This document shows, piece after piece, positions 1 through 52,062 of a DNA stretch of 52,062 nucleotides (its first letter is position 1; the number at the start of each line of letters is the position of its first letter). A model generated the notes under the pieces. The model saw only the letters and a program-made list of their open reading frames with translations. It was not told the DNA's origin and did not search any database. Where the stretch lies: positions 1-52,062 of IMG/VR virus record IMGVR_UViG_3300031576_000061; one strand, 5' to 3'. A program made the translations under genes and the position numbers. The stretch comes from a virus.

Positions 1-127
1 GGTACCCAACAACCTCTCGCGCACTTATCCCCAAGTTATACACAGTTAGACACCGTGGCACATTGCCACTACCGGTGGTGTAGATACAGGGTTGTATCCA
101 TATTGATGGGGCATTTCGCCACACTGT
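1..127. repeat. Terminal direct repeat, left copy (circular overlap)
   Basis: Bases 1-127 are identical to 51936-52062. A perfect repeat of exactly this length is what a de Bruijn assembler with k=127 leaves at the ends of a circular contig. The unit genome is therefore about 51,935 bp. The repeat lies inside the origin-like intergenic region, not next to the terminase, so it is more likely an assembly overlap than a packaged terminal repeat. Confidence 0.95.
25..44 (+). promoter_or_regulatory. Pair of DnaA-box-like 9-mers
   Basis: TTATCCCCA (25-33) and TTATACACA (36-44) lie in tandem with a 2-base gap. The second fits the classical DnaA box TTATNCACA; the first differs at one position. Inverted near matches occur nearby: TGTGGATAT at 182-190 and TGTGGATAG at 51712-51720 across the contig joint. 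The same pair recurs in the terminal copy at 51960-51979. The cluster suggests that host DnaA helps open this region; function is inferred. Confidence 0.55.
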
Positions 128-189
128 ATGGGTTTGGATACATAAAGATGGGGTGAATAGTGGCAACTGTATCCATCTCGCTGTGGATA
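83..189. repeat. Iteron-like repeats built on TGTATCCA
   Basis: TGTATCCA occurs at 93-100 and 168-175 and inverted (TGGATACA) at 135-142; a shorter GATACA is at 83-88. The first and the inverted copies each run on into GATGGGG (105-111 and 147-153), so two units of about 19 bp share both ends. TATCCA (170-175) and TGGATA (184-189) form a small inverted repeat. Spacings are about 40 and 33 bp. Iterons beside DnaA-box-like sites are typical of replication origins; a repressor-binding array is the alternative. Confidence 0.5.
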
Positions 190-350
190 TGTCTCAATAT
201 AGTTGTACGATACTGTACATAGACTACATGTAGTGTTGTATATACCACACACCACCACGGGTAGATCGGCGAATAGGCTCACCCCCCACCCGGCATGGGC
301 TGGCGCAGGGGACCCGCTGTGCCGCGGTTATCCCAAAAGGGGGGCGTAAG
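128..350. other. Intergenic region, right half of the origin-like segment
   Basis: No supported gene. The stretch contains repeats, then an AT-rich segment (about 185-245) with overlapping GTAC/ACATGT palindromes, and GTATATACCACACA at 238-251, related to the two TATACC repeats at 51876-51920. A G-rich SD-like run lies at 336-344. Rightward transcription must begin in or near this region; weak promoter-like hexamers (TTGTAC at 203, TATATA at 239) are present but none is convincing. Confidence 0.5.
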
Positions 351-360
351 GTGCCCTCGG

Positions 361-392
361 TTGACAATCCCAGCGTTGAAAGGTTGACAATC
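361..392 (+). repeat. Tandem TTGACAATC, 23 bp apart
   Basis: TTGACAATC occurs at 361-369 and again at 384-392, directly before the ATG at 393. The first six bases equal a sigma70 -35 element, but no good -10 box follows at the right distance. The two-turn spacing would also suit a dimeric regulator. Confidence 0.4.
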
Positions 393-533
393 ATGCGACA
401 TTTCCTGATCCATCTGCTTGAAAACGCGGTGTCCTTGCTCGCTGGGATGGGCGTGGGCGTGTATCTGTATCGCCGGTATTCACGGTCCAGTCTAGAGAAG
501 GTCAAGGCGCTCCTCTCCAAGGCGGCACAGTGA
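393..533 (+). CDS. Small membrane protein, first gene of the rightward arm
   Basis: 46 residues, not recognised. One hydrophobic segment (about residues 5-23, LLENAVSLLAGMGVGVYLY) is followed by a basic tail. The ATG at 393 has GAAAGG nine bases upstream. A GTG at 351 behind a GGGG-rich site would add 14 residues and cannot be excluded. The stop overlaps the next start (GTGA), indicating coupled translation. Confidence 0.55.
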   Translation: MRHFLIHLLENAVSLLAGMGVGVYLYRRYSRSSLEKVKALLSKAAQ

Positions 534-694
534 AGCGGTTTCTCCGCTATGTCGCCCTGATCGTGTTCTGGATGGCCTCGCTGTTCGCGGTCAGCTACTA
601 CAGCTTCTACGTCGGCTACGAGGATGGCACCACGGACATGGCGCAGTACATCGCCGAGCACTACAGAGTCATCCCCCTAGGGAGCTACTTGTGA
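530..694 (+). CDS. Small membrane protein
   Basis: 54 residues from a GTG overlapping the upstream stop. A basic start (MKRFLRY) leads into one transmembrane segment (about 7-29, rich in V, A, F, Y), then a short acidic-aromatic tail. The end overlaps the next GTG. It has the form of a signal-anchored micro-protein; function unknown. Confidence 0.55.
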   Translation: MKRFLRYVALIVFWMASLFAVSYYSFYVGYEDGTTDMAQYIAEHYRVIPLGSYL

Positions 695-942
695 CCGATG
701 ACAATACACAGAATTACCTCGACAGTCTGGGGCTCGTACGTAGCGGCCCGTACTTCGCGTATACCCCATACGGGGCCGGGTGGTTTCTTCCTTCGTGGGT
801 CCTCGCGGCCACCACGTGGCTGTGGAATAGTCTGGCATGCCAACGGTACGGACACGAGTGCTTGGGTCTGGCAGAGTTCGAGGGGGAAGTAATCGAAGAT
901 TGGCATTGTTTCCACTGTCATAGGAGGGATTGCCGTGAGTGA
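691..942 (+). CDS. Hypothetical protein with Cys-rich tail
   Basis: 83 residues from a GTG overlapping the previous stop. A Trp/Tyr/Pro-rich centre is followed by Cys and His residues near the C-terminus (WHCFHCHRRDC), which could bind a metal. The start was chosen for the GTGA overlap, the same coupling used by the gene before it. No family recognised. Confidence 0.5.
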   Translation: MTDDNTQNYLDSLGLVRSGPYFAYTPYGAGWFLPSWVLAATTWLWNSLACQRYGHECLGLAEFEGEVIEDWHCFHCHRRDCRE

Positions 943-1135
943 CTACACAGAAACGCATCAAGGACTGACCGCAACGGTTCGCACCGAGCCTCATAAACTG
1001 ACGATCGTCGTTGAGTTCCCAAGCGACAGTACGGCAGTGCAGCAGGGGGTGACGACTGAGGACGTGCTGATGATGATCGAACAGTGTCTGGACACGCCGT
1101 GGTGGTACCGAGACGCGCTAATGATTCGTGACTAA
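935..1135 (+). CDS. Hypothetical small protein
   Basis: 66 residues from a GTG with AGGAGG at 922-928. It overlaps the previous gene by 8 bp. Mixed beta-like sequence (LTATVRTEPHKLTIVVEF), acidic, ending in an aromatic cluster (DTPWWYRDAL). Not recognised. Confidence 0.55.
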   Translation: MSDYTETHQGLTATVRTEPHKLTIVVEFPSDSTAVQQGVTTEDVLMMIEQCLDTPWWYRDALMIRD

Positions 1136-1146
1136 GCGGAGGGGTT

Positions 1147-1455
1147 ATGGCTGACTGTACGAAGTATCCAGTCGGGAGCCGCGTGACGGTCAAACCAAGC
1201 GCGGCCCTTGATGTGTCAGGCGTCGCCTGGCCTTACCTAGAGGGAAAAGCCGGGACGGTCCGCAAGGTCAATATCTCGTCCAGCGCGGCTGGGGTCAATA
1301 CGCCCGGACTATGGGCAGTCCTGTATAGCATTGAATTCGACGAAGAGTTTCGCGGGGGCTGGGACTGCTTCGGGGCGTGCATACCAGGAAAAGGCCAGCA
1401 GATCAGTGAGCAACATCTCGAACTTGAAGACTATGGAAAAGCCTGGTCAGGATAA
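1147..1455 (+). CDS. Hypothetical protein, possible SH3-like barrel
   Basis: 102 residues after a strong site (GGAGGGGTT then ATG). YPVGSRVTVKPSAAL and GKAGTVRKVNI resemble the strand-turn pattern of small SH3/KOW-type barrels, and the protein ends with acidic residues. It overlaps the next start by 23 bp. Function unknown; its place just before the terminase genes does not prove a packaging role. Confidence 0.6.
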   Translation: MADCTKYPVGSRVTVKPSAALDVSGVAWPYLEGKAGTVRKVNISSSAAGVNTPGLWAVLYSIEFDEEFRGGWDCFGACIPGKGQQISEQHLELEDYGKAWSG

Positions 1456-1903
1456 CCTAAATCTTGGTAATTCCGCCGTGCTTGGTACCACGCCGGAACC
1501 AGACAGGGCCGCGCCGGTCCCCCTCCCACCGTCTCGGCCAAGCTCGACACCCGCGCACTACACGCCGGTCCGTAAAGAGACGATCGAAAAGCGACTGTCG
1601 CGCAGGTTGGATTTGATCGACGAGGAGTTGACCGACCAGGCGTTCAAGGAGCGGCTGTCGGTGGCGTCCGTCAAGGATGTGGCCGTCGTCGAGGGCATCT
1701 ACCTTGATAAGCTCACTGAGCTGCGGGGTCAGCCGAATCGCGTGGTAGGGAGCGACACGCGGGCGAAGCTGACCGAGTTTATGGTCGCGGCCATCCAAGA
1801 ACTCCAGCGGCGCGGGATGACGATCAAGCTCACAGAGCGCACAGCGGAGGTAACGGGTGGACCTGAAAGACCTGGACCATTCAAGGTTATCAACGCTCAG
1901 TGA
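1433..1903 (+). CDS. Putative terminase small subunit
   Basis: 156 residues by the ATG at 1433; the frame stays open to 1331, so a longer form is possible. A Pro-rich, disordered-looking N-terminal 45 residues precedes a helical body (ETIEKRLSRRLDLIDEEL, then SVASVKDVAVVEGIYLDKL) with a possible helix-turn-helix. It lies immediately upstream of and overlaps the large terminase subunit by 47 bp, the usual place of the DNA-recognition subunit. The assignment rests mainly on position, size and helical character. Confidence 0.55.
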   Translation: MEKPGQDNLNLGNSAVLGTTPEPDRAAPVPLPPSRPSSTPAHYTPVRKETIEKRLSRRLDLIDEELTDQAFKERLSVASVKDVAVVEGIYLDKLTELRGQPNRVVGSDTRAKLTEFMVAAIQELQRRGMTIKLTERTAEVTGGPERPGPFKVINAQ

Positions 1904-3533
1904 CGAGGACCTGCTTGAGGCGTGTCAGCAAGGGCTTTCACTCCAGCGGGCCGATAGCCAAGAAAACGCCCTGTACTACTACAAACCGGCCAACCCCCAG
2001 GTTGGACGCATTCATGAACTGACGGTCGGCACCATAGGAATTGGCGGCGGGAACGGCGCGGGCAAAACCGAGCACGCCCTTGTAGAAGGAGTCATCCGAG
2101 CTACCGGGCAAATACCTCTTTACCTACGCGATACCTACCCCCGCCAAAAACTACGCGGGCCGATCAACATGAGGGTCGTGTGCGAGTCGTTAACGACGGT
2201 ATTACACCCGGTTATCTTACCGAAACTGCAGTGGTGGCGCTGGACGGGCCAGGGCCAGCCTTTTGGCTCGCAAGGTCATTTCGGCTGGATTCCACGACAC
2301 TGTCTTATTGGTGGGGAGTGGAAGAGGTCCTGGAACGAGAAACTACGCCTCCTCAGTGTCCTCTACCGCGATCCCGACGACGAACGAGTCATTGGACAAT
2401 CCACAATTCAGTTCATGTCCTACGATCAGGACCCGTCTGACTTCGCGTCGGGCGACGTGCACTACTGCCTGCACGACGAGCCTCCGTCGAAGGAAATCTG
2501 GGACGAGAACGTCGCCCGTGTCATGCGCGTGGACGGGACGCTCGTCGTTGCGATGACCTGGCCGAACAACCCCGCCATTGCGGTAGACTGGATTTTCGAT
2601 GACATCTACGACCGATCGCACCGGGACAGTAATATTGTATGGATCAACATCTGGAGCACCGACAACCCGCACCTCGATCAAGCGAGCATCGCCAGACGTG
2701 CCGAGCAGATGGACGACCAGACGCGGCGGGTGCGTATCTACGGCGAACCGATTCGATTCAGCAACCGGATACACCCGATCTTCACCGAGCAGGAGATGAC
2801 GTGGTGCTTCGAGTGTGGGAACCGTGTGATTGGCGTCGCTGGGAATTGCGGGACCTGCGGCGGGCACTGGATCAAGCAGGTGAATCACGTTGTACCGAAT
2901 AAGGTCGATCCTCTATACCCGGTGGTATGCCTTCTTGATCCGCATCCTCGCAAGCCTCACATGATGCTGTGGGTCCAGATTGACCCGAATGACGACTACT
3001 ACGTGGTCGCGAACATCGAGGTTGAAGGGAGTGCCGATGACGTGGAGAAGGCGGTTCACGAGGTGGAGCGCAAGTACGGCTGGTATTTCATCTACCGCAT
3101 GATCGACCCAAATATGGGGAGGAGCCCAAGTGGTACTGAGCGCGGCATCACCTGGCAAGACGAATTCTCGAACGTGGGTCTGTCATTCGACCTTGCCGAT
3201 GATTCCGACGTTGGACGTGCTCGTCTCAATGACTATCTTCGGCCCGACAAGCAACTGTGCCGTCCTCGTATCACCTTCTCGTCTGATGTGGATGCAGTAC
3301 ATTTCCAGCTCAAGCGGTACGTCTGGGCCGACCCGCGTCGGCTGAGTGGGACAAAGCGCCAAATCCCGAAAGCGGATTACGACGACTACCCGACGCTCCT
3401 CAAATACTTGATGAACCGCCTGCCCACGTACCAGGAGCTACGCGGCATCGGACGAGATGAAATCACGACCCCCACCCCCCTGCAACCGGCGTATGGTGGC
3501 GGCTACCGAACGGGAGTGACGCATGGCAGATGA
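1857..3533 (+). CDS. terL: Terminase large subunit, with inserted zinc ribbon
   Basis: 558 residues: the packaging motor that pumps DNA into the prohead and cuts it. The ATPase domain has Walker A GGGNGAGKT (63-71) and a Walker B-like strand VHYCLHDEPP (201-210, D207/E208). A four-Cys zinc ribbon (C317, C320, C331, C334) lies between ATPase and nuclease. The RNase H-type nuclease shows acidic positions in LLDPHPRKP (about 361), RMIDPNMG and KADYDDYP. GTG start with GCGGAGG upstream; the end overlaps the portal gene by 11 bp. The ribbon is unusual for the family and its cysteines are properly spaced. Confidence 0.93.
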   Translation: MDLKDLDHSRLSTLSDEDLLEACQQGLSLQRADSQENALYYYKPANPQVGRIHELTVGTIGIGGGNGAGKTEHALVEGVIRATGQIPLYLRDTYPRQKLRGPINMRVVCESLTTVLHPVILPKLQWWRWTGQGQPFGSQGHFGWIPRHCLIGGEWKRSWNEKLRLLSVLYRDPDDERVIGQSTIQFMSYDQDPSDFASGDVHYCLHDEPPSKEIWDENVARVMRVDGTLVVAMTWPNNPAIAVDWIFDDIYDRSHRDSNIVWINIWSTDNPHLDQASIARRAEQMDDQTRRVRIYGEPIRFSNRIHPIFTEQEMTWCFECGNRVIGVAGNCGTCGGHWIKQVNHVVPNKVDPLYPVVCLLDPHPRKPHMMLWVQIDPNDDYYVVANIEVEGSADDVEKAVHEVERKYGWYFIYRMIDPNMGRSPSGTERGITWQDEFSNVGLSFDLADDSDVGRARLNDYLRPDKQLCRPRITFSSDVDAVHFQLKRYVWADPRRLSGTKRQIPKADYDDYPTLLKYLMNRLPTYQELRGIGRDEITTPTPLQPAYGGGYRTGVTHGR

Positions 3534-6063
3534 CCTGGCCCCGAATACGGGCGAAATACCCGTCGAGGGCAGCGACACGCCGCTTCAGGACCCTCAGATG
3601 GGCGGCGACGCGCTCATTGAGTCCGCCGAGCAGCTTGAGAAGGGCGATCCACAACCGCCAGCCAAGTCGGCCATGCCGCCCGCGAGTAAGTCGCTGGAGA
3701 TCAAGGACCGCGAGCAGGTGGTTCGCGATGTCCTCAAGCTCTACACGGACGACATCCGTGATCGGTCCGAGTGGAACGAGGCACGCATCCAGCGGACGGC
3801 GAAATATCGTGGCTGGCGGGAGCCGAAAGCCTACCCGTGGCCTGGAGCGAGCAACGCGCACCTGCCGATTATCATGACCGACGTGCAGCGGACCGAGGAC
3901 ACGCTGCATAACGCCGTGTTGAGCGTGCGCCCGGTCATGAATGCGAAGGCGGGCCACCCCAACGACGTGGAGAAGGAGCGTGGGGTAGACCTGCTCCTGG
4001 ACTACCAGGTGTTCAAGGAGAACGACGGCGAGTATCGGGTTGCCAAACTGATTAGTAGCTTCGTGCAGGACGGGATGTTCGTCTGTTTCACGCCGTGGGT
4101 GCATGAGAAGCAGGTCATTTCGACCCTCTATCACCTCCCCTTCCCTGTGGCGAACAAGTCGTGGGACACATACATCTGGGAAGCGCTGCGTGGGTACTAC
4201 CCAGAGGCGGTGGTCCTGCCAACCGGCGACCAGTGGCGATTCGAGGTACGAGAGGAGAACGATTTCACCGGTCAGGTCAAGAGCTTCTTCGTGGACGTGA
4301 CCGCGTCAGAGACCGGCGTGCAACTGGCCTGTCGCCATGACGAGACGACGTTTGAGGGACCGTGTCTCATCCCCAAGGAATTGGAAGATGTGGTTGTGCC
4401 GATCCGGTGCGAAAATCTTCAGCCGCGCACTGTCGCCAATCCTACAGGAGCCGATCGAGTTATCCTTGTGGATTATCCCAGTCTCGACGAAATCAAGCGA
4501 CTGCGTGCTCATGGTTTTTACGACCTTATCACCGACGCGGATATGGGAAGGCTCGATGAACTCCGAGGAGCGTCCCAAGCCGGTATCGCCGCCAACGATC
4601 CTGAAGGTCAAAAGAAGCTGAAGGACGACCTGGAAGGTCGTGCGCTCGCTCATGAGGGAGCCGACCCCGATACGCAACCGGGGCGGAAAACATTCACGCG
4701 ACTCATGTTCTTTGGGAGGGCAGACCATGACGGTGACGGCCTTGAGGAAGATGTTATTTACTGGGTCATCGAAGAAGCGAAAGTTCTTCTTCGAGCGCGG
4801 TACCTTACCGCGGTGTACCCTTCGAATCCTCCTCGGCGACCATTGCAGTGTGCCAAGTACATTCCTATCAATGACCGTTTCTATGCCATCGGACTCATCG
4901 AACTCATGGAGTCCGGCTACGACATCATCAAAGAAACCTTCGATCAAATGATCGACGCGGGCTGGCTGGCGAATATGCCATTCGGCTTCTACCGCCCGGC
5001 GTCCAGCATGAAGCCCCAACAGATCAAGCTGTCCCCCGGTGCGATGATTCCGTTAGGGTCACCCCAGCAGGACGTGTTCTTCCCGCAACTCCAGAACGGG
5101 ATGACGGCGTTCGGCATGAACATCACGGCGATGGTCATGCAAATCCTGGATCAAGTGACCCTCGTCGGACAGCTTCAATTGGGCGGAGTGCCCCAAGGCA
5201 AGTCGTCAGCACTGCGGACAAGCCAGAATATGCAATCGCTCCTGCAGCAGGGTGACGCGCGCCCGGAGCGCGTGTTACGGAGGTTCTTTAGTGGTCTTGC
5301 AGAAATTTGGCGACAGTTTCATATCCTCGATAAAGCCTTCCTACCAGCCGGTAAGAAGTTCCGTATTCAAGTGGAGCTGGAACCCGGAAACAACCCTTAT
5401 TTGGAGGTGGCGGACCCGCAAGCACTCGAAGGCGACTTCGACTTTGAATTTGGAGCCAACATACTTAACTCTAATCGCGCGCTGTCCAGTCAAGCCACAC
5501 AGGAGATCCTGAGCGTCATCGTGAATCCGATGCTGCTGATGATGGGGATTGTCACCCCACAGCACGTCTATAACGCACTCAAGGAAGTAATTCGGAGCAA
5601 GGGGCAGGCCCCACAGAAATACATCCAACCCCCGCAGGGCATGGTCGATGACGGCCGTCCATTCTTCACCGCGGAAGACGCCATCAACGCGGCCTGCAAT
5701 GGTCAGATGCCCTACGGGAAAGCGATGGAGCCGCTGGATCAGCACCTGACGAAGATCATGGAGTTCATGCAGCAGACGCTGGAGCACCCTGAGCTGATTA
5801 GCGAGCAGGGCGCGAAGATACTCGGCGTCTACGCGGCGCAAGTCCAGGCCGAGATGCAAGCGCTGATGCAGCAACAGCAGATGATGGCACAGGCGCAGGC
5901 CATGCAGCAGCAGCTTCAGGGCAAGCAGGACAGTAAACCCGGGCCGAAGGGCGAGACCAACCCCGGTGCTCAAGGTCCGGCGGGGAACGCACCACTCCAG
6001 GGCCGTGAGTTAGCTGACGAGAGCCTCCCGGGAGCGGGCGGTGGAGCCAACACCGGTGGCTAG
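3523..6063 (+). CDS. Portal protein
   Basis: 846 residues, in the range of large podovirus portals. It forms the dodecameric ring at the capsid vertex through which DNA passes. YPWPGASN (104-111), common in this portal type, precedes a long alpha/beta body. The last ~90 residues are Gln/Met-rich and then Gly/Pro-rich, as in portals with a C-terminal barrel or disordered tail. It follows terL with an 11-bp overlap; the ATG has CGGGAG upstream. Confidence 0.9.
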   Translation: MADDLAPNTGEIPVEGSDTPLQDPQMGGDALIESAEQLEKGDPQPPAKSAMPPASKSLEIKDREQVVRDVLKLYTDDIRDRSEWNEARIQRTAKYRGWREPKAYPWPGASNAHLPIIMTDVQRTEDTLHNAVLSVRPVMNAKAGHPNDVEKERGVDLLLDYQVFKENDGEYRVAKLISSFVQDGMFVCFTPWVHEKQVISTLYHLPFPVANKSWDTYIWEALRGYYPEAVVLPTGDQWRFEVREENDFTGQVKSFFVDVTASETGVQLACRHDETTFEGPCLIPKELEDVVVPIRCENLQPRTVANPTGADRVILVDYPSLDEIKRLRAHGFYDLITDADMGRLDELRGASQAGIAANDPEGQKKLKDDLEGRALAHEGADPDTQPGRKTFTRLMFFGRADHDGDGLEEDVIYWVIEEAKVLLRARYLTAVYPSNPPRRPLQCAKYIPINDRFYAIGLIELMESGYDIIKETFDQMIDAGWLANMPFGFYRPASSMKPQQIKLSPGAMIPLGSPQQDVFFPQLQNGMTAFGMNITAMVMQILDQVTLVGQLQLGGVPQGKSSALRTSQNMQSLLQQGDARPERVLRRFFSGLAEIWRQFHILDKAFLPAGKKFRIQVELEPGNNPYLEVADPQALEGDFDFEFGANILNSNRALSSQATQEILSVIVNPMLLMMGIVTPQHVYNALKEVIRSKGQAPQKYIQPPQGMVDDGRPFFTAEDAINAACNGQMPYGKAMEPLDQHLTKIMEFMQQTLEHPELISEQGAKILGVYAAQVQAEMQALMQQQQMMAQAQAMQQQLQGKQDSKPGPKGETNPGAQGPAGNAPLQGRELADESLPGAGGGANTGG

Positions 6064-6226
6064 AAGGGAGCAATTTGAAGTTTACTGCTCAACCTGTGGC
6101 CGAACATGGGGACGTGTGGTGGTGGAGATCGACCGCGACGGCGTCGGGCGCAATCGACCTGATGGGACCATACCCCGGCGATGCGACTGCGGTCCTGCGG
6201 GTTGTTTGCAAAGGCGTGCTGTTTAA
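6041..6226 (+). CDS. Small zinc-ribbon protein
   Basis: 61 residues starting at GTG 6041 inside the end of the portal gene. VYCSTCGRTW and a later RCDCG supply a Cys-X2-Cys plus Cys-X-Cys metal site around a beta hairpin. A competing frame (TTG 6075 to 6287) has no such pattern and would run over the next start. One of many tiny zinc-ribbon genes in this genome; function unknown. Confidence 0.55.
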   Translation: MEPTPVARREQFEVYCSTCGRTWGRVVVEIDRDGVGRNRPDGTIPRRCDCGPAGCLQRRAV

Positions 6227-6246
6227 TTTAACCATTGGAGGGGATC

Positions 6247-6585
6247 ATGGGAGTGGACATCAACGATTACCGGAGGCAACGGACTGAGCAAGCGAACGAG
6301 GTACAGCCTGAACCGGTTAAGAACCCGTTCGCGGACCTGCCCGCGGTGGACGTGACCGAGTACCTGACTGAGAACGAGACCTTCAATAACATGGCCCGAA
6401 AGATGGGCGTCTATCTCGCCCAGCTCAAGGCCATCCAGCAGGATTGCCAGAGTAAGCTCCCGGAGTCGCTCAACGAGCAGGCGACACGGGCGCTGTCGAT
6501 TCAGTATTGGCGTCATTGGGGGCTGGAGAACGGCGTGCGTGCGGTCCTCCAAGCTCTGAAACAAGAAGCCGGTGGAAGTAAGTAA
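6247..6585 (+). CDS. Hypothetical helical protein in the head module
   Basis: 112 residues. ATG chosen because GGAGGGGATC directly precedes it; an upstream in-frame TTG (6235) would destroy this spacing. Predominantly helical with charged residues (TEYLTENETFNNMARKMGVYL). It sits between portal and scaffold, so a head-assembly role is plausible but not shown. Confidence 0.65.
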   Translation: MGVDINDYRRQRTEQANEVQPEPVKNPFADLPAVDVTEYLTENETFNNMARKMGVYLAQLKAIQQDCQSKLPESLNEQATRALSIQYWRHWGLENGVRAVLQALKQEAGGSK

Positions 6586-6627
6586 CGCTCATTGAGCGCG
6601 GTGTTCAGGACGGCCACAACAGTCCTG
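6586..6627 (+). other. Two small hairpins before the scaffold gene
   Basis: CGCTC-ATT-GAGCG (6586-6598) and CAGGAC with GTCCTG (6606-6611 and 6622-6627) are perfect short inverted repeats in a 71-bp gap. No T-run follows, so they are not classical terminators. Confidence 0.35.
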
Positions 6628-6656
6628 CGGTAGCCAAGCCAGAAATGAGGCATGTC

Positions 6657-7538
6657 ATGGACGAATCGTTGGAAATGGAGCAAGCAATCGTATCAGGAGT
6701 CCCAGCTCAACCTGTATCAACGCCTGTCGCACAGCCGCCTACTCCTCTGGAGCCGGTGTCAGTCGCGCCCGTCTTGGAAGCGCCTGTCATCGAAAGTCCA
6801 GAAGCCGTGGCGCCTGAGCCGCACCCGTTAGACCCAGGTGGAGTGAGATTCAAGCAAGTCGTGGCCCGCGCACACAAGGAGCGCGATCGGGCCGATGCGC
6901 TAGAGACCGAACTGGCGGCAATCCGCGCCGAGATCGACGCGTTGAGACAGCCGACAGGCTCCGGACCAACCACCCCAACGTGGGTGGACCTGGAGCAAGG
7001 CATCGCTGAGGGCCGGTTCACCCGTGCCCAGGCGAACGACTTCCGCGAGAAGGAACTCCTGAAACAAGTCGCGGTGGTGGCTGAACAGAAGATCGCCGAG
7101 CGCCAAGCTGATAACGCCGTTGGCGATCAACTGTATAAGTACCAGACGTCCGCCCCAGACCTGCAGGATCGGAACAGTGTACTGCGGATGCGGGTCGATC
7201 AAGAGTTCGATTACATCCTGGCCCTGCAAGGCCGTGATGCCCGAGCGCTCACCTCGCGTGATCGCCGGAGGTTCGAACTCCAAGCGATACGGGCGGTCCT
7301 TGGTCCAGTGGAAGCGATTCGTCAAATTGCTCGTCCCAGACCGGAGCCCACGATGGAAATACACGGTGCTACCCAGAAGCCACAGTCAAAGCCGGTCAAC
7401 CCTGACCAAAAACTGTTGGACGCCCTGACCCCTGAACAGGTGGCGCATTATCGCAAGATGATGAACGCCGGTCAGTATAAGGGCGGTTGGAAGGAAATCG
7501 TGGAAGAGATTAAGTGGGTGCCGCCTGTGAGGCAGTGA
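6657..7538 (+). CDS. Putative scaffolding protein
   Basis: 293 residues. A Pro/Val/Ala/Glu-rich disordered N-terminus leads into a coiled coil (HKERDRADALETELAAIRA) and a helical, basic C-terminal region that would dock the capsid protein. Composition, size and position before the capsid gene are those of podovirus scaffolds, which assemble inside the prohead and then leave. ATG 6657 has ATGAGG six bases upstream; ATG 6645 would add four residues. Confidence 0.72.
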   Translation: MDESLEMEQAIVSGVPAQPVSTPVAQPPTPLEPVSVAPVLEAPVIESPEAVAPEPHPLDPGGVRFKQVVARAHKERDRADALETELAAIRAEIDALRQPTGSGPTTPTWVDLEQGIAEGRFTRAQANDFREKELLKQVAVVAEQKIAERQADNAVGDQLYKYQTSAPDLQDRNSVLRMRVDQEFDYILALQGRDARALTSRDRRRFELQAIRAVLGPVEAIRQIARPRPEPTMEIHGATQKPQSKPVNPDQKLLDALTPEQVAHYRKMMNAGQYKGGWKEIVEEIKWVPPVRQ

Positions 7539-7539
7539 C

Positions 7540-7938
7540 ATGCGCTCAGACATCTATGTGAAGCGGAAGGACAGTAGTTGGACACAAAAGGAACTCAACG
7601 ACGCGATGCTCCATCCGGGGCGTCGGCACGGGAAGCCGCATGGGTCGTATGTCGTTGATCTGGCGGACCTGCGGAAGCTGATTCTGCTCTGTCCGTTGTG
7701 CAACAGCAAGTTCGACTACAAGCGTCACCGCTTTCGAATGGAAAAAGAGTTCCGCTACGTGATCGCCAACTGTGACGCGTGCCGGACGTTGGATACGCAC
7801 TGCTCCATGTACATCGCAGAAGAGACGTACATGACGGTGCGTTCGACAGCCGACGAGCGTCGTGGGTTGGCAAAGTGGCGGCAGAAAGTCATCGAGCGGA
7901 AGGGCGATCTGAACGACCCCCCTCCGCGCAACATCTAG
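7540..7938 (+). CDS. Zinc-finger-like hypothetical protein
   Basis: 132 residues, one base after the scaffold stop. LLCPLCNSKF and NCDACRTLDTHC give two Cys-X2-Cys pairs that could form a treble-clef or ribbon fold. Basic with a charged C-terminus. No catalytic HNH residues stand out. Role in the head module unknown. Confidence 0.65.
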   Translation: MRSDIYVKRKDSSWTQKELNDAMLHPGRRHGKPHGSYVVDLADLRKLILLCPLCNSKFDYKRHRFRMEKEFRYVIANCDACRTLDTHCSMYIAEETYMTVRSTADERRGLAKWRQKVIERKGDLNDPPPRNI

Positions 7939-7947
7939 AGGAATCAC

Positions 7948-8637
7948 ATGCAACTAGCATACTTGCTCAATGGTGGGCAGGCTAACATTCGGAAGTACAA
8001 GGTGAACGCGACGCACGTAAACAACATCATCGTGCTTCGTGGCTCCGCTGCACAGTCCGGGTTAGCCGTGTCTACCATAACTTCATGGACCGACAGTATG
8101 GGTCTCACCCTGGATCAGGGTCTGTTCCAGGGTGCGACGATCGCCTACAGCACCGTGCAGGGCGATCCCGAAGCCGTGTATAGCATCCTAATCAACACCG
8201 ACGCCGTCTATCGGGCGCTGCTCGTCGGCAGTGCGACCGACGCCGTGCTTACGGATAACGCGATCCTTACCGCCTCAGCAGCGGGTCTGACCGCAGTTGG
8301 CACGAATAGCGTGTCCAACCTGGATGGCGGAACGATCTGGTATACGAGCGGTCCGAACGTGGGTCGTTCGAGGATTATCGAATCGGTGGCGACCGCAACC
8401 GCCACGGTCCTCGTGCCGTTCGCCGCGAACGCGGTCGGCGACGTGTTCTTGGTTCATAACATGCGTCCGGGTCTGGTAGGTTCGACGATGAACACCGCCC
8501 TGACGAACGTCCTTCAGAACAACACCGCGATCACCGGCACGACCGGGATCATGGTGGATAATGAACTGAACGGCAATAGCAACAGCTACCTGCATCTCAT
8601 GCAGTCGGATAGTGCATTCGGAGCAGCGGCCACATAA
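7948..8637 (+). CDS. Putative capsid decoration protein
   Basis: 229 residues, Ala/Thr/Gly/Val-rich, with repeated beta segments (GGTIWYTSGPNVGRSRII, ATATVLVPFAANAVGDVF) in the style of small head-stabilising proteins. It directly precedes the major capsid gene, a common position for decoration proteins. Assignment is by composition and neighbourhood only. Confidence 0.5.
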   Translation: MQLAYLLNGGQANIRKYKVNATHVNNIIVLRGSAAQSGLAVSTITSWTDSMGLTLDQGLFQGATIAYSTVQGDPEAVYSILINTDAVYRALLVGSATDAVLTDNAILTASAAGLTAVGTNSVSNLDGGTIWYTSGPNVGRSRIIESVATATATVLVPFAANAVGDVFLVHNMRPGLVGSTMNTALTNVLQNNTAITGTTGIMVDNELNGNSNSYLHLMQSDSAFGAAAT

Positions 8638-8686
8638 GCTGATTAACATAGCCTTCCGATTAGCGAATGTCTATGTTGCGATCAGC
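8638..8686 (+). other. Intergenic stem-loop before the capsid gene
   Basis: GCTGATTAACATAG (8638-8651) pairs with CTATGTTGCGATCAGC (8671-8686): 6 bp, a bulge, then 7 bp, with a 19-base loop. It occupies most of the 73-bp gap ahead of the capsid start. With no U-tract it could protect or process the capsid mRNA, or weaken read-through. Confidence 0.45.
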
Positions 8687-8710
8687 CGAATGCGTTAGAA
8701 GGTACGTTTC

Positions 8711-9625
8711 ATGCCAACACCAATGTCAGCAGGTTCGATGGTAGACCTGATTGATAAGCGCGTCACGAAGATTTTCCATGACGAGCTGAGTCAGCTACCC
8801 GATCGAGTCGGTGAGTTCTACGGCATGCAATCCTCCAAGGACAGCTTCGAGAAGTGGTCCGAGGTTGGTGCGCTGCCAGATTTCAGTCAGTTCAACGGAA
8901 CCGTGGTTTACAACTCCCAGAGCCAAGGGTACGATACAATCGTGACCCACTTGGAGTGGGTGAACGGGTTCCAAATCAACCGTGACCTGTACGACGACGA
9001 CCGGCATGGGTTGTGGAGCCAGCGTCCCGCTGCGCTCGCCAACGCTTACAACCGGACCCGCCAGGCGCACGGTGCGCGTCTGTTCAACAACGCCTTCGCC
9101 TTGGACACGTTATTCTACGTGAACAGCGAAGCAGTGTCCCTGTGTAACGACTCGCATACCACAACTAGTGGTGCGAGTACGGCATCGGGATTCGATAACC
9201 GTGTCACGTCCAGCTTAACCGCCGTCGCCGTCGGTTCACTGCGCACGACCATGCGCGGGTTTCGTGGCGACCAAGCCGAGCGGTTCGACTGCATGCCGAG
9301 CAAGATCGTCGTGCCGATTGATCTCGCCGATCGTCTCGATGAGATCATCAAGTCGGACAAGCAGCCGGACAGCGCAAACAACAACATGAACCCCCAGTAT
9401 GGTCGCTTCAGTGGGACCGATTGGGAGTACCTCACCGACACGAACAACTGGTTCATGCTTGATGAGCGGAACATGAAGAAGTTCAACGTCTGGTTCGACC
9501 GTATTCCGCTAGAGTTTGGTCGGGCGGAAGAGTTCGATACCTTCGTTGCCAAGTGGCGTGCGTACTGTCGGTACGCGAACGCCTGGTTCAACTGGCGCTT
9601 CATCGCCGGAAGTCAGGTGAGCTAA
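8711..9625 (+). CDS. Major capsid protein
   Basis: 304 residues. It has the look of an HK97-fold shell protein: a helical N-terminus, then IVTHLEWVNGFQINRDLYDD (E-loop/P-domain region), a spine helix with AYNRTRQAHGARLFNNAFA, and a C-terminal beta region with Trp/Tyr-rich end. These segments recur in capsid proteins of several tailed phages. ATG has GAAGGT upstream. Order scaffold, decoration, capsid supports the call. Confidence 0.85.
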   Translation: MPTPMSAGSMVDLIDKRVTKIFHDELSQLPDRVGEFYGMQSSKDSFEKWSEVGALPDFSQFNGTVVYNSQSQGYDTIVTHLEWVNGFQINRDLYDDDRHGLWSQRPAALANAYNRTRQAHGARLFNNAFALDTLFYVNSEAVSLCNDSHTTTSGASTASGFDNRVTSSLTAVAVGSLRTTMRGFRGDQAERFDCMPSKIVVPIDLADRLDEIIKSDKQPDSANNNMNPQYGRFSGTDWEYLTDTNNWFMLDERNMKKFNVWFDRIPLEFGRAEEFDTFVAKWRAYCRYANAWFNWRFIAGSQVS

Positions 9626-9626
9626 C

Positions 9627-9767
9627 ATGCCAGCCGCGTTCACGAGAGCAGTTAAGCGCGGCGCTCGTGTCCGCACGAAGGTCCTGTCAGGAGGGCGGTA
9701 TATTCATATCGCCTTCCTGGGCGGGAAATCTTATGCTGGTGAAGTGAAGAGGAAGAAAGGTAAGTAA
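9627..9767 (+). CDS. Small basic protein after the capsid gene
   Basis: 46 residues, strongly basic (about one third Lys/Arg), with a central beta-like stretch (GGRYIHIAFLGGKSYAG). It starts one base after the capsid stop and ends two bases before the next ATG. Possibly a head-completion or nucleic-acid-contacting protein; not recognised. Confidence 0.6.
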   Translation: MPAAFTRAVKRGARVRTKVLSGGRYIHIAFLGGKSYAGEVKRKKGK

Positions 9768-9769
9768 TC

Positions 9770-10012
9770 ATGCCGGGTCATAGTCGATATGACGACAAGG
9801 GCAAGAGGACGTTTGGTTCGGATACACGGCAGATCGACCCCAAAACACTGGAGCCGATCGAGATGGGCCCGCTGGATAGTAGCGGAACCACACAGCCAAA
9901 GGTGGTGCCAGCTCCGCAGCCTTCGCCGCCTGGTGAGATGTCTCCAGAGGCGCAAGCCTTGGAGCGTGACTACGACCGGCGCATGCTGCTCAAGAAGCAG
10001 CAAGGTCGATAA
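9770..10012 (+). CDS. Hypothetical small head-module protein
   Basis: 80 residues, polar, with a Pro-rich centre (PAPQPSPPGE) and a charged C-terminal helix (ALERDYDRRMLLKKQQ). Likely largely disordered. Translationally close to the capsid operon; function unknown. Confidence 0.6.
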   Translation: MPGHSRYDDKGKRTFGSDTRQIDPKTLEPIEMGPLDSSGTTQPKVVPAPQPSPPGEMSPEAQALERDYDRRMLLKKQQGR

Positions 10013-10040
10013 CGCCAGGGCCGATCAAGGCCTGACGGCG
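10013..10040 (+). terminator. GC-rich stem-loop after the capsid operon
   Basis: CGCC-A-GGGCC (10013-10021), loop GATCAA, GGCCTGACGGCG (10029-10040): an interrupted stem pairing CGCC with GGCG and GGCC with GGCC. The following TCTGTTGT is only mildly T-rich, so this may be a partial terminator or an mRNA end-stabilising hairpin. Confidence 0.4.
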
Positions 10041-10113
10041 TCTGTTGTAGGGTGTCCAGTTCAGGGGCGCGTGAATCATGGACGAGACCCTAATCGTGCC
10101 ATAGGTACAGATC

Positions 10114-11079
10114 ATGGGGTACATCACACGATACGGAAGTTTCTGGGGCATGCTGCCTCAGACAAGCGGTAGAATATTTTGGGTTGCCGATGCAGCCAGC
10201 TACACGGTTGAAGGCCGAACCTATTCGGCGAGTGATAACAACGATGGGTTGTCCCCTGAGCGGGCGTTCCGAACGGTCGATTACGCCGTCGGGCAGACGA
10301 CGGCCAGTGTGGGCGACGTCATCGTTCTCCTGCCAGGGTCGCATTCCGTTTCAGCCACAATCGCAGTAGACGTGGCAGGAATTACGATTACGGGTATTCC
10401 TGGGAACGCGCCGATGGCGAAATCTCGTATGAGTTCGGGTTCTGTGCGCAATCGCTCACAGATCACCTCGACTGAAACGGCTGGGCTGATTTTCACCGTG
10501 TCAGCAGCGGATGTTGAGATCGCCTGGGTGCACCTTGCTCCGATTACAGCCGGGGCTGGGATCAGTGCCTCCAACGCAGCGGACAGACTGTATGTGCATG
10601 ACTGCACATTCAATCTTGGTTCAACGACCCAGACAGCGACGTTTGGTATCACGTTTCCCCTTGGAACGGGGACGGCAACGCATAATGATGACACCGTCAT
10701 TAGTAACTGCTACTTTCAGGCAGGGGCGAATGTCGGCCCATTCATTCGGGCTGCTGGAACATGCGATGGATTGACCATTCAAAATTCCACGTTTGAATTA
10801 ATCGGAGCCGCTGCGATGGATGATGCGATCGAATTGACACAAATCAATTTAGGGACGCATATCCGTGAATGCGACTTCTATACGCCAACCTCCGTCACGA
10901 CAGTATTTACGGACTGCATCGACACCACGGGCGCGACAACGGACGGCTCGACACAAGTCTTCCGTTGCTATTTCCCTGAAGGGTCCGATGCGTTTGAAGC
11001 GACAGCAACGCTTGATATCACTGCCGCTGAGAACTACTTGTCCACGGCGACAGGTGGCGCATTGACAGGTTCGGTGTAG
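10114..11079 (+). CDS. Parallel beta-helix virion protein
   Basis: 321 residues. DNNDGLSPERAFRTVDYAV is the usual entrance of right-handed beta-helix proteins, followed by short strand-turn rungs (VGDVIVLLPGSHSV, VAGITITGIPG, LTIQNSTFELIG). Such proteins form trimeric spikes or capsid-surface fibres that bind or cut polysaccharide. No catalytic pair can be picked out. It lies between capsid and tail genes rather than with the fibres, so a head fibre is possible. Confidence 0.65.
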   Translation: MGYITRYGSFWGMLPQTSGRIFWVADAASYTVEGRTYSASDNNDGLSPERAFRTVDYAVGQTTASVGDVIVLLPGSHSVSATIAVDVAGITITGIPGNAPMAKSRMSSGSVRNRSQITSTETAGLIFTVSAADVEIAWVHLAPITAGAGISASNAADRLYVHDCTFNLGSTTQTATFGITFPLGTGTATHNDDTVISNCYFQAGANVGPFIRAAGTCDGLTIQNSTFELIGAAAMDDAIELTQINLGTHIRECDFYTPTSVTTVFTDCIDTTGATTDGSTQVFRCYFPEGSDAFEATATLDITAAENYLSTATGGALTGSV

Positions 11080-11092
11080 TGAATTAGCCTTC

Positions 11093-11117
11093 GCCGGACG
11101 GGCTCAAAATGTCCGGC
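11093..11117 (+). other. Perfect 7-bp stem-loop before the glycosyltransferase gene
   Basis: GCCGGAC (11093-11099) and GTCCGGC (11111-11117) enclose an 11-base loop in the 57-bp gap. No U-tract. Third intergenic hairpin of the head operon. Confidence 0.45.
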
Positions 11118-11136
11118 CCACTTACAGGGAGGGCGC

Positions 11137-12024
11137 GTGATTCACATCCCAAACACGGACTTCGCTCCGGGGACTATCGTGGTCGCTGCCGGAGTGACCC
11201 CCCGGTACTACGAATTTCAAATGTCTCTAGAAGGATTGCATGTTCCGGCAGGGACGAAGCTGCACATTGAACGTAGCTGTGACATCGCGCAGAACTTCAA
11301 CAAGGGCGTCCGTGACATGACAGGGGATTGGGTTTGGTTTTTGGGTGATGACCATTCCTTTCAGCCTAACATGTTACTCGCGCTCCTGGCGTATAAGAAA
11401 GATGTCGTGGTGCCAATCACGCCGTGCAAAATAGCTCCTTGGTTTCCTTGTATGATGCACGGACCAGCGAACCCTGAAAAAGACGGGTTTTGGCATGAAG
11501 GGATGCTCCTGTACCACTGGGATGAGGTATCGGGGACAGGCCTCATGGCCCTTCCAAAGGGTGACTTCATTGGGCAAGCGGGAATGTTAGTTCGTAAACC
11601 TGTACTTGCTCAGCTCAAAGACCCTTGGTTCAAATGCGGTCAGCTCGATCCGGGGCGGTTGCAAGAAGACATGATGTTCTGTCATGAGCTGCAGCAACTT
11701 GGTTATACAGTTTGGGTATATCAGGACGTCGTGCTGGATCATTATTTCATCATCGGCGTAACAGCCAGACGACACCAAGGGAAGTGGGTTCCTGCGCTGA
11801 AGTCGGGCGTGAATGTCATCACATTACCTGACGCGAAACCAGCCTTTGACCCGAATACAGTGATTCCGCCGGGAGCTAAACCACTCAAATGGGGGAAGTT
11901 ACCGACAGGGCCTTGGGATGGAGGGAACGATGATCGACCCACTGGGGTTCAATCTGTATTACAAGGCGAGCAGCGCGCACCTTGGCGAGGGGACGAAAGT
12001 GTGGCAGTTCGCGACGGTGAATGA
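11137..12024 (+). CDS. GT-A-type glycosyltransferase in the virion module
   Basis: 295 residues. GDWVWFLGDDHSFQPNMLLA (64-83) is the nucleotide-sugar/metal site of family-2-like GT-A enzymes, with DDH (71-73) in place of DXD. An N-terminal Rossmann-type half and an acidic EDMMFCHELQQLG segment follow the same plan. GTG start after AGGGAGGGC. The final 95 bp are read in another frame by the acyltransferase gene. It may modify virion proteins, phage DNA or host surface glycans; the sequence does not decide. Confidence 0.7.
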   Translation: MIHIPNTDFAPGTIVVAAGVTPRYYEFQMSLEGLHVPAGTKLHIERSCDIAQNFNKGVRDMTGDWVWFLGDDHSFQPNMLLALLAYKKDVVVPITPCKIAPWFPCMMHGPANPEKDGFWHEGMLLYHWDEVSGTGLMALPKGDFIGQAGMLVRKPVLAQLKDPWFKCGQLDPGRLQEDMMFCHELQQLGYTVWVYQDVVLDHYFIIGVTARRHQGKWVPALKSGVNVITLPDAKPAFDPNTVIPPGAKPLKWGKLPTGPWDGGNDDRPTGVQSVLQGEQRAPWRGDESVAVRDGE

Positions 12025-12442
12025 TGGCGTCATTACTGGCAAGCGTTGTGTCATCGGATCAGGGACTTGGATCGGCGATCGAACCGTTATGGGCGACGAT
12101 TGCCGCATTCAGCACGGGGCCTTTATTCCGCGAGATACTCATATTGGGAGTCGTGTATTTGTTGGCCCTAACGTTGTACTTACTGACGATGCGCACCCTC
12201 AGGTCAATAACCCAGCGTATCAAGCGCAGCCGCCTGTACTCGAAGATGATTGCAACATTGGCGCAGGAGCCGTAATCCTTCCAGGAGTTCGTATTGGTGC
12301 TGGGGCCACAGTCGGCGCTGGTGCCGTAGTCACCCGTGACGTTTCGTCGGGCGTCACGGTCGCAGGTATCCCGGCGCGGGAACTAACCCATAATCTAGGG
12401 GGCAAATGCCATGAAACCGTTAGACATGAATCTCTTGCGTAA
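11930..12442 (+). CDS. Left-handed beta-helix (hexapeptide) acyltransferase
   Basis: 170 residues. Successive hexapeptide rungs (CVIGSGTWIGDRTVMGD, NIGAGAVILPGVRIGAGA, VGAGAVVTRDV) and the C-terminal VTVAGIPAR signature mark a trimeric acetyl-CoA-dependent sugar O/N-acetyltransferase like those of O-antigen pathways. ATG 11930 has GAGGGA upstream; a start at 11918 is weaker. It overlaps the glycosyltransferase by 95 bp and the next gene by 32 bp, so the three are expressed together. Confidence 0.8.
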   Translation: MIDPLGFNLYYKASSAHLGEGTKVWQFATVNDGVITGKRCVIGSGTWIGDRTVMGDDCRIQHGAFIPRDTHIGSRVFVGPNVVLTDDAHPQVNNPAYQAQPPVLEDDCNIGAGAVILPGVRIGAGATVGAGAVVTRDVSSGVTVAGIPARELTHNLGGKCHETVRHESLA

Positions 12443-13193
12443 GCATGAGCGGGATTCGCGACAGGACGAACTCAAGCGTGCTGAGTACCTGTTGCAACAC
12501 CCGAAAGTGGAGGACAAAGTTCAAGCACGCAAGAACGTCGATAAAGTGAAGTCCCAGCTCGACAACTTCTCCCCGGAGCCACTGACCGGCGCTGAGAAGG
12601 ATAAGCTGTATAACCTTGAGAAGCGTCTGGCTGCACGTATCAAAGAGGGCATGCCAACTGACGAGACCATGCGTAAGAACCCTGTCGGAGCTGTCCACGC
12701 GCACCGCATGTGGGAGCAGGCCAACAAGAAGCTGATTAACGTCTGGAAGAATGTCCGTATCCAGCTCAACCCTGAGAGCGACGACAAGGACCTGGCGAAC
12801 ATCGAGCGGCTCCGCAATCCAGGTCAGGTAGACCGCCTCCGCACAGACGCCCAGATCAGTGGGGTCATGTCCTATGCGGGCATCCCAGAGGAGCTGTGGC
12901 CCTTTGAGGACCCCAAGAATACCGCCCTCAAACAAGCCGAGAAGGTCGCCAAGGAAGCGAAGGATCGTATAAGTAAGTCCGTGGCTGAAGCTGAACAGAT
13001 ACTCGCCACGCGGGAACCGATTGAGCTTGAAACCGGCAAGCGCAAAAGGAAGTTGTCACCGGAACGTAGACAGGCGCTTCGTGAGCTGATGGCCGCCAAT
13101 CGTGAGAAAGGTCGCCAGAGGCGTGAAGCTGAGAAACAACAGGCGACAGGGACCCCGGCTACGCGAGTAGCGTCTGCGGTCCCAGGCGTCTAA
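12411..13193 (+). CDS. Helical, highly charged structural-module protein
   Basis: 260 residues, almost entirely helical and Lys/Arg/Glu-rich. Coiled-coil stretches flank a central WPFEDPKN segment, and the C-terminus is basic (RRQALRELMAANREKGRQRR). It begins inside the acyltransferase gene. Not recognised; composition suits an internal or DNA-contacting structural protein. Confidence 0.6.
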   Translation: MKPLDMNLLRKHERDSRQDELKRAEYLLQHPKVEDKVQARKNVDKVKSQLDNFSPEPLTGAEKDKLYNLEKRLAARIKEGMPTDETMRKNPVGAVHAHRMWEQANKKLINVWKNVRIQLNPESDDKDLANIERLRNPGQVDRLRTDAQISGVMSYAGIPEELWPFEDPKNTALKQAEKVAKEAKDRISKSVAEAEQILATREPIELETGKRKRKLSPERRQALRELMAANREKGRQRREAEKQQATGTPATRVASAVPGV

Positions 13194-13203
13194 GGAGTGA
13201 CTC

Positions 13204-14235
13204 ATGGCATTTCCATTCTTGTATGAGGAAGGGTTCGAGTTAGGGACGATCGGACAATTCGACGCGCAATCTCCTGATCCGTTTACGCGGGCTGGATTCG
13301 ATCACTACAGCACACTCGCAGGGCGACCTGATGTGAAGGTGGCCCCCTTTCGTGGAGCGTACTGTTTCCGTGTAGACCTTGCCACCAATACGACCGACCA
13401 TTACGTCCAGGAGACGGCTGCGTTCGATACGGCGGCGACGGGGCGTATTCATATACGGTTTCAGTTGTATATAAGCCCAAGCAGAGTGATGGCTGACGCC
13501 GATGAATTCGCCGTGTTTCAGCTTTGGTCTGGTGCGACGACGGTTGAAGCTGGCGTCTATGTGAACTTCACAACGGCTAGCGGTCTGCGGCTCGGCATCG
13601 GCGAAACGACAGCGACTCAGTTCCTCTCGTTGTCACCTGGCGTCTGGCATACTGTTGAAGTCAACGCCTTGATTGACTCAGGTGTACCGAACGACGGGAC
13701 CATTGACGGATTCCTCGATAACGCCGCCTTCACGCAGGTCACTGCTTTAGATCAAGGCGCGATCACGAGCGCAGTGTTTGGCGTCCTGTCACAAGACGTG
13801 GGAACCACCGCCGGAGTCGTGTTGATAGATGAAATCTTCGCCGATGACACGCGGTTATTCCCTATTGTAGAGCGTTTCCCTGAGACCATGTTCATGACTC
13901 GTAGTGGGCACTGTGCTGTCGGCGCGACCGAATTGTTGAACGTGGAGTTGATTCCTGGCACGGGCACGGATAGCGTGCTGACGCTCTATGATACCGACAA
14001 GGCGTACACTTCGGACCCCAGTAACATCATTGGGCGGCTCCATAACCTCACGGCTAGTGAGCCACCGATTGACCTTGCGGATGTGCCGGTCTGGTCGAAA
14101 CGTGGGGTGTATGTTGATCTCGCTGGGACCGCACCGCGCGCCATCGTTCACATTGGGCGCTCACAAGGGTATCGTTCAGATGGACGCATTCGCGACCACG
14201 GATCACGTCGTAAGAACCATCCCATTGCTGGATAA
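13204..14235 (+). CDS. LamG/concanavalin-like virion protein
   Basis: 343 residues. Residues about 1-220 read as a jelly-roll: FEEGFELGTI-type opening, RIHIRFQLYISPS strand, GVWHTVEVNALIDSGVPNDG turn and VLIDEIFADD closing strand, all typical of LamG-like lectin domains. A smaller beta domain follows. Probably displayed on the virion surface as an adhesion or decoration protein. Confidence 0.6.
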   Translation: MAFPFLYEEGFELGTIGQFDAQSPDPFTRAGFDHYSTLAGRPDVKVAPFRGAYCFRVDLATNTTDHYVQETAAFDTAATGRIHIRFQLYISPSRVMADADEFAVFQLWSGATTVEAGVYVNFTTASGLRLGIGETTATQFLSLSPGVWHTVEVNALIDSGVPNDGTIDGFLDNAAFTQVTALDQGAITSAVFGVLSQDVGTTAGVVLIDEIFADDTRLFPIVERFPETMFMTRSGHCAVGATELLNVELIPGTGTDSVLTLYDTDKAYTSDPSNIIGRLHNLTASEPPIDLADVPVWSKRGVYVDLAGTAPRAIVHIGRSQGYRSDGRIRDHGSRRKNHPIAG

Positions 14236-14244
14236 GGATTAGCC

Positions 14245-14751
14245 ATGAAAATCATTGCCCCACCGACTATTAGTAACCTCAAAGAATTGGCTGATCTTTT
14301 GCTGAATCCAGCGAAGTATGCCAAGTATCTTGGTGAGCTTCAGAAGTTGCTCGATGCCATTAACTCACGGTTGGAAGACTTGGATCAGTTCGAAACAATT
14401 AGCGCTTACAAAGCCAAGGCAGACGCCGATGTGGCTGTGGCACGACAAGCGCTGACCGCTGTGAAGGCGGATCGTGCGATCGCGCTTGAGGCAGCAGAGG
14501 CTATTCTTAGCCGCGCTGATGATGACGCGAAGAGGATTGTTAGCGCGGCTCATGCGCGTGTGGCGGATGAGCGCCAAGCGCTCGAAGACAGCGTGAATAA
14601 CGTAGCGCAAGTTCGTAGCCTTGAACTTGACTTGCGCGAGCAGTCCCTTGTCGCGCGCGAGCGTGATCTTGAAAAGCGCGAGAGCGAGTTGTCCGCAGCA
14701 GTCAAACAACACGAGTCGAAGGTTGCCAAACTCAAGGCAGCCGTTGCGTAA
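14245..14751 (+). CDS. Coiled-coil protein
   Basis: 168 residues; from about residue 60 a continuous heptad-rich helix (ADADVAVARQALTAVKADRA onward to the C-terminus) with alternating Ala, Arg, Asp and Glu. Likely a rod-like multimer. Placed between LamG and FnIII-like genes, so perhaps a fibre shaft or chaperone. Function unknown. Confidence 0.6.
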   Translation: MKIIAPPTISNLKELADLLLNPAKYAKYLGELQKLLDAINSRLEDLDQFETISAYKAKADADVAVARQALTAVKADRAIALEAAEAILSRADDDAKRIVSAAHARVADERQALEDSVNNVAQVRSLELDLREQSLVARERDLEKRESELSAAVKQHESKVAKLKAAVA

Positions 14752-14765
14752 AGAAGAGAGGAACT

Positions 14766-15131
14766 ATGCGTAGATTGGTTGTAGCTCTGTGTCTCTGCTT
14801 ACTTGCTAGTGTCGCCTCTGCCGCACCGACACCAAAGAATTCCCAGCTCTTGTGGGATGACTACACAGACCCCGACGGGGTTGGCTATTTCTTGTACTGG
14901 GCAAAGGAAAGTGAACCTCTCCCAAGGCTCTATGATAACACGCGGCGGACGGACATCGGCGCAAACGCTTCAGAGACCATCATTACGGCATCACTAACCG
15001 CCGTCAATGTAAAGGGAAAGATGTGTTTTAAGCTAACCGCCTATGACCTTGCCAAGAATGAGAGCGACTTCTCGAACGAGGCGTGCGGTTTTTTCGGCGT
15101 AACGGGCCCAAAGGGCCTCAAGGCGGCATAG
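14766..15131 (+). CDS. Secreted fibronectin type III-like protein
   Basis: 121 residues with a clear signal peptide (MRRLVVALCLCLLASVASA, cut before APTP). The mature part matches an FnIII-type fold: LLWDDYTDPDGVGYFLYWA, later TASLTAVNVKGKMCFKLTAYD and FSNEAC. Phage structural genes rarely carry export signals, so the product may act in the host periplasm or on the cell surface rather than in the virion. Confidence 0.65.
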   Translation: MRRLVVALCLCLLASVASAAPTPKNSQLLWDDYTDPDGVGYFLYWAKESEPLPRLYDNTRRTDIGANASETIITASLTAVNVKGKMCFKLTAYDLAKNESDFSNEACGFFGVTGPKGLKAA

Positions 15132-15141
15132 AGGAGGGCTA

Positions 15142-15399
15142 ATGGCAATTCTACCGGATCCATCACGGGCAAATGTGTGGGCAAAGTTCATGAGGACGCA
15201 AAGTGCGAAACACGCTTTGTTGTCCGGTGCCGCCGGGAGTAAACGACAGTTACGTCTAGCGGTTGATGCAGCAGATGACCGATTCGAGTTCTTCGTAAAT
15301 GGGCTCACGGTCCCCCCGGTTGCGGCTCTCTCTGATTTGTCTATCACACAACGGCTTGAGCTTATCCGTGAACTGATTACTGAACGGTTAGGAGAATAA
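15142..15399 (+). CDS. Hypothetical small structural-module protein
   Basis: 85 residues after GGAGGGCTA. Helical, basic in the first half, ending in ITQRLELIRELITERLGE. No recognised domain. It ends one base before the next gene, suggesting coupled expression with the structural proteins. Confidence 0.6.
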   Translation: MAILPDPSRANVWAKFMRTQSAKHALLSGAAGSKRQLRLAVDAADDRFEFFVNGLTVPPVAALSDLSITQRLELIRELITERLGE

Positions 15400-15400
15400 C

Positions 15401-15910
15401 ATGGCCAGCGGCGATCCAGTTGTCCAAATCCTTGAGATTATCCCGCCAGCGGCCAACTTTGCGGTACGGTCCCGGCGCGCCGGAGGTTCCACCCCCTCCG
15501 AGAACATGCCCATATGGTTGTTCGACGCAGCCACTATTGAGTACCTTGACTTCCTGTGTTTCTTGCGTGGATATGATGGCGGTGGTTTGACCTTTACTTT
15601 TGTGTGGTCCGCCGCGACGGCCACGACACTTGAGGTTGTCTGGGGGGTTGCCATTCGACGTGTGCAAGATGATTTAGAAGACATTGATGCTGCACAGACT
15701 TACGATTTCAACGACCACGCGGGAGCCACGACCGCGACATTAAGCGGTGAGTTCGCCTATGACACCGTTACGTTCACGAACGGGGCGGATATGGATTCGT
15801 GGGCTGATGGTGAAATGGCCATCGTGCGTGTGCGGCGGAATGCCTCTGCCGCTGCTGATGACATGGCGGGCGACGCGGAGTTCGGGGTGTTAGAAGGTCG
15901 AGAGACGTAG
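15401..15910 (+). CDS. Putative virion structural protein
   Basis: 169 residues, beta-rich and acidic. A globular first half (VVQILEIIPPAANFAV, FLCFLRGYDGGGLTF) is followed by a YDFNDHAGATTATLSGEF region and an Ala/Asp-rich end. Resembles small tail or fibre-associated proteins found in many environmental podovirus genomes; precise role unknown. Confidence 0.5.
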   Translation: MASGDPVVQILEIIPPAANFAVRSRRAGGSTPSENMPIWLFDAATIEYLDFLCFLRGYDGGGLTFTFVWSAATATTLEVVWGVAIRRVQDDLEDIDAAQTYDFNDHAGATTATLSGEFAYDTVTFTNGADMDSWADGEMAIVRVRRNASAAADDMAGDAEFGVLEGRET

Positions 15911-16699
15911 ATGGCACTGAGGAAGGACGCCTCAACCGACGAGATTCTCTTTGACACGGCGGCTCCCACAGGGGATATCACTGTCATGGCGTGGGTGCGG
16001 ATTGCCGTTGATAACAATAATTTCAGCACCTTCTATTATTTGGGTGGAGATGTAGACAACCTTACGCAAGCCATCTATCTTGGCACGGGCGCGGATGGCA
16101 CCACGTTGGAACTGTGGGCCTTGACCACTATTGCGGCTCGTGGAACCGGCACAAATTTGACGGCTGGAACATGGTATCACCTGGCTTTGGTTACCAACAC
16201 CGGCGTAGCTTCGGCATTCACTGTTTATTTAAATGGGGTGAGTGATTTTACTGGGACATTAGGAGATGGCACGTTCTCTGCTCAGCGCGTGCAGCTTCTC
16301 GATGATCCAGTAGACGAATGGACAAATGGCAATATCACCGCGCTCAAAATATTCAACGCGCAGTTGACTCAAGACGAAGTGCTCAACGAAATGCGGTACA
16401 TCAGCCCGATCCGGTTAGCCAATCTCTGGCAATGGTGCCCCTTTCTCGATGCCACTGACAATGAGGACTACAGCGGGAATGGGCGGGATTACGTCTTTAC
16501 CACGATTGCCACAGAGGATGGCCCATTCATAGGGTGGGCTCCGCGCCATCCACATATTGGTTATTGGATTGCTGCTGCCGCTGCTGCCTTTGATGCTGCT
16601 TTAATGGCCGCTATGAGCCGACCGTGGAGGGATATTGTGTTTCATCAACCCAAGGTTGTGGAATCAGGAATGAAACCACCGAACCTTATTAACCCGTAA
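15911..16699 (+). CDS. LamG-domain virion protein
   Basis: 262 residues directly abutting the preceding stop. Residues about 5-185 form a LamG/jelly-roll domain: DITVMAWVRIAVDNNNFSTF, TWYHLALVTNTGV, FTVYLNGVSDF and ALKIFNAQLTQDEV are canonical strands. A Trp-rich stretch and an Ala-rich helix end the protein. Probably a carbohydrate-binding surface protein; the second LamG gene of the module. Confidence 0.7.
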   Translation: MALRKDASTDEILFDTAAPTGDITVMAWVRIAVDNNNFSTFYYLGGDVDNLTQAIYLGTGADGTTLELWALTTIAARGTGTNLTAGTWYHLALVTNTGVASAFTVYLNGVSDFTGTLGDGTFSAQRVQLLDDPVDEWTNGNITALKIFNAQLTQDEVLNEMRYISPIRLANLWQWCPFLDATDNEDYSGNGRDYVFTTIATEDGPFIGWAPRHPHIGYWIAAAAAAFDAALMAAMSRPWRDIVFHQPKVVESGMKPPNLINP

Positions 16700-16708
16700 A
16701 GGAGTCCC

Positions 16709-17164
16709 ATGGGAAGCTATCAAGGCGGTCATCAAACAGCGGCTGGTACAAACCTGACTATTCTCGCACTTGAGTCAGCGGCAGCCGTGCGCGGTCGAGT
16801 TCATCAACTTGTTATCGGTTCAGACGCCACGCCTGCTGACGTTGCGACAGAATTCGCGGCCTTACGACACACAGCGGCTGGCGCTGTTGGAACGGCTGTC
16901 ACAGAAAAGCCTACAGCAGAAAGCATGTTCTCTGCAGCGGGCTGTAATCTCCGTGGTGGCACTATGACGGAGCCCACGTATGAAGCGGTCGCCACCGAAG
17001 CTTTGCTTCAGTTTGCGCTTAATCAGCGTGCAACCTTCACTTGGATTGCTAATCCTGGGCGTGAGCTTATAACTACAGCGGGTACCGCGAATGGCATCGG
17101 TGTGCGGTCTATCGCCTCGGGCGGTACGCCAAACATCAACCTTACGCTGGCTTGGGACGAATAA
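16709..17164 (+). CDS. Putative virion structural protein
   Basis: 151 residues, ATG after AAAGGAGTCCC. Ala/Thr-rich beta protein with no Lys-rich tail; RATFTWIANPGRELIT and a final GTPNINLTLAWDE recall small capsid or tail decoration proteins of marine phages. Not firmly recognised. Confidence 0.5.
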   Translation: MGSYQGGHQTAAGTNLTILALESAAAVRGRVHQLVIGSDATPADVATEFAALRHTAAGAVGTAVTEKPTAESMFSAAGCNLRGGTMTEPTYEAVATEALLQFALNQRATFTWIANPGRELITTAGTANGIGVRSIASGGTPNINLTLAWDE

Positions 17165-17165
17165 T

Positions 17166-17420
17166 ATGCGTATGGGCCGTTCGGCTGGCTATATTTGTAT
17201 TGTCGAACCTGACAAACCGGCTTGGGAACGTGACTCACTTCAATGTGTGCACTGTAACGCTCATTGGTGGGTCGCTCCTGGGAGTGGAATGCAACGAGGC
17301 TGGTGTATGAACTGTAATGGCCCCCACTGTGGGCGGAAGAATTGCTGGACCTGTCGTCCATTTTTGAAACGCCTAGAACTGTGGGAAAAGCGGCAGCAAC
17401 TTCTCCAACGGGTAGGATAA
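17166..17420 (+). CDS. Cys-rich zinc-binding protein
   Basis: 84 residues. CVHCNAHWWVAPGSG then CMNCNGPHCGRKNC and CRPF supply about seven cysteines in Cys-X2-Cys pairs, fit for one or two zinc sites. Similar Cys-rich proteins of this length are common among environmental phage structural genes. ATG 17166 follows the previous stop by one base; a second in-frame ATG is at 17172. Confidence 0.65.
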   Translation: MRMGRSAGYICIVEPDKPAWERDSLQCVHCNAHWWVAPGSGMQRGWCMNCNGPHCGRKNCWTCRPFLKRLELWEKRQQLLQRVG

Positions 17421-17424
17421 AAAT

Positions 17425-18414
17425 GTGCCACAGCCATCGACATACCAATACCAGGAAATTACAGGCCCGGTTTGGAGAGAGTCTGTTGCGGCAAGTTTGT
17501 CCTGGCTTCCACGGGCTCAACAACCAGCACGGAAGTTACCGCCTCATCGTCTAGGCGACTTTGCACGGCCAGAGTTCGCGGCCCTCTATAATCCGGCTGG
17601 CATACAGTGGATACCTAGTGCACGCCAGCCAGCCCGTAAGTTAGCGCCCAATTGGCTAGGGCATTTTTCACCCGTTGAATTTGCAGCTCTCTATGTTCCA
17701 TCTGGGCTGCAGTGGGCACCAAGCGAAAGACAGCCAGCGCGGGCACGACCGCCACACAAGCTGGGCGATTACGCTCGCCCATTTTTCGAAGCCCTATATG
17801 TACCTGCTGGGCTGCAATGGATATCTAGCGGTCAACAGCCACAACGCCGACTTTCCCCTAATCAGTTAGGCGATTTCGCACAGCCAGCGTTTGACGCACT
17901 ATATAAGTTTGAAGGGTTACAGTGGCTTCCGGCGGCCACGCAGCCAACAAGACATTTTCCGCCAAACTTTCTTATACCGTCAGCGCTTGACCCGTTTCCA
18001 ATCACAGCACCAGCGTTTGATCCCTCAACGCTAGAATGGTGGCCTTATAGCCAACAACCACAAAGGAGCCTAGAGCCGCGCAGATTAGGACACTTTTCTC
18101 CGGTTGAATTGGCAGCGCTTTATGTACCGGCTGAATTGCAATGGCTGCCACGCGGGCAACAACCACAACGCGAACTTTCACCTAATCTTGTTGTACCAGC
18201 AGCCTTTGATCCATTTCCTATATCCGCACCGGCGTTTGACCCGTCGAATATGCAATGGCTTCCTGGTGCCGTGCATGTACAACGGGCGCTGCCTTTGAGT
18301 TCCTTTGTGCCAACCGTAGCGCCAGACGTTGCCGCGATTGAAGTGGCCGGATTCATCCCGTTGCGTCAGAAAACTATCCTCTGGAAACGCCGTAAATGGA
18401 AAAGGAGCATGTGA
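17425..18414 (+). CDS. Eight-repeat Trp/Pro-rich structural-module protein
   Basis: 329 residues from a GTG behind GGTAGGA. From about residue 25 it consists of eight repeats of 35-38 residues. Each opens with (L/I)QW-P-x2-QQP-x-R and most continue with P-x2-LG-F-x-P-x-FAALY-P-G; repeats 5 and 7 carry a DPFPI(T/S)APAFDPS variant instead. A basic tail (LWKRRKWKRSM) ends the protein. No known fold is recognised. It directly overlaps the tail-adaptor gene, so a neck or fibre role is plausible. Confidence 0.7.
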   Translation: MPQPSTYQYQEITGPVWRESVAASLSWLPRAQQPARKLPPHRLGDFARPEFAALYNPAGIQWIPSARQPARKLAPNWLGHFSPVEFAALYVPSGLQWAPSERQPARARPPHKLGDYARPFFEALYVPAGLQWISSGQQPQRRLSPNQLGDFAQPAFDALYKFEGLQWLPAATQPTRHFPPNFLIPSALDPFPITAPAFDPSTLEWWPYSQQPQRSLEPRRLGHFSPVELAALYVPAELQWLPRGQQPQRELSPNLVVPAAFDPFPISAPAFDPSNMQWLPGAVHVQRALPLSSFVPTVAPDVAAIEVAGFIPLRQKTILWKRRKWKRSM

Positions 18415-19440
18415 ATGGCAGTTGATACACAACTCACGACGTTTACTGACCTTTATACGGAGCTATTGAACCGCACGCGCACGGTTACTGGCGTGACGGC
18501 AGTCAACAACCAGGCCAAGCGGTACATCAACATGGCGCTTCAGGATATGGTTATGGGCTTCGAGTATAAGATGCCCTGGCTGGAGCGAGATGCGACGCTT
18601 CAGACACGGGTGACATATACGACTGGAACCGTCGCCATCTCAGTGGGCGCAACGGCCCTGACAGGGACCAGTACACTCTGGAATACCAACGACAGTTATG
18701 CGGTCGCTAACGCGCGCACGACCGGTAAGCTGATCCTCGCTGGCGAAACGACCATCTACACGATCAGCGCGGTGGGTAGTGATACGAGTATCACACTCAA
18801 CGAGCGGTACATCGGTAGCGCGGCGCTGTCAGGAGCCACCTACATCTACTTCGAGGACGAGTTCGCCCTAGCGAGCGATTTCCTCAAGCCGATTGACCAA
18901 CGGCTGTTTAGTGTCGCCTCGAACATCGAACTGGTCGAGCGTAACTCATTCAGACGACGCTTCCCGCGTCCGAACGTCGGTGGTACGCCTAGCGTTGCTA
19001 CTGTCGTGGATCGTGGATTCGGCACGACCGTCACGCCCATCCTTCGTGTGCAGTTCTATCCCTACCCGACCAGCGCCCTCAAGGTTCCCTACACGTATAT
19101 CACGAGCAACCTCGCAGTGAGTAGTGCGGGGGTGGCTGCCGTGTCGCTATCAGCCGATACCGATGAGCCAAACATGCCGTTGCGCTATCGAACGGGCATC
19201 GTGCTCCACGCGCTGTACATGTGGTACCGGGACAAGAAGGACGACGTCCGTGCGCAGCACGCGCAGGCTGATTACCAGGACTTCGTGACACGCGTCGTGA
19301 ATGACCAGAATATGGGTGCTCCAACGAGTGCAAGGCTGGTTGTGGACAAGGCTTCCTCAGATAGCATGCGCAAGCGCCCCTACAGTGGTGTCGGGCGCGG
19401 GTTCAGCACGAACAACTCGTTTGACGATTTCAGGACATAA
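18415..19440 (+). CDS. Putative tail adaptor / tubular protein A-like
   Basis: 341 residues; ATG preceded by AAAGGAG. A helical N-terminus (DLYTELLNRTRTVTGVTAVN, AKRYINMALQDM) is followed by a beta-rich insert and a C-terminal helix with LHALYMWYRDKKDD. This is the plan of podovirus head-tail adaptors (T7 gp11-like), which sit beneath the portal and hold the nozzle. The nozzle gene is next, supporting the call. Confidence 0.65.
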   Translation: MAVDTQLTTFTDLYTELLNRTRTVTGVTAVNNQAKRYINMALQDMVMGFEYKMPWLERDATLQTRVTYTTGTVAISVGATALTGTSTLWNTNDSYAVANARTTGKLILAGETTIYTISAVGSDTSITLNERYIGSAALSGATYIYFEDEFALASDFLKPIDQRLFSVASNIELVERNSFRRRFPRPNVGGTPSVATVVDRGFGTTVTPILRVQFYPYPTSALKVPYTYITSNLAVSSAGVAAVSLSADTDEPNMPLRYRTGIVLHALYMWYRDKKDDVRAQHAQADYQDFVTRVVNDQNMGAPTSARLVVDKASSDSMRKRPYSGVGRGFSTNNSFDDFRT

Positions 19441-19442
19441 TT

Positions 19443-21665
19443 ATGCCGTTAACGAGTAGCCGCTGGATCACCCATCAATTCAGTGGAGGCTGGGCGACTG
19501 ACTTTGGCCCGTCCTTCTATGGGTCATTCGGTGAGGACAACAAGCTGAATATCCCATTCCTCACTGAGGCGCGGAACGTTATCTTTGAGTTTGACGGCGG
19601 CCTTCACAAGGTCCCCGGGTGCAACACACTAAACAGTGCAGCTATCGTAGACCACTACGCGAACATGCCTGGGGCAAGTGGGGACTATCTCTCGACTCCC
19701 GACAGTGCCACCATCGACGTCACCGGCGACCTTGAACTTCGCGTCAATGTCAACATGACCGACTGGACGCCAGCAGGCAGTCAGGCGCTCATCGCGAAAT
19801 GGAGCACGGCAGCCGCGACACGCAGCTTTCGGTTCTTCGTGCAGGCGACTGGAGAGCTAGTCTTTAACTGGCTGGAGAGCGATGGGACTTCGCGGACAGC
19901 CACTTCGACCGCCGCAACAGGGTACGCGGACGGCGTGCTGCGGTGGGTGCGCGTGCTGTTAGATGTCGTGGATGGTGTCAACAGTACGGTGAAGTTCTAT
20001 ACGAGCACTGGTGGAACCACCTGGACGCAGCTTGGCGATACAATCACCAACACCTTTAACACGAGCATCCAGGCGACCACGGCCATCCTCGAAGTGGGAA
20101 GTACCGAAAGCGGGACTCTCACACGTCTTATTGGGAAGGTCTATCGGGCGCAGATGTGGAGCGGCTTATCCGGGGCGACGGTCCTCGCGGATATGTATGC
20201 CGGTGACGCCGCAACGAGTGCGTCAAAATGGATTGCCATTACCACTGGCGAGGAGTGGACCGTCAATGGCGCCGCCTCGATCCTCGGACAGGCGGATGTC
20301 ATGGGCGTCTACGATTACTGGCGGCAAGGAGCCATTGGCGCGCCTTCACAGCGCCGAATTGTCCATTCAGGCTCCACGATCCAGAATGACGATGGCGCAG
20401 GGACGTTCAGTAGCTTGTTCACGGGGCTCGAAGTGGGGGTGGTCCCGAACTACGCCACATTCGATGATCTATTAATTATCTCGTCAAGTAGCACGACGGA
20501 CGTGCCACGAAGTTGGGATCAGACGACGGCACAAAACCTCGCGGGCACACCGCCACGATTTAGCTTCAGTGTCTCCCACAAGAACTACCTCTGGGCGGCA
20601 GGTGACTGGGCGAACCCATCACGGCTGTACTACAGCGCAACGAGCGACCCCGAAGACTGGACTTCTGCGAGTAGCGGCAGCATTGATATTGACCCAAACG
20701 ACGGCGACATGATTATAGGCATCGTCTCGTGGAAAGACCGGCTCATGGTCTTCAAGGGGCCGAACAAGATGTCTATTCATATGATTAGCGGCTCTAGTGA
20801 AGCGACCTGGGCACGCACCACGTTTACCACAGGTATCAGTGCCGCGTGGCAGAGCGCGATCTTCCGATTTGGTGACGACGTCGGCTTTGTGAGCCCGTAT
20901 ATGACTGTCCACAGTCTCAAGGCGTCAGCGGACTACGGGGACTTCAACCAAACCTATCTGTCGCATCCGATCAGTAACTACCTGCGGGATAACGTCAACC
21001 ACGGGCGGCACCGATTCATCCAGGCCGTCGTGGACCCCAACCGAGGGCAGGTGTGGATTGCCTTCACGCCTTCTGGGCAGCTCAAGAACACACGAACCCT
21101 CATTATGGACTACCGTTTCATGCTGATGCGTAATGAGGCGTTCCCCCGGTGGTCCTATTGGGATGCACGGCCCTTTGCGTCGCTGGCGCTTGTCCGTGAC
21201 AACAATACCTCGACACTCCGCATCATGGCTGGGGGCTACGATGGATTCGTCTATCGGTTGAGCCAAGAGAGCCGCTCGAACAACGGGACGGCGATCAACA
21301 TGCTCGCGAGCACGCCCGCGCTGACATATGGCGATGAATGGCTAATCAAGAACCTGGTTGACGTCGGTGTCTCTATTCAAGCACAGAATGACAACGCCAT
21401 CACGCTCAACTGGGTCCGTGACGGCAACACGTCACAGACCTCGACCGTCACCCAGGGGAGTACCGGCGGGGTATTCGATACCGCGTTATTCAACACGGCT
21501 GTCTTTGGTGGAGCCGCCTACGTGCCACGGTTCTATGGCCTAGAGAACGGTGGCGATTTTCGTGGCATTCAATTTCAATTCCAGGATAACGCGAACAGCA
21601 GCGACCTTGAAATCCACTCGTTCATGGCGAAGATCACTCCGTGTGGCGAGTCTCAGGAGAACTAA
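19443..21665 (+). CDS. Tail nozzle / tubular protein B-like, with inserted LamG domain
   Basis: 740 residues. The opening (HQFSGGWATDFGPSF, then ARNVIFEFDGGLHKVPG) and the later beta-propeller-like region (PPRFSFSVSHKNYLWAAG, DPEDWTS, GDMIIGIVSWKDRLMVFKG) match T7 gp12-type nozzles at the tail tip. A complete LamG-like domain (about 70-240; YLSTPDSATIDVTGDLELRV, VRVLLDVVDG, VKFYTSTGGTTWTQLG, GKVYRAQMW) interrupts the N-terminal part. The insert may provide a receptor-binding platform. Confidence 0.75.
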   Translation: MPLTSSRWITHQFSGGWATDFGPSFYGSFGEDNKLNIPFLTEARNVIFEFDGGLHKVPGCNTLNSAAIVDHYANMPGASGDYLSTPDSATIDVTGDLELRVNVNMTDWTPAGSQALIAKWSTAAATRSFRFFVQATGELVFNWLESDGTSRTATSTAATGYADGVLRWVRVLLDVVDGVNSTVKFYTSTGGTTWTQLGDTITNTFNTSIQATTAILEVGSTESGTLTRLIGKVYRAQMWSGLSGATVLADMYAGDAATSASKWIAITTGEEWTVNGAASILGQADVMGVYDYWRQGAIGAPSQRRIVHSGSTIQNDDGAGTFSSLFTGLEVGVVPNYATFDDLLIISSSSTTDVPRSWDQTTAQNLAGTPPRFSFSVSHKNYLWAAGDWANPSRLYYSATSDPEDWTSASSGSIDIDPNDGDMIIGIVSWKDRLMVFKGPNKMSIHMISGSSEATWARTTFTTGISAAWQSAIFRFGDDVGFVSPYMTVHSLKASADYGDFNQTYLSHPISNYLRDNVNHGRHRFIQAVVDPNRGQVWIAFTPSGQLKNTRTLIMDYRFMLMRNEAFPRWSYWDARPFASLALVRDNNTSTLRIMAGGYDGFVYRLSQESRSNNGTAINMLASTPALTYGDEWLIKNLVDVGVSIQAQNDNAITLNWVRDGNTSQTSTVTQGSTGGVFDTALFNTAVFGGAAYVPRFYGLENGGDFRGIQFQFQDNANSSDLEIHSFMAKITPCGESQEN

Positions 21666-23198
21666 ATGGCGGTTGCACAACTCTACACAGCGGTCTCTGG
21701 TGACACGATTACCGCCGCCCGCTGGAACAACGAGTTCGGGAACATCTACAACAACGGCACCTCGATTGCTTTCCCAGCGACAGCGAATATCTCTCTCGCC
21801 GGATTCACCTTGACGCTGGACGGTGCCGGTGTGAGTACGCTGACCAGCACCGCGAACAGTGGGCTAATCGTGACACCCGGGGCAAAGAGCGGATCGCCGG
21901 TTGTCAGTTCTGGCCGCAGCCTCGATGTTCTCGCCTTCACACATACAGATACGGCAACCGCTGCGAGTGGGACGGCCACACAGAACGCGGCGTGTACGAT
22001 TCAGCGCCCAACCTTCGCAGCGACGAATACGGGTGTCACGCTCACAGACGGCGCGGCGTTCTATATCGCAAACAGCCCCGCGAATGGAACGAACTGTACG
22101 ATCACCAACCCGTGGGCGCAGTGGGTAGATGCTGGGCATGTGCGGTTTGACGGCAACCTGCGGATGACCGCTGGATATGTGGATGGGGGACAGGCAAACC
22201 GTGAGTTGATTAACGTCGGGTTGACGGCAACGGTTGCAGCGAACGCGCTCACCGTGACACTTGTTGGTGGTGATGGTGCCGCGCTGTCTATTACGAACGC
22301 TGCGACCGTTCCATTCAGAACGTCACCGGTTACGACCGGCACGTGGACAGACCGACGCGTGACGGCTGCCATCAGTATCGTGCTATCAGGGGGTTCAACG
22401 ATCGGGTATACCGCGGCGAGCCAATCCAGCCGTATCTACGTCGTCGCGATGGATAATGCTGGAACCGTGGTCCTGGGGCTGTACAATCCTTTGTCAGGGA
22501 CCGGGCTGACTACCGCAGCGTTTAACCTTACTGGTATCAACGAGTCTATCCTGTATTCGAGCACGGCTGAGGGCGGGCTCGGTGCTGCCGATACAGCACA
22601 GACAATCTATACGACAGCAGCTCAAACTACCTTACCAATTCGCATCCTCGGTTACATCGACATCGCCACCGGGGCCACCAATGGGAATTGGACAGCAACG
22701 CCGACTGTTATTCAGGTCATGGGTCCCGGGATACCACGGACAGGCAGTGTTGTTCAGCGAGCGATGTCGTGGTCTGGATCGGTTGCCACAGGTACAACAG
22801 CTATCCCGAACGATGCCACCACACCGCAGGACAATGAAGGCGATCAATATTTGAGCCAAGCACTGACCCAACAAATGATTAGTAGCTTGGTGCATGTCTA
22901 CGGCTCGCTTACGGTCAACCATAGCGCTGTTGTACCAATGACAATTACTGTAAGTAATGCTCCTTCAGGGGCAACTGACACGGATGCTTCATTCCGAGTG
23001 GATCAAGGACAGGTGGCAACTGATCCTGAAACAGGGCATTTTCGTTTCATCTATCAGCCGCAAAGTTTGGCTGCTCAAACGTACCGCATACGGGCCGGGG
23101 CCAGTACCGGCGCAACAACGACCGTCAACGGATCAGCGGGTGCTGTATTGAATAACAATTGTTATTCGCATGTCATTGTGGAGGAGATCGCACTATGA
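21666..23198 (+). CDS. Tail fibre-like protein A
   Basis: 510 residues abutting the nozzle stop. The N-terminal 45 residues (AVSGDTITAARWNNEFGNIY then SLAGFTLTLD) would be the virion-attachment module. A repetitive Ala/Thr/Gly/Ser beta shaft and a C-terminal domain with EGGLGAADTAQTIY follow. The same modules in the same order recur in the 533-residue protein two genes downstream. Likely a receptor-binding fibre. Confidence 0.65.
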   Translation: MAVAQLYTAVSGDTITAARWNNEFGNIYNNGTSIAFPATANISLAGFTLTLDGAGVSTLTSTANSGLIVTPGAKSGSPVVSSGRSLDVLAFTHTDTATAASGTATQNAACTIQRPTFAATNTGVTLTDGAAFYIANSPANGTNCTITNPWAQWVDAGHVRFDGNLRMTAGYVDGGQANRELINVGLTATVAANALTVTLVGGDGAALSITNAATVPFRTSPVTTGTWTDRRVTAAISIVLSGGSTIGYTAASQSSRIYVVAMDNAGTVVLGLYNPLSGTGLTTAAFNLTGINESILYSSTAEGGLGAADTAQTIYTTAAQTTLPIRILGYIDIATGATNGNWTATPTVIQVMGPGIPRTGSVVQRAMSWSGSVATGTTAIPNDATTPQDNEGDQYLSQALTQQMISSLVHVYGSLTVNHSAVVPMTITVSNAPSGATDTDASFRVDQGQVATDPETGHFRFIYQPQSLAAQTYRIRAGASTGATTTVNGSAGAVLNNNCYSHVIVEEIAL

Positions 23199-23476
23199 AA
23201 GCGATCACGGTTCGAGACGCGACCGGGAAATTGATTTGTTTCGGCGCGGACGACGGAAATTACGCCCCGGATATGTCAGGGAAGCCTGTAGGGGCTGTCA
23301 AATCTTCTGACGAAGATTATGACACGGTCTTAGCTGAGTGGCAAGCTTTGGTCGTTCCTAGCATCCTACAAGAAGTAGAACTGAATAAGAAACAACACGT
23401 CATGCAAGCGTTAGAAACGCTATTGGCTGACCCTGTGGCTGTGACACTGCTCAAAGATAAGCTGGGAGTGAAATAA
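23195..23476 (+). CDS. Small protein between the two fibres
   Basis: 93 residues from an ATG that overlaps the fibre stop (ATGA) with GGAGGAG upstream. The first half is a small beta domain (ITVRDATGKLICFGADDGNY) and the second a helix. Position between two fibre genes resembles that of small fibre-assembly or fibre-cap proteins; unproven. Confidence 0.6.
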   Translation: MKAITVRDATGKLICFGADDGNYAPDMSGKPVGAVKSSDEDYDTVLAEWQALVVPSILQEVELNKKQHVMQALETLLADPVAVTLLKDKLGVK

Positions 23477-23477
23477 C

Positions 23478-25079
23478 GTGGCCTTATCACAGGTCTACAC
23501 CGCCGTCTCTGGTGATCTGATTAGTGCAGCGCGGTGGAACAACGAGTTTGGGAATATCTACAGCAATGGAACTGATGTCGCGTTCCCGCTGACCAAGAAC
23601 GTCTCGTTGGCTGGGTTTACGCTTACGCTGGATAGCGCAAACGCGACGACCATCGTCTCGCCGTCTACTGCAGGATTGGTGTACACGCCGGGGGCGAAGG
23701 CGGGCACTCCCGGGACGGCAGGCTCGCACTTCAATCAAGCGGCGGCGACGTTCACCGATAACAACACAGCCATAGCTGGGACGGCGGCGACGTGGAACAG
23801 TCATACGTTGCGCCAGCCGACATTAGCTGCCACGAATACTGGCGTCACGACGACAAACGCCAGCACGCTATATATTGAGAACGCCCCTGCCGCAGGGACC
23901 AACGAGACGCTAACGAACGCCTACGCGATCCGAGTGGACGACGGGAAGGTCCAGCTCGACGGCGCGTTGCAGGTAGAGGGAACCACAACGCTCAATGGAA
24001 GCCTCGTTGTGGCGTCAGCCACGATGGACACGTTGAACCCGTATGCGCTGACCAACCTGAACATCAACGTCACGATGTCAGGATCAGCGGTGACCGTGGC
24101 TCTCAAGACGGATGCCAACGCTGACGCGACGAGCGCGAACCCAATCCGTGTGCGCTTCAGAAACGCCACCCTCGCAACCAGTGGCACGACGAACGTGAAC
24201 ATCACTGCCGCGTTGAGCATGTCGATCAGCAGCGGCTCAACATTGGATACAGTGAGTGGAGAACTTAGCCGGGTCTATATCGGGTTGTTGAATAACGCCG
24301 GTACCGCTGAGCTGTTCGTCTATAATCCGCTGACCAGTACACTCGATCTTCGCGGGCTCAGTGAGTCAGCGTTGATTTCAACCACTGCGGAAGGGGGCGC
24401 GGGCGCCGCCGACAGCGCTCAGGTTGCGTATAGTACGACGGCACGGACAAGCGTGGCGTTCCGCATCATTGGGTTCTTTGAGAGCAATCAAGCGACCGCC
24501 GGGACCTGGAATACTGCGGCGGCTACTGTTCAGGAGTTGCAACCGTGGATGCCTCGGACTGGGCATATCGTGCAATGCGCGAGGAATCAATCCACGACCG
24601 TATCGGTGTCAGCGGTCGGCTCAGGAAACGTTATGCCGTGGGACGACACCTTGCCCCAATACGGCGAGACTAATTTGATATTAACTCAGGCTCTGACACC
24701 GCTCTCGACGCTTCATCTTTTACGCGTCTCTGCACAGGCATGGGGGACTGGATGGACGGACGCAAGTTTAGGTACCGGAGCCAGTGCGTGGACTCTGCTA
24801 TTCCGTGACGCGGCGGGCTCGGCGTTGACAATGAGCATCTTAGGCGCCACTGGGCAAACCACTTCGACAGTGCATTCAGGAGTAGTACCAACGTTACACT
24901 ATACTGTGCGGTCCGGTACGGTGGCGTCCACGTCGTTTTCGATTAATCTCGGTTCTGACTTTTCGGGAGCTGCCCGACAATGGTCGGTGTTGCAAAGTAT
25001 TGCCACGACACAACTTGGTGTTGGGTCGTTTAGTACGACAGACGTTGGGTTTATTCAAATCGAAGAGATCATGGTGTAA
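23478..25079 (+). CDS. Tail fibre-like protein B (paralogue of A)
   Basis: 533 residues, GTG start after GGGAGTG. N-terminal 45 residues are nearly identical in pattern to fibre A (TAVSGDLISAARWNNEFGNI, SLAGFTLTLDS). ATNTGVTTTNASTLYIENAPA and EGGAGAADSAQ also align with A, while the tips differ. This is a tandem gene duplication with divergence at the receptor end, so both could trimerise on the same tail site. Confidence 0.65.
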   Translation: MALSQVYTAVSGDLISAARWNNEFGNIYSNGTDVAFPLTKNVSLAGFTLTLDSANATTIVSPSTAGLVYTPGAKAGTPGTAGSHFNQAAATFTDNNTAIAGTAATWNSHTLRQPTLAATNTGVTTTNASTLYIENAPAAGTNETLTNAYAIRVDDGKVQLDGALQVEGTTTLNGSLVVASATMDTLNPYALTNLNINVTMSGSAVTVALKTDANADATSANPIRVRFRNATLATSGTTNVNITAALSMSISSGSTLDTVSGELSRVYIGLLNNAGTAELFVYNPLTSTLDLRGLSESALISTTAEGGAGAADSAQVAYSTTARTSVAFRIIGFFESNQATAGTWNTAAATVQELQPWMPRTGHIVQCARNQSTTVSVSAVGSGNVMPWDDTLPQYGETNLILTQALTPLSTLHLLRVSAQAWGTGWTDASLGTGASAWTLLFRDAAGSALTMSILGATGQTTSTVHSGVVPTLHYTVRSGTVASTSFSINLGSDFSGAARQWSVLQSIATTQLGVGSFSTTDVGFIQIEEIMV

Positions 25080-25087
25080 GGAGCCGT

Positions 25088-25912
25088 ATGGGATTCTTTA
25101 CAAGTAGCAGCACAGCGAAAACCGAGCATTACAACCCCATCCTGGACACGTACACACAGGGCTATCGGTCGTTTAGCCCATTTGCCTTCCAGAGCACCGA
25201 CCCGATGGCGTTCCTCCAGGCGTACGCCCAGGCTGAAGGGGCTGGCGAGGGTGGCAAGTTTGGCAAGGAGGGCCTCTACAAGGGCTACACGCCTGAGGCG
25301 AAAAAGGCCGCTGAGGAACAGGCTGCGATCGAGAAGCAGGACCGCCAATCAGCCAGCGACCTGCTCAAGCGCTCAACCAGTGGAGAGTTCCTCGCGCCCG
25401 ATCAGATGAAGATGGTGGACTCGCTCGTCAACAAAGCCTACGAGTACGAAGAGAGCCGCATGATGGAGCAGTTCAAGAAAGGCGCGTCTGAGTTAGCTGG
25501 GAGCCGCGGGCTCCGTATGACGGATACGGCGATCGCACGCCCGATGATGCAGCAGTTAGGGATGGCACAACTGGGTATTTCGAGCCAGCGTGCTGGGGCT
25601 AAGTTACAGACTGGCATGCAACTGAAGCAATTCGAGGAAGGCGTGCGACAGTTCCAACAAAATCTGGAGTACAACCGCTGGTCGAGCCGGTTGAACTGGA
25701 TGTACGGTGGTGGTGCGCAGGCTGCGAGTCAGGTCAAGTATACGGATTCGACGAAGGGTACGAGGAACCTCAGCGGGTTCCAGCAATTAAGCGGATCACT
25801 TGGATTGGCGATGGGCGTGGCATCCTTTGCTATGGGCGGTGCGTCCCAGAACCCACAGATGATGCAAAGTGGGATGCAAGGAACGACTGCCGCAGGCAAT
25901 GTAGGCGCGTAG
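25088..25912 (+). CDS. Putative internal virion (ejection) protein 1
   Basis: 274 residues. Helical with Ala/Gln/Met-rich segments and a hydrophobic, glycine-containing C-terminus (SGSLGLAMGVASFAMGGA) able to enter a membrane. It is the first of three consecutive large genes after the fibres, the place of the DNA-ejection proteins of T7- and P22-like phages. No enzymatic motif seen. Confidence 0.55.
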   Translation: MGFFTSSSTAKTEHYNPILDTYTQGYRSFSPFAFQSTDPMAFLQAYAQAEGAGEGGKFGKEGLYKGYTPEAKKAAEEQAAIEKQDRQSASDLLKRSTSGEFLAPDQMKMVDSLVNKAYEYEESRMMEQFKKGASELAGSRGLRMTDTAIARPMMQQLGMAQLGISSQRAGAKLQTGMQLKQFEEGVRQFQQNLEYNRWSSRLNWMYGGGAQAASQVKYTDSTKGTRNLSGFQQLSGSLGLAMGVASFAMGGASQNPQMMQSGMQGTTAAGNVGA

Positions 25913-25923
25913 AAGGATCAGCG

Positions 25924-27750
25924 ATGGAAATCGAACCGGATTACTACGACTCGACGATCGGTCTTGGAAGCTCACGCGTCAGTGGGTCGGGTACGGCTGC
26001 GAGTTCGCTAGCGCCTGAAGCGAGTGCTCCGCCTGAAGTGAACCCAGCGGGTGCGCTTGAACGTGCGATCCCCAAGAACCCACTTGCTGGGTACACCCCG
26101 TCGTGGATCGAAGGCTTCGGGCCAGGCGGCATCTCGCCTGCGATGCGTGTCAAACAGATTCAGTTTGACAACGACATGCAGATCTTCGAGGCGCAGCGTC
26201 GTGTCAAGCAGGAGGAGCGGCTCTATCAGGCGTTAGGCGACGAAGAGGGACAGCAGAAGATCAATAACAACAACAGAACCCTCCAAAATATGCCGCTGTA
26301 CCGAAGCATCCTCAACAGTGCAAAGACACCGGAGGAGCGCATAAAACTCGCCGAGCAGCTTGCGCCGCTTGTCCCGAAAGGCGCAGGCCAGGCGATGATT
26401 CTTTGGATGGGCAAGAATAAGTTCGCGACGGCGAGCGGTTCAGCCTACCTCGATGCCCTGATCCGCGATGGCAAGCTCGAACAGCTTGCTAGTCTCGAAG
26501 AGTACTGGGCTCTCGCAACGAATGCACAAATCCTCAAAACAGGAGAAAATCGCGCCCATATTCTCGCGTCGGACATCGCGCAGTTTGCGACATCACAACA
26601 CGGATATGAGGGTGACAAAGCGCCCATCTACGCAGGAATGTCTGAAGAGGAGTTCATCAAGACACAGAAAACCGGCTTCAATAAGCGGGCCATGACGAAG
26701 AACCCAGACACGCAGCAGCCCATGGTGGATGCGCGTGACGCGGACTTGCTCCTTCAATACTATGACTCCCCGGCAGGGCAGGCGTTTATGGCTGGCCTTG
26801 GTGTGAAGACCAGCAGCGCGGCCTACAAGCAGCAACTCTACAACGAGAGGACCGGCGCTGGGGCGCAAGCTCAGACCAAGTCGATGTCGGAAGCGTTAAC
26901 CTTATGGTCGGCTGAACAGTATGGCGGTGAGTTCAAGACAACTTCCGTAGACGAGTTTACGCGCAAGGCTCCGCGGTCAGTCGTCAAAGAGTTCATGGAT
27001 TACTACTACAGCGACATCCCACAACAGCGTGCGGGTGGAAAGGAACGCGGCACATTCACTGAGAAGATGACCCAGCCGGTTGCCCCGAAGGAACTCGAAG
27101 ACCAGTTTGACCGCCAGGAGTTCCTCAAGACTGGCCGCATGATTAAGCCGAAGCCTGGGACGACTGGCGCGCAGCTTCGTCAAACAGACATCGTGAACAT
27201 CGGTCCTAAGGAGCGCGAGACCATCGCCAAGCAGGGTTCGGTGCATCACCAACTGACGGACATGTATGATCGCGCGAAGAAGCTGTTCACCGCGAGTAGT
27301 GACCCCTTGAGCGTCAGTAAGCAGTTCGCTGATATCAACGCACGCAGTGTGTATGACACTGACATCCGTACCTACTACGCCATGCGCGAAGGGTTCACCG
27401 GCTTGATGGCGCGGTCTCTTGCGTATGAAGTCGGAACCATGACTGACGGCGACATATCACGTGCACGGGCATTCGTCCCCAACTCACTGGACAGCGCCGA
27501 GACGGTGGCCTCCAAGCGGAAAGCCTTCTTTGATTATATGAATTTTCAGCAACAGGCTGCGCGTCGTGCCATCGCTGGCGACCGTGATGTGGTGATTAGC
27601 GATAAGGAATTCCGTGAGACGAATGAGCGTATGCTGAGACAGGCGGAAGCGCTGGGTTCGCCTGAATCTCAACAGAAGCCACCGGCAATTACGTCGAGCG
27701 ACGCCTTGTATGAGCGCACACTAGAGAAAGCTAAAAAGAGGGGCAAGTAA
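25924..27750 (+). CDS. Putative internal virion (ejection) protein 2
   Basis: 608 residues, ATG after GGATCAGCG. Long charged helices with a low-complexity Ala/Ser/Pro N-terminus; no transmembrane segment is evident and no lysozyme/transglycosylase motif could be found. Second of the ejection-type cluster. Composition and order support an internal core protein. Confidence 0.55.
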   Translation: MEIEPDYYDSTIGLGSSRVSGSGTAASSLAPEASAPPEVNPAGALERAIPKNPLAGYTPSWIEGFGPGGISPAMRVKQIQFDNDMQIFEAQRRVKQEERLYQALGDEEGQQKINNNNRTLQNMPLYRSILNSAKTPEERIKLAEQLAPLVPKGAGQAMILWMGKNKFATASGSAYLDALIRDGKLEQLASLEEYWALATNAQILKTGENRAHILASDIAQFATSQHGYEGDKAPIYAGMSEEEFIKTQKTGFNKRAMTKNPDTQQPMVDARDADLLLQYYDSPAGQAFMAGLGVKTSSAAYKQQLYNERTGAGAQAQTKSMSEALTLWSAEQYGGEFKTTSVDEFTRKAPRSVVKEFMDYYYSDIPQQRAGGKERGTFTEKMTQPVAPKELEDQFDRQEFLKTGRMIKPKPGTTGAQLRQTDIVNIGPKERETIAKQGSVHHQLTDMYDRAKKLFTASSDPLSVSKQFADINARSVYDTDIRTYYAMREGFTGLMARSLAYEVGTMTDGDISRARAFVPNSLDSAETVASKRKAFFDYMNFQQQAARRAIAGDRDVVISDKEFRETNERMLRQAEALGSPESQQKPPAITSSDALYERTLEKAKKRGK

Positions 27751-27751
27751 C

Positions 27752-29287
27752 ATGCCTGTACCAGAAACTGCGCTATTTACTGACGTGAACATAGACGACC
27801 TGAGCGAAGTGATCTCTGACGACGAGAGCATGCAGAAGCTCGCGTTAGCCGATAAGCAGGCCTATAAGGACAAAGTTGCCCAAATCTATCATCGTGCCGG
27901 ATACACCGCTGACGGGAAGCTGCGCCCGATTGCCCAGCGGGCGATGGCGGGAATTGAACGCAAGACGGGTGTTCCTGAAGGCGTGACACAGACGCTCGCC
28001 TCCATGCCCGCGACCGCTGGTGGGGCGTTGCTTGGTGTCGCCGCTGGCGCAGTCGCTGGCCCAGCCGCGTCCTACATCGGGGCGGGCGTTGGCACGGTGG
28101 GCGGGATGCAGGTGAACGCAGAATTGGGGATCACCGAACCGGTCTCCGGTGGTGACGTTGCGTTGGGAATGGCCGCGCCATTCATCGGTCCTGCGTGGAA
28201 GAATATTCGCAAACTGGGTAAGTTCCTGCCGGGCGGTGGCTACGGGGCGCACAAAGCCGCCCTTGAAACGGCTGAAGCACAAGCGGAGAAGTTTGGCATC
28301 ACGAAGGAGACCGTCAAGGCTGGGTGGGACGTCGTCCGTACTGGTGAGAAGTTTGCGGTCCCTGTTGAGAATACGAAGGGGATCCTCAAAGAACGTCTGA
28401 AAGAGCTTGGCGAGCTTTCAACGCTCTCAAGTGGATTCACCGACAAGGGTGAACAAAAGCTCATCACCGACACACTGAAGCATTTGGAGAACACAGGCGT
28501 CCTCGACAGCAAGCAACTGACCGCCTTGTTTAACCATGCCAATAGTGCTAAACTCAAGGAAGGTGGCGAGTGGTGGGGTCGCATCGCCGGGGGCCTTATT
28601 GATGACATGGAAGGCTTCGGGATGAAGGCCGCTGAGGTTGGCGCGAGTGAGCGCTACGGGGCTGCAGCCGTGCAGGGTGCGAAAGACTTGCTGAAGGCGT
28701 CGGCCCTGACCAAGCGACTGACGGCAACCCAGGAACTGGACGCGCTGCTCTCCCGCGTGCAGACCCCACTGGAGAACGATAACGCGATCAAGTTCAACCG
28801 GGACGCGTTCTCGAAGGCGCTCAAGGCGGTCCCTCGCGGCGGTAAGCAGAGCGTCTATGAGGCAGGCATGGGCGAGGACGTGGACAAGATCATCGAGGCG
28901 ACCAAGAACCTTGGCTACATCATCCCCAACCCAGGCATCTCCATGAGTACGGTCGGGCGTGAGCTGCTGCCGGTGGCGTCTGTCGCCGCCTTCGCGGGGC
29001 ATATGGCTGGCGGTGGGGCCGAGATGTATATGACGGCGATGGGTGTCGGATTGACCCTCGGGGCCGTGTCGCGGTTCCTGCTCACACGCGAGGCGGGGCG
29101 TAACTGGATCGCCAAGGTGGTCAAGGAACAGGGCGGGCGGATCAGCGAAGTGCAGATGCGCGAGATGCACGCCGCGCTCACTGGGGCGGGAGCTGGAGCG
29201 GCACAAGGGCTCACGTCGCGCACGAAGGATATCCCAGCAAGCGTCTATGGCATCGCGCCAGGTCAGGTGACGATCGAGAAGCGCTAG
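27752..29287 (+). CDS. Putative internal virion (ejection) protein 3
   Basis: 511 residues starting one base after the previous stop. An Ala/Gly-rich hydrophobic block (about 80-125; GGALLGVAAGAVAGPAAS, IGAGVGTVGG) could insert into the host membrane and form part of an ejection channel. The rest is helical. A second hydrophobic stretch lies near residue 410-440. Third member of the ejection-type cluster. Confidence 0.55.
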   Translation: MPVPETALFTDVNIDDLSEVISDDESMQKLALADKQAYKDKVAQIYHRAGYTADGKLRPIAQRAMAGIERKTGVPEGVTQTLASMPATAGGALLGVAAGAVAGPAASYIGAGVGTVGGMQVNAELGITEPVSGGDVALGMAAPFIGPAWKNIRKLGKFLPGGGYGAHKAALETAEAQAEKFGITKETVKAGWDVVRTGEKFAVPVENTKGILKERLKELGELSTLSSGFTDKGEQKLITDTLKHLENTGVLDSKQLTALFNHANSAKLKEGGEWWGRIAGGLIDDMEGFGMKAAEVGASERYGAAAVQGAKDLLKASALTKRLTATQELDALLSRVQTPLENDNAIKFNRDAFSKALKAVPRGGKQSVYEAGMGEDVDKIIEATKNLGYIIPNPGISMSTVGRELLPVASVAAFAGHMAGGGAEMYMTAMGVGLTLGAVSRFLLTREAGRNWIAKVVKEQGGRISEVQMREMHAALTGAGAGAAQGLTSRTKDIPASVYGIAPGQVTIEKR

Positions 29288-29298
29288 TCGGGGGGAGT

Positions 29299-29469
29299 AT
29301 GCCGGAATACACGTATAAATGCACCCGATGCAAACTTCAATTTGACATCGCACAGCGCATCAGCGAGAAGGCGCTCCAGACCTGTCAGTGTGGTGGCAAG
29401 CTTGCGAAGGTGATCCACGCACCCAGCTACATCGGAGTGACTGGTGGAACGCCTAAGTTCTACACATGA
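29299..29469 (+). CDS. FmdB-like zinc-ribbon protein
   Basis: 56 residues after GGGGGAGT. YKCTRCKLQFDI then TCQCGGKLAKVIHAPSYI is the compact FmdB-family zinc ribbon, including the typical C-terminal HAPSY-G segment. Such small proteins are frequent in phages; their role is unknown. Confidence 0.7.
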   Translation: MPEYTYKCTRCKLQFDIAQRISEKALQTCQCGGKLAKVIHAPSYIGVTGGTPKFYT

Positions 29470-29485
29470 GGGGTATGAGTGGCAC

Positions 29486-29578
29486 ATGCGCTGTCCACGG
29501 TGTGGCGCGACCATCGCGAAGTGCCACCCGGAAGACGACTGGTGGTGTTGGCGCTGTTTTTGGCCGAAGGTGAAGTGA
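29486..29578 (+). CDS. 30-residue zinc-ribbon micro-protein
   Basis: MRCPRCGATIAKC followed by WWCWRCFWPKVK: two Cys-X2-Cys pairs in a chain barely long enough for one zinc knuckle. The stop overlaps the next ATG. Other frames over the same bases lack any pattern. GAGGGG lies 12-18 bases upstream, rather far for an optimal ribosome site. Confidence 0.45.
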   Translation: MRCPRCGATIAKCHPEDDWWCWRCFWPKVK

Positions 29579-29652
29579 TGTTCGTGTGGTTCTATATCCT
29601 ACTGTGGCTTGGAATAGTGCTCCTCCTCATGGGATGGGGCAGAAAGGTATAG
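29578..29652 (+). CDS. 24-residue membrane micro-protein
   Basis: Starts in the stop of the previous micro-gene (TGATG) and encodes a single transmembrane helix (WFYILLWLGIVLLLMGWG) with a basic end. It sits in the run-up to the holin. Small size keeps confidence low. Confidence 0.4.
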   Translation: MFVWFYILLWLGIVLLLMGWGRKV

Positions 29653-29654
29653 TC

Positions 29655-29858
29655 ATGTGGATGTTTGTGCTCTTTCTCGCGATCAATGGCGTGGACGTGG
29701 AGTTCTACACGCGTACTGATGGCAAGGGCGTCTTCGAGACGCAAGCGGCCTGTGAGGCGGCGCTGCCAGAGGCGCGCCAGGAGTTGATCGACGATCTCAA
29801 AACAGAGCCTCCATTGCCAGAGGGCACGACGATGCACGTCGAGTGCGTCAAGCAATGA
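29655..29858 (+). CDS. Two-Cys micro-protein, copy A
   Basis: 67 residues from ATG 29655. A hydrophobic opening (MWMFVLFLAINGVDVEF) is followed by FETQAACEAALPEA, the segment EPPLPEGT and a final Cys (HVECVKQ). The same plan recurs in the next two genes and in the leftward gene at 49095-49316, which even shares EPPLP. Probably exported or membrane-anchored with a disulfide. Function unknown. Confidence 0.6.
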   Translation: MWMFVLFLAINGVDVEFYTRTDGKGVFETQAACEAALPEARQELIDDLKTEPPLPEGTTMHVECVKQ

Positions 29859-30070
29859 CACTCTCCGGGGAAGTATGGGTGCTCTGGGCCGTGTTCACCT
29901 GGGCCAACGGCAACGAGTGGCAGCCGCTCCAAGTGTACCCCACGTCCTATCAGTGTGACGCTGCGCGCCTGGACCTAGATAGCAAAACCCCTGCGTATGT
30001 GAGGGGCGTCTGTAGACTGTTGGAGGAGACAAACGATGTGGATACTACTGGTCCTTCTGATTTACAGTGA
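29855..30070 (+). CDS. Two-Cys micro-protein, copy B
   Basis: 71 residues, ATG overlapping the previous stop (ATGA). WVLWAVFTWANGNEW, then YPTSYQCDAARLDL and RGVCRLLEE repeat the pattern hydrophobic start, G, aromatic, S-x2-C-x2-A, distal Cys. Its 3' end overlaps the next gene by 35 bp. Confidence 0.55.
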   Translation: MTLSGEVWVLWAVFTWANGNEWQPLQVYPTSYQCDAARLDLDSKTPAYVRGVCRLLEETNDVDTTGPSDLQ

Positions 30071-30224
30071 TGGACACGAGAACAAGTTTGAACACAGCCG
30101 CTGGGCTGATTCTGTGAGCTGTGACAAGGCGGCCTACGAGGTGGCGCTCGATTATCTCCGCAATCCAGAGCCGATCGCGGTCATCACTGAGTGTGCCCCA
30201 GCCGAACCTCAAAAGGCCCTGTAA
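30036..30224 (+). CDS. Two-Cys micro-protein, copy C
   Basis: 62 residues behind GGAGGAGACAAACG. MWILLVLLIYSDGHENKF, then SVSCDKAAYEVAL and VITECAPAEP follow copies A, B and the distant copy D. IYSDG is closest to IMSDG of copy D, so copies on the two arms are related. Possibly a periplasmic factor. Confidence 0.6.
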   Translation: MWILLVLLIYSDGHENKFEHSRWADSVSCDKAAYEVALDYLRNPEPIAVITECAPAEPQKAL

Positions 30225-30231
30225 GGAGCGT

Positions 30232-30648
30232 ATGCTACCCATTGCTGATGCGATACAAGGACTGTTTTCGGGGGTTATAAAGCCCATACTTGACAAATGG
30301 ATACCGGATGCTTCTGATCGGCTAAAAGCGGAACAAGAAATATCTAGAGCCGTTGAGAAGGTCGGCCAGGACATGCGCGACCTGTTGAAGATCGACGCGC
30401 TGTCAGGCAGTAAGGTCCAAGCGTGGTGGCGTCCGGCGCTGGGGTGGGTGTGTGTGCTCAGCTACACGTGGACGTTCTTTGTTCAGCCCTTCACGGTGTT
30501 CTTCTTAGTCGTCTTCGGGAGCACCTTCAACCCCGCCTCGTTGCCGGTGCTCAACAACGCGGAGTTGAGCGGGCTGTTGTTTGCGCTGCTCGGGATTGGC
30601 GCGATGCGGTCTTACGACAAAGCCCAAGCTGGGAAGAACGGCAAATGA
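30232..30648 (+). CDS. Holin, 3-TM superfamily
   Basis: 138 residues, ATG after TAAGGAGCGT. An amphipathic N-terminal half (EISRAVEKVGQDMRDLLKI) is followed by two to three hydrophobic segments (WVCVLSYTWTFFVQPFTVF, FLVVFG, LSGLLFALLGIGAM) and the typical RSYDKAQAGK tail of the 3-TM holin family. It would form the membrane lesions that release the lysozyme encoded at 35354-35791. A partial copy of its 3' end lies at 30898-30942. Confidence 0.82.
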   Translation: MLPIADAIQGLFSGVIKPILDKWIPDASDRLKAEQEISRAVEKVGQDMRDLLKIDALSGSKVQAWWRPALGWVCVLSYTWTFFVQPFTVFFLVVFGSTFNPASLPVLNNAELSGLLFALLGIGAMRSYDKAQAGKNGK

Positions 30649-30761
30649 CCTGGTATTGGACACTCGCGCTCGGGGTTGGTGAAGGCTTGCTCGTGTGGTG
30701 GCTCCTGTGGATCACGTGGTGGAAAGACCTGGGCGACATGCCCGGAGATAGGGGGGAGTAA
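30645..30761 (+). CDS. 38-residue membrane protein after the holin
   Basis: ATG overlaps the holin stop (ATGA). One Trp-rich transmembrane helix (GVGEGLLVWWLLWITWW) with an acidic tail. Coupled to the holin; could modulate it, as antiholins and pinholin-type peptides do, but there is no direct support. Confidence 0.5.
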   Translation: MTWYWTLALGVGEGLLVWWLLWITWWKDLGDMPGDRGE

Positions 30762-30762
30762 C

Positions 30763-30849
30763 ATGGATTTCCTTGAACTCTACACCGCTGCCGTGATAAC
30801 GGTAGCCGCAGGCGTGATTCTGTACACGCTCCTGCGGAGGAACTTGTAG
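30763..30849 (+). CDS. 28-residue membrane micro-protein
   Basis: ATG one base after the previous stop with GGGGGGAG upstream. A single transmembrane segment (YTAAVITVAAGVILYTLL) ends in RRNL. Typical of very small lysis-associated membrane peptides; function unknown. Confidence 0.5.
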   Translation: MDFLELYTAAVITVAAGVILYTLLRRNL

Positions 30850-30897
30850 TTGAAAGCGATACCGTTATGACGAAGCGTGAAGAAAGCGGCATCCTCG

Positions 30898-30942
30898 ATG
30901 CGTTCCTATGACAAGTCTCAGGCAGGAAAGAACAGTAAATAA
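30898..30942 (+). pseudogene. Remnant copy of the holin C-terminus
   Basis: These bases read MRSYDKSQAGKNSK and a stop, against MRSYDKAQAGKNGK and a stop at the end of the holin (30604-30648). The DNA is similar base by base through the stop, whereas upstream of the ATG similarity vanishes. It is a partial duplication or recombination scar, not a gene of its own. Confidence 0.7.
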
Positions 30943-30955
30943 GAAAGGAGCTACC

Positions 30956-31327
30956 ATGAGCGAATTCCTGAACAAATTAATTGTCACGCCACTATCAGAC
31001 GGCAAGCGTTGGTCAGTTGTTGAGCCATTTGAGTACGTGGTAGGTGAGACAACTGGTGACGAACATATTGTCGTCCCAGTTGGCTTCATCACGGACTTTG
31101 CCTCAGTGCCCCGCCGGTTGTGGGCGTATCTTCCGAAATGGGGGCGCTACGGAAAAGCCAGTGTCGTCCATGACTATCTCTACAATGTGCCTTCGAAGTA
31201 CTCCCGCAGGCAAGCTGATCAAATCTTTCTAGAAGGGATGCGTATCGAATCAGTCAACGCGCCCGTTCGTTTTCTCATGTATGCCGCCATCAGAGTCTTT
31301 GGGTGGCTTGTATGGAGACCTAAATGA
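30956..31327 (+). CDS. DUF1353-like protein
   Basis: 123 residues, ATG after AAAGGAGCTACC. VPVGFITDFASVPRRLWAYL followed by KASVVHDYLYN and ADQIFLEGMR is the signature of DUF1353, a small protein found next to phage lysis genes. An active role on the cell wall has been suggested but is unproven. It overlaps the next gene by four bases. Confidence 0.8.
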   Translation: MSEFLNKLIVTPLSDGKRWSVVEPFEYVVGETTGDEHIVVPVGFITDFASVPRRLWAYLPKWGRYGKASVVHDYLYNVPSKYSRRQADQIFLEGMRIESVNAPVRFLMYAAIRVFGWLVWRPK

Positions 31328-31524
31328 AAGCTACACTTCTCTTTATCCTACTGACCGCTGGCTGTGCAACCCCGCACCACGAACAGTGGACGGTCACGAA
31401 GCCGATTGACGACCGGGGGATGACCACGAAGATCGTCGATTGCATCCTGCTCCAAGATGTGAACGTGAGCGAGTCGGGCCAAGTGACTGGGGCGATCTAT
31501 GAGTGCCAAGTTGAAGGGTGGTAA
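31324..31524 (+). CDS. Lipoprotein in the lysis cluster
   Basis: 66 residues. MKATLLFILLTAGC is a signal peptide with lipobox LTAGC (Cys14). Mature part polar with two further Cys. A lipoprotein beside a holin and a TM-anchored coiled coil could be an outer-membrane spanin subunit, but it lacks the Pro-rich Rz1 character, so this is only a possibility. Confidence 0.6.
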   Translation: MKATLLFILLTAGCATPHHEQWTVTKPIDDRGMTTKIVDCILLQDVNVSESGQVTGAIYECQVEGW

Positions 31525-31525
31525 C

Positions 31526-31801
31526 ATGACCAAGCGTGACGAAGAATCTCTCCTACACACGGTCCAGCGCGAGTTCGACCAGCTACGCGCACTCATGGCG
31601 GAGAACCACGCCTTCATGCAGGAGCATGTGAAGACCGATGACGCCCGTAACGACAAGATCGCAGCCGCGCTCTCTATACAAAACGCCCTCGTCGCGGGGA
31701 ACCAACAGCGCCTCGACTCGTTCATCCTCTACTCGAAATGGGTGGCCGGTGGGATGGGGACGTTGGTTCTTGCAGCAGCTAGCTGGCTCATTGGCAGGTA
31801 A
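31526..31801 (+). CDS. Coiled-coil protein with C-terminal membrane anchor
   Basis: 91 residues. A charged coiled coil (LLHTVQREFDQLRALMAENH) precedes one C-terminal transmembrane helix (WVAGGMGTLVLAAASWLIG). The layout recalls XhlA/haemolysin-type lysis accessories that work with holins. Placed in the lysis cluster; role inferred. Confidence 0.6.
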   Translation: MTKRDEESLLHTVQREFDQLRALMAENHAFMQEHVKTDDARNDKIAAALSIQNALVAGNQQRLDSFILYSKWVAGGMGTLVLAAASWLIGR

Positions 31802-32015
31802 GTCACGGACGGCTCGCGCCGAAGTCATTCGGCTCAAGGTCGCCATCCTCGCTGATAAGGACTTCAACAAGATTGACCGTGAGGTGCATGCGTGTTGGGA
31901 GAGCGACACCAGCACGGTCTATCTCCGTGCGTCGCGTGTCGGCACCGAACGGCTGGAGGACTGGCTGCACGAGTGCAAGCACGTCTGGGTCGATAAGATC
32001 GACAACGACCGTTAG
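31791..32015 (+). CDS. Small protein with HECKH motif, last gene of the rightward arm
   Basis: The frame is open from 31638, but the upstream part is a shadow of the previous gene. A TTG at 31791 would give 74 residues overlapping that gene by 11 bp. SRTARAEVIRLKVAIL and RLEDWLHECKHVWVDKI are conserved-looking, and HECKH has the HEXXH form of a zinc peptidase. The chain is too short for a known peptidase domain and the start is uncertain. Confidence 0.45.
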   Translation: MAGKSRTARAEVIRLKVAILADKDFNKIDREVHACWESDTSTVYLRASRVGTERLEDWLHECKHVWVDKIDNDR

Positions 32016-32192
32016 ACAGACGTGTTGGTTTCAGCCGTATAAAAGCTCACGCCCGCGATGAGGACGCGAATCCCTTGCAGAAAGAACCAACCTGCAAGCT
32101 TCCACCGCGAGGGTGGGACATACAGCCGTGACGTGGAAAGGCACTGCACGGGCTTAAAAAATTTTATCATACATTCTCCCGTTGGAGCTTCA
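32016..32192. other. Convergent intergenic region between the two arms
   Basis: Rightward and leftward genes end on either side. CTTGCAG/CTGCAAG (32074-32080 and 32092-32098) and CCACC/GGTGG (32102-32106 and 32112-32116) form adjacent perfect hairpins. CCGTG/CACGG lies nearby, followed by TTAAAAAATTTT at about 32155. No stem is directly followed by a U-tract in either direction, so a classical bidirectional terminator is not demonstrated, though the position demands transcript ends here. Confidence 0.45.
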
Positions 32193-32435
32193 TTAGATCG
32201 GCACTTCAGCTTGAATGCGGTTGGCGAGCTTTCTGAGCGCCACAGACCATCGTGCACAGTCAATCACGCCATGGGGGGTCTCGGCCTTCTCCAGCTTACA
32301 GGCCTTCTCCACTAAGGCGTGATGGATTTCTCGCCACTCTTGCTCCGTGAACTTCATCGTCGTTTCCCAGGCCACGTTGTCAGCCTCCTGTTCGCTTGAC
32401 TCATAACTTGACTGATCCTTGACCTTCCACGTCAC
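32193..32435 (-). CDS. Hypothetical protein, last gene of the leftward arm
   Basis: 80 residues from a GTG; an internal ATG (32357) would give 54 residues beginning MKFTEQEWREIHHALVEKA, which is the better-looking, helical part. Ends with ALRKLANRIQ. Not recognised. Confidence 0.5.
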   Translation of the reverse strand: MTWKVKDQSSYESSEQEADNVAWETTMKFTEQEWREIHHALVEKACKLEKAETPHGVIDCARWSVALRKLANRIQAEVPI

Positions 32436-32468
32436 ACGCTCACTTGACGGTAGTACCTTGGTAGAGTT

Positions 32469-32663
32469 TCATGCGCCCTCTAAGGCGGTGAAGAGTTTGA
32501 GCAGCGTCTCGTACCTCGTGGTCATCTCATCAAGCTTCTGCTTGAGCACCTTGTGATCCTCGAATAGGACCATATTCACCGGCTGATCCTCAGCGGGGGT
32601 CCCCTGCCAGTTACACCGTACCGCTTGGTAGACCGTCACTGTGTCACACTGTTCTTGTGTCAT
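32469..32663 (-). CDS. Hypothetical small protein
   Basis: 64 residues; ATG overlaps the upstream stop (ATGA) with GAGGGA before it. A short beta start (TVTVYQAVRCNWQG) and a C-terminal coiled coil (KVLKQKLDEMTTRYETLLKL). Function unknown. Confidence 0.55.
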   Translation of the reverse strand: MTQEQCDTVTVYQAVRCNWQGTPAEDQPVNMVLFEDHKVLKQKLDEMTTRYETLLKLFTALEGA

Positions 32664-33040
32664 CGTTCCCTCGTATACCGCTTCAAGATATTGGCTGCCG
32701 CCCCTTTGGGCGGGCGATCGTCAATGAGACATTGGCATTCGGTTGCGTCACAGAGTATCCCAAGACACGCCAACGCATGACCGAGATGTGAACAGCGCGA
32801 GTCAGGTGCCAGGTCTTCTCCATCCAGGTAGGACAGCAGGTGCCGCATCGCTGCAGACACATAGGCCATCGTACTCACTTTCTTTTTGCGCCAGTTGTAC
32901 GGGCCGTACGTGTCCGCCCCACAACGCATGGCTTCGGCTTGGTAGATGAGACTTGCGGGGGGCACCAGTCCAAGAGGAGTTTTTCGAGCCCCAATGAGAT
33001 CTTTCGGGTTGGTGGAGCGTATTCGACTCTGTCGCGGCAT
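32660..33040 (-). CDS. dATP/dGTP diphosphohydrolase-like (MazG-type) protein
   Basis: 126 residues behind a strong AGGAGGG. NPKDLIGARKTPLGLVPP, the segment GADTYGPYNWRKKKV and RHLLSYLDGED...HLGHALAC match the small all-helical nucleotide pyrophosphatase family annotated as dATP/dGTP diphosphohydrolase (DUF5664) in phages. It would hydrolyse dNTPs to dNMP and adjust the pool. Its first 166 bp overlap the preceding gene in another frame. Confidence 0.75.
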   Translation of the reverse strand: MPRQSRIRSTNPKDLIGARKTPLGLVPPASLIYQAEAMRCGADTYGPYNWRKKKVSTMAYVSAAMRHLLSYLDGEDLAPDSRCSHLGHALACLGILCDATECQCLIDDRPPKGAAANILKRYTRER

Positions 33041-33390
33041 GCCTCGCGCCCTCCTAACTGTCTGTCTAATGAATCTATGTTAGGGTAAACTGGAATCCCT
33101 GCTTCGTGAGCCCATTTGACTTCCTGATCGGCGCCAGTACTCGCACCAGGCAACCGCAGCAGCGCGTCGCTAGCTAATACCCAAGCCTTATCCACTTCCA
33201 TCCACTCGCGCCAGGTCCGCGGGTCAAGGATGTGCCAGTAGAGCGTGAGATGGGGCACGAATGGCGCATACCCAAGACTAATGAGCCGTCCACCAACAGC
33301 GACGGCGTGACTGACGTTCTCCGCGATCTTATTCAGGTCGGCGTTTGTTGAGAGCGGTCCTGCAACGTACACACGAAGTCGTCTGGTCAT
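32875..33390 (-). CDS. DUF4406 / nucleoside deoxyribosyltransferase-like protein
   Basis: 171 residues. LRVYVAGPLSTN, then LGYAPFVPHLTLYW, SDALLRLPGAS and GADQEVKWAHEAGIPVY is the DUF4406 fold, related to nucleoside 2-deoxyribosyltransferases. The family domain ends near residue 110; the last 55 residues are a basic extension read over the start of the diphosphohydrolase gene and may be a run-on after loss of a stop. Overlaps its upstream neighbour by four bases (ATGA). Confidence 0.72.
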   Translation of the reverse strand: MTRRLRVYVAGPLSTNADLNKIAENVSHAVAVGGRLISLGYAPFVPHLTLYWHILDPRTWREWMEVDKAWVLASDALLRLPGASTGADQEVKWAHEAGIPVYPNIDSLDRQLGGREACRDRVEYAPPTRKISLGLEKLLLDWCPPQVSSTKPKPCVVGRTRTARTTGAKRK

Positions 33391-33812
33391 GTATTCTCCC
33401 TCATGTAGGCGAAGAACTCCTCCGCGTCACGAAACACCTGCGTTGCGAAACTGAGCATGACATCGTACCGATCGGGGTCGCCGTCGAGCACCACGAAGGC
33501 GGGTTTACCGCGCCCAATCGTGTAGCCGAGTTCGATACACCCACTCTTGCCCGCTGGCAGCACAAGAACGGCCATCTCGCAACGGTCGAGGTGGTACTTG
33601 TCGAACATGAAGATGTTCCGCGAGGACCAACTCAGGAGCGCCTGCACCTGGTCATGCCCCTTCAACTTCTCGTGGTCTCGCCAACTGTCGTCCGCGTGTG
33701 GCCCGACACTCCACCAATCGGTAAAGGCGTCATACCCCAGCTCTCGCAGCACTTTACCAAAGGCACCGATCTCGGGGTTGCGGAGTGACCCGATGACGTA
33801 GATCGACCTCAT
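33387..33812 (-). CDS. Nucleoside 2-deoxyribosyltransferase-like protein
   Basis: 141 residues. IYVIGSLRNPEI, then GYDAFTDWWSVGPHADDSW, VLVLPAGKSGCIELGYTIG and GKPAFVVLD follow the nucleoside 2-deoxyribosyltransferase fold, including the ELGY Glu region used in catalysis by the family. With the DUF4406 protein and the diphosphohydrolase it makes a three-gene nucleotide-metabolism cluster. The actual substrate cannot be read from sequence. Confidence 0.72.
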   Translation of the reverse strand: MRSIYVIGSLRNPEIGAFGKVLRELGYDAFTDWWSVGPHADDSWRDHEKLKGHDQVQALLSWSSRNIFMFDKYHLDRCEMAVLVLPAGKSGCIELGYTIGRGKPAFVVLDGDPDRYDVMLSFATQVFRDAEEFFAYMRENT

Positions 33813-34054
33813 GCGGATTCTCCATCTGTAAATGGTAGCGCCTCCCGCCCGGGCGGGAGCGTCACCCCACCCTCATCCAGGAGCGGGTTCTCCAACGAGA
33901 CCGTCTTGCCGTCCTCCAGTCCACGCGCGTAAGCCGCCTTTTTCTCCTGCTCCAGCGTCCCCATGAACGCCCGCATCATCAGGTTGTGTTGCTTGGTCAG
34001 CTCCACAAGTTGCGCCTTCATACTCTTACGCTTCATGATCCGCGCCAATCCCAT
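33809..34054 (-). CDS. Hypothetical helical protein
   Basis: 81 residues from the ATG just after the neighbouring stop with GAGGTG upstream; a longer frame to 34087 is unlikely. Basic N-terminal helix (ARIMKRKSMKAQLVEL) and acidic, Gly/Pro-containing C-terminus. Not recognised. Confidence 0.5.
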   Translation of the reverse strand: MGLARIMKRKSMKAQLVELTKQHNLMMRAFMGTLEQEKKAAYARGLEDGKTVSLENPLLDEGGVTLPPGREALPFTDGESA

Positions 34055-34055
34055 G

Positions 34056-34262
34056 TTAGAACACCTCCACACGCCGATCGCGTTCACTGATCTTCACCGC
34101 GGCGTCTTTCATGCGAGCGATGTCTTTTTCCCTCACGACCCGCCGGATAAAAATCCCGTTATCCGGTAGGAACGTCATCACGATGACCCCTGCGACATAG
34201 ATATCGTAGCATTGCGCCGTGTCATCGTAGATCACCATCACGCCCGGAACGTTCGTCGTCAT
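34056..34262 (-). CDS. Hypothetical beta-rich small protein
   Basis: 68 residues, ATG overlapping the exonuclease stop (ATGA). VMVIYDDTAQCYDIYVAGV then IFIRRVVREKDIARMKDA suggests a small beta sheet plus helix. Function unknown. Confidence 0.55.
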   Translation of the reverse strand: MTTNVPGVMVIYDDTAQCYDIYVAGVIVMTFLPDNGIFIRRVVREKDIARMKDAAVKISERDRRVEVF

Positions 34263-34993
34263 CGTTTCACCGCCTTTCGTCCTGTTGACCATCCGCCGCA
34301 GTCATTGCACTGGTACTGCGGGTAGCGGAGGCGTTGTTTGATTGATGTTCCCTGATACGTCGTGTTCTTACTCCCACACTTGTCACAGACCAGCCGCTCA
34401 CGGTAGGCACTGATGAGCGGGTGCGCGCTGATCCATGGGAGTACACGCTTGTAGAGCTTCTCCAACGCCTGTACGTCGCCCTTGTTGTAGCGGCGCATCT
34501 CCTCCCAGCACGACGTGTCCCCCTTCATACAGCCGACCCATAGTTGAAAGCCGCGATGTTTTACCTTCTGTCCCATAGAGAGCGTCTTGAGTACAGCGTC
34601 TAGCTTATTGGACTCAAAACGGAAGGCCGCACGCACTACACGGAGCATATCCACCTGCTTGTATGGTGACGGCGGTGTCAAACCATGCGTCAGAAACTCT
34701 TTATTAAGTGTTGGGAGATCAAAATTCATGCCGTTGTAGGTAACAACGATGTCAGCCTCATCCAAAAGCTTATGAATGCCGCTCAGCATCTCTTTCGGCG
34801 TATCATGCTGAATGGACTTATATATGATTGTAGAGTGCCCAAGCCATTTAGCCGACCAACATAAGATTGCACTTGATAGTTCAATATGGTCGTGACTAAT
34901 ATTTTGCCGCCACAGCCCCCAAGTATAGACCGTGTTGGGAGACGTTTCGATGTCCGCGAATAGAATTTTAGGTGTTGCCACGTTTTGCCTCAC
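34259..34993 (-). CDS. DnaQ-like 3'-5' exonuclease with C-terminal zinc ribbon
   Basis: 244 residues, GTG start. RNase H-like exonuclease motifs are complete: FADIETSP (D14, E16), VVTYNGMNFDLP (D92) and YNKGD (Y169, D173), a YXXXD-type site. C203, C206, C229 and C232 form a zinc ribbon after the nuclease. It may trim DNA during replication or recombination or degrade host DNA. The 5' end overlaps the homing-endonuclease-like gene by 26 bp. Confidence 0.82.
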   Translation of the reverse strand: MRQNVATPKILFADIETSPNTVYTWGLWRQNISHDHIELSSAILCWSAKWLGHSTIIYKSIQHDTPKEMLSGIHKLLDEADIVVTYNGMNFDLPTLNKEFLTHGLTPPSPYKQVDMLRVVRAAFRFESNKLDAVLKTLSMGQKVKHRGFQLWVGCMKGDTSCWEEMRRYNKGDVQALEKLYKRVLPWISAHPLISAYRERLVCDKCGSKNTTYQGTSIKQRLRYPQYQCNDCGGWSTGRKAVKR

Positions 34994-35357
34994 TTAAACA
35001 ACGTGGAGCTGTCCTGCCTGCGCCCTGATCGTTTTTAACTCGCAGGGAACGCCAGTGCGTAACAGATTTTCGGATAGCTTGTCGTCGTCGCATTCCCAAC
35101 AGCGGATACAACGTTAACATCCACGCGACAGCATTTCGTGCATACAGTGCCGTTGTGTAAACGTCTTTATAGTGTGCCCCTCGTACTCGATGTTGAACTC
35201 TACTGCGAAACAATCTAGCAACATGCTCTACAACGTCTTTATCTGTCATGCTAACGTTAAGCCGAGGCGTCCGGGTTTTGCGAGTACCGCCGTTTAACCC
35301 AAAACAGCCTTCACCTTCTAACAGCCCTGCAAGCCACATGATTTCACGTAATGTCAT
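34968..35357 (-). CDS. LAGLIDADG-like homing endonuclease, single motif
   Basis: 129 residues, ATG overlapping the lysozyme stop (ATGA). IMWLAGLLEGEGCFGLNGG is a LAGLIDADG motif with the acidic residue in place; PRLNVSMTDKDVVEHVARLF is the usual following strand-helix. One motif implies a homodimer. It is a free-standing selfish gene wedged between lysozyme and exonuclease and overlaps both. Confidence 0.75.
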   Translation of the reverse strand: MTLREIMWLAGLLEGEGCFGLNGGTRKTRTPRLNVSMTDKDVVEHVARLFRSRVQHRVRGAHYKDVYTTALYARNAVAWMLTLYPLLGMRRRQAIRKSVTHWRSLRVKNDQGAGRTAPRCLSEAKRGNT

Positions 35358-35791
35358 GACGGGTACGTGCCTGTTAGTAGCATAGTAAAAATATCGTCGC
35401 TCCGTTCTTTTTGCACCTGTTGATACCACTTGCTTTGCTTCAACCGGTCCACGGCACCGGCGTAGTCACCTGTCTCAAGCGCACGGATCGTGTTCTTGAA
35501 CCCACTGAAACTCGTGATGCCCATGTTGAACACGAGGTTCGTTAGAGCATCCTGGCGTACTCCGTCCAGTGTCCGAAACACCGGGAAGGCGCTAAACAGT
35601 GTGTTGCGCGCCTCAGTGATGGCTAGGTCAAGGAGTTGTTCAGCCACGGGGAGCGGCAGCCCGTTATCGCACAGATTCCACCCCCATCCTATTGTCCATT
35701 TGCCCACACTGTCTTGATACAGTTTCGCATTGCCGTTAGGCAGCCGCGGACAGCCCTCGTGACGTTTCAACATGTCCCTTAACGCGTTCAT
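35354..35791 (-). CDS. T4-type lysozyme (endolysin, GH24)
   Basis: 145 residues, no signal peptide, so release depends on the holin. The catalytic triad of T4 lysozyme is present: Glu12 in RHEG, Asp27 in LYQDSVGKWTIGWG and Thr33. ALTNLVFNMGITSFSGFKN matches the C-terminal lobe. It cleaves peptidoglycan between MurNAc and GlcNAc. It lies on the leftward arm, about 5 kb from the holin, which is on the opposite strand. Confidence 0.92.
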   Translation of the reverse strand: MNALRDMLKRHEGCPRLPNGNAKLYQDSVGKWTIGWGWNLCDNGLPLPVAEQLLDLAITEARNTLFSAFPVFRTLDGVRQDALTNLVFNMGITSFSGFKNTIRALETGDYAGAVDRLKQSKWYQQVQKERSDDIFTMLLTGTYPS

Positions 35792-36243
35792 AATTGTCCC
35801 TCCCGTCGTCCGATGTCGGGATCAGGCCACGGTGCCTTCGGGTCGTATAGGTCCTGGTAGAACTTGATCTCATCACACCGCCCGTGCCCGCCGATGTCCA
35901 CGTACACTTTGTCAGGGTTCTCGTCGAAGTTCAGATCCACCAGCCACATGAACGGGAAGGGATCATGGGTCATCTCGCCATTCTCGTCGTAGCCGTCGAT
36001 GTAGCTGATGGCCTCGATGTCAGCAAGCCCGTCGCGATTCGTGTCGTACCACTCACTCACCGTGTTGTTGGGGTTCACGGTCTCCGCGATCTTGTCAGCT
36101 TCCTCGTACGTCAGGTTGCGGTCGCACTTGATGATCTGATCGTTATGGACCAGCTGGGCCTGTGCCGTGTCGTGGCAGTAGGCACAGCCCAGCAACAATA
36201 CCAGGACCGTCAGCGTGAACGCATAGAGCCGGGCGTGTGGCAC
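35788..36243 (-). CDS. Exported lipoprotein-like protein with EF-hand-like loop
   Basis: 151 residues, GTG start after GAGGTGAT. The N-terminus is a signal sequence with either a lipobox (LLLGC) or a cut after AQA. DTNRDGLAD is a canonical calcium-binding DXDXDG-type loop, and a second acidic stretch NFDENPDK follows. CDRNLTYEEADKI relates it to the two lipoproteins upstream. Probably acts in the host periplasm during lysis; exact role unknown. Confidence 0.65.
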   Translation of the reverse strand: MPHARLYAFTLTVLVLLLGCAYCHDTAQAQLVHNDQIIKCDRNLTYEEADKIAETVNPNNTVSEWYDTNRDGLADIEAISYIDGYDENGEMTHDPFPFMWLVDLNFDENPDKVYVDIGGHGRCDEIKFYQDLYDPKAPWPDPDIGRREGQL

Positions 36244-36255
36244 GAATCACCTCAG

Positions 36256-36276
36256 TCATTTATACCGTACGGGTAA
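36256..36276. promoter_or_regulatory. Palindromic element with TTTATACC core
   Basis: TTTATACCGTACGGGTAAA (36258-36276) is an imperfect palindrome centred on CCGTACGG in the 96-bp gap upstream of the exported-protein gene. TTTATACC also occurs near the origin and before the replication ATPase gene. No gene was found in the gap itself. Confidence 0.35.
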
Positions 36277-36339
36277 AGAGGGCCAGCCCCGGGCGCGACA
36301 CCGGGGAACAGTGGGTATTCAGTGAGTACCGAGTAACTT

Positions 36340-36540
36340 TCAATTTGGGCTCACCTCCACATGCAATGGGGCTTGTTCACCCCAGGCTTTTCGTACCTCA
36401 TGCGCCCGCACGGTCTCGTCATGCGTCAGCGGCTTGGTGCACCGTAGCTCACTACAGACCGCGTATGGCCGGGGCGCACAGCTAGTCGCTATACATATTG
36501 ACATAAGCGCCACTATCGAGGAGAGTGTAGTAAAGTTCAC
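36340..36540 (-). CDS. Small lipoprotein, paralogue of its neighbour
   Basis: 66 residues, GTG start with GGAGGAAG upstream. Signal peptide with Cys at SCAPRPYAVC. LRCTKPLTHDE parallels PTCATQLTVEE in the upstream gene and KCDRNLTYEE in the downstream one. Overlaps the upstream gene by 59 bp. Confidence 0.6.
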   Translation of the reverse strand: MNFTTLSSIVALMSICIATSCAPRPYAVCSELRCTKPLTHDETVRAHEVRKAWGEQAPLHVEVSPN

Positions 36541-36703
36541 TGGCTTCCTCCACAGTTAATTGTGTAGCACACGTTGGCTTCTCCGTCGTCAAGGTGTAAC
36601 AGACACTGTACTGCCGAGGTGTCGTACACCCGCCCATCAACGCAACCCCGATAATCAACGCCGCCACCCATAGGCAGACAGTACTGATCCATTCAACAGT
36701 CAT
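36482..36703 (-). CDS. Small lipoprotein
   Basis: 73 residues from ATG 36703 with GAGGGGGAG upstream; a longer open frame exists but starts in a less suitable place. Signal sequence WVAALIIGVALMGGC, then CTTPRQYSVCYTL and CATQLTVEEASELYY. Shares the C-LT-EEA signature with two neighbours. Likely outer-membrane or periplasmic. Confidence 0.62.
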   Translation of the reverse strand: MTVEWISTVCLWVAALIIGVALMGGCTTPRQYSVCYTLTTEKPTCATQLTVEEASELYYTLLDSGAYVNMYSD

Positions 36704-36860
36704 GGCTCTCCCCCTCTCGAATGATCCCTGTTCCCTTACAAGCTTCGCAGGGATAGCACGAGGTGTTATTGGAGCCCCAGGACTGTTGATCCCCCGCGAC
36801 CCACGGGGGGCGCTGGACTGTTCCTGCACCTGTACAAACCGGGCATTTGTGAAGTGTCAT
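36693..36860 (-). CDS. DnaJ-type zinc-finger micro-protein
   Basis: 55 residues, ATG overlapping the 3D-domain gene stop (ATGA). CPVCTGAGTV and CEACKGTGII are two CXXCXGXG repeats of the DnaJ cysteine-rich domain, half of a full domain. Frequent in phages; function unknown. Confidence 0.65.
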   Translation of the reverse strand: MTLHKCPVCTGAGTVQRPPWVAGDQQSWGSNNTSCYPCEACKGTGIIREGESHDC

Positions 36861-37336
36861 GGCTCCACCCCCCATCGTATCAGCGTCACCTTCAACGTTT
36901 GCCGCCCCCACTGTTTCGCTTCCTTGACCGCAGACGGGCCCTGCCCCATAAATACATCCAGCCACCGTCCTCCCTCACCCCGACCACCCTTGTCCGCCAC
37001 TTCGCACCGCCCATAGCCCGGAATATAGAACACAGTTCCTCTGGGCCATATGTCCCAATGAGCCGCACATAGACCGCGTTTGGGTACTTGCCCACTCGCC
37101 GTTTTGTTATGCCACGCTGGGTTGTAGCCATGATCGCACTCCGTTGGACGCTTGTTGTAGACACAATAGGCTGTCACAACCATGTCAAGTTGGATGCCAA
37201 TCGTCGCCGGAGCCGGGGGGCCAATGAACGCGGGTTCATGCCCCTCACAGCGTGCCGCCCACAGCAGGAGCGCCGCCGCGACCGCCCATGGCACGATGAC
37301 GAGCCAGTACCACAGGGCCTTCACTGGCGGCCTCAT
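36857..37336 (-). CDS. 3D-domain (RlpA/MltA-like barrel) membrane-anchored protein
   Basis: 159 residues. Signal anchor (WYWLVIVPWAVAAALLLWA) then a 3D domain: VVTAYC, KTASGQVPKRGLCAAH, WPRGTVFYIPGYGRCEVADKGG and WLDVFMG, with the Asp residues that name the fold. Such domains cut or bind peptidoglycan glycan strands. Together with lysozyme and lipoproteins it makes a cell-envelope cluster. Confidence 0.78.
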   Translation of the reverse strand: MRPPVKALWYWLVIVPWAVAAALLLWAARCEGHEPAFIGPPAPATIGIQLDMVVTAYCVYNKRPTECDHGYNPAWHNKTASGQVPKRGLCAAHWDIWPRGTVFYIPGYGRCEVADKGGRGEGGRWLDVFMGQGPSAVKEAKQWGRQTLKVTLIRWGVEP

Positions 37337-37626
37337 GCCTTGCGCCGCCGTTTGGTTGTTTGAGGCTTCGCCAGCACTGACGGCGCGGGATACATGAACG
37401 CCTCCATCCCGCGGAGCATCATGTCAAACAGCGCGTCCTTGTTCTTCCCTTCCTCAAGGAATGCTGGCAACGTGCGCCAGCAGTTCGCGCCCATCACCAC
37501 AACCGGGAGCGCGGTCGTGATGTCCGCCATCGGGAACGTCGTATGCCCCCGCGCCTCCAGCTTAGAAATAATTGCCGGTGGCGTCGGGCTGGACAGGATG
37601 ATCGCTAGGGGTCGTGGTTGCTTCAT
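37333..37626 (-). CDS. Hypothetical protein
   Basis: 97 residues after GGAGGGACG. RPLAIILSSPTPPAIISKLE resembles the opening strand-loop-helix of a nucleotide-binding fold but no motif is complete. C-terminal KRRRKA is basic. Its first 65 bp overlap the upstream gene in another frame. Confidence 0.5.
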   Translation of the reverse strand: MKQPRPLAIILSSPTPPAIISKLEARGHTTFPMADITTALPVVVMGANCWRTLPAFLEEGKNKDALFDMMLRGMEAFMYPAPSVLAKPQTTKRRRKA

Positions 37627-37879
37627 GTTCGTCCCTCCGTTTGTAGTAGGCGCACAGTCGAGCGGCCACTTCGGCGATGGTTAAGTCTACACTCGTGACA
37701 CGGCGCGCGCAACCCATCCGCGGCACGATCTCGTCAAGCTCCGTGACGAAGCCGTTGCTGACTTCCTTCACCGTGATGACGGTCATGTACTTGGGGATCG
37801 GCTCGACGCTGAACTGAGTGTCAAGCTTGCCCATCACTTGCGCCAGCGCCTTCATGTCAGGCAGGTCATTGGCTTCCAT
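37562..37879 (-). CDS. Hypothetical protein after the polymerase
   Basis: 105 residues, overlapping the polymerase C-terminal gene by 28 bp and the next gene by 65 bp. YMTVITVKEVSNGFVTEL forms a beta pair; the C-terminus is polar. Not recognised. Possibly an accessory to the polymerase by operon position only. Confidence 0.5.
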   Translation of the reverse strand: MEANDLPDMKALAQVMGKLDTQFSVEPIPKYMTVITVKEVSNGFVTELDEIVPRMGCARRVTSVDLTIAEVAARLCAYYKRRDEHEATTTPSDHPVQPDATGNYF

Positions 37880-38784
37880 GCGTACTCCCTTCCTGTGTCA
37901 TCAGCGATGTAGAACGTTGCCGGGAACGCAGTAAGCCGACCGCTGATTGTTCGTGAGCGGGTTGCAAGTTGTGCAGCACCCACGAGGTGCGCGTGTATTG
38001 TGGGATCAGTTGGAGCGCCACCCAGGACATCCCATTTATGTGAATCGTGCATGCCCCAACGGAATTGTAGGCTCCCAACGTGTTGCGTTGCAATATCATA
38101 CAACACATCCTCGTAGATGTCCATACAGCCACCCTGCATGGGGTGGTTCATGGCCTGGCGCGCCGCTTCCTCGCCCGTCTCGATCAGGGTACGCCGTCGT
38201 CCGCAGAACGTGTAGATCGTGCCCCGTTTTGCTGCGTGAACCGCGCAACAACGCTGGAACGCGCGCACGGCAGGATGCGCGTTCAGCCAGTTCTCACTCG
38301 CTTGGACGAGGCCACGAATATCGAGTCCGAGATGCACCACCCCTGGGATATCGGTGCAGGTATCTGGGCGTGCTCCATAGAGCAGTCGATAGACAAACCG
38401 TTTGGCAAATGTACGGCGCATGTCCTTTTTTCCATGCCAGTCAATTCGATCAGCCCACCGCGCTGTTGCATCGTCGGCCAGATTGAACGGGTCAACTGGA
38501 TTTGGGGGCGGCTGTAATCGAAAGATCTCACAGGCAGACAGCGTGTGCACGTCATAACCCCTCTCGAAGGCGTCGATTAACGGACGGTCGTGTGCCTCGC
38601 TCGCGACGATCCGTAGCTCGATCTGATCCCAGTCGTACCCCCACTCCCACCCGCCCACTTCGGGAAGCACGAGCTTCCGTAAGTCCTCCGGCAGTTGTGC
38701 AAGCGGCGGATGGACCGTGCTGTGCCGACCACTGACCTGTGTATGGACCTGGATCTCTGGATAGCACCGTTCGACGATCTTCAC
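37852..38784 (-). CDS. DNA polymerase, family A, C-terminal (palm/fingers) fragment
   Basis: 310 residues. Motif A YDWDQIELR (Asp51), motif B with R124, K128, Y132, Y136-G137, and motif C MHDSH (Asp247) are present, so the active site looks functional; the usual Glu after HD is Ser. The E. coli Phe762 equivalent is Tyr132, as in T7. The thumb, exonuclease and UDG domains are on a separate upstream ORF in the same frame. GTG start overlaps the stop of the intervening ORF (GTGA) and has no good ribosome site of its own. Confidence 0.9.
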   Translation of the reverse strand: MKIVERCYPEIQVHTQVSGRHSTVHPPLAQLPEDLRKLVLPEVGGWEWGYDWDQIELRIVASEAHDRPLIDAFERGYDVHTLSACEIFRLQPPPNPVDPFNLADDATARWADRIDWHGKKDMRRTFAKRFVYRLLYGARPDTCTDIPGVVHLGLDIRGLVQASENWLNAHPAVRAFQRCCAVHAAKRGTIYTFCGRRRTLIETGEEAARQAMNHPMQGGCMDIYEDVLYDIATQHVGSLQFRWGMHDSHKWDVLGGAPTDPTIHAHLVGAAQLATRSRTISGRLTAFPATFYIADDTGREYAWKPMTCLT

Positions 38785-39000
38785 AGTTGAATCGCGTTCG
38801 GCGTGCTATCAGCGGCCTCTGCCGAGACCACCGTCAGCATGATCGCGTCATTATTCAGGTCCATGTACATGTGGAGGTGTGTGTCAGTTCCCTCCAAGGC
38901 CTTCATCGGAACCACCGCCTGGCCCCCCATGTTCATCACCATGTAGCGTAGGACGTGCTTCACGAGTGCGAACACTGCTTCCTGTTGCGTCACGTTCCAC
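38768..39000 (-). other. 225-nt insertion segment with flanking 8-mers
   Basis: GTGGAACG (39000-38993 on the minus strand) and GTCGAACG (38775-38768) flank the inserted ORF at a distance of exactly 225 bases, a multiple of three. Both encode V-E-R in the same reading frame. Removing one repeat unit would rejoin the polymerase into one ORF of about 843 codons. The frame between them carries TGA, TAA-TGA and TGA-TAG. Confidence 0.65.
38781..38993 (-). CDS. ORF inserted between the polymerase halves
   Basis: 70 residues from a GTG within GGAACGTGACG of the upstream polymerase ORF. It ends in the GTGA that starts the downstream half. AVFALVKHVLRYMVMNMGG then VVPMKALEGTDTHLHMYMD and AIMLTVVSAEA suggest a small alpha/beta domain. 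No endonuclease motif is seen. It could be a bridging subunit of a split polymerase or cargo of an inserted element. Confidence 0.65.
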   Translation of the reverse strand: MTQQEAVFALVKHVLRYMVMNMGGQAVVPMKALEGTDTHLHMYMDLNNDAIMLTVVSAEAADSTPNAIQL

Positions 39001-40608
39001 CAATGGTTTCAGGTAATATGAGACCGTCTGTTGCAACTGACTTTTCATCGCCCTGAGTTCGAGTAAGGGGTGGGCACCCTGCTTGATTCGATCCAGCAAG
39101 TAGGCGACAGTAAATCCTCGCTTCTCTGTATCTGCATCGAAAGCGCAAAACTTCCGTCGCTCCTCCGCGATAGTGTCACGGTTGATCGACACGACGTCGA
39201 TCCGATCGTACTCGCGCAAATGCTGCGCGACCTGTCCATTTGGACCAGGCGACATGAGATTGATGGGGTAGCCACAGTACGCCTCCGCGAGTTGTCCACA
39301 AAACGCCAGTCGCACGCCGTAGTCGGTCAGCATGGCCTCGACGAGCGGCTGGTTGACGCGTAGGCCGAGTGCCTCACGCTCCATGATGATCGGCAACAGC
39401 CGCCGCTTCCGTTCGTACGTCGCTTCCACCTGCGCGTCGAGCGTCAGTTGATACTTCAGCTTCCGGATGATCTCGACAGACTCAATGATGTCACCCCAAT
39501 TATACAGGAGTGGGTCAGTTTTGCTTAAATGTTTGAGCTTGACATATTCTCCAAGTACGCTCGCGACGTATTCGAGGCGATGCTCATAGTCACTCCAGAG
39601 AACGTGGTGGAGGTACATACCGTCGTCCATGTGACGGTAGCCGGTGACTTCGATCCCCATGGCCCTTCGAAGAACCGGTACGTCGGCTTTCGCGTTCCAG
39701 AACCAGACAGGTTTGGAAGCAGCCAATCTGGCGAATTGCGAAACAAAACGCGCTCGGGTGCCTGGGGCGGCAGTGGAACGGCACCAGACAACTTGGCCAC
39801 CCACAACAGTTCCCCCCGCGGCGGGTCCCCCAATTCCAACCAGCTGAAGTATCCGCGTTTTAACACCATACTCGGTATCCACGACCACCCAAGGGGTCGC
39901 CTTCAATGAGGCAAAGATTTGATCGACGTCTTTAGGTGTCTGCGCGACTATCCGGTCGGGGATTGGCTTGGGCCATGTACCCATAAGAAGTTTACCGATG
40001 CGTGCCCAGTCCAGTCGTGAGGGTACGAGGAGGCTACGATCTCGAAACAAGTCGGCAGGGTGGACAACGCAAAATGTCGTCTGATGTGCAAATTGGGTCG
40101 GAATGAGGTACCCTCGATACTCCGATACGTGGGCAGGCTTGCCAGCCGGGTTCCTGACCTGGGCACCACCGAGTTTATTAAACGCATACGCTCCCATCGC
40201 CACAACGACCTGCGTCTGTGGCGGGACGTGAAAGTATTGATCGCAACAGGCCACCGCGTCGGCCAGCATCTTGCCCTTGGGCATGCGATTCGACCGCTTG
40301 CCGTTGACGACCAACCGACACTTCAGCACGTTCATCAGGTTGACCTGATCGCGCCTCAGCCCCGCCAGCGGCAACCACGTATGATCGACGCTATACCCGG
40401 TCGCGCCGACTAACGGTTGTGGAGTACACGGCTCGTAGAATGGTTTCCCCCCAATGTACTCCACAACTCGTCGGCCTATTTCCTCGTCCACGCCAGGGTT
40501 CTGCGCGACGAGGGTGACACGTGCGTCCGTTTGGATCAGGTCAGGGACGAATCCTTTCATGTCACCTGCCAGCGGGCAGCCTTTACACGTGTCAGGCTTT
40601 GGTAGCAC
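38884..40608 (-). CDS. UDG domain fused to exonuclease and thumb of DNA polymerase (N-terminal part)
   Basis: 574 residues, GTG start. Residues 1-210 are a family 4/5-like uracil-DNA glycosylase: CKGC (C8, C11), VAQNPGVDEE, NVLKC (C97), CC (121-122) and HPADL (183-187), with four Fe-S cysteines. A 3'-5' exonuclease follows (D244, E246 in VVDTEYG; D309 in NAKAD), then the polymerase thumb up to about residue 538. The last 36 residues are a Gly/Asp-rich read-through of the inserted segment. The palm is on another ORF. Confidence 0.88.
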   Translation of the reverse strand: MLPKPDTCKGCPLAGDMKGFVPDLIQTDARVTLVAQNPGVDEEIGRRVVEYIGGKPFYEPCTPQPLVGATGYSVDHTWLPLAGLRRDQVNLMNVLKCRLVVNGKRSNRMPKGKMLADAVACCDQYFHVPPQTQVVVAMGAYAFNKLGGAQVRNPAGKPAHVSEYRGYLIPTQFAHQTTFCVVHPADLFRDRSLLVPSRLDWARIGKLLMGTWPKPIPDRIVAQTPKDVDQIFASLKATPWVVVDTEYGVKTRILQLVGIGGPAAGGTVVGGQVVWCRSTAAPGTRARFVSQFARLAASKPVWFWNAKADVPVLRRAMGIEVTGYRHMDDGMYLHHVLWSDYEHRLEYVASVLGEYVKLKHLSKTDPLLYNWGDIIESVEIIRKLKYQLTLDAQVEATYERKRRLLPIIMEREALGLRVNQPLVEAMLTDYGVRLAFCGQLAEAYCGYPINLMSPGPNGQVAQHLREYDRIDVVSINRDTIAEERRKFCAFDADTEKRGFTVAYLLDRIKQGAHPLLELRAMKSQLQQTVSYYLKPLVERDATGSSVRTREARPTLHGDEHGGPGGGSDEGLGGN

Positions 40609-40774
40609 AACGGTACCAACTCAGCCAGTGATAGCCCGCGCAGATGTGGAATTGGCTCACGGCAATTTCGCCGTCAATCGTTCTGGGCAACCAAACAGTG
40701 TCAGCGTTCCACCGGGACTGGTGAAGACGAAACCCAACCGTTGGGACAGTATGGTACCGTTCCAGTAACATCAT
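40592..40774 (-). CDS. Hypothetical small protein
   Basis: 60 residues; ATG overlaps the upstream stop (ATGA) and the end overlaps the polymerase start by 17 bp. HTVPTVGFRLHQSRWN and GEIAVSQFHICAGYHW give an aromatic, beta-like chain. A longer frame upstream to 41017 is a shadow of the preceding gene. Unknown function in the replication operon. Confidence 0.55.
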   Translation of the reverse strand: MMLLERYHTVPTVGFRLHQSRWNADTVWLPRTIDGEIAVSQFHICAGYHWLSWYRCATKA

Positions 40775-41316
40775 TTCGCTGTGTACGGCTTGATGCTCCG
40801 AATCACGTTGCTCTCGGGCATGTCCTTGCCCGTGTTGGTCTTCCACGCCCTGTTCTTGCCGATGTGGATCACGACCATGTGATTCACGTACCAATCCAGC
40901 AACTCCGGCGTCGTCGTCACGTTCGCGCCATTCAGGAGCGCCGCCTTGGTCATCAGCCCACCGTTGACGCTCTCGGTGATGAGCTTGCCCTTGTCGTTCA
41001 CGATCACGTCGAAGCACGCACGGAAGGCGTATCCCTTGGGTGCGTCGAACTCCACGACCGGGTCACTCTCGCGGATCGTCCGTCCCAGCAGTTTGAAGCT
41101 GAACATCCCCACCGGCACGCCGTACAACTTGTTGGCAAAGGTGCCGCTGCCGTCCTTGCGTGTGAACTCTTCGATGTCGCTCTTAAACACCGTATGCTTG
41201 CTGTACTGCGCCACGTAATAGCCCTCATCCCAGACGAAGGTCTGTTGAGCGGCAGCCTTGTTCGCCAGGTCGGTATTCAGTTGTTCTCCAAATGCGGCAA
41301 TCATCTCGTCTGACAT
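40771..41316 (-). CDS. Hypothetical replication-module protein
   Basis: 181 residues. Beta-rich centre (GVPVGMFSFKLLGRTI, GYAFRACFDVIVNDKGKL) flanked by helices and a Lys-rich C-terminus. Its position beside the Sak4-like ATPase, nuclease and polymerase is where phages often place single-strand binding or annealing proteins, but no OB-fold signature can be confirmed by eye. Confidence 0.55.
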   Translation of the reverse strand: MSDEMIAAFGEQLNTDLANKAAAQQTFVWDEGYYVAQYSKHTVFKSDIEEFTRKDGSGTFANKLYGVPVGMFSFKLLGRTIRESDPVVEFDAPKGYAFRACFDVIVNDKGKLITESVNGGLMTKAALLNGANVTTTPELLDWYVNHMVVIHIGKNRAWKTNTGKDMPESNVIRSIKPYTAK

Positions 41317-41349
41317 GTGTCTGTTCTCCTTGTGAAGGACCCTGGTTAA

Positions 41350-41415
41350 CTACTTCGCAAACCCTGTCGGCACCGTCAACAGCCCGATGAGAACCGCGAT
41401 ACCCCATGCGTACAT
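41350..41415 (-). CDS. 21-residue membrane micro-protein
   Basis: ATG preceded by AAAGGAGGGGTCA, one of the best ribosome sites in the genome. The peptide is almost wholly hydrophobic (WGIAVLIGLLTVPTGFA). It fills the 136-bp gap between two larger genes. Confidence 0.5.
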   Translation of the reverse strand: MYAWGIAVLIGLLTVPTGFAK

Positions 41416-41452
41416 TGACCCCTCCTTTATGTTAAGAACCACCGAACTACGA

Positions 41453-41647
41453 CTATCCTTTAAACGTACAGTTTTGCACCGTCACGTTCTTCACCCCCGT
41501 CACCTCCGTAAACGCGTGTAAGGCTGCGATCAGAACGCTGGAGTCACGGTTCATTTTCAGAATCTCCATCACGGCCTTGCGCGCCTCCATCACCGCTCCA
41601 TACGTCGGTCCGATGTTAATCATAGCGGCATCCCGTGTCTTCTTCAT
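41453..41647 (-). CDS. Hypothetical small protein
   Basis: 64 residues; ATG overlaps the ATPase stop (ATGA). Helical N-terminal two-thirds (YGAVMEARKAVMEILKM) and a beta end (VKNVTVQNCTF). Not recognised. Confidence 0.55.
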   Translation of the reverse strand: MKKTRDAAMINIGPTYGAVMEARKAVMEILKMNRDSSVLIAALHAFTEVTGVKNVTVQNCTFKG

Positions 41648-42480
41648 GATACGCCCTCCTTATGAACCTCACTCCACGCCTTGGTGATCTGCTCGGTCAA
41701 TAGCCTGTCCAGCACGTCAAAGTCCTGCGCGATCGTGGCCGGTAGTTTCAGCTTCGAGACGAGATCACGCGGAATCTTGCGCCCCGCACTTTCAACATCA
41801 CCTTGGCTGTCCAAGTGCCACCGGAACTGTTTGCCCTCACCGCTCCCCATGACGTAGTTGTGCAGCACGAACGCGAACTCGCCCATGATATCACGTCCCA
41901 TCTTGCCAGGCAAGCCAACATAGACTGATCTCGGGCTCTCCTTGGTGGGCTTCTCCACCTGGCTGTCCACCTTCACCCCATCCCAACAGGTCCAGATGCG
42001 GTACTTGATGTTGGAGCGGTTCACAAGGTCCACGAATTCACTAAATTCTTCGTGAGACTCGCCGTACTTCTTTCCTACGAACTTGTCTTCGACGTTCTTG
42101 GACGACCCGCCACAATTAGCCCGAAAGATGGTATCGTAGAGTTTGTGTGCGCCGTCCGGGACGAGCGTCGTCACGTCTCCATGCTTACCCGCAATGATGT
42201 CCCGAATAAGTTTACGGACCGCTTCCACTTCATTCCGGTAGCTCACCCCCTCCTTGTTGGGGTCCAGGTCGAACTTGAAGTGTTTGATTGGCAACCCGTC
42301 ACGACCCTTAATAGGGACACTCGCGTCGCCCTTCTCCTGTGGCAGAGTGATGACGATCGTCGGCCCAGGTGCCGTCCAGATCGCGCCAGTCTTGCCGCTG
42401 TTCGGCGGGCCGTTCTCCAGGTAGCATCGGCTCGCATGCAGCACACGCGCTAACGATGCCGTGACATCAATCAGGCTCAT
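41644..42480 (-). CDS. Sak4-like / RecA-fold P-loop ATPase
   Basis: 278 residues. Walker A GPPNSGKT (24-31) close to the N-terminus, a Walker B-like strand in TTLVPDGAHKLYD, and a RecA-like core without N-terminal domain match the phage nucleotide-binding (Sak4/AAA_24-type) family. These promote annealing or strand exchange together with a partner nuclease; the gene upstream encodes such a nuclease and overlaps it by 14 bp. Confidence 0.75.
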   Translation of the reverse strand: MSLIDVTASLARVLHASRCYLENGPPNSGKTGAIWTAPGPTIVITLPQEKGDASVPIKGRDGLPIKHFKFDLDPNKEGVSYRNEVEAVRKLIRDIIAGKHGDVTTLVPDGAHKLYDTIFRANCGGSSKNVEDKFVGKKYGESHEEFSEFVDLVNRSNIKYRIWTCWDGVKVDSQVEKPTKESPRSVYVGLPGKMGRDIMGEFAFVLHNYVMGSGEGKQFRWHLDSQGDVESAGRKIPRDLVSKLKLPATIAQDFDVLDRLLTEQITKAWSEVHKEGVS

Positions 42481-43342
42481 GTGGTTCCTCCTTAAGCGCT
42501 ACACGTTTTGGCCTCTCGATCTGCACCAGGTTCGCCGTCATGTGCGCGGAGTCAAGCCCAACACTACAAGCTTCACTCCAATAGGTACATTCGCCGTACT
42601 CATTACTATGTGAAGTGTTTCCCCGAAGTTGCTCCAGTGAGCTATGCTCATGCACTTCCATTTCGGCCCAGAGTCGTACAGCGTCTCGTAGCCATAGTTG
42701 TTTGTATCGTGGGTCCACTTGGATAATTTCATAGTATACACCTTGTCGGGTTCGGGGGCAAATGAGTGCCGCGGCAAACCGATCGGCGCCACGGGTGATC
42801 GCGTAGTGGTGAAGCTGCCAGGAACGCGCCCATACCGACTGCTCCTTCTTCACCCACTCCGCCACGAGGTTCAGCTTGGTCTTGAAATCAACAACGAGTA
42901 TTCCCCGCTCATCGCGGAGAATGAGATCAGTTCGATCGTGGAACGCTCCGGACTCTTCAACGCTTTCCACAGTATAACCCCGGAAGGGGTCCACGCGTCG
43001 GTGTGTGGTGAGTACGGACTCCACAGACTCTGGTATCCGCTCCCATCGGTCTCGCTCCTTGATAGTAACATACCTCGCTCCATTTGCCAAGGCCGCTGTC
43101 ATCTCGACCTTCGCCACGTCAAGGGCGACGGTCGTGCAGACAGACGGCTCTACAGGTTGGTTGATTCGCCTCGCCTTATAGAACACTTCAAGACCCGCCG
43201 CGACACTGGTCCCGACCATCGCCGCGATCTCGGGGTATTCGATCCCCCTCGGCTTGTAGTTGGCCTTCCGCAGGCCCCAGTATCGTGGGCAGAAGCTGTA
43301 ATCCTGTGTCTGTGATGGGCTAAACGAGCGCGGTATACTCAT
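42467..43342 (-). CDS. PD-(D/E)XK nuclease, RecB/Cas4-like
   Basis: 291 residues. Active-site line RTDLILRDERGILVVDFKTK (D139, D152, K154) with Gln176 in WQLHHYA. Cys18 (FCPRYW) plus Cys252 and Cys259 near the C-terminus suggest part of an iron-sulfur site as in AddB/Cas4, though only three cysteines are obvious. Probably a DNA end-processing nuclease in phage recombination. ATG follows GGAGGTTAGCT. Confidence 0.82.
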   Translation of the reverse strand: MSIPRSFSPSQTQDYSFCPRYWGLRKANYKPRGIEYPEIAAMVGTSVAAGLEVFYKARRINQPVEPSVCTTVALDVAKVEMTAALANGARYVTIKERDRWERIPESVESVLTTHRRVDPFRGYTVESVEESGAFHDRTDLILRDERGILVVDFKTKLNLVAEWVKKEQSVWARSWQLHHYAITRGADRFAAALICPRTRQGVYYEIIQVDPRYKQLWLRDAVRLWAEMEVHEHSSLEQLRGNTSHSNEYGECTYWSEACSVGLDSAHMTANLVQIERPKRVALKEEPHEPD

Positions 43343-43401
43343 AGCTAACCTCCAGGTGGACTCAGGTACTTCACGACGGCCTTCGCGGTCAGCAAGGTAT
43401 G

Positions 43402-43863
43402 CTATAGCGTACGTCCATCAAAGTCACGCTTTAAGAGGGCTACGACCTTTTCGGCGCTTTCGAGAGTGTTGGTTCCGATTTTGTTACGGTTGCACGCATG
43501 GCAGGCGAGACAACGGACACGTCCCGTCTTATGATCGTGTTCGATGGCGAGGTTTCGTGTCTTTGGCGGGTGCCCACAGATAGCACAGACACCGCCTTGT
43601 AATACAAACAGCTTCTGGTACTGCGCTTCCGTGATCCCGTATTTTCGTAATAGGTACGCGGTATTACGTTCCCTTTGGTATAGCGAGTGGCACGGTCTAC
43701 AGTACCCAGACCGCTGTGTGCGGTCACGATACTGTCCCTTTGGGGAGAACTCGCTGATAAACTTGACTCTCCCACACTTTGGGCAGGCCTTCGTCATACT
43801 CTGCTGCTCTCTGTAAGAAGCAGATATTCGATTCTTGTGTCTTTTTGTCTCGGCGCCACTCAT
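43402..43863 (-). CDS. HNH (endonuclease VII-type) homing endonuclease
   Basis: 153 residues from the ATG with AAAGGAGACAGT upstream. CPKCGR and CRPCH form one zinc site. CAICGHPPKTRNLAIEHDHK followed by RCLACHACN is the recombination endonuclease VII HNH motif with catalytic His in HDH. A free-standing nuclease gene between the replication ATPase and the PD-(D/E)XK nuclease; likely mobile. Confidence 0.82.
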   Translation of the reverse strand: MSGAETKRHKNRISASYREQQSMTKACPKCGRVKFISEFSPKGQYRDRTQRSGYCRPCHSLYQRERNTAYLLRKYGITEAQYQKLFVLQGGVCAICGHPPKTRNLAIEHDHKTGRVRCLACHACNRNKIGTNTLESAEKVVALLKRDFDGRTL

Positions 43864-43943
43864 ACTGTCTCCTTTTAAACACACTGGCGAGCGTTTCGGT
43901 CGTACATGATGCTAAAATGGTATCACATTTACCCTCACCCTCA

Positions 43944-43969
43944 ACCCTCAGTGTAGTATACCTGAGGGT
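43944..43969 (-). terminator. Stem-loop at the end of the replication ATPase gene
   Basis: ACCCTCAG (43969-43962, minus strand) and CTGAGGGT (43951-43944) pair perfectly over 8 bp around a 10-base loop, overlapping the last codons. A second palindrome, GTATACC/GGTATAC (43956-43962 and 43967-43973), overlaps it. No U-tract follows, so terminator function is uncertain. Confidence 0.4.
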
Positions 43970-44871
43970 ATACTCGACTGAGGCCTCAGCCTCCAGGCTC
44001 GATCGAAGGTTGCGTGGGTCCCACCAGTCAGCTCCCAGGCTACCTTGGCCTCGGTGTAGCTGGCAGCCGGGTGCTGTTGGATGAAGGTCAGGGCCTTAGC
44101 GACGCTGGGCCCAGTGACGACCCCACCAGTAGCCATCCAGACGCCACAGGGCTCCTGGGCGAGGGCTAACGGCGCTTGGCTGGCCCCAAGCCGCCCTTCC
44201 CACTCCAACGCCCCCTGGCTGCATTGTGTGCGTCTGAGGAGGATGTTCTGGTCAGTGTCGCCACCTTGGAAGTTGGATCCGCGGCCCGCCATACTGGGCG
44301 TATGGGACCCGGCTCCGGGCATGAGGTTGGGCTTGGCGGTGTGTCCAACAATCAAGATCGCCCGGCGGTCCCTGAGGTGGTCGAGCGCCGCGAAGATCTC
44401 AGCCATGTCCTGTTGGAGGTTCTCGTTCCGGTTGTGGATCTTGGCTAAGACATCAATCACGATCAGGATAGGGTTCACAGCGGCGATCTGGCTAGCCATC
44501 CAGTTGAAGTGGGTAGTGTTGAAGATGTTGACCCGACTTGGAGTATGGCGATCAAAAGGGTCGGAGAAGTACAGCCCGTGCTGTCCGTCGATGAGGAAGC
44601 CGTGGTGCTGAATATCCAGGAGGCGCTTCTTCCACAGTCCCGGCGGGGTGTCAAGCTGGAAGTACATGACCGGCCCTGCAGCCGTGACAGGCTTACCCAG
44701 GAACGTACTCCCGTCAGCGACCGCTTGGGCCATCTGTAAGGCGAGGAATGACTTACCCACTTTTGGTGCCCCATTGAGGGCGACCTTACCACCAACCGGA
44801 AGGAAATCAGGGATGATTTCGGCGATGCTGAGGTTTGGCATCAAAACGAAGTCGTTTGAGCGGATGGGCAT
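43948..44871 (-). CDS. RepA/DnaB-like replication ATPase
   Basis: 307 residues from the ATG behind GGGGAAC. Walker A GAPKVGKS (34-41) and Walker B ILIVIDVLAKI sit in a RecA-type hexameric-helicase core (AAA_25/RepA type), with LIVGHTAKP as the following sensor strand. The C-terminal 70 residues (TGPSVAKALTFIQQHPAASY onward) look like a winged helix. Best candidate for the replicative helicase; no primase is recognised anywhere in the genome. Confidence 0.78.
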   Translation of the reverse strand: MPIRSNDFVLMPNLSIAEIIPDFLPVGGKVALNGAPKVGKSFLALQMAQAVADGSTFLGKPVTAAGPVMYFQLDTPPGLWKKRLLDIQHHGFLIDGQHGLYFSDPFDRHTPSRVNIFNTTHFNWMASQIAAVNPILIVIDVLAKIHNRNENLQQDMAEIFAALDHLRDRRAILIVGHTAKPNLMPGAGSHTPSMAGRGSNFQGGDTDQNILLRRTQCSQGALEWEGRLGASQAPLALAQEPCGVWMATGGVVTGPSVAKALTFIQQHPAASYTEAKVAWELTGGTHATFDRAWRLRPQSSIPSGILH

Positions 44872-44872
44872 A

Positions 44873-44915
44873 GTGTTCCCCAATCACACTGGTATAAACC
44901 GCTACACAGGGGAAC
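44873..44915 (-). promoter_or_regulatory. 8-bp inverted repeat covering the ATPase ribosome site
   Basis: TGTTCCCC (44915-44908) and GGGGAACA (44880-44873, minus strand) are perfect complements around a 27-base loop. The second arm is the Shine-Dalgarno sequence of the ATPase gene, ending two bases from its ATG. The loop holds GTTTATACCAGTGT. Folded RNA would bury the ribosome site; as DNA it is a candidate operator. Confidence 0.5.
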
Positions 44916-44923
44916 ATGCTGCC

Positions 44924-45121
44924 TCATCGGGATAGGTGAGTCACCTGCTTAAGGAGCAACGTTCGACCCTCACCGAAGCCTGTGTACACGGCGATAGCTG
45001 GCCCAGTGCGTAACTGTGGCCGGACGATCATGAACCACACGTTGGTCGTGTTGGGGTCAGCGTCGTAGGCCCCAGCTAATGTCCCGGTTCTCGTGACGGT
45101 CATTTGACGAGGTATAGCCAT
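44924..45121 (-). CDS. Hypothetical small protein
   Basis: 65 residues, overlapping the upstream gene by 22 bp. QMTVTRTGTLAGAYDA, then VWFMIVRPQLRTG and VYTGFGEGRTLLLKQVTHL give a small beta-rich domain. Not recognised. Confidence 0.55.
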   Translation of the reverse strand: MAIPRQMTVTRTGTLAGAYDADPNTTNVWFMIVRPQLRTGPAIAVYTGFGEGRTLLLKQVTHLSR

Positions 45122-45261
45122 AACGAACGGCCATCCACAAACCAGGAATACTGCGGTCCCACCCAGTTGTAATCACTCCGGTACAGGGAGGCGTCGCTCG
45201 TGGGGCTCGCGAACTTCCGTACTGGCACTGATCCTTGATCGCGACAGCGTATGAGCGTCAC
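45100..45261 (-). CDS. Hypothetical small protein
   Basis: 53 residues from a GTG overlapping the sigma factor stop (GTGA). Basic first half (RCRDQGSVPVRKFASPTSD) and aromatic second half (YNWVGPQYSWFVDGRSLWLY). The overlap at both ends fits the operon. Function unknown. Confidence 0.5.
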   Translation of the reverse strand: MTLIRCRDQGSVPVRKFASPTSDASLYRSDYNWVGPQYSWFVDGRSLWLYLVK

Positions 45262-45848
45262 GACAGCGTTCTCCACTCCTTCAACCGCTGTTGGAGCACC
45301 TTGACCCCCGCCCTTAAGCGCTTGCGTGTCGTCCGTGTGGACAGGCCACGCTGGCGCGCCACGTCCTTCAGATACTGCCCTTCGACCAGGATCGCCAGGA
45401 CAAGCTCGCGTGCCTCGGGCTCCAAGGCTTGGACGGCGCGCTGCACGTCGGCGTCACGGAGTGTGGACGCCTCGTCACCGCGTGACAGCGGGTTGTTCCA
45501 AGAGAGCGCTTCGAACTCCTCTTGCGCCTCGTCGTCGTCGGCCTCGTGTAACGGGCCATGAACGTGGTCGTGGATCAGCCCCTCGTAGCCACCCTCTTGT
45601 AAGCCTGCGGCGCGCCGACGCCCACGCTTCTGGATGTACTCACGGCAGAGGTAGTACATCCGCCCGATGGCATAGGCCCGGGGGTTCTGATTTGTGTCAA
45701 GCGTCTGGCGCATCTCCCAGATCAAGAGGCTATGCTGTTGAACGAGATCCTCCACGGTCTCCGCGTCGCGGGTGTAGTACCGCTTCGCGATCTTCGTGAC
45801 GGCTGGACGTATGGCGGCTAGCAAGGTCTCGGTCTCCTGGTCGGTCAT
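45258..45848 (-). CDS. ECF-like RNA polymerase sigma factor
   Basis: 196 residues from ATG 45848; GTG 45881 would add 11. Region 2 is recognisable in the first 75 residues (TVEDLVQQHSLLIWEM, NPRAYAIGRMYYLCREYI), an acidic linker follows, and region 4 with helix-turn-helix is at the C-terminus (LEPEARELVLAILVEGQY, DVARQRGLSTRTTRKRL). With no phage RNA polymerase seen, this is the best candidate for redirecting host RNA polymerase, perhaps to the virion operon. Confidence 0.75.
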   Translation of the reverse strand: MTDQETETLLAAIRPAVTKIAKRYYTRDAETVEDLVQQHSLLIWEMRQTLDTNQNPRAYAIGRMYYLCREYIQKRGRRRAAGLQEGGYEGLIHDHVHGPLHEADDDEAQEEFEALSWNNPLSRGDEASTLRDADVQRAVQALEPEARELVLAILVEGQYLKDVARQRGLSTRTTRKRLRAGVKVLQQRLKEWRTLS

Positions 45849-45945
45849 CCTGGCCTTCTCGGGAACGTCCACGGCGCGCAAGAATCCACCGTGTCAAGTC
45901 ACCGTCAATCACGTCGATCGTGCACTGCTTACCCGCCGGAGCCAT
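45730..45945 (-). CDS. Possible small protein overlapping the sigma gene
   Basis: 71 codons with CGGAG before the ATG, starting just after the upstream stop. The first 22 residues (MAPAGKQCTIDVIDGDLTRW) look natural, but the remaining part shares 119 bp with the sigma gene in another frame and is Arg-rich. It may be real or only a leader for the sigma gene. Confidence 0.35.
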   Translation of the reverse strand: MAPAGKQCTIDVIDGDLTRWILARRGRSREGQDDRPGDRDLASRHTSSRHEDREAVLHPRRGDRGGSRSTA

Positions 45946-45946
45946 A

Positions 45947-46132
45947 CTACTCCGGCGTCACTCGGGGGATGCTCATACGGGGTCCTGCAACGTTGTTGTA
46001 CCCCCACGTGATCCACTGGTAGTCGTCAGGTTGGCTCGACGGTGTCAATGGGAAATTACACCACACGCTAAACCCCGCTGCGTCTTCTGGCTCATTGTAA
46101 TAACTGTCATGTGGGCTACGGGTTAACGTCAT
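45947..46132 (-). CDS. Hypothetical small protein after the VWA gene
   Basis: 61 residues; ATG overlaps the VWA-gene stop (ATGA). SYYNEPEDAAGFSVWCNFPL and DDYQWITWGYNNVAGPRMS: polar, aromatic, probably a small beta domain. Third gene of the MoxR-VWA operon, so a possible substrate or partner. Confidence 0.55.
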   Translation of the reverse strand: MTLTRSPHDSYYNEPEDAAGFSVWCNFPLTPSSQPDDYQWITWGYNNVAGPRMSIPRVTPE

Positions 46133-47307
46133 GGGTGTGACGGCTTCAGCCCCAACTGCAGGGCCATGTCTATTGATCGGAGCGAGTGGGCGGTGTGGTC
46201 TGGCGTATACACCCATGCGATGGGGCAGGTCGACAACACGGCGTCCTTGTCGAAGTTCTCGCCATCCGTGATGTTCACGAGGAAATGTGCGCCCAATGCG
46301 TCGGCGTGGCGGAAGACCAGGTTGAAGAGCGTCCCACCGCCAGTCGGGGACCCCGTTGCAGGGATGGTCCTCCCCTTAAAGAGGATGGTATCTGCATAGA
46401 CCACCACGCGAAGCCGATACCGCTGACTGAGCATCGTGGCGGCGGCGATGAACGACTCCCAGTAGGCGCAGGTACTCCCGGAGACATCAATCGCGATCAG
46501 CACGAGCGGACCGTACGCTTGACGGCTCCCCGCGACACCCTCGGTGCGCCCTTGACGGTACCACCCACGCGTTCGGCGGTAGTCCCCATGGATCGAGTGG
46601 CCTCGAAGGCGGTTGAGGATGGCAGCCAGCCACTCACAGGGAATGACCGCCTGTCCACCCTTCGTGTGTTCGCGGTGACTCCCGGTCGGTGACGCCCCGG
46701 CGAGCAAGTCCCTCAGCCGCTTACGCAGGTGGTCCGGCAACTTCGAGTCGTTGATGGCCTCTTGGATACGGTTAATCGTGACAAGCTGTTGGAGGGTCGC
46801 ATTTGCGCGGCCTTCAGGCGTCAACTCATCCGGGATGGACAGTTGATCTTGCGTGGTAATGCTCATCCTGATCTGTGTCCCTTCCATTGCTTTCACCAGG
46901 GCATCGTAGTACACACGCGGCCCCACGAGCTGTGGGGGTAAGTTCGGAAGGAGTTCGCTCAGCGTCGTACAGGTGACACCCCCGAGTGACGCCACGAGTT
47001 CCTCCGGCCACGCTTGGTTGATCCAGGCGTCCGCGGCGATGTTCCACAACACAGGGTCCAGCTTATGGAGCACGGCATACGGCAGGTGTCCATGAGCCAA
47101 GTGCATCAGCTCATGAATGACAATCATCTGCTTTTGGTCCGGTGTGCTGGTCGCAAACTTCTTCTCGTTGATCCTAATCGTGTAGACGCCATCCGGGCTC
47201 AGGCTCAGTGCGGCGCGATAGGGTCCCTCAAGCGGTTGCCGCCGCAGTCCTCCAAGGAGGTGCCCGATCTTATTGGGGATATGAAGCTTCGTCAAGTCTG
47301 CGTTCAT
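46129..47307 (-). CDS. VWA-like protein with metallopeptidase domain (DUF2201-like)
   Basis: 392 residues. The N-terminal half contains HELMHLAHGH (65-74), a HEXXH zinc-peptidase motif, followed by a helical region. The C-terminal half is a von Willebrand A domain with MIDAS DVSGS (274-278) and NITDGENF. This is the DUF2201 layout, whose members pair with MoxR ATPases. ATG overlaps the stop of the upstream MoxR gene by four bases. Confidence 0.82.
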   Translation of the reverse strand: MNADLTKLHIPNKIGHLLGGLRRQPLEGPYRAALSLSPDGVYTIRINEKKFATSTPDQKQMIVIHELMHLAHGHLPYAVLHKLDPVLWNIAADAWINQAWPEELVASLGGVTCTTLSELLPNLPPQLVGPRVYYDALVKAMEGTQIRMSITTQDQLSIPDELTPEGRANATLQQLVTINRIQEAINDSKLPDHLRKRLRDLLAGASPTGSHREHTKGGQAVIPCEWLAAILNRLRGHSIHGDYRRTRGWYRQGRTEGVAGSRQAYGPLVLIAIDVSGSTCAYWESFIAAATMLSQRYRLRVVVYADTILFKGRTIPATGSPTGGGTLFNLVFRHADALGAHFLVNITDGENFDKDAVLSTCPIAWVYTPDHTAHSLRSIDMALQLGLKPSHP

Positions 47308-48437
47308 ATGGCCGCCGTGTTCTCGGTGGGGAGCATCTTCGGCTTGAGCGTGGGGGCCAGCAGCACGGCTGCGTCTGCAGCCTTCCGTGCGTCAGCGCCA
47401 TCGTTGTACTCTTTAATCAACCCGATCATCAACGAGTGGAACTCCTCATCACTTGTCCCTGGGAGGATCTCAACCGTGTCACCCTGATTCGGGGCTGCGT
47501 GCTCCAGAGCCTTAAAGAAGTTGTCCATGAACCGGTAGCGGTGCTCGTCGGTGCTATGCAGGTCCATGAACACGCGCCGAAAGGCCGCCTCAAAGTGTTT
47601 CAGTTCCTTCAGATTGAGCATGAGAACGCCGCTCGCCTCACACAGGCTGTGGACATCCAGCGCGTCAATCGTCTGAAGGGGATGGTACTGAATTGCCGCG
47701 TGAATGTCAATCCAACTTGAGCTACCCAGCTCATTGAGCAGGTTATCCGCATCGCCACTGGCGAGCACTCCGCGGATGACCGTCTCGCGCTCCTCCGCAC
47801 TGAGCTGAAACCCCGCGTGTTTGAGGAACATGATCGTCCGTGTGATGTTCCGGCTGTTCGCCTCGACCACTGGCAACACTTCTGCGTAGGGCGTTGTCTT
47901 CAACCAGGCGAGCGGAAGCTTCACCTGGTTTCGCACGTACTCCCAGTCATTCGTGATTGGAAGGAAGACACACCGTGCTGACAGGGCCTCGTTGGTCTTG
48001 TCAGTCAACCAGCTTTCCGCGTGGATCGTCTGGCCCGCCGCGATCATCACCGTGCCGGGGTGGAATCGCTCGCCGCGCACCTCACGATCAGAGAGGGCGG
48101 TCAACACGGTCGCATGCACTTCCGGTCGCGCCTTATCCGCTTCGTCAAAGAACAGGACAACCGGGTTCTTAATAGCCCGCCGAAGATCACGCGTGAGCGC
48201 GAAGTCGGTGACGATCGTCTCACCGTCTACCGTGATACGTGGAATCCCGCCGATATCCTCCGGGAGATGCTGCATGAGCAGCAGCCGTACGACAGGCAGG
48301 CCCAAGCGCTTGGCGAGGGCGACCACCCGTTGCGTCTTCCCCACACCAGTCTTCCCGATCAACCAGGGGATGAGCGCTTCATGAGCGGGGTTCTGTTGAT
48401 AGGTCGCGAGCAGGTCGAGAATGTTCTCGGTATACAT
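47304..48437 (-). CDS. MoxR-type AAA+ ATPase
   Basis: 377 residues. Walker A GKTGVGKT (28-35), Walker B VVLFFDEADKA (93-102ff) and ATVLTALSDREVRGERF identify a MoxR-family chaperone-like AAA+. Such proteins assemble into hexamers that remodel targets with the help of a VWA partner, here encoded immediately downstream. ATG after AAGGGAGGACGC. The pair resembles the RavA/ViaA principle; targets in this phage are unknown. Confidence 0.85.
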   Translation of the reverse strand: MYTENILDLLATYQQNPAHEALIPWLIGKTGVGKTQRVVALAKRLGLPVVRLLLMQHLPEDIGGIPRITVDGETIVTDFALTRDLRRAIKNPVVLFFDEADKARPEVHATVLTALSDREVRGERFHPGTVMIAAGQTIHAESWLTDKTNEALSARCVFLPITNDWEYVRNQVKLPLAWLKTTPYAEVLPVVEANSRNITRTIMFLKHAGFQLSAEERETVIRGVLASGDADNLLNELGSSSWIDIHAAIQYHPLQTIDALDVHSLCEASGVLMLNLKELKHFEAAFRRVFMDLHSTDEHRYRFMDNFFKALEHAAPNQGDTVEILPGTSDEEFHSLMIGLIKEYNDGADARKAADAAVLLAPTLKPKMLPTENTAAI

Positions 48438-48453
48438 GCGTCCTCCCTTAATG

Positions 48454-48464
48454 TGACAGTGTCA
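48454..48464. promoter_or_regulatory. Palindrome upstream of the MoxR gene
   Basis: TGACAGTGTCA is a perfect 5-1-5 palindrome in the short gap before the MoxR start, touching the end of the preceding gene. Possible operator; no other copy was noticed. Confidence 0.25.
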
Positions 48465-48632
48465 TACCGGCAGCCCTAAGGCAATACGAACAGCCTGCAC
48501 CTTTAGGATGAGTATACTATGTATCGCATAGATTTGCTTGGCGCGGTTGCCGGTCGCCTCGCGCCACGCGAAGTAGACTTGACGCTCGTGGTCGGTGGTC
48601 TGATCCAGGAAAGCATCAAGCGCCGTCATCAT
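48462..48632 (-). CDS. Hypothetical small helical protein
   Basis: 56 residues; ATG overlaps the previous stop (ATGA). MMTALDAFLDQTTDHERQVY, then RAKQIYAIHSILILKVQAVR: two amphipathic helices. Function unknown; directly upstream of the MoxR gene. Confidence 0.55.
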   Translation of the reverse strand: MMTALDAFLDQTTDHERQVYFAWREATGNRAKQIYAIHSILILKVQAVRIALGLPV

Positions 48633-48814
48633 CGCGCCACCGCCAGCGAAACCCATGTACTGTGTGTGGCTTCCCACCAAGACCAGCTTACCGCGGTTGG
48701 AGTGGCCGTGAGGATCAGTTCGTTGTCCCCTGCGCGAAAGGACAGTGTTTGAGTATCAACCGTCCCGAAGACTCCAAACCACAGCGGCGTGATCCCACTC
48801 CTGGATAATATCAT
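48629..48814 (-). CDS. Hypothetical beta-rich small protein
   Basis: 61 residues from the ATG overlapping the preceding micro-gene stop (ATGA). SGITPLWFGVFGTVDTQTLS, LILTATPTAVSWSWWEA: likely a small barrel. A GTG start nine codons upstream is less likely because of the overlap pattern. Confidence 0.5.
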   Translation of the reverse strand: MILSRSGITPLWFGVFGTVDTQTLSFRAGDNELILTATPTAVSWSWWEATHSTWVSLAVAR

Positions 48815-48936
48815 CGCGAGGAGCCCTGCATCCGCAACCACTTGCTCAGGTTCATGATGCGCCGATAGACAGGCCGCGCCTCGTCGCGTTGAGCCCAGCC
48901 CTTCAGGCCCTTAAGTTTAGCTTGTTTAGCGGTCAT
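48811..48936 (-). CDS. 41-residue basic micro-protein
   Basis: MTAKQAKLKGLKGWAQRDEA then RPVYRRIMNLSKWLRMQG. Strongly basic and helical; start preceded by GGTGA. Both ends overlap neighbouring genes by 4-11 bp, as in the rest of the cluster. Unknown function, perhaps nucleic-acid binding. Confidence 0.5.
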   Translation of the reverse strand: MTAKQAKLKGLKGWAQRDEARPVYRRIMNLSKWLRMQGSSR

Positions 48937-49093
48937 GTGGTTTCACCAAAGCAACGTACAACAAGCTCCATCCAAAGCTATCCGGCAAGGCATAGAGCCC
49001 GCCATACCACTTGACGAGAGTCAGTTGATACGAAAGCTGGTCCGTCTTCGAGACGGCACGGTAGACCCGTTCACCGACGTATTCGTAATGCAT
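48926..49093 (-). CDS. Hypothetical small protein
   Basis: 55 residues. MHYEYVGERVYRAVSKTDQL, then YQLTLVKWYGGLYALPDSFG: compact beta-like, rich in Tyr and Trp. The ATG follows AAAGAAGTAAC right after the preceding stop. Not recognised. Confidence 0.5.
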   Translation of the reverse strand: MHYEYVGERVYRAVSKTDQLSYQLTLVKWYGGLYALPDSFGWSLLYVALVKPHDR

Positions 49094-49094
49094 G

Positions 49095-49316
49095 TTACTT
49101 CTTTGAGGGAAGCACGGTCACGAAAACGCAGCGCTGCGTTTGCTGCGTGTCGTTTGGAGGAAGCGGCGGCTCTACGTGAGTGTCCTTGTTCTGCGCTTCT
49201 TTAATCGCCGTGTGGACCCTGACACACTCAGCCTGTGTAGCATACGCGTATTCCTCCGATAGGCCGATCCCCATTGAGCCGTCTGACATTATGATGAATA
49301 ACGCAATCATCCACAT
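49095..49316 (-). CDS. Two-Cys micro-protein, copy D
   Basis: 73 residues, ATG with GGGAGGTGTGTG upstream. MWMIALFIIMSDGSM, YATQAECVRVHTAI, EPPLPPND and RCVFVTV reproduce the plan of the three rightward-arm genes at 29655-30224; EPPLP is shared with copy A and SDG with copy C. Hydrophobic N-terminus, probably exported. Function unknown. Confidence 0.65.
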   Translation of the reverse strand: MWMIALFIIMSDGSMGIGLSEEYAYATQAECVRVHTAIKEAQNKDTHVEPPLPPNDTQQTQRCVFVTVLPSKK

Positions 49317-49346
49317 CACACACCTCCCTGTTACTCCTTCATGTCG

Positions 49347-49508
49347 TTAGAAACACGTGATGGTCGTCAGGCCTCCGTCTGTACAGATCGTGCACGTCTT
49401 GTACTGTCCGTTATCGAATATCACAATCGTCTGACACTGCGCGAGGGCGAGTCCTGGCATTACACTGAATAACCCAAAGAATAGCACAGCCATGAGTAAG
49501 GTACGCAT
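49347..49508 (-). CDS. Exported Cys-rich micro-protein
   Basis: 53 residues, ATG behind AGAAGGGGGTAAAACG. Signal peptide MRTLLMAVLFFGLFSVMPG ending in ALA, then a mature domain of about 30 residues with four Cys (QCQTIVIF, KTCTICTDGG, TITCF). Likely disulfide-bonded in the periplasm. Function unknown. Confidence 0.6.
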   Translation of the reverse strand: MRTLLMAVLFFGLFSVMPGLALAQCQTIVIFDNGQYKTCTICTDGGLTTITCF

Positions 49509-49530
49509 CGTTTTACCCCCTTCTATAGTA

Positions 49531-49563
49531 CTATATAACTTAAGTTATAACTTAAGTATATAG
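49531..49563. promoter_or_regulatory. AT-rich near-perfect palindrome
   Basis: CTATATAACTTAAG, centre TTATAA, CTTAAGTATATAG: two arms of 13-14 bases with a single extra A. It lies in the only sizeable gap of the micro-gene cluster, 23 bp upstream of the exported Cys protein gene. Candidate operator with an embedded -10-like TATATA/TATAGT, or a terminator-like RNA element. Confidence 0.45.
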
Positions 49564-49571
49564 CCGGTTAA

Positions 49572-49685
49572 CTACCGTGTCATGAACGCCACCAAGGCCA
49601 GCAAGAGCACGACCACGTAATCGGCTGGGCTGTGGGCATTCACAATCAAGTACGCCAGAACGGCGACAACAAAGATGGTGAGCAT
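49572..49685 (-). CDS. 37-residue membrane micro-protein
   Basis: ATG after GGAGGTGTATA and overlapping the previous stop by one base. Two short hydrophobic stretches (TIFVVAVLAYLIVNA and VVVLLLALVAFM) could form a hairpin. Function unknown. Confidence 0.5.
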   Translation of the reverse strand: MLTIFVVAVLAYLIVNAHSPADYVVVLLLALVAFMTR

Positions 49686-49807
49686 TATACACCTCCATGG
49701 CCCAGTAACAAGGGCCTGAGCACGAGGGCAAAGAACACCTCGGCCAGGATGTACCCGACCACCATCCCAGCGAGTACAATCGCCAGCATGGTTACAATTT
49801 TCGCCAT
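49685..49807 (-). CDS. 40-residue membrane micro-protein
   Basis: MAKIVTMLAIVLAGMVVGYI followed by a second hydrophobic region. Start overlaps the preceding stop (TGATG) and the stop overlaps the next start (TAATG). GGGGGGAAG lies upstream. Confidence 0.5.
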   Translation of the reverse strand: MAKIVTMLAIVLAGMVVGYILAEVFFALVLRPLLLGHGGV

Positions 49808-50001
49808 CACTTCCCCCCTCGGATGTAGGTTGTGAGCCGCGCTATAATCCCCTCAACCTCCATGAACTCAACCTTGTCATTTCGAGCCCGTAAGTATACC
49901 AAGTAGCGCTCTAGGGCGTCAAGCACAATCTGTGCCTCAGGCCTGGTCAGCCGTGAGTACGGGCAGACCAGCGGGATGATCTGATCGGCAAAGGTGAACA
50001 T
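49807..50001 (-). CDS. Hypothetical small protein
   Basis: 64 residues; ATG in the stop of the previous gene (TGATG). FTFADQIIPLVCPYSRLTRP, then a helix (EAQIVLDALERYLVYLRAR). Not recognised. Confidence 0.55.
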   Translation of the reverse strand: MFTFADQIIPLVCPYSRLTRPEAQIVLDALERYLVYLRARNDKVEFMEVEGIIARLTTYIRGGK

Positions 50002-50177
50002 CACTCGACCACCCCCGGCCATTCATTCATGAATTGTCGTGCTTCTTCGAGGTCAGACGCGCACAGGGAACATAGCGCGCCGGAATCCTTCACAGGTACG
50101 TGACACGTCGGACATTCAGGCTTCTGTAATTCGTCAAGGATATCAAACACTTTGGCGAGCATTTCAAACTGTTCCAT
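50001..50177 (-). CDS. Zinc-ribbon micro-protein
   Basis: 58 residues from the ATG with AAGGAGACGATC upstream; the longer frame to 50294 overlaps another gene. Helix MEQFEMLAKVFDILDELQ then CPTCHVPVKDSGALCSLC, a Cys4 zinc ribbon, then an acidic helix. Confidence 0.6.
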   Translation of the reverse strand: MEQFEMLAKVFDILDELQKPECPTCHVPVKDSGALCSLCASDLEEARQFMNEWPGVVE

Positions 50178-50331
50178 GATCGTCTCCTTGTGGCTCATAG
50201 GAGTGAATGGGTTCGAGTGTTTCAAGGATAAACGTCCCGCAGGTGCAGGTCGAGACAGCGACACACGCGTTGAGACTCTGTAGTTGCTGCTCATGTGAGC
50301 CGCAGTTGAAACAGGCCGTGTCGGTTATCAT
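50164..50331 (-). CDS. Zinc-ribbon micro-protein
   Basis: 55 residues, ATG overlapping the upstream stop (ATGA) behind GAAGGGGGTCCT. CFNCGSHEQQ and CTCGTF provide a Cys-X2-Cys plus Cys-X-Cys site. Overlaps the next gene by 14 bp. Confidence 0.55.
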   Translation of the reverse strand: MITDTACFNCGSHEQQLQSLNACVAVSTCTCGTFILETLEPIHSYEPQGDDHGTV

Positions 50332-50573
50332 AGGACCCCCTTCCGGTTAAAGATGCGTCGTAACCCGCCTGGGCTATTACGTAACTCTTCCAAGAGCGTA
50401 TCGACGATGTTAGTCCGTGGCTCCAAGGGCTTCAAGGGAGGCCAGTACCGCGCGCCGCAATTGAGGCAATACATATTCCACGCGCGCTCGTCACTGTACT
50501 CGTGGTCGGCGCATAACTCGTGTACAAGCAGCCCCTGACAGCGGAGGCAAGCGTCTCGTTTGGTGGTCCTCAT
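50328..50573 (-). CDS. Zinc-ribbon protein
   Basis: 81 residues; ATG overlaps the stop of a 17-codon ORF (ATGA). ACLRCQGLLVHELCADH and YCLNCGARYWPP form the metal site, followed by a helical, basic tail (RRIFNRKGVL). Function unknown. Confidence 0.6.
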   Translation of the reverse strand: MRTTKRDACLRCQGLLVHELCADHEYSDERAWNMYCLNCGARYWPPLKPLEPRTNIVDTLLEELRNSPGGLRRIFNRKGVL

Positions 50574-50623
50574 TTCTCGCACACGTGCGGTCGGATCATG
50601 GTCGCCACTTCTTCCTTACGCAT
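50570..50623 (-). CDS. 17-codon ORF, possible leader peptide
   Basis: MRKEEVATMIRPHVCEK, with AAGGGGGTCACT before the ATG. Its stop overlaps the start of the zinc-ribbon gene, whose own ribosome site is poor. It may be a micro-gene or serve to deliver ribosomes to the next start. Confidence 0.4.
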   Translation of the reverse strand: MRKEEVATMIRPHVCEK

Positions 50624-50633
50624 AGTGACCCCC

Positions 50634-50819
50634 TTATATCCGAAACCTCACCTTCCCATCTCTCCAATCCTCATAGAACCAGCATATGACATCCGTGGAC
50701 TGCGCCCCATCGCATGGATAGACACGAAGGACTTCGGCTTGAAGCGTATCTCCATCCAAGATGAGCCGATAGTCTACACTCGCCCAGTCGTCACCTGTCC
50801 AGATTTCATGGTTCCACAT
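50634..50819 (-). CDS. Hypothetical small protein
   Basis: 61 residues after GGGAGAAACACC. WTGDDWASVDYRLILDGDTL, then VLRVYPCDGAQSTDVICWFY: compact acidic beta protein. Not recognised. Confidence 0.6.
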   Translation of the reverse strand: MWNHEIWTGDDWASVDYRLILDGDTLQAEVLRVYPCDGAQSTDVICWFYEDWRDGKVRFRI

Positions 50820-50830
50820 GGTGTTTCTCC

Positions 50831-51130
50831 CTATAGCCTCGCATGTTCCAACACCTCCAATACCTCCGCTTTTGTCCGGTCGGGGTCATCATTCCATGTT
50901 GGCAAATAAACAACCCCAAGGATATCGCGGATCGCTTCGATTTTTCGAAAATATTCCTGCTTCGCCTTTTTAGAAAGGCCCACGCGTTTTCCCGCGCAAC
51001 TTGCCAAGACGGCCCCAACAATGCACCAGGACCACGCATCGTTACTTCGTGGTTTTGTCTCAATTCCTATGCTTGTTTTCGCGACGGCTCTTTGACACCA
51101 GCCCTTCTTAATGTAGTCGCTTGGTTTCAC
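50831..51130 (-). CDS. DUF6197-like small protein
   Basis: 99 residues from a GTG overlapping the previous stop (GTGA). YIKKGWCQRAVAKTSIG then AWSWCIVGAVLASCAGK resembles the Cys/Trp core (GWCQ-A, W-C-GA) of DUF6197 proteins from phages and actinobacteria. The C-terminus is a charged helix. Role unknown. Confidence 0.55.
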   Translation of the reverse strand: MKPSDYIKKGWCQRAVAKTSIGIETKPRSNDAWSWCIVGAVLASCAGKRVGLSKKAKQEYFRKIEAIRDILGVVYLPTWNDDPDRTKAEVLEVLEHARL

Positions 51131-51222
51131 GTGCGTTTCCCTCCATGTGGCCCGTAGAGCCCAGCAATATAGTCAAGCCAGCGCCCGAGTTTATTTTTAG
51201 TGATTTTCATTTTACGCGGCAT
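51127..51222 (-). CDS. 31-residue basic micro-protein
   Basis: MPRKMKITKNKLGRWLDYIA, then a Gly-rich end. The ATG has AAAGGAGGCGGCC, a near-perfect ribosome site. The stop overlaps the next gene (GTGA). Confidence 0.5.
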   Translation of the reverse strand: MPRKMKITKNKLGRWLDYIAGLYGPHGGKRT

Positions 51223-51236
51223 GGCCGCCTCCTTTG

Positions 51237-51302
51237 TTACCGTTTGAGCCCCCACGCAAAGAACCCCAAGAACAACGCGTGCATGGTCAGATAGAGATAC
51301 AT
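51237..51302 (-). CDS. 21-residue membrane micro-protein
   Basis: MYLYLTMHALFLGFFAWGLK behind CAGGAGGGTGAG. Single hydrophobic helix with a basic end. A strong ribosome site supports translation despite the size. Confidence 0.5.
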   Translation of the reverse strand: MYLYLTMHALFLGFFAWGLKR

Positions 51303-51303
51303 C

Positions 51304-51576
51304 TCACCCTCCTGTGTGGCCGCAACCGAGCTGCCCACATGAGCCACAATAGTCTTCTTCTGAGATCAAGGTAAGCTGGTCAGGGTCAACATAGTGTTGC
51401 CGATCGTCGCCCACCATCACAGCCACCAGCTTCCCGGTACGGCTCTCAAGGCCAGACTCTATGGTATCCTCGTCGGGCTCGGTTTGCCACCCCCACACAC
51501 GCCACGCCACGCCCTTGTAGCCTCTCACTGTATACGCGCCATCGTACTCTGGAGCATCTTCGTACGTCTGTGTCAT
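51304..51576 (-). CDS. First gene of the leftward arm, zinc-knuckle C-terminus
   Basis: 90 residues, ATG after TAGGGAGAAAGACC, about 23 bp downstream of a sigma70-like -10 box. Acidic; YTVRGYKGVAWRVWGW, then a beta region and CGSCGQLGCGH at the end. Being first after the promoter, it is a candidate early host-interaction protein; no family recognised. Confidence 0.65.
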   Translation of the reverse strand: MTQTYEDAPEYDGAYTVRGYKGVAWRVWGWQTEPDEDTIESGLESRTGKLVAVMVGDDRQHYVDPDQLTLISEEDYCGSCGQLGCGHTGG

Positions 51577-51598
51577 GGTCTTTCTCCCTACTAGGTAC

Positions 51599-51626
51599 AG
51601 TCTACCTCAATCCTTCACCGTGTCAA
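51599..51626 (-). promoter_or_regulatory. Sigma70-like leftward promoter
   Basis: On the minus strand TTGACA (51626-51621) and TAGACT (51604-51599) are separated by 16 bp. The -35 is perfect and the -10 fits at four of six positions. It lies just upstream of the first leftward gene and would be read by unmodified host RNA polymerase, as expected for early genes. Confidence 0.6.
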
Positions 51627-51875
51627 GTGCTCGATACGCTAGGAAGAGATGCAACACTTGTGCCATTAGTTGGTTTGGCCTAACCTCTTGATCGTATTGA
51701 CAACACCACCCTGTGGATAGTGGAGGGCGTGTACAAATCTGTACAAGACTGTGTGATCTCTACCATACGTGAACGATATCACTAGCTTACACTGTGACAT
51801 GAATCACACAATCAACCCACTTGTGCCTCCCTACTACGCCACCCCCAGATGTTGTGTATCATTCCTCAGTTCGTC

Positions 51876-51920
51876 GTTTATACCAAACTGATTGGAGGGT
51901 TGTGTAGTTTATACCACACT
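51876..51920 (+). repeat. Direct repeat GTTTATACCA-ACT
   Basis: GTTTATACCAAACT (51876-51889) and GTTTATACCACACT (51907-51920) differ at one base and are 31 bp apart start to start. A diverged third copy is at 238-251 and another lies on the minus strand at about 44898-44885. Candidate binding site of a phage regulator or initiator. Confidence 0.5.
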
Positions 51921-51935
51921 TGCGGGGGTGAGGTG

Positions 51936-52062
51936 GGTACCCAACAACCTCTCGCGCACTTATCCCCAAGTTATACACAGTTAGACACCGTGGCACATTG
52001 CCACTACCGGTGGTGTAGATACAGGGTTGTATCCATATTGATGGGGCATTTCGCCACACTGT
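51936..52062. repeat. Terminal direct repeat, right copy (circular overlap)
   Basis: Identical to bases 1-127. Joining the ends makes the divergent intergenic region continuous and leaves no gene broken, which supports a complete circular or circularly permuted genome. Confidence 0.95.

Follow-up and report, generated by a model that had tools for sequence, protein, structure and literature searches.

Split polymerases and genes in pieces in phages

Family A DNA polymerases encoded in pieces were described in the isolated Methylophilales phages MEP401 and MEP402 (OP830906, OP830907), where the polymerase occupies two ORFs with a small ORF of unknown function between them. The polymerases of their relatives from the same group are mostly split too, and the authors weighed an intron as the explanation and left the question open (PMC10580990). 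In MEP401, the polymerase is broken directly before motif A, and the small ORF codes for 77 amino acids.

Essential genes broken by small inserted genes are also known in T4-like phages, where they were called genes-in-pieces: the nrdA gene of phage Aeh1 is split by mobE, and gene 43 of Aeromonas phage 25 is split with a seg endonuclease. The split Aeh1 NrdA is fully active, and the split gp43 of phage 25 co-purifies with polymerase activity (PMC2988022). In phage MIJ3, a split intein is found between the polymerase halves (PMC6892783).

Here we describe a split polymerase from an uncultured phage, encoded in a 52,062-nucleotide stretch of DNA (IMG/VR record IMGVR_UViG_3300031576_000061, positions 1 to 52,062; hereafter, the window). 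The arrangement of its reading frames probably reflects fission of the polymerase gene by the insertion of a small gene that does not code for an endonuclease, with the two halves probably reassembling non-covalently. In this locus both the break point and the inserted gene are new, within a kind of arrangement already known from MEP401/MEP402 and from genes-in-pieces. The thumb-palm junction where the break is found is a new natural break point beside those of the few known split family A polymerases, and a polymerase family of uncultured phages that was broken repeatedly is a test case for the ways in which essential enzymes survive insertion. Splits of this sort also offer natural designs for split polymerases.

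Organization of the locus

Between positions 40608 and 37852 on the minus strand of the window, the place of one continuous family A DNA polymerase gene is taken up by three reading frames that overlap:

38884 to 40608, minus strand: N-part, a UDG-superfamily domain, 3'-5' exonuclease and thumb, 574 amino acids
38781 to 38993, minus strand: ORF70, the inserted 70-codon gene with a GTG start, which shares 110 nt with the N-part and 4 nt with the C-part
38781 to 38784, minus strand: GTGA stop-start overlap, formed by the ORF70 stop TGA and the C-part start GTG, as read from the sequence
37852 to 38784, minus strand: C-part, 310 amino acids, with the palm, the fingers and catalytic motifs A, B and C

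A preliminary description of the region, made from the letters alone, had proposed that two polymerase ORFs lie in the same frame, that this frame is interrupted by several stops between them while ORF70 occupies a different one, and that the parts belong to a UDG-exonuclease-polymerase. The first two points agree with the sequence, and the third is borne out by homologues. The N-part matches the Pfam UDG model (9.3e-8) and its PHROG is DNA polymerase; its exonuclease and thumb were identified by the PHROG match and by alignment with continuous relatives. The C-part matches the Pfam DNA_pol_A model (4.9e-24), shares 40-43% identity with its nearest continuous relatives and contains motif A (DWDQIELRI), the motif B region (RRTFAKRFVYRLLYG) and motif C (HDS). 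Pfam reveals nothing else in the two parts, and in particular no intein domain at the broken ends. Since the C-part starts only four residues before the conserved ERxYP stretch, there is no room for an intein at this end.

The same description had GTGA overlaps coupling ORF70 to both halves of the polymerase, which is true of the ORF70/C-part junction only. At the upstream junction, the GTGA is part of CGT-GAC in the frame of the N-part, and this frame runs 35 codons further, to a stop ending at 38884. The last 35 residues of the N-part are thus an off-frame reading of ORF70 DNA, and the codon score of this tail is like that of off-frame DNA.

Both halves are separate open frames with their own starts and stops, as is the case for genes-in-pieces. 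Of the residues invariant in the family, the window polymerase keeps 56/60 in the N-half and 25/28 in the C-half; L037, a divergent relative with a continuous polymerase, keeps 56/67 and 25/28, respectively. Conservation is comparable to that of L037, and by this measure there is no sign of enzyme decay in either half.

The break point is located in a permissive loop

All 14 related contigs that were recovered read through the break point, i.e., homologues are continuous at the site, as they are for genes-in-pieces. These contigs are L001, L014 (the same sequence family as L002-L005), L007 (MW202742), L009, L011, L012, L013, L017, L019, L020, L021, L027, L037 and the C-part of L049. The break point corresponds to a loop whose length is very variable among the relatives. 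In the structural model of the L001 polymerase (pLDDT 88.9), whose best PDB matches include Pol I, Klenow and Bst polymerases, it is found just after helix 485-507, the last helix of the thumb, and in the family profile it is directly before TGRVHTSY of the Klenow fragment. The break point is a permissive junction between the thumb and the palm.

In some relatives this loop carries up to 30-odd residues in frame, and the length of the insert is a multiple of three. Both facts would fit an ordinary in-frame domain of 70 residues, made to look like a split by a pair of single-base errors, close to the two ends, that compensate each other. The two indels, however, would also have to leave behind a start codon, a stop codon and the GTGA overlap, and a comparable domain is found at this site in no relative; we consider this explanation very unlikely.

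The ends of the insert

The features that bear on the ends of the insert are the following:

38785 to 39003, minus strand: inferred insert, about 219 nt long, flanked by the thumb codons for LKP and by GTG-AAG-ATC in the palm half, placed by the residue spacing of short-loop relatives
38993 to 39000, minus strand: 8-mer GTGGAACG, named in the preliminary description, probably incidental
38768 to 38775, minus strand: 8-mer GTCGAACG, named in the preliminary description, probably incidental

The two 8-mers, GTGGAACG and GTCGAACG, are exactly 225 nt apart, as had been noticed, and the segment between them had been taken for an excisable unit. They carry little weight because they differ by one base and because such 8-mers are present elsewhere in the window. 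We rejected them as insertion ends: with excision there, the end of the thumb helix and the palm Y/H-P pair would be separated by 7 residues, a spacing absent in the relatives. Short-loop relatives usually have 9 residues there (e.g., L001, L009 and L037), and L014 has 8. When LKP of the thumb is joined to VKIVERC, with which the C-part itself begins, the result is 9 residues, i.e., the spacing of most short-loop relatives, and the insert is therefore likely to be about 219 nt long and to extend from 38785 to 39003, as estimated from spacing in a loop of variable length. The 8-mers are then probably incidental, and the GTG with which the C-part starts was probably a valine codon already in the uninterrupted gene.

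The possible explanations offered earlier included a minimal intron removed from the RNA. The polymerase frame is preserved across the segment, which would fit a small self-splicing intron, and works cited in PMC10580990 describe group I introns in DNA polymerase genes of phages. However, the search with Rfam covariance models gave no intron match at the gathering threshold and none that was relevant at E<=10, the segment folds no better than its shuffled versions (z -0.68), and ORF70 fills 213 of the 219-225 nt; excision at the 8-mers would produce a spacing found in no relative. An intron is accordingly extremely improbable.

Another proposal was that ribosomes pass over the segment in an unusual bypass and make one full-length polymerase; a double frameshift would have the same outcome. 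The frames are compatible with such recoding, and the GAA codon present in both 8-mers could be a take-off and landing codon. In bypass of the T4 gene 60 type, a stop codon directly follows the take-off codon and the gap is short (about 50 nt in T4). Here GAA is followed by CGT and not by a stop, and the skipped stretch of 225 nt is coding; to our knowledge, the gaps of the known bypasses are several times shorter. By inspection, there are no recoding signals, and no slippery heptamer at the 3' overlap that a double frameshift might use. We regard production of a full-length polymerase in either of these ways as highly improbable.

The inserted gene

The remaining proposal, a split caused by an inserted gene, is supported by the properties of ORF70 itself. 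Its codon log-odds is 0.304, compared to 0.20+-0.10 for genes of the phage, and none of the off-frame 70-codon chunks reaches this value. Judged by codon usage and by its own start and stop, ORF70 looks like a protein-coding gene, and it is connected to the catalytic half by the GTGA overlap. The relatives point in the same direction, being continuous at the site while others of them are split elsewhere by unrelated ORFs.

The splitting of the polymerase by ORF70 is known from one metagenome assembly, and the case for it rests on this assembly. It may be asked, then, whether the arrangement, seen in one genome only, is an artefact of assembly or of a mixed population, or a polymerase that was disabled recently, in a doomed genome. 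We find this unlikely since the insert has the GC content of the phage (0.564 in both) and its codon usage, both halves are intact, and independent splits are present in relatives and in isolates. No nucleotide match was found among phage records, searches of GTDB genomes did not turn up the polymerase, and no close strain with the polymerase locus was recovered. A close strain does exist: the 9.2-kb IMG/VR contig L050 codes for a terminase (L050:2001-3674) that shares 93% identity with that of the window, and this fragment has no polymerase match.

The AlphaFold2 model of ORF70, built from the single sequence, is moderately confident (mean pLDDT 74) and consists of one helix and three strands. 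ORF70 has no significant match in Pfam, PHROGs, NCBIfam or PDB sequences. Nothing significant was found in pattern searches of IMG/VR and GTDB genomes, in tblastn searches of phage records, or in a six-frame search of the recovered related loci. A weak match was obtained in L021, to a small ORF upstream of the polymerase (phmmer E 0.37). Fold searches with the model gave weak matches only: the best VIA-align hit is rudivirus ORF131 (Z 5.0, rmsd 3.8 over 61 residues), and the best Foldseek E-values are 0.05 among viral structures and 0.3 in the PDB.

ORF70 also has no match to homing-endonuclease families among Pfam, PHROG and NCBIfam models. The window resembles the T4-like cases in that an essential replication gene is broken by a small inserted gene, with stop-start overlaps; it differs from them in that ORF70 matches no endonuclease family, whereas homing endonucleases go with their inserts, and in that gp43 belongs to family B. 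Two ORFs on the minus strand of the window, each a few kb from the polymerase region, are possible homing endonucleases: a LAGLIDADG-like ORF, HNH endonuclease by PHROG (34968-35429), and, on the other flank, an Endonuclease VII-type ORF (43402-43884).

Translation of the three cistrons

Upstream of ORF70 there is one element that may attract ribosomes:

38997 to 39001, minus strand: GGTGG, a weak Shine-Dalgarno-like stretch before ORF70, -4.9 kcal/mol with the anti-SD

This pairing is close to that calculated for the N-part (-5.3 kcal/mol), while about 20% of random sites reach -4.6 kcal/mol. The C-part has no Shine-Dalgarno match (+0.1 kcal/mol), and the only start codon seen on inspection before its conserved SGRHS motif is the GTG within the ORF70 stop.

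We propose that ORF70 was inserted into the permissive thumb-palm loop of a phage family A DNA polymerase, and that one gene was thereby turned into three cistrons coding for UDG-exonuclease-thumb, ORF70 and palm-fingers. The two polymerase pieces would be made separately, and a working polymerase would most likely arise from their non-covalent assembly. The C-part lacks its own ribosome-binding site and is probably translated by ribosomes that reinitiate at the GTGA after finishing ORF70, and in this way ORF70 would gate the synthesis of the catalytic half.

Splits elsewhere in the polymerase family

The UDG-exonuclease-polymerase is in pieces in 5 of 15 genomes, the window included. In L018, L019 and L027, the split is found at the boundary of UDG and exonuclease, at the same WRG site, and the inserted genes are different. 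In L018/L009 (L018:5995-8999), an HNH gene of the Endonuclease VII type and an ORF of 72 aa come between UDG and the exonuclease-polymerase. In L019 (L019:4257-7995) the boundary is occupied by three ORFs, of which one is dCTP deaminase-like, and in L027/L047 (L047:893-1387 with L027:3807-5855) about 4 kb with glycosyltransferase-like genes lie between the parts. These three cases concern the same enzyme family as the window, but their break is between UDG and exonuclease. In L049 (L049:4001-6852), as in the window, the split is within the polymerase itself: it is caused by one small ORF of 68 aa with coding-like codon usage, and there is a stop-start overlap, ATGA. The break in L049 is, however, inside the thumb and not in the thumb-palm loop, the halves are in different frames, and the ORF is unrelated to ORF70. 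As read from these genomes, the family has been split repeatedly, at three different places, by unrelated genes most of which are not endonucleases.

The MEP401 and MEP402 polymerases resemble that of the window in having the family A polymerase domain split by one tightly packed small ORF of no known family. They belong to another lineage, in which a UDG domain is not noted, and are broken before motif A and not in the thumb-palm loop; the 77-aa ORF of MEP401 has no significant similarity to ORF70. No similarity is detectable among the inserted small ORFs as a whole, i.e., ORF70, those of its relatives and the MEP401 ORF.

This comparison bears on the suggestion that ORF70 is a bridging subunit, i.e., an obligate third component that holds the thumb half and the palm half together in a true three-part polymerase. 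ORF70 is a well-adapted coding gene with a reasonably well predicted fold, it is placed exactly between the halves and would control synthesis of the catalytic one through the GTGA overlap, and L049 and MEP401 also have a small ORF between the halves of a family A polymerase. The three small ORFs are, however, mutually unrelated, no relative of ORF70 was detected in the searches described above, and continuous relatives need no such protein. The suggestion is not supported by these data, and we consider unlikely a three-component polymerase of this kind, in which ORF70 would be a required bridge and small stitching proteins would have joined the enzyme on separate occasions at a number of break points, both in this family and among MEP401-like phages. 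ORF70 is more probably cargo, or what is left of a mobile cassette, than a protein dedicated to bridging the two halves.

Endonuclease-like genes are found at or near the polymerases of other members of the family. Just upstream of the L049 split, an ORF at 3640-4026 contains HNH-like CxxC...CxxC residues and has no Pfam match. In L020, an Endonuclease VII-type HNH gene (6461-6928) is nested out of frame within the polymerase ORF (5992-8991), at the boundary of UDG and exonuclease. The polymerase frame stays open through the HNH gene, which is allowed by only 0.08% of synonymous permutations of this gene, suggesting that in L020 both the HNH and the polymerase frames are kept.
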